Below are positions 1 through 35,921 of a stretch of 35,921 nucleotides of DNA, piece by piece. Position 1 is the stretch's first letter. Every line of letters begins with the position of its first letter. The stretch comes from Candidatus Gastranaerophilales bacterium (GTDB taxonomy: Bacteria > Cyanobacteriota > Vampirovibrionia > Gastranaerophilales > Gastranaerophilaceae), in contig CALURR010000101.1 of assembly GCA_944323195.1 (NCBI GenBank), positions 1 to 35,921 on the forward strand. The letters run 5' to 3'. The position numbers were made by a program, and so were the translations under genes. The notes beneath the pieces are model-generated. The model was given only the letters and a program-made list of their open reading frames with translations, was not told where the DNA came from and ran no database searches.

Positions 1-10
1 AAAATTTTGC

Positions 11-39
11 TTTAAAAAAACCTAAAAATAGGGTATAAT
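11..39 (+). promoter_or_regulatory. Predicted sigma-70 promoter of hpf
   Basis: A perfect -10 box TATAAT lies at 34-39, with a weak -35 TTTAAA at 11-16 and a 17-base spacer. Transcription would start near 46, giving a leader of about 40 bases that ends in GGAG (77-80) before the hpf ATG. Inferred from sequence only. Confidence 0.5.
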
Positions 40-86
40 ATATAAATGCGAGATGGAGATTATCTGCGCTAGAAACGGAGAAAACT

Positions 87-440
87 ATGCACATTCACGT
101 TAACGGACGTAACATCGAAATCACTGATGCTATTAAGGCTTACGTCAAAGAAAAAGCCGGAAAAGTAGTGGCACATTATGAACAAATTGATTCAATAGAC
201 GCTATTTTATCGGTTATTAAAAATCCCTCCGTTAGTGATTCTCACATAGCAGAAGTTAATTGCAAAATCGGCGGTGAAACAATTCGTGTAGAAGAAAAAG
301 CTGAAAATATGTATGCTTCTATTGACCTTGTTTGCGACAAACTTGAACGCCAAGTGAGAAAATTTAAAGAAAAAGGCCTTTCAAAATCAAAAGGCGGTGT
401 TGAATCAATCAGAACTACCCAAACAGAAGCTGAGGTGTAA
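87..440 (+). CDS. hpf: Ribosome hibernation promoting factor, short form
   Basis: This 117-residue protein belongs to the HPF/YfiA (RaiA) family, which binds the 30S decoding region and inactivates ribosomes in stationary phase or stress. It opens with the family's beta strand (MHIHVNGRNIEIT), followed by the amphipathic helix ending KAGKV, the central strands carrying CKIGGETIRVEE, and the second helix with YASIDLVCDKLERQVRKFKEK. The length fits the short HPF type. The roughly 60-residue C-terminal dimerisation domain of long HPF is absent, so 100S formation would need a partner such as RMF or would not occur. GGAG at 77-80 supports the ATG. It is a single-gene unit, with its own promoter and a terminator at 462-489. 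Confidence 0.93.
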   Translation: MHIHVNGRNIEITDAIKAYVKEKAGKVVAHYEQIDSIDAILSVIKNPSVSDSHIAEVNCKIGGETIRVEEKAENMYASIDLVCDKLERQVRKFKEKGLSKSKGGVESIRTTQTEAEV

Positions 441-461
441 ATTCAAATAAGACTAATATAT

Positions 462-489
462 AAAAAGCGGGATTAGTTCCCGCTTTTTT
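462..489. terminator. Bidirectional intrinsic terminator between hpf and the csrA operon
   Basis: The stem GCGGGA (467-472) pairs with TCCCGC (478-483) around a 5-base loop. An A-run lies on the left and a T-run (484-489) on the right, so it can work in both directions. It sits between the ends of two converging units and overlaps the last codons of the minus-strand gene. Confidence 0.85.
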
Positions 490-1093
490 CGTTTTCTATT
501 TCTTCCATTAAAATATTTCTAAAGATTTTTGCAGGATAGTATGTTGGAACCATACACAAAACTCGATTTACACTATCAAGTGCGTCAGGTCTGTTTTTTA
601 ATAAGTATTGACATTGTGATAAAATTAATAGCGCTTCAGGGTCAGCATAAAATAGTCTAAGACTTTTTTTGCAAAAAGTTATTGCAAGCTCAAAATATCC
701 GTTAGCATATAGTGCTCTAGCTATAAATTTGTAAGCCTCAGGATTGGCTCTATATAGCACATCGCAACAACTAACAAGATTTTGTGCCCATTGTATTAAA
801 TCATTTTCTAAAAATAAATTTAAATAAACTTCTAAAAAAGCTCTTGTCTGAAAAAATGTTGCATTTCTTTCGTTTTTAAGATTAATATAACCTAAAATAC
901 ATAGCCCCCAAGCACAAGCAGGGCAGTTTTTGGATTTTTTGTTCCAAAATTCACGAGCGCTGCTTTCATCTTTTAACAACAAAGAACAAAGCCCTGCTTC
1001 ATAGTATTTGTTTTTTTTACTAAATATTTCAAGAGCTTTTTTATATTCTTTATTGTAAAAATGCTGTTTTGCGATTTGCTCACTACGCTTCAT
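473..1093 (-). CDS. Cytosolic TPR-like protein coupled to csrA
   Basis: This 206-residue helical protein has no signal peptide or membrane segment. It resembles tetratricopeptide repeats: an N-terminal 'ykkALEIFSKKNKYYEAGLCSLLL' helix pair, then helix pairs near residues 120-190 with A-x(3)-Y-A-x-G-x(3)-A-I and 'DPEALLILSQCQYLLKNRPDALDSVNRVL'. The middle contains a C-P-A-C-A-W stretch (residues about 57-62). It is the last gene of the fliW-csrA operon, and its start codon lies inside the end of csrA with an 11-base overlap, which implies translational coupling. The position suggests a role linked to flagellin or CsrA control, for example as a protein-interaction partner. That is inference; I recognise no named family. 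Confidence 0.75.
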   Translation of the reverse strand: MKRSEQIAKQHFYNKEYKKALEIFSKKNKYYEAGLCSLLLKDESSAREFWNKKSKNCPACAWGLCILGYINLKNERNATFFQTRAFLEVYLNLFLENDLIQWAQNLVSCCDVLYRANPEAYKFIARALYANGYFELAITFCKKSLRLFYADPEALLILSQCQYLLKNRPDALDSVNRVLCMVPTYYPAKIFRNILMEEIENEKSGN

Positions 1094-1349
1094 TTTGTTT
1101 AATTTTCTTCATAAAATCAAAGCTTTCTGCTTTTTTGGCGGCAATATGGTTTATAGTATCAATATTAGCAGAATTGGCTTGTTTGTTTGATTTTTTAATT
1201 TCGTTATAAATTTCTTCTCGATAAATTTGCACATTATTTGGTGCATTAACGCCGATTTTGACAGAATTTTTATAGCTTTCCAATATGACAATTTCGATAT
1301 TGTCATTAATTATTAATTTTTGATTTACTTTTCTTGTTAAAATCAGCAT
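1083..1349 (-). CDS. csrA: Carbon storage regulator / translational regulator CsrA
   Basis: CsrA is a small dimeric RNA-binding protein that blocks translation by binding GGA motifs at ribosome binding sites. The start MLILTRKVNQKLIINDNIEI is diagnostic, and the body continues with 'VKIGVNAPNNVQIYREEIYNEI', including the R-E-E-I-Y segment used in RNA contact. At 88 residues it is longer than the usual 60-75, with a Lys- and Asn-rich C-terminal extension from about residue 53. Extended C-termini occur in CsrA proteins controlled by FliW. The gene follows fliW by 4 bases, and the TPR gene overlaps its 3' end. Flagellin mRNA (leader at 34268-34380) is the expected target. Confidence 0.95.
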   Translation of the reverse strand: MLILTRKVNQKLIINDNIEIVILESYKNSVKIGVNAPNNVQIYREEIYNEIKKSNKQANSANIDTINHIAAKKAESFDFMKKIKQNEA

Positions 1350-1353
1350 TTTT

Positions 1354-1818
1354 TTATTCTTTCATTTCCTTGTTTTCAAATAATTTATATCTTACTTGAA
1401 AATCTGTATTTTTTAAGACTATTTGCATTGCTTTTTTGTTTGCAAGATTAACCACAATAGGTGCAAGCATATTTACGGTTGCTCCTTGAGGATTGGATGA
1501 AGGTATATTTACAATGTTAAATACAACAATGTCGTCAGGGTTTTCAATTTTAAGTTTTTGCGCTTCTTCATCGGGGATGTTGAATTGATAATCTATTCCA
1601 AAGAAACTGCATAATGTAATAGGAAAAGCTAAGTCCATATCTTCAACAGACTGCAACCACTTAAAAGGTGAATCTGGCTTGTAGTCTACAATTGTATAGT
1701 TTTTTAAATCGCTAAATCCGATTATTGGGCCTACAAAGTCAAAAATAGTGCTTTTATCTATTTCAATTTCTCCGAATTTTGTTGTTTTTAATGTGATTTT
1801 ATCGGTATTTTTATCCAT
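1354..1818 (-). CDS. fliW: Flagellar assembly factor FliW
   Basis: This 154-residue FliW-family protein binds either flagellin or CsrA and antagonises CsrA allosterically. Family features are 'FGEIEIDKSTIFDFVGPIIGFSDLKNYTIVD', the F-K-W-L-Q-S-V-E-D core, 'AFPITLC' and the C-terminal 'ATVNMLAPIVVNLANKKAMQIVL', which corresponds to the usual T-x-N-L-x-A-P-I-V-x-N segment. It lies 4 bases upstream of csrA and 3 bases downstream of a secreted TPR gene. The fliW-csrA pair is the standard arrangement in non-enterobacterial flagellates. When flagellin is secreted, FliW is freed to bind CsrA and flagellin translation resumes. This role comes from Bacillus work and is inferred here. Confidence 0.95.
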   Translation of the reverse strand: MDKNTDKITLKTTKFGEIEIDKSTIFDFVGPIIGFSDLKNYTIVDYKPDSPFKWLQSVEDMDLAFPITLCSFFGIDYQFNIPDEEAQKLKIENPDDIVVFNIVNIPSSNPQGATVNMLAPIVVNLANKKAMQIVLKNTDFQVRYKLFENKEMKE

Positions 1819-1821
1819 TTT

Positions 1822-2631
1822 CTATATTCCGTAATTTAAAAGATTGTTTTGTTGATTTGTCATTTGGTTGTATAAAAACATTTTAGCAAAGTCAGGATTT
1901 GTGTTATTGCCCAATAATGCTGAATAAGGATTTATGTTGGCATTGGGAAGATAACCAAATTGATTAAGTTGTCCTGCTTGCATCATTGGATTAAGATATG
2001 CTTGGGTTTGAGTATAAGGGTTTAGTCCGATTTTTGATAAAGTATTTAAAGCTGAAGCAATTTCTTCATTTGTTGGCATTGATGCATCTGACTTTAATTT
2101 ATTTTGATCTTGCTGTTTTCTTTGATATTCGCTTTCTTGAAGTTTACGCTCCATTCTTTCTCTTGTAATTCTATCCATTGCAGCAGGGTGAATTTGTTTT
2201 CCTGATTGGATAAATTTAGTCATTTCATCAACTTCTTTTACTTCTTGTTGTTTAGGTTTGCACATTTCGCTTTCGGGGTTTCCTAAACAATCAAGTGCTC
2301 GTTGAGAATAATGAACTAGGATTTCGTTGTCATTTTTTTCAATAACTTCATGGTACAAAGTTTGTGCTTCGTTTTGTCTGCCAAGCTGTGTATATGTAAG
2401 TGCTGCGTAATATTTAGCAAGAGTGTTGTTTGGTTCCTTTTCCATGATTTTTATGAGGTCTTGCAGTGAGCCTATAAAATTTTGTTGTCTGTATTTTGCA
2501 ATTACCGGTTTCATTGATTGACTTACATATGGCGCTTTAGGTGTTATGTTTTGAGTTGCAGCCATAGTTCCTGTGCTTATGAAACCAATAGTTAGCGTTA
2601 AACTTAAAATTATTAAAAAAGTCTTTTTCAT
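1822..2631 (-). CDS. Exported TPR protein, first gene of the fliW-csrA operon
   Basis: This 269-residue protein has a clear Sec signal peptide (MKK, then a hydrophobic stretch LIILSLTLTIGFI, then A-x-A cleavage near MAATQ). The mature part has about two TPR-like helix pairs: 'QQNFIGSLQDLIKIMEKEPNNTLAKYYAALTYTQLGRQNEAQTLYHEVIEKN' (about residues 49-101). A charged segment rich in Gln, Arg and Lys follows, and the tail is rich in Asn, Gln, Tyr and Pro with repeated N-P-Y/N-P-M motifs (about residues 200-260). AGAGGA at 2642-2647 supports the start. Its place ahead of fliW suggests a cell-envelope role linked to the flagellum. No named family is recognised. Confidence 0.8.
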   Translation of the reverse strand: MKKTFLIILSLTLTIGFISTGTMAATQNITPKAPYVSQSMKPVIAKYRQQNFIGSLQDLIKIMEKEPNNTLAKYYAALTYTQLGRQNEAQTLYHEVIEKNDNEILVHYSQRALDCLGNPESEMCKPKQQEVKEVDEMTKFIQSGKQIHPAAMDRITRERMERKLQESEYQRKQQDQNKLKSDASMPTNEEIASALNTLSKIGLNPYTQTQAYLNPMMQAGQLNQFGYLPNANINPYSALLGNNTNPDFAKMFLYNQMTNQQNNLLNYGI

Positions 2632-2689
2632 ATTTATTATATCCTCTATAAATAATTTAATTATTTTTATACATATGACAACATATTTT

Positions 2690-2695
2690 ATTATA
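2690..2695 (-). promoter_or_regulatory. Predicted -10 box for the secreted TPR-fliW-csrA operon
   Basis: Read on the minus strand this is TATAAT, about 60 bases before the start codon of the first gene. A poor -35 (TTAAGT) lies about 18 bases further upstream. No sigma-28 (FliA) consensus was apparent to me. Confidence 0.35.
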
Positions 2696-2792
2696 TCGTA
2701 ATAATAGATTTATACTTAACTTTAAAAAAATTTTTTCCTCTAAAAAGTTGAAAAATAACCTTATTCTTATGGAAAACAAGTTAAAAGTAAGA

Positions 2793-2798
2793 TATAAT
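2793..2798 (+). promoter_or_regulatory. -10 box placed for a leaderless HTH transcript
   Basis: TATAAT ends 8 bases before the ATG at 2807. Transcription would therefore begin at or within a base or two of the start codon. There is no Shine-Dalgarno in the intervening ATAATCAATTAAT-type sequence, and the -35 region is weak. Confidence 0.5.
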
Positions 2799-2806
2799 CA
2801 ATTAAT

Positions 2807-3022
2807 ATGAAAATTAAGATTAAAGAAACAGCAAAGCAAAAGAAAAATTATAGCTTGTATAAATTGGCTAAAGTTATGAATTTGCCTGAACAAACTATAT
2901 ATTCTTGGGCTAAAGGCAGAACCCAGCCATCGTATATTAATTTAGATAAATTGTGTGATGTTTTGGAATGTAAAATCGAAGATATATTAGAAGCAGAACC
3001 TGTTCAAAGTAAGTTGTTTTAA
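2807..3022 (+). CDS. Small XRE/Cro-type helix-turn-helix regulator
   Basis: This 71-residue protein is little more than one Cro/C1-type DNA-binding domain. The HTH core reads 'SLYKLAKVMNLPEQTIYSWAKGRTQPSYINLDKLCDVLECKIEDIL' (about residues 16-61): helix 2 is LAKVMNL, recognition helix 3 is EQTIYSWAKG, and the closing helix is LDKLCDVLECKIEDIL, as in the HTH_26 subgroup. There is no ligand or protease domain. The gene stands alone, with a -10 box close to its ATG and a strong terminator after it. Autoregulation or control of a neighbouring membrane-protein gene is possible but not shown. Confidence 0.85.
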   Translation: MKIKIKETAKQKKNYSLYKLAKVMNLPEQTIYSWAKGRTQPSYINLDKLCDVLECKIEDILEAEPVQSKLF

Positions 3023-3023
3023 A

Positions 3024-3050
3024 AAAAACTCTCGCAAATGCGAGAGTTTT
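3024..3050. terminator. Bidirectional terminator after the HTH gene
   Basis: ACTCTCGC (3028-3035) pairs with GCGAGAGT (3040-3047) around an AAAT loop, flanked by A- and T-runs. It serves the HTH gene and the converging minus-strand gene ending at 3057. Confidence 0.88.
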
Positions 3051-3056
3051 AATTTA

Positions 3057-3692
3057 TTAATTGGTTTTTATATGACCTGTATTTGTGTAGTGATCTACAT
3101 CGGCATTTTTCTTATTTGCTACAATTTTTCCTTTTAGTGTGTTATAAGCTAAAATGCCTAGACCCAAGGTTGTTGCAATTGCTGCAGTTGTTTTGTTTCC
3201 TTTTAGATATTCTTTATAGAATTTTTTAGGTAGTTTTGAAAGTGTTTTAATGTTTTCAATTGGTGCTTTTGTAATTAATGAAGGAGCTGATTCAACAGTT
3301 TTAATTATTCCCTTGCCTGCATCTTTTAAAATTCCTATTGTTGTACCCCATATTTGTCCTTTTGAATCTTTGATGTTTTTGCCCATTACACCAACTACAC
3401 TTGTTGTGATTGAACCAAATATTAAGCCTTTAATAAAGCCCAGAGTTGTGTTTGTGGTTGTGTTGAAATTTTTAAGAGCGTTTATTATGCCTTTTTTTGT
3501 TTTTGAAAAAATATTTTCTTGCTTGATTGATTCTTCTTTTGCAGTGTTTAAGTTTGCAACGTCATTTTGTTGTGTAGCTTGGCTATTTAAAACTGTTGCG
3601 GGTTTTTGAAAATCTTTAAATAATTCAGAATTTTTTAAAGGTCCATTTCCATTGAATTTAATGTTTGAATTGTATTTTAACGGTTGAATCAT
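3057..3692 (-). CDS. Unrecognised protein with membrane-like segments and an FNGN start motif
   Basis: This 211-residue basic protein has no cleavable signal peptide. It begins MIQPLKYNSNIKFNGNGPLK; the short 'I-x-F-x-G-N' motif near residues 11-16 precedes a polar, probably disordered region to about residue 55. Two moderately hydrophobic, Gly-rich segments follow, near residues 80-105 (LGFIKGLIFGSITTSVVGVMG) and 168-185 (TTAAIATTLGLGILAYNTL), separated by Lys-rich helices. This could be two membrane passes or an amphipathic membrane-associated protein. It converges with the HTH gene and diverges from the membrane protein at 3867. I do not recognise the family, which may be specific to this lineage. 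Confidence 0.6.
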   Translation of the reverse strand: MIQPLKYNSNIKFNGNGPLKNSELFKDFQKPATVLNSQATQQNDVANLNTAKEESIKQENIFSKTKKGIINALKNFNTTTNTTLGFIKGLIFGSITTSVVGVMGKNIKDSKGQIWGTTIGILKDAGKGIIKTVESAPSLITKAPIENIKTLSKLPKKFYKEYLKGNKTTAAIATTLGLGILAYNTLKGKIVANKKNADVDHYTNTGHIKTN

Positions 3693-3866
3693 AACACACC
3701 ACCTTTGCTATATATATCTAAACACCTGAAGCCTAATAATTGCCATTTATGGGATATATTATGCTTATATTTTACAAAAATTTACAATAAAATTCAATTG
3801 ATAAATTTATGATTTTACTTTTGATTTAATTTGTTATAAAATGAAACCCCATCGGTTTTGAATTTT

Positions 3867-4823
3867 ATGAAAATGAGTCAAGAATATAATTTATATAAAA
3901 GATTTATTAATCAAAATCTTGTTGTGCAACATAAGGAAAACAACGATCCTTTATCAAAATTTCCTTTGAGAGCATGTGCCTATTCAAATGAGGTTGGTGC
4001 TGCAATTAGTCCGATTAATAAAACAGCCGGCACTTTGTTGTGGGCACCAGCATTATTGTATTTAGGTGCTGATATATATGATAAATACAAAAATGAAAAT
4101 ACAACTTATGCGCCAAGCGTAAAAAGAAGTTTAAGACAAGCTGTTTTTCAAGGGTTGGCGAGTGTTATAATGCCGACTTTGGCTATTAAAACAGGACAAA
4201 AAATCGGGGTTAGATTAGCAGGGATTAGTGATAGTTTAAGTACAAATGACAAAAAAGAATTGGTTGAATTTACTATGGATTATTTGGAACATAGTGAATA
4301 TCCGAAAGCTGATAATAAAGATTTTGCAGATGGTTTGATTAGCGCATTTAAGCAGAAGGCTCAAGAAAATAAGAAAAGTATAGAAAAAAAGAATATTTTT
4401 TCAAAAGTTTTAGGTATTTTTGCAGAATCAGATGTTCCTGAAGCTACCATGGAAAAATATATTAAAAATCCTGATGATTCAAACCCTGTAATAAAATATC
4501 TTAAACAACAAGCAGATACTGCTGTTGATATTATGACAAGTGAAAAAGCAATTAAATCAGATAAATACAAACAATATTACTTGAAATCTTTAATGAAATA
4601 TGAAGATTCTTCTATAGCTAAGAAAAATACTGTTTTAAAGCTCTTTAAAGATAAGAATATATCTAAAAGTATCGTTGCCACAATATCGGGCTTTGTTGCT
4701 TTATTTTTATTAATTAAACCTATTGATTTTTTTGTTGAGAATATTTTAATGGAAAAATTAGTAAACCCGATTTTTGATAAAATTCCTGCAAAAAACAGTC
4801 ATAAAGAAAAAAATAACACTTAA
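3867..4823 (+). CDS. Unrecognised membrane-associated protein
   Basis: This 318-residue protein starts at the ATG at 3867; a TTG at 3858 would add three residues, and neither has a Shine-Dalgarno. It has hydrophobic stretches near residues 50-70 (AGTLLWAPALLYLGADIY) and 90-110 (AVFQGLASVIMPTLAIKTG). A long charged helical region covers about 120-260, and a strong membrane segment lies near 270-290 (IVATISGFVALFLLIKP). The C-terminus is Lys-rich. Another protein of unknown family with membrane segments and Lys-rich helices is divergent from it at 3057-3692. A TATAAA box at 3835-3840 may be its promoter. Function unknown. Confidence 0.65.
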   Translation: MKMSQEYNLYKRFINQNLVVQHKENNDPLSKFPLRACAYSNEVGAAISPINKTAGTLLWAPALLYLGADIYDKYKNENTTYAPSVKRSLRQAVFQGLASVIMPTLAIKTGQKIGVRLAGISDSLSTNDKKELVEFTMDYLEHSEYPKADNKDFADGLISAFKQKAQENKKSIEKKNIFSKVLGIFAESDVPEATMEKYIKNPDDSNPVIKYLKQQADTAVDIMTSEKAIKSDKYKQYYLKSLMKYEDSSIAKKNTVLKLFKDKNISKSIVATISGFVALFLLIKPIDFFVENILMEKLVNPIFDKIPAKNSHKEKNNT

Positions 4824-4854
4824 TTGTATTGATTTTTTGTGATATTTTAATGAT

Positions 4855-5478
4855 ATGTTTACAGGTTTAATTGAAAAAGTTTCAAAGGTTGAGAATATAC
4901 ATTTTAATAATCTTGGTGCAAAGATTTATTTTGAAGCAGATTTTGATGATGTGAAAATCGGTGATTCGATTGCACTAAATGGTGTTTGCTTAACTGTAGT
5001 ATCTGTTATAAATGGAGTTTTTTGCGCTGATATTATGAAAGAAACGCTTAATGTTTCAAATTTAAAAAATCTCAAAAAAAATGATGAAATTAATCTTGAA
5101 AGAGCTTTAAAAAATAACTCAAGATTAGATGGGCATATTGTATCCGGTCATATTGATACGGTTGCTTCTGTAAGAAAAATAAATCAAGACGGTTTTTCAA
5201 AAAGGTTAGAATTTAGCTGTAATTCCGATTTAGTCATAAAAAAAGGTTCTATTGCAATAAATGGTGTTAGTTTGACTGTTTCAGAAGTATTTGAAAAAGG
5301 GTTTGAGGTTTCACTAATTCCTACAACAATCAATAATACAAATTTAAAAAATTTAAAAATTGGTGATATAGTTAATATTGAATATGATTTATTTGGAAAA
5401 TATGTTCAAAAAATCTTGTCATCAAATAAGCAAAAATCAAAAATAACTTTGGAGTTTTTGAAAGAAAACGGATTTTAA
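4855..5478 (+). CDS. ribE: Riboflavin synthase (alpha chain)
   Basis: Riboflavin synthase dismutates two 6,7-dimethyl-8-ribityllumazines into riboflavin and a pyrimidinedione. The 207-residue protein has the two tandem lumazine-binding barrels of the family. The first opens MFTGLIEKVSKV and contains 'IGDSIALNGVCLTVVSV'; the second contains the mirrored 'KKGSIAINGVSLTVSEV'. The link 'LDGHIVSGHIDTVASV' is the characteristic G-H-x-V-x-G-H-x-D segment. No Shine-Dalgarno precedes the ATG. It is followed 18 bases later by ribBA, so two steps of riboflavin synthesis are paired here, while ribD and ribH are not in the window. No FMN riboswitch fits in the 31-base gap upstream. Confidence 0.96.
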   Translation: MFTGLIEKVSKVENIHFNNLGAKIYFEADFDDVKIGDSIALNGVCLTVVSVINGVFCADIMKETLNVSNLKNLKKNDEINLERALKNNSRLDGHIVSGHIDTVASVRKINQDGFSKRLEFSCNSDLVIKKGSIAINGVSLTVSEVFEKGFEVSLIPTTINNTNLKNLKIGDIVNIEYDLFGKYVQKILSSNKQKSKITLEFLKENGF

Positions 5479-5496
5479 TCAAAAAGGAAATATAAA

Positions 5497-6693
5497 ATGT
5501 TTAGTTCAATTGAAGATGCTCTTATAGACTATGCTAAAGGAAAAATAATAATCGTAGTTGACGATGAAGACAGAGAAAATGAAGGCGATATGATTTGTAA
5601 TGCCAAGTTTGCAACTCCTGAAAACATTAACTACATGGCGCAAAACGCAAGAGGTTTGATTTGTGTTGCAATTGACAGGGCAATTGCAAAAAAAATGCAA
5701 CTTAATCAAATGGTTGAACAAAACACTGAGAGCATGAAAACTGCTTTTACAATATCAATTGATGCTGATGAAAAGTTTGGTGTAACGACAGGAATTTCAG
5801 CTTTTGACAGGGCAAAAACAATTGAGGTTTTGATTAATTCATCAAATCCTAATGATTTAAGACGTCCTGGGCATTTATTTCCTTGCGTAGCTCGCCAAGG
5901 AGGAGTGTTAGAGCGAATTGGACATACAGAAGCAGTTGTTGATTTGGCCAAATTAACAGGCTTACCTTTGGCAGGTGCGATGTGCGAAATAATGACGCAA
6001 GACGGGCACATGGCCCGCAGAGATTATATTTTGAATTTTGCTAAAGAAAAAAACATAAAAGTTATTACTGTTTCAGATTTAGTTAAATATAGAATTCAAA
6101 GAGAAATGATTGTTAAAATGGAAGCAAGTGCAAAGCTTCCAACACAATTTGGTGAATTTATTATATATGGCTATAGAAATATATTAAATGATAATGAATA
6201 TGTTGCTTTGGTAAAAGATGATAAAACCGATAAAATTCCAATGGTAAGGGTGCATTCTGAATGTCTTACAGGAGATATTTTTCACAGTTTAAGATGCGAT
6301 TGTAATTATCAATTGCATTGCGCCTTAAAAATGATAAACGATTATGGCAAAGGTGCGTTAGTATATATGAAAGGCCATGAAGGCAGAGGAATAGGATTAA
6401 TCAATAAAATTAAAGCGTACGCATTGCAAGATGAGGGACAAGATACGGTTCAAGCTAATGTTTCACTTGGGTTTGCACCTGATTTAAGAGATTATGGAAT
6501 AGGTGCACAAATTTTAAGGCAGCTTGGATATTCAAAGTTTAACCTTTTGACAAATAACCCTACAAAAATAATTGGACTTGAAGGTTATGGACTTGAGATT
6601 AATCAAAGGTTGCCAATTGAGCCTGTAATTAATAAATACAATGAAAAATACATAAAAACTAAAATTGAAAAAATGCATCATATGATTAAATAA
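5497..6693 (+). CDS. ribBA: Bifunctional DHBP synthase / GTP cyclohydrolase II
   Basis: The 398-residue fusion supplies both precursors of riboflavin. Residues 1-200 form DHBP synthase, which makes 3,4-dihydroxy-2-butanone-4-phosphate from ribulose-5-phosphate; '[12 protein letters not shown]', '[14 protein letters not shown]' and '[14 protein letters not shown]' carry the metal and substrate residues. Residues about 205-398 form GTP cyclohydrolase II: the zinc site is the Cys in 'SECLTGD' plus C-D-C in 'SLRCDC', with the catalytic 'GHEGRGIGL' and '[12 protein letters not shown]' motifs. Both halves look intact, unlike RibBA proteins with one dead domain. The upstream AAGGAAATATAAA supports the ATG. 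It is in an operon with ribE. Confidence 0.96.
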
Positions 6694-6736
6694 AGTTGAA
6701 ATAATTTTAAAAACTATACACAACTTTACATAAAAT

Positions 6737-6766
6737 TTGAAAAATAAATATTTTCCATGGTACAAT
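6737..6766 (+). promoter_or_regulatory. Predicted promoter of the GNAT-serA unit
   Basis: TTGAAA (6737-6742) and TACAAT (6761-6766) are separated by 18 bases. The leader would be about 22 bases with only a weak GAGAAAG as ribosome site. Confidence 0.5.
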
Positions 6767-6794
6767 TTACAAAAACCGAGAAAGTATTGCTTAT

Positions 6795-7769
6795 ATGTAT
6801 GAAACCGCTGTATTAGAAGAAAAATATTTTAGAGTATTCCAAGGCGCATATAATGATTTTCGCCTTAAAGCCAGAACCGATTACAAATTTGAGATTGACC
6901 CTTTAACATATGAAGATTTTATTGATTCTTATAAAAAGAACTTAATAAATTGTATTATTTTACTGGAAGATTCTATACCTACAGGTTTTTTGGCATATAC
7001 CACCGTTCCTAACGATGTAATTGAGTTGTTTGTAATACATTGTTTGGGTGTGGAAGATATTGCAGAAAAAAGAATTCGTTTGTTTGATAAATTCATGGAG
7101 CTGACAAAAACGCAAAGAAAACATTGCGTTGTTAGTTATGCTATGCTTGGAGTACAAGAAGCATTTAAAAAAGATATAGCTTCGTATGGTTTTAATTTTA
7201 TTGATACCGGTGTTGTAGTTTTTGATATTAAAAATAAACAATTAATAAAAGAAATTTCGCAAAATAATTTTCCAAGTTTACCGATTGGTTATAAATTAAC
7301 TCCATATAGAGATATTTATTTTGAGGAATTGGCTGAGGTTATATACAATTCATTCAGAAATTCAAGTGACGTTAATTTTGATGTTAGATTTTCTTCAATT
7401 GACGGATGTCGTGATATAACCAACAAAATTACGACTTCAATTTATGGTAGATTTTTGCCGCAAGCAAGTAAGATTTTATTATATGAAAATAGGCTTGTAG
7501 GTTTTTGCTTGGCAAATGTTACAGGCGATGGCATAGCAAATTTGCCTTTAATTGGTATATTGGAAAAACACAGAGGACAAAAATTATCCAGTGCAATGGT
7601 TAGAGCCTCGGTGTCGGATGTTGTTAAATTACACCAAGGCGGAATTGTTGATTTAAATGAATTAAATGCAAGTTTGGATTTAAATCTTCAAAGCGCAGTT
7701 AGGATGTATGAATCCGTTGGATTTGTTCAATCTTACAGATATGCTCAAGCATACTTACCTAGAGGATAG
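6795..7769 (+). CDS. GNAT-family acetyltransferase-like protein, two domains
   Basis: This 324-residue protein looks like two tandem GNAT folds. The C-terminal half (about 165-324) is the clearer one. It has strand 'KILLYENRLVGFCLANVTGD', the acetyl-CoA loop region 'PLIGILEKHRGQKLSSAMVRASV' matching the R-G-x-G/A-x-x-x-A pattern, and the closing 'LNELNASLDLNLQSAVRMYESVGFVQSYRYAQAYLP', typical of N-acetyltransferases with an 'N..A...Y...GF' ending. The N-terminal half ('IILLEDSIPTGFLAYTTVPNDVIELFVIHCLGV') has a degenerate CoA loop and may be inactive. The substrate is unknown. serA follows 19 bases downstream, so co-transcription is likely. Confidence 0.75.
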   Translation: MYETAVLEEKYFRVFQGAYNDFRLKARTDYKFEIDPLTYEDFIDSYKKNLINCIILLEDSIPTGFLAYTTVPNDVIELFVIHCLGVEDIAEKRIRLFDKFMELTKTQRKHCVVSYAMLGVQEAFKKDIASYGFNFIDTGVVVFDIKNKQLIKEISQNNFPSLPIGYKLTPYRDIYFEELAEVIYNSFRNSSDVNFDVRFSSIDGCRDITNKITTSIYGRFLPQASKILLYENRLVGFCLANVTGDGIANLPLIGILEKHRGQKLSSAMVRASVSDVVKLHQGGIVDLNELNASLDLNLQSAVRMYESVGFVQSYRYAQAYLPRG

Positions 7770-7788
7770 TTAATTAATAGGAGAAAAT

Positions 7789-9363
7789 ATGTATAAAGTA
7801 TTGGTAACAGACAAAATCAATGATTTGGCTGTAAAAATTGTAGCACGTGTGGCAGCTGCTGATAATCTTCCTACAATGGATGAAGATAAATTATGTGAAA
7901 TAATAGGTGAATATGATGCACTTTTAGTTCGCTCACAAACTAAAGTAACAGCAAGAGTTATAGAGGCAGGAAAAAAACTTAAAATTATAGGCAGAGCCGG
8001 TGTTGGTGTAGATAATATTGATGTTGCAGCAGCAACTGAAAAAGGTATCATAGTTGTAAATTCTCCTGACGGTAATACTCATGCTGCAGCAGAACATACA
8101 ATTGCAATGATGATGGCTATGTCAAGAAATATTCCGGCTGCAGATGCATCTGTTAAGCAAGGCTTGTGGGAACGCTCTAAATTTACAGGGGTAGAGGTTT
8201 ATAATAAAACTCTTGGTATTATTGGTTTAGGGAAAATTGGTTCTCATGTTGCTCAAGTGGCTTTAGCCTTGGGAATGAAAGTTGTAGTTTGCGATCCATA
8301 TGCTAATAAAGAATTTGTTGAAAAAATGGGCGCAACCTATATTCAACATTTGGATGATTTTTGGCCGATATGTGATTATATAACTGTTCATACTCCAAAA
8401 ACAAAAGAAACAACAGGTTTAATTAGTGTAAATTCAATAAATAGAATGAAAAAAGGAGTTAGAATAATAAATTGCGCAAGAGGTGGAATTGTCGATGAAA
8501 AAGCTCTTGCTGATGCATTAGAATCAGGTCAGGTTGCGCAATGTGCTATCGATGTTTTTGAAGATGAGAAAAATGTTGCACAATCTCCTTTGCTAAAATG
8601 CAAGAATGCTGTTTTAACGCCGCATTTAGGTGCAAGTACAGATGAAGCTCAAATCAATGTTGCGCTTGATGTTGCAAACCAAGTAGTAGACGTATTATCG
8701 GGCAGGAATGCAACAAGTGCAATTAATATTCCTGCTTTGAAACCTCAAAAATTGGAAGCGGTTAAAGAATATATGGGTCTAGCTGAAAATGTTGCCTCAA
8801 TTGCTTCTCAATTATCTAAGGGTGCAGTTAAAGAACTTGATATAATTGTAGGCGGAAAATTGGCTGAATTAGATGTATCTCCTTTGGAAATTGCAATTTT
8901 AAAAGGCGTTTTAAGTTCTAATATGGTTGGAATAAATTATGTAAATGCTCCATATGTTGCAAAACAAAGAGGAATTGAGGTTAAAACTTCAAAAGTAAAT
9001 AATGCAGATAACACAATAACTGTCAAATTAATTACAAAAGAAAATGAAACACTTGTGCAAGGTGCCCTAATTGCAAAAGGAATAAAAAGAATTGTTCAAA
9101 TAAATGAATATTGTTCAAGTATTGAACCTAAAAAACATATGCTTTTTGTTCCTCATATAAATAAGGTAAACATGGTTGCGCTAGTTGCCGGTGTTTTGGG
9201 TGCTGATAATGTTAACATTTCAGGCATGAATGTAGTTCAAAATTCAAATGATGAAAATAAATCAATTATGATATTCAATATTGATTCAAAAGTAGAAAGT
9301 GCAACTCTAGACAAAATAGCACAGATAAATGGTGTCGACAGTGCAAAATACGTTAGTATTTAA
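7789..9363 (+). CDS. serA: D-3-phosphoglycerate dehydrogenase
   Basis: SerA oxidises 3-phosphoglycerate with NAD+ in the first step of serine synthesis. The 524-residue length is the long type with an intervening ASB domain and a C-terminal ACT domain. The Rossmann motif G-L-G-K-I-G lies at residues 146-151 with acidic D169 after the second strand. Active-site residues are visible: R231 in '[10 protein letters not shown]', E260 in 'DVFEDE' and H279 in 'LTPHLGAST'. The region from about 320 to 445 is the ASB domain. The ACT domain from about 450 ('[31 protein letters not shown]') is the likely serine-binding regulatory part. AGGAGAAAAT precedes the ATG, and a strong terminator follows. Confidence 0.96.
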
Positions 9364-9380
9364 TGGTTGATTTAATTAGG

Positions 9381-9408
9381 GCCCCTCTTATTTAAGAGGG
9401 GCTTTTTT
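9381..9408 (+). terminator. Intrinsic terminator of serA
   Basis: GCCCCTCTT (9381-9389) pairs with AAGAGGGGC (9394-9402), followed by six T (9403-9408). It ends the GNAT-serA unit just before a converging minus-strand gene. Confidence 0.92.
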
Positions 9409-9416
9409 AGTTAATT

Positions 9417-9773
9417 TTATTTTTTATCGTAAGAGTTAATTGCAATAGATGAAATTAAACCGCAAATACAACCTAAAATTATAGCGCCTAAAAGAAGTCT
9501 TCTGTGAGTTTTGAAGTTTTCATTATAAAAGAAATTTTTTATCTTTGATGGGGTTTCATTAATGATATTAGTTGTTCCTTTTAGTATGTCTTTTGTCTTT
9601 TGCCAAGGGGTTAGCTGGGTTCCTTCTTTTGAAACGGTTTTAGCTTTTTTGTATGAGTCAGCTAAAAAACTTTTAATTGCTGCTTCTTGTGAAGCAACAA
9701 TAGTGCAACCTGCTCCAAAGCCGCCAATAGAACCTCCGATAGTCATACCTCTGATAGGATTTATTTTTGACAT
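9417..9773 (-). CDS. Small membrane protein of unknown function
   Basis: This 118-residue protein has an excellent AAGGAGG ribosome site before its ATG. The N-terminus (about residues 9-25, GMTIGGSIGGFGAGCTIVA) is a Gly-rich zipper-like hydrophobic segment. The centre is Lys-rich and polar, and residues about 92-113 (LLLGAIILGCICGLISSIAI) form a clear transmembrane helix. Glycine-zipper segments often pack in membranes or oligomerise. It may be related in style to the unknown membrane proteins at 3057 and 3867, but I cannot assign a family. It is transcribed towards serA and diverges from mlaE. Confidence 0.65.
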   Translation of the reverse strand: MSKINPIRGMTIGGSIGGFGAGCTIVASQEAAIKSFLADSYKKAKTVSKEGTQLTPWQKTKDILKGTTNIINETPSKIKNFFYNENFKTHRRLLLGAIILGCICGLISSIAINSYDKK

Positions 9774-9908
9774 AGAATCCTCCTTTTACAACACAACAAC
9801 ATAAATTTAATAACACAATCTTATTTTATGATAACTCTTTTTTTATAAAAATACTAGTCTAAATGGGCTAAATTGTTTGTATTTGTGTGTTTAAAATATT
9901 TTTTTTCA

Positions 9909-9914
9909 TATAAA
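9909..9914 (+). promoter_or_regulatory. -10 box placed for a leaderless mlaE transcript
   Basis: TATAAA ends 8 bases before the mlaE ATG at 9923. No Shine-Dalgarno lies between them, and no good -35 is visible. Confidence 0.4.
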
Positions 9915-9922
9915 ATAAAACT

Positions 9923-10720
9923 ATGTTCGAACTAAATAAGACACTTACTTATCAAGGTCTAGTGCTTTTTTGGAAGCAAATCAAAGACTTTTTAATAACT
10001 CTGGGTGAAATTGGAGTTAATTTTTCCCGCGTTGCAAGATATGTTATAGGTCTTAGAATAAATTTGGCTGAAACTATAGAGCAATCAAAAAGATTTGCTT
10101 TTGATAGTTTGCCGATTAGTCTTACAATTGTTGGTATGACATCAATAATTATTGCCATGCAATTAGCTCCTGAATTGGCTCGCCAAGGAGGTGCAAGTTA
10201 CACAGGCATGTTGTCGGCTCTTGTTATGGTTAGAGAGCTTGCTGTTGTTATGAGTGGTTTTGCGATTATTTCAATGGTTGGTTCTTCTTTTGCTTCTGAA
10301 GTTGCTTCTATGGCTGTAACTGAGCAATTAAATGCAATGAGAGTATTAAGAGTTGACCCAATTGAATATCTTATTGTGCCAAGATTTTGTGCAGGTGTTT
10401 TATTTATGCCTGTTGTTTTTATTATTTCAGCTACTTTCGGATTGGCTTGTGCGGGTTTTGTATCCAATTGGACGGCTGATTTGAGCTTATTAAATTATGT
10501 TACATCCATGTGGCATGGGTTATATGTAAGAGATATTTTTATTGCGATATTAAAAAGTTCTTTTTTTGGAGGAACTATTGCTCTAATTAGCTGTTCATGC
10601 GGTTATTCCACAAGAGGTGGAGCTAAAGAGGTCGGTTTAGCTACTACAAAAGCAGTTGTTTGGTCATTTTTAGCAATTGCGATGTGGGATTTTATTTTTG
10701 CATCTGTGTTTTATCTATAG
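9923..10720 (+). CDS. mlaE: MlaE-type lipid ABC transporter permease
   Basis: MlaE is the inner-membrane permease of a phospholipid transporter that moves lipids between the inner and outer membranes. The 265-residue protein has an amphipathic N-terminal helix, the coupling segment 'FAFDSLPISLTIVGMTSIIIAMQLAPELARQGGASYTGMLSALVMVRELAVVMSGF' typical of MlaE/TGD1, and about five membrane helices. 'EVASMAVTEQLNAMRVLRVDPIEYLIVPR' is the highly conserved permease motif. It is followed by mlaF (9 bases later) and mlaD. This is direct support for an outer membrane in this organism. The ATG has no Shine-Dalgarno. Confidence 0.93.
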   Translation: MFELNKTLTYQGLVLFWKQIKDFLITLGEIGVNFSRVARYVIGLRINLAETIEQSKRFAFDSLPISLTIVGMTSIIIAMQLAPELARQGGASYTGMLSALVMVRELAVVMSGFAIISMVGSSFASEVASMAVTEQLNAMRVLRVDPIEYLIVPRFCAGVLFMPVVFIISATFGLACAGFVSNWTADLSLLNYVTSMWHGLYVRDIFIAILKSSFFGGTIALISCSCGYSTRGGAKEVGLATTKAVVWSFLAIAMWDFIFASVFYL

Positions 10721-10728
10721 GAGTAATT

Positions 10729-11451
10729 ATGACGCTTGAAGTTAAAAATTTAGTTAAAACATTCGATTCAAGAAAAATATTGAATAATATCTCATTCAAA
10801 GTTCAAAATGGTGAAACTTTGGGGGTAATTGGGTTTTCAGGAAGCGGCAAATCAACTTTATTAAAAATAATAGCAGGAATTTTATATGAAGATTCAGGTG
10901 AGATAATTTTTCCTAAAGATTCAGAAGTCGCTATGGCTTTTCAATATAGTGCGTTATTTGATTTTTTATCTGTGTATGATAACATCGCTTTTCCATTGGT
11001 AGAACGAAAAGAATTTAGAGGAAAATATTCTCAAGATGAAATTACAAAAATAGTTCATGAAAAATTGAGAATGGTTGGTTTGGAAGGTATTGAAGATAAA
11101 TATCCTTCTGAATTATCTGGCGGTATGCAAAAAAGAGTTGGTTTTGCTCGTGCTATTGTAACTAATCCAAATATAATTTTATATGATGAGCCTACAGCAG
11201 GGCTTGACCCTGTTACATCAACCATGATTGAAAATTATATAGTTCAATTGAAAAAAGATTTAAATGCTGCTTGCGTTGTTGTAACGCACCAATTATCAAC
11301 AATCAAAAGGGCGGTTGATAAAGTTATTATGCTATATCAAGGTAATATTGTGTTTAGTGGAAGTGTAGATGAACTGTTGTCCGGGGTTAATCCTTATGCA
11401 AGACAATTTGTTAGTGCTTCTATTCAAGGACCAATGAATATAGCAACATAA
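10729..11451 (+). CDS. mlaF: MlaF-type lipid ABC transporter ATP-binding protein
   Basis: This 240-residue ATPase energises the MlaE permease. Walker A is 'GFSGSGKSTLLK' (about residues 34-45), the Q-loop is 'AMAFQYSALFDFLSVYDNIAFPL', the signature is 'LSGGMQKRVGFARA', Walker B is 'IILYDEPTAGLDP', and the switch His is in 'VVVTHQL'. The 'F-Q-x-x-A-L-F-D' Q-loop and 'GGM-x-K-R-V' signature are characteristic of Mla/Mce ATPases. I use the ATG at 10729 because TAGGAG precedes it; an earlier in-frame start at 10660 would overlap the end of mlaE by 61 bases and adds sequence that does not fit the family. Confidence 0.94.
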   Translation: MTLEVKNLVKTFDSRKILNNISFKVQNGETLGVIGFSGSGKSTLLKIIAGILYEDSGEIIFPKDSEVAMAFQYSALFDFLSVYDNIAFPLVERKEFRGKYSQDEITKIVHEKLRMVGLEGIEDKYPSELSGGMQKRVGFARAIVTNPNIILYDEPTAGLDPVTSTMIENYIVQLKKDLNAACVVVTHQLSTIKRAVDKVIMLYQGNIVFSGSVDELLSGVNPYARQFVSASIQGPMNIAT

Positions 11452-11474
11452 AATTAAAATAAAAGGAATAGAAA

Positions 11475-12839
11475 ATGGATAAAAAAAGGAAATATTCTTC
11501 ATCATTAAAAGTTGGCATTTTAACATTAAGTGCTATATTTATTCTGATATTCACTGTTTTATGGATTAAAGGCAGAAGTCTTTCTAATGGCGAAAGAATT
11601 GACGTTGCTTTTAAAGATATTAACGGTATAAGAGCCGGTTCTCAAGTTCAAATGATGGGGCTTAGGATAGGTCAAATTGAAGAAATAACTCCTATTATTA
11701 ATGGTAAAGATAGTTATATTAATATCCGCTTTGTTGTGACAGAAAAGGAAATTGATATTCCATATGCTTCAACTATTTCTATTCAACAATCAGGTTTAAT
11801 TGGTGAGCAATTTTTAGAAGTTACTCCTCCAAGAGCTGAAGTAATATATTCTCCTTTGAAAAACACTGCAAAAGCAGTTTCAGTTAATGATCCTATTTTT
11901 ATGGAGTTATCTGAAGGGGTAGTACAAATAGGTAAGATTGTTGATGTTGAGATATTAAAAAAATCTCAGCTTCCTTACATGGAAAAACAAAAAATAAACA
12001 CCAAAAATGCCATGAAATTAGCATATGTTATTGATCTTCCGGGGCTAATTTTAGATAAAGACATGGTAGATGTTAAATTTCAAAACAATAGATTGATGTT
12101 TGTTTTGGCTGATGGGGAAATTTTGCAAACACCAAAAAAGGATTTAAAATATACCGTAATAGAACCTATGAGAATGTCTGAATTTATGGATTTAGGCTTT
12201 AGGGCAACAAAAGCTATGCTTGAAACAAATGATAAAATTTCTGAGATTTTATCTGATGAATTTATAGGCTCAATTAAAAGTTCGGCTCAAAATATTAAAG
12301 AATTAACAAAAAATGCTAATACAACATTGGATAAAGCTGCATTGTTGATTGATTCAAGCAAAGCAGAAATTGAAGGGTTAATTAATCAGTCCGAAGAATT
12401 GATTGCAAGTTTAACTCAATTGTCAAATAACATTAACAGTATTGTTAGTGATGAAAATCTTAAAAATGATGTTGTTGGAAGTATAAAGTCAGTTGGCAAA
12501 ATGTCTGAAAATATTAATAAAATGCTTGAAGACGCTCAGAGCCGTGAAATTATTAATGATATTGATGAAACAATGAGAAATCTAAACGAAATTACAACAT
12601 ATATCAATGAATACACTAAAGATGAAAAATTAAAGGAAGATATTACAAATACAATTGGTAATTTATCTAACATCACTGAAAATATTTCAAAAATCATGGA
12701 TGATTACAACAAATTGGAAGATGATGAAAAATTAAAACTTAAATCAACAGTAAAAGATGTTTTAATAATCACTAAGAATGTTAAAAAATTCTCAGAAAAA
12801 TTAAATAAAAGATTTTTATTGTTTAGATTGATGTTCTAA
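11475..12839 (+). CDS. mlaD: MlaD-like MCE-domain substrate-binding protein, long form
   Basis: MlaD anchors in the inner membrane and forms a hexameric MCE ring in the periplasm that carries lipids. Residues about 13-31 are a transmembrane anchor (VGILTLSAIFILIFTVLWI). The MCE domain follows ('RIDVAFKDINGIRAGSQVQMMGLRIGQIEEITP', then 'IPYASTISIQQSGLIGEQFLEVTP'), ending near residue 120. At 454 residues it is far longer than E. coli MlaD (183). The extra part includes an insert at about 150-230 and a long helical region from about 235 to 445 with repeated 'NI..i..' and 'L..I' heptads. Long C-terminal helices in MCE proteins can form a periplasm-spanning needle. GGAAT precedes the ATG. It is third in the mlaEFD-lpxK run. 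Confidence 0.88.
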   Translation: MDKKRKYSSSLKVGILTLSAIFILIFTVLWIKGRSLSNGERIDVAFKDINGIRAGSQVQMMGLRIGQIEEITPIINGKDSYINIRFVVTEKEIDIPYASTISIQQSGLIGEQFLEVTPPRAEVIYSPLKNTAKAVSVNDPIFMELSEGVVQIGKIVDVEILKKSQLPYMEKQKINTKNAMKLAYVIDLPGLILDKDMVDVKFQNNRLMFVLADGEILQTPKKDLKYTVIEPMRMSEFMDLGFRATKAMLETNDKISEILSDEFIGSIKSSAQNIKELTKNANTTLDKAALLIDSSKAEIEGLINQSEELIASLTQLSNNINSIVSDENLKNDVVGSIKSVGKMSENINKMLEDAQSREIINDIDETMRNLNEITTYINEYTKDEKLKEDITNTIGNLSNITENISKIMDDYNKLEDDEKLKLKSTVKDVLIITKNVKKFSEKLNKRFLLFRLMF

Positions 12840-12840
12840 T

Positions 12841-13896
12841 ATGAAAAGAAATATAAAAACAAATTTCCAAGATATTCATTATTTAAGGCAAAAGCCCAAT
12901 TTTGCCTTAAATAATCTTTTAAAAATCGGTGAGTTTTTTTATAAAAATGTGATTAATTTTAAAAATTTTTTATACGAAAAAAAATTTTTAACTGAAAAAG
13001 AGGTTGCCGCTTATGTAATTTGTGTTGGTAATTTGACAACAGGCGGTGTTGGAAAGACTCCAATAGTTGCTAATTTAGCTAATGAAATATCAAAAAATAA
13101 AAAGGTGGCAATAATTTCAAGAGGTTATGGCGCTAAGTTGTCAAATAAAACTCCTAACATCATAAAAGACAATAAAGGAATAAAATTTAAAGATGGTTCA
13201 ATTTGCGGTGATGAGCCTTTTCAGTTGGCAAAAAAAGTCGGCGATAATGTTGTTGTGATTACTTCAAAAGATAGAATTGAAGCTTGCGAATTGGCAATTG
13301 TTAAATATGGGGCTGAAGTTGTAATTTTGGATGATGGTTTTTCAAATAGGACAATTAAAAAAGATAAAATAATTTTAGTAGTTGATTCTAAAATGCGTTT
13401 TGGAAATAATCATTTATTGCCATTAGGGCCTTTGAGAGAACCAATAAAAGAAATTAAAAGAGCAGATGAAATTATATTGGTTAATAAAGGAGATGAAGAT
13501 TTTTCTGACGCGATAAATTGGGCCAGAAATAATTTTAATTTGCCTCTAAAACAGTGTATTATGACCCCAAAAAGAATTTATAATATGCAAACAGGTGCTG
13601 ATATTAAAAAAAATACTAAAAATGTTATTTCTTTTTGTGCTATAGGTCAGCCGACACAATTTTTTGATTTTGTTGAAAAATATTATCATCAAGAACTAAA
13701 AGTTGCATTTGATGATCATCATAAATACACTTTGGATGATATTAAAGAGTTGATTAAAAAAGCGGATGAATTTGATATTAATGTTTTTGTTACAACCCAA
13801 AAAGATGAAACAAAATTAAAACACTTGATTAAAGATGTTAAAGGTTATTCGTTTTGCACTTTAGAGCTGGAAAATGCGATTAAAGAAATTGATTAA
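12841..13896 (+). CDS. lpxK: Tetraacyldisaccharide 4'-kinase
   Basis: LpxK phosphorylates the 4' position of the lipid A disaccharide at the inner membrane, so lipid A is likely made. The 351-residue protein has an N-terminal amphipathic region, then the P-loop 'NLTTGGVGKTPIVANL' (K72), 'ISRGYGAK', 'GDEPFQLA', 'LLPLGPLREP' and 'DDHHKYTLDDI' with the family His-His. One motif differs: the family usually reads D-D-G-F-Q-H, while here it is D-D-G-F-S-N (residues 164-169). The rest of the catalytic framework is present, so activity is likely but this change merits a check. The start lies 1 base after the mlaD stop. Its stop overlaps the converging gene by 4 bases. Confidence 0.9.
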   Translation: MKRNIKTNFQDIHYLRQKPNFALNNLLKIGEFFYKNVINFKNFLYEKKFLTEKEVAAYVICVGNLTTGGVGKTPIVANLANEISKNKKVAIISRGYGAKLSNKTPNIIKDNKGIKFKDGSICGDEPFQLAKKVGDNVVVITSKDRIEACELAIVKYGAEVVILDDGFSNRTIKKDKIILVVDSKMRFGNNHLLPLGPLREPIKEIKRADEIILVNKGDEDFSDAINWARNNFNLPLKQCIMTPKRIYNMQTGADIKKNTKNVISFCAIGQPTQFFDFVEKYYHQELKVAFDDHHKYTLDDIKELIKKADEFDINVFVTTQKDETKLKHLIKDVKGYSFCTLELENAIKEID

Positions 13897-14810
13897 AAGT
13901 TAAAATTATTTCTTTCAATATATTCAATAGCTTCTTCCATGGTGTTGAATACTTGGATTGCATCTGTTAAAAAGACATATTCAAGTGCTTTGATAACATC
14001 TTCGCAAGGTTTAATAATGATAAACATGCCATCTTTTAGACTTGTGGCCTTGTAGACTTCAGCAAATAAATTGGCAAAATTATCTGAGAATATTTTAATG
14101 TGTTCCATATTGAAGATAATATTTTGTTTTCCTGTTAAAACATTAGCATTAACTTCTTTAATGATTTTATCAACGTATTTTTCGTTGTTTACTTTGTATA
14201 AAGTTAGAGCACAAATATTATCGTTAATATAGTATCTTGTAAATTCTTCATTGGCAATCTTGCTAACAGAATTGGAAATGAATTTTAAAACTTTCTCGTG
14301 CCATTGTGGTGCTTTTGGAATAAATTCGTCAATGGCTAAATTGTAAGCTTCTTGGATAATTTTAGGGTTGTCTGTTCCTGAAATTGCAATAATTTTAAAG
14401 TTTTTATTCTCTTTATTTTTAATTTCATTAGCTGTTTTGATAAGGTCAAAACCGTCTTTGTAATCAGGCAGGTATAAATCTAAAACAAGAAAATCGAAAT
14501 TTTTCTTTTTGAATTCGGCTAATGCTTCTTCTTTATTTCTTGCAACGTAAACATTCATACCAATTTTTTGAAGCATAACGGATAATTGAAAAATTGATAA
14601 TTCTGTATCGTCAACAATTAAAACGTTAGTAACTTCTGCTGTGAAAAAACTTAGGGGAGTATTGAAATAATTTAATTTTCGCTCAAGTGCAATTAATGCT
14701 CTTGATATTAACTCCTGATAGTCTTCTTGAGTGTCTGCCGCAATTTCGATATTTGATAATTTTAACAAATCATCAAATTGTTCTTTAGTAATTTTAATTT
14801 CATTTTCCAT
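13893..14810 (-). CDS. Response-regulator receiver domain fused to a STAS-like domain
   Basis: This 305-residue cytosolic protein has a helical N-terminus (1-60), then a complete phosphoreceiver domain (about 62-182). The acidic pair is D67-D68 in 'VLIVDDTE', the phosphoacceptor is D111 in 'LVLDLYLPD', S144 is in 'IAISGTD', and K166 is in 'FIPKAP'. The C-terminal part (about 195-305) looks like a STAS fold of the anti-sigma-factor-antagonist type ('QNIIFNMEHIKIFSDNFANLFAEVYKATSLKDGMFIIIKPCEDVIKALEYVFLTDAIQVFNTMEEAI'). No DNA-binding domain is present, so output is probably by protein binding, for example partner switching. No cognate kinase is nearby. It is monocistronic. Confidence 0.82.
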   Translation of the reverse strand: MENEIKITKEQFDDLLKLSNIEIAADTQEDYQELISRALIALERKLNYFNTPLSFFTAEVTNVLIVDDTELSIFQLSVMLQKIGMNVYVARNKEEALAEFKKKNFDFLVLDLYLPDYKDGFDLIKTANEIKNKENKNFKIIAISGTDNPKIIQEAYNLAIDEFIPKAPQWHEKVLKFISNSVSKIANEEFTRYYINDNICALTLYKVNNEKYVDKIIKEVNANVLTGKQNIIFNMEHIKIFSDNFANLFAEVYKATSLKDGMFIIIKPCEDVIKALEYVFLTDAIQVFNTMEEAIEYIERNNFNF

Positions 14811-14863
14811 ATGCTAAATTATACAATTAATTTTTGAAAAATGCTACAAAATAATTTTTATTA

Positions 14864-14869
14864 TATAAT
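14864..14869 (+). promoter_or_regulatory. Predicted -10 box of the phosphohexomutase gene
   Basis: TATAAT at 14864-14869 has no convincing -35 at 17 bases (ATGCTA). A strong AAGGAGGA ribosome site follows before the ATG at 14900. Confidence 0.4.
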
Positions 14870-14899
14870 AATATCCATCAAAGACTTTAAGGAGGATGA

Positions 14900-16414
14900 A
14901 TGGATAACACTTTGAACACTAAGGCTTTTGGAAAAAATGATATAAGGGGAATATTTCCTTCTGAAGTAAATTCTGCCTTGTTTTTCAGTTGTGCAAAAGG
15001 ATATGTTGCTTTTGTTCTTGAGCAATTGGAAAAAATGGGCCAAAAAATACAAGCAAAAGATTTATTGTTTAGCGTATGTATGGATGCAAGAGTTCATTCT
15101 CCGGAATTAAAAAAAGCAATAATTCAAGGTGTTAATTCTATGGGGGCAAACATTTTAGATTTAGGATTAGCTCCTACTCCTTTAGGATATTTCAGTGAAT
15201 TTGCAAAAATTGAACCTGAAATTACAGATAATAAAAAAGTCATGGGTGCTTTAATTGTTACAGCTTCACATAATCCAAGCGAATATAACGGATTAAAAAT
15301 GACCTTCAATAAAAAAAGTCTTAGTGAAGAACAGATTAAAGAAGTTAAAAAATTAACCATTGAACTAAATGAAAAAAGTAGTGGTTATAGACAAGCTATA
15401 AGCGGTTTTTGCAAACAATACGATATAGTTTCAAATTATCAAAATAAGATTTATGATATGTTTGGTTCAATTGGTAAATATGGAGATAAAAAGATTAAAG
15501 TTGTGGTTGATAGTGCAAATGCTACAGGCGGAATTGTTGCACCTCAATTATATCGTGATTTAGGCTGTGAAGTTATTGAATTATATTCTGCGCCTGACGG
15601 TACATTCCCAAACCATCATCCAAACCCATCTGATATTAAAACACTTGATGATATTAAAAAGGCTGTTGTTGAAAACAAGGCTGATTTGGGCATTGCTTTT
15701 GATGGTGATTCTGATAGAATTGGCGCTATAACTTCTGAAGGCGAAGTTTTATCCGGTGATAAATTATTATTAATTTATGCAATAGATTTAATTGAAACCT
15801 TAAAAGTACATGATGAAAAACCAACAGTAGTTTCAGAAGTTAAATGTTCTCAAGTTTTATATGATACTATTGAGCAAATGGGTGCAAATGCTGTAATGAC
15901 AAAAACAGGCCATGGTTATATTAAATCTAAAATGAGAGAAACAGGGGCGCTTTTGGCAGGTGAAATGTCAGGGCATACTTTCTTTAAAGATAGGTATTAT
16001 GGTTATGATGATGCAATTTATGCGGGTTGCAGATTGATTGAAATTGTTGCAAAAAACAAATTAAAAAATCCCGATTTTAAATTATCAGATTTATTAGAAC
16101 CTTTCACGAAGGTATTTTTATCTGATGAAGTTAGATTGAAATGCCCAAATGAATACAAAAAAGATGTATTAGAGAAATTAAAAGGTTTGATTAATTCAGA
16201 GTTATTTAATTCAAAAATTAAAGATATTATTACAATAGACGGGCTTAGAATAATCTTTGAAGATGGATTTGCGTTAATTAGACAAAGTAATACTGAACCG
16301 GTGTTTACGCTAAGATTTGAAGCGAAAACAAAGGAAAAATGCGATAATTATAAAAATACTCTTGTTAATTTAACAAATAAGCTAGTAGAAGAATATACAA
16401 CTCAAAAAGTATAA
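14900..16414 (+). CDS. Phosphomannomutase/phosphoglucomutase family enzyme
   Basis: This alpha-D-phosphohexomutase (504 residues) interconverts hexose 1- and 6-phosphates and supplies sugar nucleotides for surface polysaccharide. The four domain signatures are in order: 'NDIRGIFPSE' at the start, the catalytic phosphoserine loop 'VTASHNPSEYNGLK' (Ser in A-S-H-N-P), the metal loop 'GIAFDGDSDRIGAI', the sugar loop 'GEMSGHTFFKD', and the phosphate-binding 'IRQSNTEPVFTLRFEA' near the C-terminus. 'GEMSGH' favours the PMM/PGM (AlgC/ManB-like) group over phosphoglucosamine mutase, but the substrate cannot be fixed from sequence. It stands alone between the receiver-STAS gene and the repeat protein. 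Confidence 0.9.
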   Translation: MDNTLNTKAFGKNDIRGIFPSEVNSALFFSCAKGYVAFVLEQLEKMGQKIQAKDLLFSVCMDARVHSPELKKAIIQGVNSMGANILDLGLAPTPLGYFSEFAKIEPEITDNKKVMGALIVTASHNPSEYNGLKMTFNKKSLSEEQIKEVKKLTIELNEKSSGYRQAISGFCKQYDIVSNYQNKIYDMFGSIGKYGDKKIKVVVDSANATGGIVAPQLYRDLGCEVIELYSAPDGTFPNHHPNPSDIKTLDDIKKAVVENKADLGIAFDGDSDRIGAITSEGEVLSGDKLLLIYAIDLIETLKVHDEKPTVVSEVKCSQVLYDTIEQMGANAVMTKTGHGYIKSKMRETGALLAGEMSGHTFFKDRYYGYDDAIYAGCRLIEIVAKNKLKNPDFKLSDLLEPFTKVFLSDEVRLKCPNEYKKDVLEKLKGLINSELFNSKIKDIITIDGLRIIFEDGFALIRQSNTEPVFTLRFEAKTKEKCDNYKNTLVNLTNKLVEEYTTQKV

Positions 16415-16459
16415 TATTTAATAGTACTTACTTCTAAGAAAAAAACCTTAAAGTATTGA

Positions 16460-16465
16460 TATAAT
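16460..16465 (+). promoter_or_regulatory. -10 box placed for a leaderless transcript
   Basis: TATAAT ends 7 bases before the ATG at 16473, and no Shine-Dalgarno is present. A transcript would start at or very near the ATG. Confidence 0.45.
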
Positions 16466-16472
16466 ATTGAGT

Positions 16473-17330
16473 ATGAAAATATTGAAGATAAATTTAATAG
16501 TCTTTTTATTGATGTTGTTTATGAATGCTAATGTAGTTTCTTTAGCTCAAGACGCTCAGGATGCTCAATTATCTAAAATCGAAACTTCAATCTGGGGTTT
16601 TGAATATCAAAATGATGATATTCAAAAGAGATTAACAAGAATTGAAAATAATGTTTTTGGTCAGACTTCAAATGGCTTATCTGTTGATAAGAGAATACAA
16701 AAGCTGAATGAAGCATTAGGTTTTGAATCATATGAAGATAGTAAAAAACAAGCCTATGAAATTGACGATACCGAAGTTGCCGGAGTAAATTATCCTCAAA
16801 TTGACGCTCTTGAGTATCAAATGTTTAAAACAACTTATGAAAAAGAGAATATTTATAAAAGGTTAGATAGATTAGAAAAGAAAATCTTTGGTTCAAGCCA
16901 AGATGGTAATTTGGCTTCTAGAACAGAAAGATTAAAAGCATATGTTAAAAAAGATGCAATTGCTCAAGATCCTTCATACCATTATGAAAAACCATATACT
17001 ATGACTCAAGATATAGAAGAATATATGGGATCTCAAAATAAATATGAAAATTCTGATATTTTTATTCAACTTGCAGGACTTGAAACAATTCTTTTTTCAA
17101 AAACATATTCCCAAGACCCTGTGGGTTTAAGGTTAAATAGGTTAGAGCGAAAAATTTTCCAAAGAGATTTTTCATCAGATGATGAGTATTTAAGGCTTCA
17201 AAGACTTCAGGCTGCAGCTAATGCCCAACAAACTGCAAAACTGTATGAGGCAAATAAATTCCAAAAATATACATCAACCGGTATGCAAATCGGCTCAATT
17301 ATTTTAATGATTTTAGCTTTAATATTATAA
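16473..17330 (+). CDS. Exported protein with three 'LE-x-iF ... RL-x-RLE-x-iFG' repeats
   Basis: This 285-residue protein has a Sec-type N-terminus (about residues 1-25, hydrophobic INLIVFLLMLFMNANVV, possible cleavage after SLA) and a C-terminal hydrophobic segment (about 268-285, GMQIGSIILMILALIL). Between them are three 28-residue repeats at about 36-63, 113-140 and 203-230. Each has a hydrophobic-E start, aromatic/F, Tyr, then R-L-x-R-L/I-E-x-x-I/V-F. Each is followed by a partial R-x-x-L helix. I have the impression that similar repeats occur in cyanobacteria and relatives, but no function is known to me. I chose the ATG over a TTG two codons upstream. Likely a periplasmic or membrane-tethered helical protein. 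Confidence 0.7.
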   Translation: MKILKINLIVFLLMLFMNANVVSLAQDAQDAQLSKIETSIWGFEYQNDDIQKRLTRIENNVFGQTSNGLSVDKRIQKLNEALGFESYEDSKKQAYEIDDTEVAGVNYPQIDALEYQMFKTTYEKENIYKRLDRLEKKIFGSSQDGNLASRTERLKAYVKKDAIAQDPSYHYEKPYTMTQDIEEYMGSQNKYENSDIFIQLAGLETILFSKTYSQDPVGLRLNRLERKIFQRDFSSDDEYLRLQRLQAAANAQQTAKLYEANKFQKYTSTGMQIGSIILMILALIL

Positions 17331-17363
17331 AAAAATAGCTCCTAACAAAGGAGCTATTTTTTT
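17331..17363. terminator. Bidirectional terminator
   Basis: AAAAATAGCTCCT (17331-17343) pairs with AGGAGCTATTTTT (17349-17361) around AACAA, with T-runs at both ends. It separates the exported repeat protein from the converging aminotransferase. Confidence 0.9.
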
Positions 17364-17377
17364 ATAGGGTTCGTATT

Positions 17378-18499
17378 TTATACGGTTGCCATTGTTTTTT
17401 CAACACATTTAATTAATGTTTTAGCTACAATTTCTTGTTCTTCTTTAGTGATTTCAGCGAACATTGGTAGTGATAAAACAAGTTTTGTATCTTTTTCTGT
17501 ATGAGGTAGCATACCTTCTTTGAAGTTGTATTTTGCATGAACTTTTTGAAGATGCAATGGGATTGGATAGTAAATCATTGCTCCAATACCTTCTTCAGCA
17601 AGCAGTTTGTGAACTTCATCTCTGTTTGGAACTTTAACTGTATATTGATGGTAAACACAATATGTGTTATCAAGTTCTTTTGGTGTTTCAACTAAATCGC
17701 AATTTTTGAATAATTCGTTATAATAGCTTGCATGTTCCCTTCTTAGTTTATTCCATTTATCAATGTGGGGAAGTTTTACTCTTAAAATAGCTGCTTGTAT
17801 TTCATCTAGTCTTGAGTTTACGCCGATTTCGTCATGATGGTATCTAATAGCTCCGCCATGGTTTCTTAGGGCAATAACTCTATCTTTTAAATATTGCGAA
17901 TTTGTTGTTAGCATACCGCCATCACCCATTGTGCCAAGGTTTTTGGTTGGGTAGAAACTGAAACATCCAATATCGCCGATAGTACCAACTTTTTTGCCTT
18001 TGTATTCAGCGCCAATTGCTTGGCAAGCATCTTCAATAACAAAAAGATTATGGCGTTTAGCTATGTCCATAATTACATCCATATCACAAGGCTGACCGTA
18101 TAAATGAACCGGAATGATAGCTTTTGTTTTTGGAGTTATTGCTGCTTCAATTTTTGTTGCATCAATGTTGAAAGTATCAGGGTCAATGTCAACAAATACA
18201 GGTTTAGCGCCAACTATTCCGATTGATTCAGAGGTTGCAACAAAAGTAAATGCTGTTGAAATTACTTCGTCGCCTTCGCCTATATCAAGAGCACGTAGCG
18301 CCAAATGAAGAGCATCTGTTCCTGAGTTTAGAGCAACTGCGTGTTTAACATTAAGATATTCACACATTTCTTTTTCAAATTCTTTATTGTTAGCACCAAG
18401 AATATAAGAACCGCTTCTCATAACTTCTAAAACTGCTTTTTCTGCTTCAGAAGCAATGGTTTCGTATTGTCTTTTTGAATTAATAATAGGAATTTTCAT
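17378..18499 (-). CDS. DegT/DnrJ/EryC1/StrS-family sugar aminotransferase
   Basis: This 373-residue PLP enzyme transfers an amino group to a keto-sugar nucleotide to make amino sugars for lipopolysaccharide, capsule or flagellin glycosylation. Motifs in order are '[15 protein letters not shown]' (PLP phosphate loop), '[12 protein letters not shown]', '[12 protein letters not shown]', '[15 protein letters not shown]' (cofactor Asp/Gln), '[17 protein letters not shown]' with the Schiff-base Lys, 'LRNHGG', and '[14 protein letters not shown]'. The sequence resembles the 3-amino sugar group (WlbE/FdtB/QdtB-like), but the substrate is not decidable here. AGGAGATAAAC precedes the ATG. No other sugar-nucleotide genes flank it, apart from the phosphohexomutase 1 kb away. 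Confidence 0.92.
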
Positions 18500-18531
18500 G
18501 TTTATCTCCTCGATTTACCTTTATTTGTATA

Positions 18532-18537
18532 ATTATA
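18532..18537 (-). promoter_or_regulatory. Predicted -10 box for the aminotransferase
   Basis: Read on the minus strand this is TATAAT, about 33 bases before the start codon. The -35 region is poor. Confidence 0.35.
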
Positions 18538-18610
18538 GTAGCATATTTTTTCATGATTTCTTATTAAGATTAAATAAAGATTTTTTATGACAAGAATATA
18601 ATTTTTTTTG

Positions 18611-18619
18611 TGTTATAAT
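18611..18619 (+). promoter_or_regulatory. Extended -10 promoter of the pyruvate formate-lyase unit
   Basis: TG-T-TATAAT is a perfect extended -10, which can work without a good -35; the 17-base position holds only CAAGAA. The transcript would begin near 18626 and contain AAAAGGAG before the ATG. No inverted repeat like the one at 30156-30181 was seen here. Confidence 0.55.
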
Positions 18620-18658
18620 TTCTATCGAATACAGACGTTTTAAAAAGGAGAAAATAAA

Positions 18659-20698
18659 ATGACATTTAAACCAGGTAAATGGCAAACTGAAATTAACGTC
18701 AGAGATTTCATTCAAAGAAATTATACTCCATATGACGGTGATTCCAGCTTCTTAGCAGGTCCAACTGAAGCAACTACAAAACTTTGGCAAGAATGCTGCG
18801 AACTATTCAAAAAAGAAAGAGAAAATGGCGGTGTTCTTGATATGGATACAAAAATTGTATCTACAATAACTTCTCATGGCGCAGGTTATATTGATAAAGA
18901 CTTAGAAAAAATTGTTGGTTTACAAACAGATAAACCTCTAAAACGTTCACTTCAACCATTTGGCGGCATAAGAATGGCTGAAACATCTTGTAAATCATAC
19001 GGTTATGAAGTTGACCCTGAAATAAGTGAAATTTTTACAAAATACAGAAAAACTCATAACCAAGGTGTGTTTGATGCTTATACTCCTGAAATGAGAAAAG
19101 CGCGTCACGCAGCTATTTTAACAGGTCTTCCTGATGCATATGGCCGTGGACGTATTATTGGTGACTATAGACGTGTTGCCCTATACGGTATTGATAGATT
19201 AATCGAAGATAAAAAAGAACAACACGCTTCAGTAGACGGCGAAATGACTCCTGATAAAATTCAATTGAAAGAAGAATTGGCCGAACAAATTAGAGCTCTT
19301 CAAGAAATGAAAGAATTGGGCGCAATTTATGGTTATGATATTTCAAAACCTGCCCAAAATGCTAAAGAAGCAGTTCAATGGTTGTATTTTGGATATTTAT
19401 CAGCAGTTAAAGAACAAAACGGTGCTGCAATGAGTTTGGGAAGAACATCAACATTCCTTGATATTTTCATTGAAAGAGATTTACAAAACGGCACTTTAAC
19501 TGAAGAAGAAGCTCAAGAATTAATCGACCATTTCATCATGAAATTAAGATTGGTTAAATTTGCAAGAACACCTGAATATAATTCATTGTTCTCAGGCGAT
19601 CCTACATGGGTAACTGAATCAATCGGTGGTGTTGGCGTTGACGGTCGTCACATGGTTACTAAAAACTCATTTAGATACTTAAGAACATTAGAAAACCTTG
19701 GCACTGCTCCAGAACCAAACATGACAGTACTTTGGTCAAAAAGATTGCCACATAACTTTAAACAATATGCAGCTCATATTTCAATTAAAACTTCATCAAT
19801 TCAATATGAAAATGATGATATGATGAGAGTTACACACGGTGACGATTATGCAATTGCATGTTGCGTTTCATCAATGGTTGTTGGCAAAGAAATTCAATTC
19901 TTCGGCGCTCGTGCAAACTTAGCTAAATGTTTACTATACGCAATTAACGGCGGTGTAGATGAAAGATTAAAAGAGCAAGTCGGTCCAAGATTTAGACCAA
20001 TTACATCAGAATATCTTGACTTTGATGAAGTAATGGAAAGATATGAAGATATGATGGAATGGCTTGCAGGATTATATGTAAATACATTGAATGTAATTCA
20101 CTATATGCATGATAAATATTGCTATGAAAGATCACAAATGGCACTTCATGATAGAGATGTAAAACGTTATTTTGCAACTGGTATTGCAGGTCTATCTGTT
20201 GTTGCTGATTCATTGTCAGCTATTAAATATGCTAAAGTTAAAACTATCAGAGATGAAAATGGCATCGTAGTTGATTACGAAGTTGAAGGCGATTATCCAA
20301 AATACGGCAACAACGATGATAGAGTTGACCAATTTGCAGTAAATATTGTTAAGAAATTCATGGGTATGATTAGAAAACACTATACATATAGAAATTCTCT
20401 ACCTACAATGTCAATTTTAACAATTACATCTAATGTTGTTTACGGCAAAAAAACAGGCAACACTCCTGATGGAAGAAAAGCAGGCGTTCCTCTAGCTCCT
20501 GGTGCTAACCCAATGCATGGTCGTGATACAAACGGCGCTGTTGCATCATTAGCTTCAGTTGCTAAATTACCATTTAATGATGCACAAGATGGTATTTCTA
20601 ATACTTTCTCAATTATTCCTAATGCTCTAGGAAAAGACGAAGTATTCATGGGTGACATTCAACTAGATTGCGGATGTTGCGCAGGTAATGTACAATAG
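18659..20698 (+). CDS. pflB: Pyruvate formate-lyase catalytic subunit lacking the glycyl-radical domain
   Basis: The enzyme cleaves pyruvate with CoA to acetyl-CoA and formate in anaerobic fermentation. At 679 residues it matches the formate acetyltransferase body: '[17 protein letters not shown]', '[36 protein letters not shown]'-type core (observed near 138-171), and the catalytic Cys pair C401-C402 in '[10 protein letters not shown]'. It ends at '[14 protein letters not shown]' (residue 660), exactly where ordinary PFL (about 760) runs on into its glycyl-radical domain. A 19-residue tail with C671, C673 and C674 takes its place. The missing domain is the next gene (20750). GGAG precedes the ATG. 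The activating enzyme PflA is not in the window. Confidence 0.93.
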
Positions 20699-20701
20699 TT
20701 T

Positions 20702-20725
20702 CAAAAGGCAGAAATCTGCCTTTTG
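20702..20725 (+). terminator. Hairpin between the two PFL subunit genes (partial terminator or mRNA stabiliser)
   Basis: CAAAAGGCAGA (20702-20712) is the reverse complement of TCTGCCTTTTG (20715-20725), with a 2-base AA between them. The following sequence AATTTT is a poor T-run, so termination may be partial. It lies 3 bases after the pflB stop and 24 bases before the radical-subunit start, and could set the ratio of the two subunits. Confidence 0.6.
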
Positions 20726-20749
20726 AATTTTAAATAAAGGAATAGAAAA

Positions 20750-20989
20750 ATGACTACTCAACAAGAAGAAAATTTAATTAACTTATTAGACGGTTATGTT
20801 GACAAATGCAGACACCATCTTAATGTTAATGTATTTAATAGAGAAACTCTACTTGATGCACAAGCACATCCTGAAAAATATCCTCAACTTACAGTTAGGG
20901 TTTCAGGTTATGCTGTAAACTTTATTAAATTAACTAAAGAACAACAAGATGATGTTATTTCAAGAACCTTCCATTCTAAATTAGGTTAA
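20750..20989 (+). CDS. Stand-alone glycyl-radical subunit of pyruvate formate-lyase (copy 1)
   Basis: The 79 residues correspond to the C-terminal domain of ordinary PFL as an independent gene. '[10 protein letters not shown]' matches the PFL segment N-L-A-G-L-M-D-G-Y-F, then come '[35 protein letters not shown]' and '[14 protein letters not shown]'. G53 in R-V-S-G-Y-A-V is the radical glycine. With the 679-residue body it totals 758, one complete PFL. E. coli GrcA (YfiD) is comparable but longer (127) with an unrelated N-terminus. Unlike copy 2 (29690), residues 20-21 are Cys-Arg instead of the Gly-Gly found in the usual E-G-G-Q-H-L-N-V. AAAGGAATAG precedes the ATG. It is co-oriented with pflB and followed by a terminator. 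Confidence 0.93.
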
Positions 20990-21006
20990 TATTAATAATT
21001 TCACTG

Positions 21007-21043
21007 AAAATGAAGCAGGTTAATTTACCCCTGCTTCATTTTT
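21007..21043 (+). terminator. Intrinsic terminator of the pflB-radical subunit unit
   Basis: AATGAAGCAGG (21009-21019) pairs with CCTGCTTCATT (21030-21040) around a 10-base loop, followed by TTT after 21040. Confidence 0.88.
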
Positions 21044-21094
21044 GTATTAAGAATATATAAAGGTATTATTATTTATGTAAATATTTGGCTCTTT

Positions 21095-21100
21095 TATAAT
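21095..21100 (+). promoter_or_regulatory. Predicted -10 box of the symporter gene
   Basis: TATAAT lies 30 bases before the TTG start. The -35 (TTTATG) is weak. Confidence 0.4.
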
Positions 21101-21130
21101 ATAATTAATTTGTAGCTATGGAGCATTGTA

Positions 21131-22381
21131 TTGAAAAGTTCTAAAAAACTTACATTGCATATTTTTATTGCGCTGGTTGCAGGCATTTTATTCGGATGGC
21201 TCTTGCCTCAGTATGCTGTTAAAATGCAACCTTTGGGCGATATGTTTTTGAGAATGGTTAAGATGATTATTGCTCCATTGATTTTTGCAACCTTGGCTGT
21301 TGGTATAGCCGGCCATGGTGATGTTAAAAATCTTGGTAAAATCGGATTAAAAACCATAGTTTATTTCGAAATAGCAACAACAATAGCACTTATTTTAGGG
21401 CTTGTTATGGCTAATTTATTAAAACCCGGGGTTGGTTTTAATATTGATACAAGTTCTGTTTCAATGGCTGTTGTTGAATCTATGAAAACAACGCCGCAAG
21501 GGCACTCTTTAATTCAGATGTTAGTAGATGCTATTCCTGTGAGTATTGTTCAATCAATGGCAGAGGGAGATTTGTTGCAGATTGTTGTCTTTGCAATATT
21601 TTTTGCGCTTGCAGTATGTGCAGTTGGTCCAAAAGCTCGCCCTGTTTTAGACTTTTTACAAAGCACTTGCGATGTAATGTTCAAGTTTACGGAATATGTT
21701 ATGAAATTTGCGCCTGTTGGGGTATTTGGTGCAATCAGTGCCACAATTGGTCAAAATGGCATTGGTGTTTTAGCCAGTTATGCAAAATTAATATTTATAA
21801 CATATTTTTCATTAATTGCTTTTGTGGCGCTGGTTTTAATAGTTGCATGTAAAATCATAAAAGTACCTTTTATGGGGTTATTAAAAACAATAAAAGATCC
21901 TGCGCTTTTGGCTTTTACAACTGCTTCATCAGAGGCTGCACTGCCCAAAGCAATGAGCCAAATGGAAAAATTCGGCGTTCCAAAAAGTATTGTAAGTTTT
22001 GTAATGCCAATGGGCTATACTTTTAATCTTGATGGCTCAACAATGTATTTAACTTTGGCAACATTGTTTTGTGCTCAAATAGCAGGTATTCATTTATCAA
22101 TTGAACAACAGTTGATGATTATGTTTACTCTTATGTTAACTTCAAAAGGTATTGCCGGAGTGCCAAGAGTTTCATTGGTTATTCTAACCGGAACTTTAAC
22201 CAGTTTTGGTTTGCCTTTAGTTGGTGTTGCGATATTGCTTGGAATAGATCAAATTTTAGATATGGGAAGAACCACAGTTAATTTAATTGGGAATTGTGTT
22301 GCAACAACTGTTGTTGCATATTGGGAAAATGAATTTAATCATGAAAAAATGAATGAATTTTTGAAACTGCAAGATAGTTAG
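21131..22381 (+). CDS. Dicarboxylate/amino acid:cation symporter (DAACS family)
   Basis: This 416-residue inner-membrane transporter belongs to the glutamate/C4-dicarboxylate:Na+/H+ family (GltP, DctA, GltT). Visible motifs are 'LGDMFLRMVKMIIAPLIFATLAVGI' in TM2-3, the HP1 hairpin Ser-rich 'TTASSEAALPKAM', TM7 'GYTFNLDGSTMYLTLATLF' (the N-x-D-G-S/T cation site), HP2 'SKGIAGVPRVSLVILTGTL', and TM8 'DQILDMGRTTVNLIGNCVATTVVA' with the substrate-binding D, R, T and N. Arg in D-x-G-R-T-T-x-N is usual for dicarboxylate or acidic amino-acid carriers. The start is TTG, supported by GGAG at 21120-21123, because the usual N-terminal membrane helix begins just after it. Substrate not resolved. Confidence 0.92.
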   Translation: MKSSKKLTLHIFIALVAGILFGWLLPQYAVKMQPLGDMFLRMVKMIIAPLIFATLAVGIAGHGDVKNLGKIGLKTIVYFEIATTIALILGLVMANLLKPGVGFNIDTSSVSMAVVESMKTTPQGHSLIQMLVDAIPVSIVQSMAEGDLLQIVVFAIFFALAVCAVGPKARPVLDFLQSTCDVMFKFTEYVMKFAPVGVFGAISATIGQNGIGVLASYAKLIFITYFSLIAFVALVLIVACKIIKVPFMGLLKTIKDPALLAFTTASSEAALPKAMSQMEKFGVPKSIVSFVMPMGYTFNLDGSTMYLTLATLFCAQIAGIHLSIEQQLMIMFTLMLTSKGIAGVPRVSLVILTGTLTSFGLPLVGVAILLGIDQILDMGRTTVNLIGNCVATTVVAYWENEFNHEKMNEFLKLQDS

Positions 22382-22437
22382 TTGTAATTACCCATAAAAC
22401 CAATATGAAAATTCTAATTAAATAATATATTTTGAAT

Positions 22438-23442
22438 ATGAAAATATTATTTTACGATATTAGAGATTTTGAATTGGATTTTTTATTGGAAAAAATTCCA
22501 AACAACATTGAACCTTATTTTTTTAAAACTTTACTAGATAAAAATACATACATAGATACAAAATATCAAGATGCTGAGGCATTGAGCGTTTTTGTGTCAT
22601 CTCAGTTAGATAGTGAAATATTATCTAAATTTAAAAAACTTAAATACATTTTTTTAAGGTGTGTTGGGTTTTCTAATGTTGATTTGAATTATTGTAAGGA
22701 ACATTCTATCCATGTTTTCAATACTCCAAATTACGGTAATTCTACAGTTGCAGAATATGTTTTCGCTTTAATTTTAACCTTGGGTAAAAAAATAATAAAA
22801 GCAAAAACATCTTTGCAAAACGCCGATTCTGATGCCGTAGAATTGATGGGTATTGAACTTTTAGGAAAAACCATGGGTGTAATTGGGGCCGGTGCTATTG
22901 GAAGAAAGGTGATAAACATTGCCCATGGCTTTGGTATGAATGTACTTGTTTATGACATTCAAAAAAAGGGTGCATATAACTTTGTATCTTTAGATGAATT
23001 ATTGGAAAAATCTGATTTTGTTTCAATAAATTGTCCACTAACTGAGCAAACATATCATTTGATAAATAAAGAAACAATATCAAAAATGAAAAAAACAGCG
23101 TTTTTGATTAATGTTGCAAGAGGCGAAGTGGTTGATACAAAAGCTCTTTATATGGCTTTAATGTATAAAAAAATTCAAGCAGCTGCACTTGATGTGGTTG
23201 AATGCGAACAATTGCTTTGTTCAAATTGGAATAAATGTTCTAATACACAAGATTTAAAATATATTTGCTTGAAAAAATATTTCTTTATTGAAAAATTAAT
23301 GCGTCTTGAAAATATAATAATAACCCCTCATAATGCCTATAATACAAAGGAAGCTAATGAGCGTATATTAAATATGACACTTGAAAATATTAATTCTTCT
23401 TTTGATATAAATAGTGGCACTAAAAACCTTGTTTTGATATAA
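22438..23442 (+). CDS. D-2-hydroxyacid dehydrogenase, D-lactate dehydrogenase-like
   Basis: This 334-residue NAD-dependent dehydrogenase resembles fermentative D-lactate dehydrogenase, which would reduce pyruvate to D-lactate and compete with PFL. The Rossmann motif is 'GKTMGVIGAGAIGRKV' (about 143-158), with D in 'VLVYDIQ'. The catalytic trio is Arg in 'LINVARGEVVDT', Glu in 'LDVVECE' and His in 'ITPHNAYNT'. An insert between the Glu and His motifs (NWNKCSNTQDLKYICLKKYF) is typical of the LdhA subgroup, which holds a mobile loop there. The substrate could also be another 2-ketoacid. I use the ATG at 22438 over a TTG at 22432. No Shine-Dalgarno is visible; TATATT at 22426-22431 may be a close -10. 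Confidence 0.85.
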   Translation: MKILFYDIRDFELDFLLEKIPNNIEPYFFKTLLDKNTYIDTKYQDAEALSVFVSSQLDSEILSKFKKLKYIFLRCVGFSNVDLNYCKEHSIHVFNTPNYGNSTVAEYVFALILTLGKKIIKAKTSLQNADSDAVELMGIELLGKTMGVIGAGAIGRKVINIAHGFGMNVLVYDIQKKGAYNFVSLDELLEKSDFVSINCPLTEQTYHLINKETISKMKKTAFLINVARGEVVDTKALYMALMYKKIQAAALDVVECEQLLCSNWNKCSNTQDLKYICLKKYFFIEKLMRLENIIITPHNAYNTKEANERILNMTLENINSSFDINSGTKNLVLI

Positions 23443-23443
23443 T
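23438..23443 (+). promoter_or_regulatory. -10 box overlapping a stop codon, placed for a leaderless deoC transcript
   Basis: TATAAT overlaps the TAA stop of the upstream dehydrogenase and ends 9 bases before the deoC ATG. No Shine-Dalgarno lies between, so transcription may start at or next to the ATG. Confidence 0.42.
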
Positions 23444-23452
23444 AATTTTGTT

Positions 23453-24121
23453 ATGCAAACAATTAATAATTATATCGAACATACTATTTTAAAACCTGAT
23501 GCACTAAATTCTGATATTGAAAAATTAGCAGCTGACGCAATTAAATATAATTTTTTTGGCGTGTGCGTTAATCCTTGTTATGTTGAATTGGCGCATAGCT
23601 TATTAAAAGATACCGAAACAAAAGTTGTAACTGTTGTTAATTTTCCTTTGGCAAATAATACAATTGATATGACTTTATTTCAGGTTGAAAAATGTCTTAA
23701 AATGGGCGCAGATGAAATAGATACTGTTTTAAATATTTCAGCCCTAAAAAACAAAAACTATAAAAAAGTTGAAGACGATATTAAAAAAACAAAAGAAATA
23801 TGCGGCGAACACAATTTAAAAGTTATTTTAGAAACTGATTTATTAACTAAAGATGAAATAATTATAGCTTCAAAATGTGCTGCTATTGGCGGAGCTAATT
23901 TCGTTAAGACCTCAACAGGTTTTGTTAAAAATGGTGTTGGTGCTACTGTTGAAGATGTTAAATTAATGTATAAAACAGTTTCTTCTCTTGGGCTTGAAGT
24001 AAAGGCAAGCGGGGGAATAAAAAATTATAGTCAAGCAATAGATTTAATCAATGCGGGCGCAAGCCGTTTGGGAACATCAAGCGGTGTTGATATTATTTTA
24101 GGAGAGGTTCAAAATGTCTAA
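23453..24121 (+). CDS. deoC: Deoxyribose-phosphate aldolase
   Basis: DeoC cleaves 2-deoxyribose-5-phosphate to glyceraldehyde-3-phosphate and acetaldehyde in deoxynucleoside breakdown. The 222-residue TIM barrel shows 'IEHTILKPDA' at the start, 'FFGVCVNPCYV', 'VVTVVNFPLA', 'GADEIDTVLNISAL' (the catalytic Asp region), 'VILETDLL', the Schiff-base Lys in 'ANFVKTSTGFV', the second Lys in 'EVKASGGIKN', and 'GASRLGTSSGVDII' for phosphate binding. All key residues are present. The last 8 bases overlap the start of the 65-residue gene, so it opens the compact run ending at the SEC-C gene. Other deo genes are absent. Confidence 0.95.
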   Translation: MQTINNYIEHTILKPDALNSDIEKLAADAIKYNFFGVCVNPCYVELAHSLLKDTETKVVTVVNFPLANNTIDMTLFQVEKCLKMGADEIDTVLNISALKNKNYKKVEDDIKKTKEICGEHNLKVILETDLLTKDEIIIASKCAAIGGANFVKTSTGFVKNGVGATVEDVKLMYKTVSSLGLEVKASGGIKNYSQAIDLINAGASRLGTSSGVDIILGEVQNV

Positions 24122-24311
24122 AGAAGAAAACAAAATCACAATTCGTTCAGATAGAGATACAGATTATACTTTTATGTATAAAGGCGAAGAAGTGGTTTTG
24201 AAGGCAGGTAGTGTAGTTTCTGTTGCAGATGGACTTAAAAACGTTGTTTTTCCTACTGTTGCAATGAAAATCATGAATAACTTAATTGTAGTTAAGGGTG
24301 ATGTTAAATAA
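24114..24311 (+). CDS. Small conserved-looking protein of unknown function (65 aa)
   Basis: Its ATG lies inside the end of deoC (8-base overlap), preceded by GGAGAGG. Its stop overlaps the next ATG (TAATG), so its translation appears coupled on both sides, which supports a real gene. The protein is soluble and beta-rich: 'KITIRSDRDTDYTFMYKGEEVVLKAGSVVSVADGLKNVVFPTVAMKIMNNLIVVKGDVK'. It could be a small barrel-like domain. There is no recognised family, catalytic motif or metal site. Confidence 0.65.
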   Translation: MSKEENKITIRSDRDTDYTFMYKGEEVVLKAGSVVSVADGLKNVVFPTVAMKIMNNLIVVKGDVK

Positions 24312-24598
24312 TGGAAAATAATGAAAATAACCAAATAATTATAACTGTTACAGGAAAAGATAAAGTTGGGATAGTTTCCGCTATATCAAATTCTTTGGCT
24401 GAACATAAGGTTAATATTGAAGATATTAAACAAACAATCATGCAGGATAATTTTGTCATGATTATGCTTTGTAATATCGAAAGAATGGAAGTTTCTTTTA
24501 AAGATTTTAAAGATGATATTTTAAAATTGTCTGATGAGCTTGGAATGGAAATTTGGGTTCAAAAGAAAGAAATTTTTGATAAAATGCACACAATTTAG
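24311..24598 (+). CDS. ACT-domain protein, UPF0237 family
   Basis: This 95-residue protein is a single ACT domain. The start '[49 protein letters not shown]' shows the G-x-D-x-x-G-I-V ligand loop and the beta-alpha-beta pattern. ACT domains bind amino acids or other small ligands and work as dimers. The start overlaps the previous stop, and the UPF0210 gene follows 7 bases later. UPF0237 and UPF0210 genes are adjacent in many Firmicutes, so the ACT protein probably regulates its neighbour. The ligand is not known. Confidence 0.9.
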
Positions 24599-24605
24599 GA
24601 ATAAA

Positions 24606-25976
24606 ATGAATACAAATTTTAATCAAAAGCAAATTCTTGAAACAATAAGGATGATAAAAATTCATCATTTGGATATTAGAACTACTACTCTTTCTTTGAG
24701 TTTAAGGGATTGCTGTTCATCTGATACTAAAAAAACAGCAGCTAAAATTTATGATAAAATCATTAAATATGCGTCTAATTTAGTGAAATTTGCTAACGAA
24801 ATCGAAAACGAATATTCTATTCCTATTGTAAATAAAAGGATTGCCCTAACACCTATTTCGTTGATTGGCGAATCTTGCGATGATGTTGATTATGTATATT
24901 TAGCAAAAGCAATAGATAAAGCAGGGGCTGATGTTGGCGTTGATTTTATAGGCGGATTTTCAGCGCTTGTTGATAAAGGTTTTACAAAAGGCGATTTAAG
25001 ATTTTTTGAGCAAATTCCTGAAGCGTTAGCACAGACAAATAAACTTTGTTCATCTGTTAATCTTGGAACATCTAAAGCAGGTGTTAATATGGATGCTGTT
25101 TTAAAAACAGCTGATGTTATTAAGAAAACGGCAGAATTGACAAAAGAAAATGATAGCATAGGAGCTGCCAAATTTGTTTGTTTTTGTAATGCTGTAACAG
25201 ATAATCCTTTTATGGCAGGGGCTTTTTGTGGAGTAAATGAAGCAGAATGTGCGCTAAACATCGGCGTTTCGGGTCCTGGGGTTGTATCAAGCGCTATTGA
25301 ACAATTGGATAAAACAGCAGATTTTGGCGAAGTTGCAAATATAATTAAAAAAATGGCGTTTAAAATTACAACTACAGGAGAGTTAATTGGCCGCAGACTT
25401 GCTAAAAAATTAAATATTCCTTTTGGCGTAATAGATTTATCGCTAGCACCAACACCATTAAGAGGTGATAGTGTTGCTGAAATTTTTAAAGCCATGGGTT
25501 TAGAGCAAGCCGGTGCCCATGGAACAACAATGGCATTAGCAATGCTTAATGATGCAGTTAAAAAAGGCGGGATTATGGCTTCAAGCTATGTTGGCGGTCT
25601 TTCAGGCGCATTTATCCCTGTTTCCGAGGATGCCGGTATGATTGAAGCTGTTCAGATGGGCTCTTTGACTATAGATAAATTAGAAGCTATGACAAGTGTT
25701 TGTTCTGTTGGGCTTGATATGATAGCTATTTCAGGGGATACTCCTAATTCAACTATAGCCGGTATAATTGCTGACGAAATGGCAATTGGAATGATAAACA
25801 AAAAAACTACAGCAGTTAGAATTATTCCGGTAATAGGTAAAAAAGAAGGTGAAGTTGCAGAGTTTGGCGGACTTTTGGGGTCAGCTCCAATTATGAAGGT
25901 TAATCCTTATTCATCTGAAATTTTTGTAAATAGAGGAGGTAGAGTTCCGGCTCCACTTCATAGTTTAAATAATTAA
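24606..25976 (+). CDS. UPF0210 / DUF711 family protein
   Basis: This 456-residue cytosolic protein belongs to a conserved family of unclear function. Gly-rich motifs include '[19 protein letters not shown]', '[18 protein letters not shown]', '[20 protein letters not shown]', '[51 protein letters not shown]' and the C-terminal '[41 protein letters not shown]', which are well conserved in the family. The fold has been likened to glycyl-radical-type barrels, but no radical motif is present. I set the start at 24606 because AGGAATAAA precedes it and [17 protein letters not shown] is the expected start; a longer frame to 24534 would overlap the ACT gene. It forms a pair with the ACT protein. Confidence 0.88.
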
Positions 25977-25987
25977 AAGAAGAAGAT

Positions 25988-26746
25988 ATGTTAATTGATA
26001 CTCACGCTCATATAAATATGGTTGAAGATCCCAAAAAGGCTATAGAAGAAGCAAGAAACGCCGGTGTTGGGATAATTATTATTCCGAGCGCTTCAAGTGA
26101 TGATTTTGAAAAAATATTAGAAATATGTCATCAAAATAATGACATATATGCGCTTTTAGGTGTTCATCCTGAGGATTGCGAGAAATTCAATGATGACACT
26201 GCAAAAAAAATAATTGAACTTGCAAAAGATAAAAAAGTTGTGGGTATTGGTGAAATTGGGCTTGATTATCATTATACAAAAGAAAATAAAGATATTCAAA
26301 AAAGGTGTTTTATAACACAATTAGAAATTGCAAAAATGCTGAATTTGCCTGTTGTGGTTCATGATAGAGAAGCACATAAAGATACTTTTGATATTTTAGT
26401 TGAGTCTAAAGTTAAAAAAGTTTTATTGCATTGTTTTTCCGGTTCCACTGAGTTTATGAAACAGTGCTGTAATCAAGGATATAAGATTGCACTTGGCGGG
26501 GTTGTAACTTTTAAAAATGCAATTGAACCAAAAGAAGTTGCGCGCGAAATTGATTTGAAAGATTTAATGCTTGAAACAGATTCACCTTATCTTACGCCAC
26601 ATCCTTTTAGAGGAATGGAAAATTCTCCTAAATATATTGGTTTTGTTGCAAAAGAAATTGCTAAATTGAAAAATATACCCTATGATAGTATTGTGTTTGA
26701 AACATCAAAAAACGCTAAAGAATTTTTTAATATAACAGAGGAGTAG
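25988..26746 (+). CDS. tatD: TatD-family metal-dependent hydrolase
   Basis: This 252-residue TIM-barrel hydrolase of the TatD group includes metal-dependent 3'-5' exonucleases and D-tyrosyl/other repair nucleases. The metal ligands are visible: H-x-H in 'MLIDTHAHINM', Glu in 'VVGIGEIGLDYHY', His in 'LPVVVHDREAH', His in 'VLLHCFSGS', and Asp in 'LETDSPYLTPHPFRG'. It follows UPF0210 by 11 bases with AAGAAGAAG upstream. The 85-residue gene follows 4 bases later. Its context is a housekeeping-type operon, not a secretion operon. Confidence 0.94.
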   Translation: MLIDTHAHINMVEDPKKAIEEARNAGVGIIIIPSASSDDFEKILEICHQNNDIYALLGVHPEDCEKFNDDTAKKIIELAKDKKVVGIGEIGLDYHYTKENKDIQKRCFITQLEIAKMLNLPVVVHDREAHKDTFDILVESKVKKVLLHCFSGSTEFMKQCCNQGYKIALGGVVTFKNAIEPKEVAREIDLKDLMLETDSPYLTPHPFRGMENSPKYIGFVAKEIAKLKNIPYDSIVFETSKNAKEFFNITEE

Positions 26747-26750
26747 AATA

Positions 26751-27008
26751 ATGTCACAACAACAAATACAAGGAAAAATAATGACAAGACAAGCAGTGTT
26801 GCTTTTTTGTAAGGATATGGCACAGCCTTTAGTTTTATATTTTGATAATGCTCAAAAAGTATATGAAGATATAAAACTTTTGATTAACACTCCGGATGTT
26901 AAAATGGTTGAATTTGAACCATTAGGACCAATTAAAAAGGCGTCAATTTTGTCTGATAGAATTGTTGCTGTTGCAATGCAAGAAGAAAAATATATTACTC
27001 AGGAATAA
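26751..27008 (+). CDS. Small protein of unknown function (85 aa)
   Basis: This compact soluble protein starts 4 bases after tatD with a good GAGGAG site, and 3 bases separate it from tlyA. It has an alpha/beta pattern: 'TRQAVLLFCKDMAQPLVLYFDNAQKVYEDIKLLINTPDVKMVEFEPLGPIKKASILSDRIVAVAMQEEKYI'. The C-terminal strand 'DRIVAVAMQEE' and aromatic 'VEFEPLGPIKK' suggest a small ligand- or protein-binding domain. No family is recognised. The tight spacing on both sides supports a real gene. Confidence 0.7.
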   Translation: MSQQQIQGKIMTRQAVLLFCKDMAQPLVLYFDNAQKVYEDIKLLINTPDVKMVEFEPLGPIKKASILSDRIVAVAMQEEKYITQE

Positions 27009-27011
27009 AAA

Positions 27012-27794
27012 GTGGCAAAAAAAAGACTTGATTTAATTTTATTTGAGAGAGGTTTTTTTGATACAAAAAGCGCTGCAAGCGCCTCTATTTTGGCGCATAA
27101 TGTTAAAATAAATGATGTTGTCATTTCAAAAGCAGGCGAAATGTTTAATGAAGATGTTTTGTTTGACGAAAAAAAACCGGCTAAAATAGAAATTAATTCA
27201 ATTCCTTATGTTTCAAGGGGAGGTTTAAAGCTTGAGGCTGCAATTAGGGCGTTTAATATTGATTTAAAAGATAAAATCTGTATTGATATGGGTGCTTCAA
27301 CAGGTGGTTTTACTGATTGTATGCTTCAACATGGTGCAAAATTCGTTTATGCGCTTGATTGCGGATATAATCAATTAGCTTGGAAATTAAGAAATGAACC
27401 CAAAATTAAATCAATAGAAAAGATAAATGTAAAAAATTGTACTTTTTTTGATGTTTATAATATTGATGAGCTACCGCAAGAAGAATTACCTTCTTTTATG
27501 AGTATGGATTTATCTTTTATATCAATCAAAAAAGTTCTTGAAAATTGCAAAAATTTAATCAGGGATGACGCAAATGCAGTATTATTAATTAAGCCGCAAT
27601 TTGAAGCTCAAAGAGCTGATATTGAAAAAGGCGGTGTAGTCAAAGATGAAAAAGTTAGAAAAAAAATAATAAAAGATATAGAAGAATTTTGTGCTTCAGT
27701 TGGTTTTGTTTCTCAGGGGGTTATTGAAAGTCCAATACAAGGAGCAAAAAGCAAAAATACCGAATATCTTATTTATTTAAAAAGGGGAAATTGA
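27012..27794 (+). CDS. tlyA: TlyA-family rRNA (cytidine-2'-O)-methyltransferase
   Basis: TlyA methylates the 2'-O of cytidines in 16S and 23S rRNA; the name hemolysin is historical. The 260-residue protein has an N-terminal S4-like RNA-binding domain (about 1-60, 'KKRLDLILFERGFFDTKSAASASILAHNVKINDVVISKAG'), the linker 'YVSRGGLKLEAAI', and an FtsJ-like SAM domain: 'CIDMGASTGGFTDCMLQHGAKFVYALDCGYNQL', 'MSMDLSFISIKKVL' and 'AVLLIKPQFEA'. The catalytic K-D-K-E type residues fall in these segments. The start is GTG with AGGAATAAAA upstream. It overlaps the next gene by TGATG. Confidence 0.93.
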   Translation: MAKKRLDLILFERGFFDTKSAASASILAHNVKINDVVISKAGEMFNEDVLFDEKKPAKIEINSIPYVSRGGLKLEAAIRAFNIDLKDKICIDMGASTGGFTDCMLQHGAKFVYALDCGYNQLAWKLRNEPKIKSIEKINVKNCTFFDVYNIDELPQEELPSFMSMDLSFISIKKVLENCKNLIRDDANAVLLIKPQFEAQRADIEKGGVVKDEKVRKKIIKDIEEFCASVGFVSQGVIESPIQGAKSKNTEYLIYLKRGN

Positions 27795-29056
27795 TGCCAA
27801 GCGTAGTTGATAGTTTAAATTTAATCAGCAAAACAATGGAGAGTATTCTTGATTTTGTTGCACAAGATGAAACATTGTCTAATGATTTTAGGGAATATCT
27901 TGAACTGAATAATATTGAAATAGAAACAGAGCGCGAATTTAATAATGTTATTATTCAGTATATGCTTGATATGAAAATGCAAAATGGATTAAGAGTTTTA
28001 GAATATTATAGAAGAAACAATAAAACCTATGATGAAATTATCGATGCTCTTTTAAATTCATTTTGCGGTGTTTTTAAAATAGAGAAAATATTATCCAACG
28101 CTTACGATGTTGAATGTTTGACTTCAGGAGCAAAATTAACTTTAATTCCTATGGTAAAAATGAGTCACCTGAAGCAAATTGGAAGATATGATTATATTCA
28201 AGCAAGGATTTTAGAACTTGATAGTGTTCAATATATTTTAGAAATTTATGATGTAATTTCAGAATATAATCTTTACGCTGCAACAACATCGGCAATTAAA
28301 TATATGCTTCAAAATCCTAAGAGTGCATATTTTAAAAATGAAGAAAAAAGAAAACAGTTGGAAAAAAGTGTAGCTGAATTTTGGGAAAAATTCAACGAGT
28401 GCTTTGATTGTCAATTTGTTGTAACAACAAACAAAAAAGTTGATAAATTAATCGAGTATTTTAATAAATTCAGATTGGATAATCAAAAAGAAGATTATTT
28501 GGAATTAATTGAAAAAGTTGAAAAAAATAGATTTATTAAAGTTCAAGAGCTAAATTGTGATGATGAAACATTTATGCAAAATGCGATTGGCGGTTTTTCA
28601 TCTCACAAAGAGATTTATGACGTTGCACTATGGGCTGATAAAAAAAGAGGATTGTATATTATTCCATTTTTTGAAACATTTATGAAGTGTTTTAAGGAAG
28701 AAATTGAAAATAAGGATGAATGTATAAAAGAGTTTTTAACAAGCGACAAAATTCCTCCAAGCGTTATAAAATATGCTAAAGAAAATAATGAGAATTTCTT
28801 TGAAATTGTAAACAAAGTTTTAAAGACAAATTTTTCTAATTTAGAAGAACTTTTATTTAATACAAAAACTGCTTTTATTGATAGCGGGGTGTTTTCTCCG
28901 GTTATTATACTTTTTAATTCTGAATTGTTTTCGACTTTGATTGGAATTGAAGAAAAACCGCAAGAAAATAATGAGAAAAAAGAAGTGGGCAGGAACGATT
29001 TGTGTCCTTGCGGTTCAGGGTTAAAATATAAAAAATGTTGTGGAAAAAATAGTTAA
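27794..29056 (+). CDS. SEC-C motif protein of unknown function
   Basis: This 420-residue soluble helical protein ends in a zinc-binding SEC-C motif, 'VGRNDLCPCGSGLKYKKCCGKNS' (Cys-x-Cys-x8-Cys-Cys pattern), as found at the C-terminus of SecA and many stand-alone proteins. The rest is helix-rich (about 1-400) with no enzyme motif. A beta-containing stretch 'VECLTSGAKLTLIPMVKMSHLKQIGRYDYIQARIL' lies near residues 110-145. I set the start at the ATG at 27794, which overlaps the tlyA stop in TGATG, over the TTG one codon earlier. It is the last gene of the deoC-to-SEC-C run. Function unknown. Confidence 0.82.
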   Translation: MPSVVDSLNLISKTMESILDFVAQDETLSNDFREYLELNNIEIETEREFNNVIIQYMLDMKMQNGLRVLEYYRRNNKTYDEIIDALLNSFCGVFKIEKILSNAYDVECLTSGAKLTLIPMVKMSHLKQIGRYDYIQARILELDSVQYILEIYDVISEYNLYAATTSAIKYMLQNPKSAYFKNEEKRKQLEKSVAEFWEKFNECFDCQFVVTTNKKVDKLIEYFNKFRLDNQKEDYLELIEKVEKNRFIKVQELNCDDETFMQNAIGGFSSHKEIYDVALWADKKRGLYIIPFFETFMKCFKEEIENKDECIKEFLTSDKIPPSVIKYAKENNENFFEIVNKVLKTNFSNLEELLFNTKTAFIDSGVFSPVIILFNSELFSTLIGIEEKPQENNEKKEVGRNDLCPCGSGLKYKKCCGKNS

Positions 29057-29058
29057 TA

Positions 29059-29087
29059 TTGGCTTTTAAAAAAATAGAAAATATGAT
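29059..29087 (+). promoter_or_regulatory. Predicted promoter of the thioredoxin gene
   Basis: TTGGCT (29059-29064) and TATGAT (29082-29087) are separated by 17 bases. The transcript would start near 29094 and contains AAAGGAG before the ATG. Confidence 0.55.
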
Positions 29088-29120
29088 ATAGATAAGAATA
29101 TATATAAAAAGGAGTTTAAA

Positions 29121-29636
29121 ATGTCAGAAGAACAAAACGTTGTAAAAGAACCAAAAAATAATCAAAGATGGCTTGTTATTTTAACAATTGTTTCATTGTT
29201 ATTTTCAATAAGTGCATTAGTGCTATCTTCGTTAACTTATACTGGAGTTGATTCAGGTTCTCATGGCGGTAAAGTTGTGATTTCTAAAAAATATGATAAA
29301 GGTAAATCACTACAAAAAGCACTTGATTCAGGAAAACCTGTTTTAGTATTTTTCTATACTGATTGGTGTGGTTTCTGTCAAAAATTTGCACCTACATATG
29401 ATAAAGTATCTAAAAATTCTAAAATTAAAAAGAACTTCGCTGTTGCTTATGTAAATTGCGAAAAAGATGAAAATAGAGCACTTATGGCTGAATATGGAGT
29501 TCAAGGATTTCCAAGTGTATTTGTAATTGATAAACAAGGAAAAAGAACTCAATTAGACAATAATACATTCTTCAATGAAGATTCAAAAGATGTTGTAGTT
29601 GAAGATGCTCTTGAGTTAATTGGTATTGATGACTAA
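29121..29636 (+). CDS. Membrane-anchored thioredoxin-like protein
   Basis: This 171-residue protein has a short cytosolic N-terminus, a single membrane anchor (about residues 17-39, WLVILTIVSLLFSISALVLSSLT), and a thioredoxin fold outside the membrane. The active site is W-C-G-F-C (about residues 86-90) in 'LVFFYTDWCGFCQKFAPTYDKV', and the cis-Pro is in 'VQGFPSVFVID'. G-F is an unusual middle pair compared with G-P of thioredoxin and suggests a disulfide reductase or oxidase for exported proteins. There are no ccd or dsb genes nearby. AAAGGAG precedes the ATG. It shares a bidirectional terminator with the converging radical-subunit gene. Confidence 0.88.
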   Translation: MSEEQNVVKEPKNNQRWLVILTIVSLLFSISALVLSSLTYTGVDSGSHGGKVVISKKYDKGKSLQKALDSGKPVLVFFYTDWCGFCQKFAPTYDKVSKNSKIKKNFAVAYVNCEKDENRALMAEYGVQGFPSVFVIDKQGKRTQLDNNTFFNEDSKDVVVEDALELIGIDD

Positions 29637-29652
29637 TAAAAATAAAATAATA

Positions 29653-29684
29653 AAAAAGGGTTTTGCTTTTGCAAAACCCTTTTT
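29653..29684. terminator. Bidirectional terminator between thioredoxin and radical-subunit copy 2
   Basis: AAAAAGGGTTTTGC (29653-29666) pairs with GCAAAACCCTTTTT (29671-29684) around a TTTT loop, a strong 14-bp stem with A- and T-runs. Confidence 0.92.
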
Positions 29685-29689
29685 GTTTG

Positions 29690-29929
29690 CTATCCCAATT
29701 TAGAGTGGAATGTTCTTGAGATAACGTCGTCTTGTTGTTCTTTTGTCAGCTTAATGAAATTAACCGCGTAACCTGAAACCCTAACTGTTAGCTGAGGATA
29801 TTTTTCAGGGTGTGCTTGCGCATCTAATAGAGTATCTCTGTTAAAAACATTTACGTTTAAATGATGACCGCCTTTTTCCACATAGCCATCCAATAAATTA
29901 ATTAAATTTTCTTCTTGTTGAGTAGTCAT
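29690..29929 (-). CDS. Stand-alone glycyl-radical subunit of pyruvate formate-lyase (copy 2)
   Basis: This 79-residue protein matches copy 1 (20750) at 75 positions, including radical Gly53 in R-V-S-G-Y-A-V and 'PEKYPQLTV'. Differences are E18/D, G20/C, G21/R and D32/E. It keeps the Gly-Gly of the family's 'E-G-G-Q-H-L-N-V', which copy 1 has lost. About 31 codons differ silently, so it is not a recent duplication or an assembly artefact, and it is under strong protein-level selection. It follows rubredoxin by 12 bases with AAAGGAG. It is part of a two-gene unit divergent from a Crp/Fnr regulator, away from pflB. The likely role is a spare radical domain supplied under redox stress (inference). 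Confidence 0.93.
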
Positions 29930-29941
29930 TTTATCTCCTTT

Positions 29942-30100
29942 TTATTCTTTAGTAAATTCATCTTTTGCGGCAAAACATAAAGGGCAAGTCCAGTCAGAAG
30001 CCAAATCCTCAAATCTTGTGCCTGCTTCTATTTTGTTTTCTAAATCTCCCAAGTCTTCATTGTATACATAGCCGCATAATTCACATATATATTTTGCCAT
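29942..30100 (-). CDS. Rubredoxin
   Basis: This 52-residue electron carrier has a single iron held by four Cys: C6 and C9 in 'YICELCGYVYN', and C39 and C42 in 'DWTCPLCFAAKDEF'. 'GTRFEDLASDWTCPLC' is the standard rubredoxin core. Phe43 stands in the position usually held by Gly. Rubredoxins pass electrons to oxygen- and peroxide-reducing enzymes (superoxide reductase, rubrerythrin, flavodiiron proteins) in anaerobes. No such partner is in the window. AAAAAGGAA precedes the ATG at 30100. It is the first gene of the unit with radical-subunit copy 2. Confidence 0.93.
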   Translation of the reverse strand: MAKYICELCGYVYNEDLGDLENKIEAGTRFEDLASDWTCPLCFAAKDEFTKE

Positions 30101-30138
30101 ATTTGTTTCCTTTTTTATATTTCCTTTTTGACATTTTT

Positions 30139-30144
30139 ATTATA
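30139..30144 (-). promoter_or_regulatory. Predicted -10 box of the rubredoxin-radical subunit unit
   Basis: Read on the minus strand this is TATAAT. The predicted start is near 30132. At 17 bases upstream there is no -35 match, as expected for an activator-dependent promoter. The inverted repeat 30166-30181 is centred at 30173.5, which is -41.5 by this numbering. Confidence 0.6.
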
Positions 30145-30155
30145 CACTTGTTTTG

Positions 30156-30181
30156 ACAACATTTCTGTTGTTTTTACAACA
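30156..30181. promoter_or_regulatory. Composite operator of three alternating half-sites
   Basis: Half-sites ACAACA (30156-30161), TGTTGT (30166-30171) and ACAACA (30176-30181) are each separated by 4 bases. They form two overlapping inverted repeats. The right-hand one, TGTTGT-N4-ACAACA, has the size and 4-base spacing of a Crp/Fnr-family site. It lies between the rubredoxin unit and the divergent Crp/Fnr gene, and its centre is at -41.5 for the rubredoxin promoter. The regulator is probably the protein encoded next door (inference). Confidence 0.65.
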
Positions 30182-30194
30182 AAAAGGAAAATTT

Positions 30195-30863
30195 ATGCAA
30201 AAATATTATCAAAAAATTAAAAATTCTCCAATTTTTTATGGTATGGCAGATTCTGAGCTTGACAGAATGCTTGAATGTTTTAAGGCTGTAATTAAACATT
30301 ATGAATCAGGGGATACCATAATTCGAAGTGGCGATATTATAACTAAAATTTATTTAATACTCGATGGTGAGGTTAATATTGAAAAAGATAGTTACTGGGG
30401 AAGAAGAATTATTATTCAAAAATTACATGAAAATAATAACATTGCACTATCTTTAGTGGCTTCAAAAAATACAGAATCAAATGTGAATGCAATTTGTACA
30501 AAAGATGCTATAGTTTTGATTTTAAATTATGAAAAGTGTTCTGCTATGTGTCAAAATGCTTGTATGCATCATGGGGCATTTATTAGAAACATGTTTAAAA
30601 TATTATCAAAAGAAAATGTAGAGTTGATTGAAAAAATTGAAAACATTTCCCAAAAATCTATAAGAGATAAACTATTAACCTATTTATCAAACGAAAGTCA
30701 AAAACGTAAATCGAATATGTTTGAAATACAATTTAATCGTCAAGAATTGGCAGATTACCTTAATATAGATAGATCGGCAATGTCTTTCGAGTTATCAAAA
30801 TTAAAGCAAGAAGGGTTTATTAACTATAAGAAAAATAAATTTATATTAAAGGTTCAAGTTTAA
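30195..30863 (+). CDS. Crp/Fnr-family transcriptional regulator
   Basis: This 222-residue regulator has an N-terminal cyclic-nucleotide-like beta barrel (about 10-125, 'FKAVIKHYESGDTIIRSGDIITKIYLILDGEVNIEKDS'), a dimer helix, and a C-terminal winged HTH (about 150-222, 'IRDKLLTYLSNESQKRKSNMFEIQFNRQELADYLNIDRSAMSFELSKLKQEGFI'). Cys residues occur in 'AICTKDAIV' and 'EKCSAMCQNACMHHG', but they do not match the N-terminal Fe-S Cys set of FNR, so the signal (haem, thiol redox or a ligand) is open. I chose the ATG at 30195 with AAAAAGGAAA upstream; an earlier TTG at 30153 would place the operator inside the gene. It is divergent from rubredoxin and radical-subunit copy 2, which are its likely targets, and may also regulate itself. 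Confidence 0.9.
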   Translation: MQKYYQKIKNSPIFYGMADSELDRMLECFKAVIKHYESGDTIIRSGDIITKIYLILDGEVNIEKDSYWGRRIIIQKLHENNNIALSLVASKNTESNVNAICTKDAIVLILNYEKCSAMCQNACMHHGAFIRNMFKILSKENVELIEKIENISQKSIRDKLLTYLSNESQKRKSNMFEIQFNRQELADYLNIDRSAMSFELSKLKQEGFINYKKNKFILKVQV

Positions 30864-30875
30864 ATATACATTATA

Positions 30876-30906
30876 TTGACCATGTTTTTTGTTTTTAGTT
30901 TATAAT
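30876..30906 (+). promoter_or_regulatory. Possible promoter of tig
   Basis: TTGACC (30876-30881) and TATAAT (30901-30906) are spaced by 19 bases, longer than ideal. A second TATAAT at 30925-30930 is too close to the ribosome site to be useful. Confidence 0.4.
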
Positions 30907-30941
30907 ATATTATACGTAAAATATTATAATTGAGAGGTGCC

Positions 30942-32228
30942 ATGACAAATACAGTTACAATCGATGATAAAAACATCGCAACAATAGATATGACAATTGA
31001 TGCAGCTTTTGCTAAAGAAACTTATGAAAGAACCTTAAAAGCTTATGGTGCAAATGTTAATATTGCAGGTTTCAGAAAAGGAAAAGCTCCAAATAATATC
31101 GTTGAAAAATATGTTGGAGAAGAAAGAATTAAGGCAGAAGTTATTGATAGGCTTTTTCCAAGCGAATTTCAAAAAGCTGTTGATGAAAATAAATTAAATA
31201 TTGCTTTTAGACCCGAAATTGAACATATTGATTTTACGGTTGGTCAAGATTTAAAATTAACAGCAAAAGTTGAGCTAAAGCCTGAAGTTAAGCTTGGTGC
31301 TTATAAAGATGTTGAAGTTGAATATTCTGAAGTAAAACCTGAAGAAGGTGCTATGGAAAAAGAACTTGAACAAACAAGAAGAAGATTTTCAACTCTAGAA
31401 AAAGTTGATAGAAAATCAACAGATAAAGATACTGTTGTGTTCGATTTTGAAGGCTTTGTTGATGGTGAAAAAATTGAACATGGCGAAGGTAAAAATTATA
31501 GTTTAGATCTTGCTAATTCAAACTTTATCCCTGGGTTTGCCGAAGGTTTAGTGGGTCATAGCGCAGGGGAAGAATTTACAATTGATGTTACATTCCCTGA
31601 AGAATACCATGAAGAAAAACTAAAGGGTGCTAAAGCACAGTTTAAAATCAATCTTCATGAAGTAAAAGAAAGAAAAATGCCTGAGCTTGATGATGAATTG
31701 GCTAAAAAAGCAGGAAAAGATACACTTGAAGCATTAAAAGAAGATATTCAAAAATATCTTGATACAATTACTAAAAATCAAAACGATAGATTAAAATCAG
31801 ATGCTATATTTGAAAAAGTATTATCTACTACAGAAATCCAAATCCAAGACTCAATGCTGGATAGAGAATATCAAGCAATAATGGATGAAGCAAGACAAAC
31901 AGCAGCTCAACAAGGTGCTGACTTTGATAAATTAGTTGAGCAAGAAGGCAAAGAAAATGTTGAAAAACGTTTTAGAGAAGAAGCTCAAAAAAGAATTAAA
32001 AATTCATTAATTGTTGAGAAAATCGCTCAAGAGGCTGATTTAAAAATTGAGCAAAAGGATATAATGGAACATATTAACCAAATGGCTGCTATGTATGGAA
32101 TGCCTGCGGTTCAATTGTTTGAAGAAATGAGAAAAAATCCTAATTCATTTGCAGCAATTTCTCAACAAATTACAGCAAATAAAGTAAATGAATTTTTATT
32201 GAATAATAATAAATTTATAGCAAAATAG
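30942..32228 (+). CDS. tig: Trigger factor
   Basis: Trigger factor is the ribosome-bound chaperone and peptidyl-prolyl isomerase. The 428-residue protein has the ribosome-binding domain (about 1-110) with the signature 'NIAGFRKGKAPNNIVEKYVG' (G-F-R-K-G-x-A-P). An FKBP-type domain (about 145-240, 'DKDTVVFDFEGFVDGEKIEHGEGKNYSLDLANSNFIPGFAEGLVGHSAGEEFTIDVTFPEEYHEEKLKGAKAQF') and a helical C-terminal domain follow. I set the start at ATG 30942 with GAGAGGTG upstream, against a TTG at 30930 in the same frame. clpP and clpX follow, the usual tig-clpP-clpX order. Confidence 0.95.
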   Translation: MTNTVTIDDKNIATIDMTIDAAFAKETYERTLKAYGANVNIAGFRKGKAPNNIVEKYVGEERIKAEVIDRLFPSEFQKAVDENKLNIAFRPEIEHIDFTVGQDLKLTAKVELKPEVKLGAYKDVEVEYSEVKPEEGAMEKELEQTRRRFSTLEKVDRKSTDKDTVVFDFEGFVDGEKIEHGEGKNYSLDLANSNFIPGFAEGLVGHSAGEEFTIDVTFPEEYHEEKLKGAKAQFKINLHEVKERKMPELDDELAKKAGKDTLEALKEDIQKYLDTITKNQNDRLKSDAIFEKVLSTTEIQIQDSMLDREYQAIMDEARQTAAQQGADFDKLVEQEGKENVEKRFREEAQKRIKNSLIVEKIAQEADLKIEQKDIMEHINQMAAMYGMPAVQLFEEMRKNPNSFAAISQQITANKVNEFLLNNNKFIAK

Positions 32229-32255
32229 AATACAGTTGAAAGGATATAAAATAAG

Positions 32256-32843
32256 ATGAGTTTCGTACCTGTAGTTATAGAACAGTCTTCAAGAGGTGAA
32301 AGATCATTTGATATTTTCTCAAGATTGCTAAGAGAAAGAATAATTTTTCTTGGAACTCCAATTGATGATATGGTTGCAAATTTAATTGTTGCGCAAATGT
32401 TATTATTGGATAGTGAAAATCCTGAAAAAGATATAATGTTATATATAAATTCTCCGGGGGGTTCTGTAACAGCAGGTTTTGCGATTTATGATACTATGCA
32501 ACACATTAGAGCTGATGTTTCTACAATTTGTTTAGGTCAGGCAGCTTCAATGGGCGCATTCTTATTATCATCCGGCGCAAAAGGTAAAAGGCTTGCACTT
32601 CCTCATTCAAGAGTATTGATACATCAACCTTTGGGCGGTGCACAAGGCCAAGCAACCGATATTGAAATTCAAGCTAATGAAATATTGAGAATAAAAAAAT
32701 CTCTAAATTCAATTTTGGCTTCAAATACAGGTCAGCCATTAAAGAAAATTGAAAAAGATACCGATAGAGATTATATCATGACAGCTCAAGAAGCAGTTGA
32801 GTATGGCATGATTGATAAAGTTATCACTTTGGATGAAAAATAA
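32256..32843 (+). CDS. clpP: ATP-dependent Clp protease proteolytic subunit
   Basis: ClpP is the serine protease chamber used by ClpX. The 195-residue protein begins at '[32 protein letters not shown]' and has the catalytic Ser in '[16 protein letters not shown]', His in '[23 protein letters not shown]' and the Asp in '[13 protein letters not shown]'. The length is typical. AAAGGATATAAAATAAG precedes the ATG. clpX follows 15 bases later, and tig lies upstream. Confidence 0.97.
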
Positions 32844-32858
32844 AAGAAGGTGAAATAA

Positions 32859-34160
32859 ATGCCAAAACCTACAGATTCAAATTTAAAATGTTCATTTTGC
32901 GGTAAAACCCAAGACCAAGTTAAAAAATTAATTGCTGGTCCTGATGTTTGCATTTGTGATGAATGTATTGAATTGTGTAATGAGATTTTAGATGAAGAAT
33001 TGTTTAATTTTAAACAAGAAGAAAAAGAACAAAATTCTGAAATTTCTGTTGATTCCATTCCGAAGCCACATGAAATAAAGGCGTATTTGGATGAACATAT
33101 TGTAGGACAGGATGACGCTAAAAAAGTTTTAGCGGTTGCTGTTTATAATCACTACAAAAGAATTGCTCATAACATGGAATCGCCTGAATCTGACATTGAA
33201 ATTCAAAAAAGCAATATTTTACTTGTTGGTCCAACAGGTTCCGGTAAGACTTTGTTAGCTCAAACTTTAGCTAAAATGTTGAATGTACCTTTTGCTGTTG
33301 CAGATGCTACAACATTAACTGAAGCAGGTTATGTGGGTGATGATGTTGAAAATATTCTTTTAAGGTTATATCAAAGTGCTGATTATGATGCAAAAAAAGC
33401 AGAACGAGGCATAATTTATATTGATGAGATTGATAAGATTGCAAGAAAATCAGAAAATCCTTCAATTACAAGAGATGTTTCCGGTGAAGGCGTTCAACAA
33501 GCGTTGTTAAAAATGATTGAAGGAACTGTTGCAAACGTACCTCCTCAAGGGGGTAGAAAGCATCCTCATCAAGAATTTATTCAAATAGATACCAATAATA
33601 TACTATTCATCGTTGGAGGGGCATTTGTTGGTTTAGAGAAAATTGTTGAACGTCGTGCCGGTTCTACAACTAGTATTGGTTTTGGCTCTGCATCTTTATC
33701 TCCTGAAGAAAAGGAAAGAGAAAGTGCTAAAATTTTAAAGAAATTACAGCCTGATGATCTTTTGAAGTTTGGTTTAATACCTGAATTTATAGGTAGAATT
33801 CCTGTTTATACTGTGTTAGATCCATTGGATGAAAAGACTTTAAAAATGATTTTGACAGAGCCTAAAAATGCTATTGTTAAGCAGTATGCATGCTTAATGG
33901 GCATGGACGGTGTAGAGCTTAAATTTGAGGATGAAGCAATTGAATTAATTGCAAAAGAAGCGCTAAAAAGAAAAACAGGAGCTCGTGCGTTACGTTCAAT
34001 TGTTGAAGAAATCATGCTTGATGTTATGTATGATGTTCCATCCAAAGAAGATATTAAAGAATTCACTGTAACAAAGGAAATGGTCGAAAAAAAGCAGCAA
34101 GAGAATCAGGGTGGAGAGATAGTTCAGCTTCCGACCAAACATAGAGAAGAAATTGCATAA
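32859..34160 (+). CDS. clpX: ATP-dependent Clp protease ATP-binding subunit ClpX
   Basis: ClpX unfolds substrates and feeds them into ClpP. The 433-residue protein has the N-terminal zinc-binding domain ('KCSFCGKTQ' and '[10 protein letters not shown]', four Cys), Walker A '[15 protein letters not shown]', Walker B '[12 protein letters not shown]', sensor region 'TTSIGFGS', the pore-loop-1 segment '[16 protein letters not shown]' (G-Y-V-G), and '[11 protein letters not shown]' plus the sensor-2 '[16 protein letters not shown]'. The I-G-F type P-loop that contacts ClpP is seen as 'SIGFGS'. A terminator follows at 34179. Confidence 0.97.
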
Positions 34161-34178
34161 TAATTATTTTATATCGTT

Positions 34179-34207
34179 AAAACCCTTGCTTATAGCAAGG
34201 GTTTTTT
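34179..34207 (+). terminator. Intrinsic terminator of tig-clpP-clpX
   Basis: AAAACCCTTGCT (34179-34190) pairs with AGCAAGGGTTTT (34194-34205) around TAT, followed by further T. It isolates the clp unit from flagellin. Confidence 0.9.
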
Positions 34208-34232
34208 GTTGTTATACTTTGGTATGATAAAT

Positions 34233-34261
34233 TTGATACTAACTTGTAATTCTAATATGCT
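34233..34261 (+). promoter_or_regulatory. Predicted promoter of flagellin
   Basis: TTGATA (34233-34238) and TATGCT (34256-34261) are exactly 17 bases apart, a good sigma-70 pattern. The start would be near 34268, giving a leader of about 113 bases. No convincing sigma-28 (FliA) motif was found here. Confidence 0.5.
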
Positions 34262-34267
34262 CTAAAA

Positions 34268-34380
34268 AATTATATATTTACTATGTAATAAGGATATGGA
34301 CCGCTAAGGTAATATAAAAAATGAATTTCCCCATTTTGTTATTGTCATGCGGTTAGGAAAAAATAAAGGAGTATTAAAAG
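34268..34380 (+). promoter_or_regulatory. Flagellin mRNA leader with several GGA motifs, likely CsrA target
   Basis: GGA motifs occur at 34292-34294, 34298-34300 and 34356-34358, and within the ribosome site at 34368-34370 (AAAGGAG). ACCGC (34300-34304) can pair with GCGGT (34349-34353), and TTTCC (34326-34330) with GGAAA (34356-34360). One GGA at the Shine-Dalgarno plus upstream sites is the layout CsrA uses to block flagellin translation in Bacillus. csrA and fliW are in the same window. Confidence 0.5.
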
Positions 34381-35280
34381 ATGGCAGTAGTTATCAACAC
34401 AAACGTGGATTCAATTAAAATCCAAGGACTTTTAACAAATTCAACAAATGGCTTATCTCAAGCCATGGAAAGATTATCTTCAGGTTTGAAGGTAAATTCT
34501 GCAAAAGATGATGCGGCTGGTACAGTTATTTCTGCTCGTATGCAAGTGCAATTAGATGGTAATAAAATTGCTCAAAATAACGTACAAAATGGTAACGCAA
34601 TGTTATCAACAGCAGAAGGCAATCTTGATGTTGGTCAAGATAACTTATCAAGAATTCGTGATTTGACGCTGCAAGCTAAAAACGGTACATATACCGAAGA
34701 AGAAATCCAAGCTATGCAAGATGAAGTAACTGAACGTATGGCAGAAATTGACAGAATTTCAACATCATCAAAATATTCTTCACTTTCATTATTTAATGAT
34801 GAAGGATTACAGCAAGATGGTGTAACATTCCAAGTTGGTGCTGATTATACAGAAAACAATACAATTTCAGCTGATGCTTCAATTTTCGATAAAGTTACAT
34901 TTTCTGCTTTAACCGGTATGGCAGCAGGTTTTGACTTGACTGCAATGAATAATGATCCAGCAACTCCGGCAGGTCCCGGTACAGCAGAAAAACCGGCAGC
35001 AGGTTCATTTGCAGAAGCTGTACAAAAATTAGATGAAGCTCTTGATAACATTACAGCAAGAAAATCTCAAATAGGTTCAGCACAAAACCGTTTAGAATCA
35101 GCTCTTGATACCCTAACAACTCAATATGAAAACCTATCAAGTGCTAAATCAATCATTACTGATGCTGATGTTGCTCAAGAAGCGTCAAACTTTACTCAAC
35201 AACAAATACTTCAACAAGTATCAACATCATTGTTGGCTCAAGCAAACCAAGCGCCATCAATTGCTATGAGTTTAGTGTAA
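34381..35280 (+). CDS. Flagellin
   Basis: Flagellin is the main filament protein. The 299-residue protein has the standard D0/D1 ends: 'AVVINTNVDSIKIQGLLTNSTNGLSQAMERLSSGLKVNSAKDDAAG' at the N-terminus and 'NRLESALDTLTTQYENLSSAKSIITDADVAQEASNFTQQQILQQVSTSLLAQANQAPSIAMSLV' at the C-terminus. The central D2/D3 part is small (about 150-215) and Ala/Pro/Gly-rich ('NNDPATPAGPGTAEKPAAGSF'). The N-terminal TLR5 region 'LSRIRDLTLQAKNGTYT' (about 89-105) keeps Leu, the two Arg and Gln of the Salmonella site. AAAGGAG precedes the ATG. A likely target of CsrA repression relieved by FliW. Confidence 0.96.
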   Translation: MAVVINTNVDSIKIQGLLTNSTNGLSQAMERLSSGLKVNSAKDDAAGTVISARMQVQLDGNKIAQNNVQNGNAMLSTAEGNLDVGQDNLSRIRDLTLQAKNGTYTEEEIQAMQDEVTERMAEIDRISTSSKYSSLSLFNDEGLQQDGVTFQVGADYTENNTISADASIFDKVTFSALTGMAAGFDLTAMNNDPATPAGPGTAEKPAAGSFAEAVQKLDEALDNITARKSQIGSAQNRLESALDTLTTQYENLSSAKSIITDADVAQEASNFTQQQILQQVSTSLLAQANQAPSIAMSLV

Positions 35281-35319
35281 GTAGTATACAAGAATCTAAC
35301 TGGTGATGGCAATACAAGT

Positions 35320-35349
35320 GGGTTAAACAATGTTTAACCCCTTTTTTTT
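35320..35349 (+). terminator. Intrinsic terminator of flagellin
   Basis: GGGTTAAAC (35320-35328) pairs with GTTTAACCC (35332-35340) around AAT, followed by C and eight T (35342-35349). Confidence 0.9.
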
Positions 35350-35360
35350 AATTATTTAAA

Positions 35361-35921
35361 TTATTTAATGTTTAGTTCGTATTCTAAGATGTCTGTTAAT
35401 GGTGGTTTTTTAAGAGATTCAATAGCAAGTTTTGCTTTTTTTACTAATTCTTTGTTGTCGCTGACATCAACTATTGTTTGAAGTAAGTCAATAGTGCCAT
35501 TAAATACTCTTAATAAGTCGCCTTCATACATTATTAAATATTGTGATTTTAATTCTTCAAATATTTGCTTCCATTGTTCTACATATTCTTCCCTTGTACT
35601 TTGTGGCATATAGGCGAATTTCAAAATTGCAGGAACAAGATTTGTACTTAATTTAATTTCTTCATCTATTTTATATTGACCTTGTTCTTTTTTGATTTCT
35701 TTTGCTAAATCAATAGCGCCTGATAATTTTTCTGCTACTTCAGCCAAGTCATCTTCGAATGTTTCTCTTGGTTTATCGTCGTTAACATCTGCAAACATTG
35801 TCATACAAGCAGCAAGTTCTTCAGGGGTTAAATCTTTTGTATATTCAGGATTGCTGATTAATTCACAGAATAATATTTGATTTGTTCCATAAACTTTTTT
35901 AGCTAAATTACCCTTTGGAGT
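35361..35921 (-). CDS. C-terminal part of a Ski2/Mtr4-like DEAD/DEAH-box RNA helicase (runs off the window)
   Basis: An open frame continues from its stop at 35361 to the window end without a start codon being needed, so the Met at 35804 is probably internal. The visible 187 residues resemble the DSHCT domain of Ski2/Dob1/Mtr4 helicases. It begins 'TPKGNLAKKVYGTNQILFCELI', then 'LTPEELAACMTMFADV', a helical middle, and 'YEGDLLRVFNGTIDLLQTIVDVS' (the E-G-D-L-x-R signature). The ATPase domains lie outside the window. Such helicases are common in cyanobacteria and actinobacteria and act on RNA turnover. Membership in the family is likely but rests on this segment alone. Confidence 0.75.
   Translation of the reverse strand, partial: TPKGNLAKKVYGTNQILFCELISNPEYTKDLTPEELAACMTMFADVNDDKPRETFEDDLAEVAEKLSGAIDLAKEIKKEQGQYKIDEEIKLSTNLVPAILKFAYMPQSTREEYVEQWKQIFEELKSQYLIMYEGDLLRVFNGTIDLLQTIVDVSDNKELVKKAKLAIESLKKPPLTDILEYELNIK

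Follow-up and report, generated by a model that had tools for sequence, protein, structure and literature searches.

An inverted repeat at positions 30166–30181 of the window (the whole 35,921-nt stretch of Candidatus Gastranaerophilales DNA analysed here) is almost certainly a functional operator. It lies upstream of a rubredoxin–grcA unit, at the position typical of a class II promoter, and comparison with related genomes indicates that this promoter is probably activated by the Crp/Fnr-family protein encoded divergently from it, which would thereby drive production of rubredoxin and of a stand-alone copy of the glycyl-radical subunit GrcA.

The repeat is perfect, reads TGTTGT-TTTT-ACAACA (TGTTGTTTTTACAACA) and is centred at 30173.5. 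On the minus strand a TATAAT −10 box occupies 30139–30144, and the distance from the operator centre to the first base of this box is 29.5 bp, a figure that assumes no start site. If transcription begins at 30132 (minus strand), the start predicted 7 nt after the −10 box from the position of that box, then the operator is centred at −41.5 and extends from −49 to −34. The −35 slot at 17-bp spacing (30162–30167, minus strand) holds CAGAAA, a three-out-of-six match to TTGACA. Within the −35/−10 spacer is a third half-site (30156–30161), ACAACA as written and TGTTGT in the rubredoxin/grcA orientation. It is separated by 20 bp from the first half-site of the operator, so that half-sites recur every 10 bp on the same face of the DNA, and together the operator and third half-site span approximately −49 to −24. 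The third half-site is included in an imperfect second inverted repeat at 30146–30161 (ACTTGTTTTGACAACA). An earlier, sequence-only reading of this DNA had placed TGTTGT-N4-ACAACA at 30166–30181, assigned it the class II position at −41.5 and described a Crp/Fnr gene as divergent from it. All of this is borne out, the 29.5 bp between centre and −10 box being invariant across the 47 promoters considered below and the regulator ORF (30195–30863) lying opposite the rubredoxin ORF; the third conserved half-site had been overlooked.

The first gene of the controlled unit encodes a rubredoxin of 52 aa (29942–30100, minus strand; Pfam PF00301, 4.9e-20). Synteny shows that a rubredoxin gene between the operator and grcA is found mainly in the window's genus. 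The next gene, grcA3 (29690–29929, minus strand), encodes a stand-alone glycyl-radical subunit of 79 aa that scores 163 bits against NCBIfam NF038360 (cut-off 158) and also matches PF01228; the glycyl-radical domain, with its RVSGYAV motif, is here a separate polypeptide, as is characteristic of GrcA. The unit is closed by a bidirectional terminator-like hairpin (29653–29684). This hairpin is strong, with T runs on both sides, and probably terminates the thioredoxin-like gene at 29121–29636 and the rubredoxin–grcA unit alike.

In anaerobes, fermentation depends centrally on pyruvate formate-lyase (PFL), an enzyme that oxygen cuts at its glycyl radical. The main PFL of the window has a core of 679 aa (18659–20698, plus strand; TIGR01255, 1155 bits) that is without the glycyl-radical domain and covers positions 5–663 of the 744 in the model. 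A second, pfl-linked grcA (20750–20989, plus strand; 79 aa), which has no operator upstream, covers PFL model positions 665–744. Since the core ends at model position 663 and this grcA starts at 665, PFL is split over two genes. Many genomes of the family share this split PFL with a separate grcA, and some other genomes have a single chain of 740–790 aa. In the open literature neither a split PFL nor a dedicated GrcA regulator was found, which does not prove novelty. GrcA-type proteins can replace the oxygen-cleaved part of PFL (PMC8683613, PMC12288474), and the regulated grcA at 29690–29929 would be an additional supply of that part.

Conservation of the element was examined upstream of related regulator genes and of every grcA copy identified, the relatives being Candidatus Gastranaerophilales (gut Melainabacteria, uncultured relatives of cyanobacteria), and the site proved to be conserved in dozens of species. 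Forty-seven distinct stand-alone grcA promoters share the arrangement TGTTGT-N4-ACAACR-GANA-TGTTGT-N11-TATAAT, written in the grcA orientation. The operator arms are perfect in 37 of these, carry one change in nine and carry two symmetric changes in the remaining one, and the N4 core is variable, with seven forms among the 47. The −10 box is TATAAT, TATACT or TATATT and stands at identical spacing to the operator in every promoter (47/47). The −35 element, which the sequence-only reading had taken to be absent, is a weak sequence that is itself conserved: CAGAAA fills the slot at 17-bp spacing in 34 promoters and xxGAxA in most of the others. Its match to consensus is 3/6 in 41 of the 47, 4/6 in four and never better than 4/6. 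The third half-site is intact (6/6) in 43 promoters and matches at 5/6 in three more, and it is kept also in genomes in which the regulator gene lies elsewhere; its partner half in the 30146–30161 repeat is unconserved beyond the close relatives of the window. One subclade (L175 and L247) has lost the third half-site but still has the main repeat at the usual distance from the −10 box.

A palindrome near −41.5, at a spacing to the −10 box that is fixed in 47/47 promoters, combined with a weak −35, is the arrangement expected of class II activation. The element also covers the −35 region and the spacer, and for that reason repression is the main rival explanation. The regulator would then sit as a repressor on the −35 region and the third half-site until a signal released it, and grcA would be derepressed under stress. 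An operator and third half-site covering this stretch would obstruct RNA polymerase, and a pure activator would not be expected to have a half-site within the spacer. However, so poor a −35, at 3/6 in most promoters, would be a bad design for a promoter that had to work unaided, and the distance from the operator centre to the −10 box is exactly that of a class II activator. Repression is judged unlikely, and activation is the most likely reading.

The distance from the operator to the start codon of the regulator varies widely, from 12 to 78 nt and to 563 nt in one case, whereas the distance to the grcA −10 box is fixed, which assigns the element to the promoter of grcA. This geometry also led to the rejection of autoregulation as the main role of the site, that is, of an operator that mainly serves the regulator's own gene and is close to rubredoxin–grcA because the two share an intergenic region. 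In the window the start codon of the regulator does lie 13 nt beyond the end of the repeat, and in homologues adjoining hcp a comparable repeat precedes the start codon by about 26 nt. Relocated regulator genes, however, are without the repeat, which remains at grcA. As the main function autoregulation is largely refuted and is now very improbable; as an additional effect in the window's genus it is possible.

In the 94-bp intergenic region, the expectation under an i.i.d. model is approximately 9e-6 for a perfect match to the repeat sequence and approximately 0.04 for any perfect 6-N4-6 palindrome. A genome-wide scan for the motif had been proposed as a check in the sequence-only reading. In the window's own 1.71-Mb draft genome such a scan gave 15 matches at one mismatch or fewer, 14 of which are inside genes, and the sole intergenic match is the repeat at 30166–30181 itself. 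The bare palindrome is not enriched genome-wide when one mismatch is allowed (15 matches, against 15 for the backward control). A wide regulon is unsupported, given a palindrome frequency equal to that of the control and a single intergenic match in this genome. For the composite pattern, reading backwards is an uninformative control, because TGTTGT is a mirror word. The weight of the argument thus lies in position and conservation, not in the motif word by itself. The idea that the repeat is a functionless chance palindrome in AT-rich DNA can appeal to the similar sequences that occur within genes of this genome, but 47 promoters keep the arms and the spacing while the core varies; chance is considered already refuted, with a negligible probability.

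The site was also scored across grcA copies, some genomes in these counts being entered under two handles. Every complete stand-alone grcA has the site at a score of at least 10/12 (60/60 copies, leaving out the short contig-edge fragments L147 and L183 and scoring L175 at a site 355 nt upstream), and 17 of these 60 come from genomes that carry the regulator gene at another locus. None of the 61 pfl-linked copies in the sampled genomes has a perfect site; 59 of them score 7–9 of 12, and the two outliers score 10/12 and, near the pfl end, 11/12.

Presence of the element follows presence of the regulator. Among genomes of the family, 16 have a regulator that is at least 60% identical, and 14 of these carry the composite element at grcA; none of the 175 others does (Fisher 2e-19, phylogeny not corrected for). 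These counts are not independent, because all positive genomes fall in only two or three genera (g1, g24, g39). In one of the two exceptions (G039, L175) the repeat is kept and the third half-site lost; the other (G024, L075 and L117) has a regulator orthologue of 63% identity and lacks both a stand-alone grcA and, beside its regulator gene, the operator. The regulator is present in all eight held-out genomes that carry the element. Four held-out genomes of the same genus gave no pattern match, and two of these have the regulator with a slightly diverged operator while two have no orthologue. A class-wide scan showed the element to be confined to the window's genus and genus g24, bar two mobile-element-like matches. 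Composite elements in G086 (C1, L216), G076 (L213) and G172 (L214), which lie between small divergent mobile-element-like genes, were set aside as chance or unrelated occurrences, as was a match in G182 that is inside a coding gene. When mapped on the tree, the adjacency of regulator and grcA changes about eight times, and two to three of these changes are forced by well-supported branches. In g24 relatives (regulator upstream regions L030, L032 and L052) a TATAAT stands only some 6–9 nt before the regulator start codon, which suggests an mRNA that is leaderless or nearly so.

The proposed cognate activator is a protein of 222 aa (30195–30863, plus strand). It matches PF00027 (1.3e-10) and PF13545 (9.6e-8), both above cut-off, and so combines the cNMP-binding-fold sensor domain and the Crp-type helix-turn-helix of the Crp/Fnr family, with which its fold match agrees. 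In each of 10 genomes examined the regulator is alone among PF13545 proteins over the cut-off, and in three genomes without it no PF13545 protein over the cut-off was found. Its group forms a separate clade (tree support 99). The regulator has cysteines at positions 28, 101, 115, 119 and 123, and C28, C115, C119 and C123 are invariant in 50/50 members of the group; the sister group has three of these four. The invariant residues would form a sensor centre, most likely of the Fe-S or thiol type, and the protein is likely to be a cysteine-based redox or NO sensor.

A Foldseek search with the predicted structure (pLDDT 86) gave chain 9day_B, HcpR of P. gingivalis, as the top match by E-value, and 9day_A aligned with a TM-score of 0.77. 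The predicted structure has the overall fold of HcpR, which is the closest solved fold. The regulator keeps an Arg at the CRP-180 position, and this fits the outer G of TGTTGT because of the published correlation by which Arg at that position goes with an outer G of the site (PMC1274295). The sequence-only reading had named FNR and CRP as proteins that activate from this position; by sequence the regulator is neither. There is no cysteine before C28, that is, no N-terminal [4Fe-4S] cluster motif, and the operator, TGTTGT-N4-ACAACA, is not the FNR site TTGAT-N4-ATCAA. A heme-type HcpR was likewise rejected, as Met68, the heme-coordinating methionine of P. gingivalis HcpR (PMC12750200), aligns with Lys64 in a sequence alignment that takes the crystallised chain to carry a tag of 14 residues.

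Homologues of 30–41% identity are found in sister genera, and at least several of them are divergent from hcp. Between these hcp-divergent homologues and hcp are TGTTGG-N4-CCAACA or related repeats (L076–L088, for example L083 and L084; L217–L219; L223). An HcpR-like relative thus appears, from these sequences, to regulate a different target through a slightly different site. In the window's genus hcp was rejected as a target, both the repeat and an adjacent regulator being absent from five hcp upstream regions, a comparison that excludes a sixth region (L220) with a misplaced start. The earlier suggestion that the regulator is linked to a spare radical subunit is strongly supported as regards the link, in view of the co-occurrence of the two, the way the site stays at grcA and the status of the regulator as the sole Crp/Fnr protein over the cut-off in the genomes examined; the word 'spare' needs qualifying, as the main PFL is already split and uses a separate GrcA-type subunit.

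Taken together, these comparisons establish the operator, the constant distance between it and the −10 box, its link to stand-alone grcA and its pairing with the regulator, and they point to binding by the neighbouring regulator and to activation rather than repression. In the proposed mechanism, the Crp/Fnr protein encoded on the opposite strand would bind as a dimer to TGTTGT-N4-ACAACA at −41.5, and the bound regulator would compensate for the weak CAGAAA −35 ahead of a good −10 box. Rubredoxin and the stand-alone GrcA would then be turned on, the latter being an extra copy of the PFL part that is destroyed by oxygen and probably by NO. As the main PFL here already has that part as a separate polypeptide, the circuit would provide, during oxidative or nitrosative stress, a fresh supply of a radical subunit that can be exchanged. 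The additional half-site between −35 and −10 may serve as a second, weak position and so restrict output, which is the least certain step. The regulator appears to be dedicated to one promoter, that of the extra grcA. A more elaborate proposal can be put forward tentatively, and is possible rather than probable: that this is a new type of Crp/Fnr sensor, with an Fe-S or thiol centre made by C28 and a CX3CX3C motif, which evolved from an HcpR-like NO regulator and, acting at a single promoter, re-supplies the exchangeable radical subunit of a split PFL through an operator whose three half-sites together activate expression and set a ceiling on it.

A close functional parallel is yfiD (grcA) of E. 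coli under FNR, where a stand-alone glycyl-radical spare part for PFL answers to a member of the Crp/Fnr family, as is proposed for the window. The activating FNR site at yfiD is near −40.5. A second site at −93.5 modulates the output of this two-site FNR control (PMC10208419, citing Green et al. 1998). The extra site is upstream in E. coli yfiD, whereas here the extra half-site is downstream. FNR also acts globally, has its Fe-S cysteines at the N-terminus and recognises TTGAT-N4-ATCAA, in contrast to a protein with other cysteines that apparently acts through TGTTGT-N4-ACAACA at one promoter. HcpR and HcpR2 share with the regulator the fold and the Arg at position 180. They differ in that HcpR targets hcp rather than grcA, and in that the present protein has the extra invariant Cys115 and has Lys64 at the Met68 position; the HcpR2 motif, GTAACnnnnGTTAC, also differs from the motif found here. 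Like the GrcA/YfiD spare parts, GrcA3 is a small protein that corresponds to the glycyl-radical domain at the C-terminus of PFL, but in this genome even the copy next to pfl has a gene of its own. Finally, the present promoter resembles class II CRP/FNR promoters in the 29.5 bp from the activator site to the downstream −10 box, in its weak −35 and in its good −10; unlike them, it has an additional conserved half-site inside the −35/−10 spacer.

Overall, the data suggest that an uncultured gut lineage separated the vulnerable part of PFL, duplicated it and placed the second copy under its sole recognisable Crp/Fnr protein. If this is correct, it predicts what a set of Crp/Fnr proteins, as yet uncharacterised, may do, and the circuit would join FNR and yfiD in E. 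coli as a second case in which a Crp/Fnr protein governs a spare radical part. It would also offer a simple system, with one regulator and one promoter, in which to ask how anaerobes sense oxygen or NO and mend their radical enzymes.
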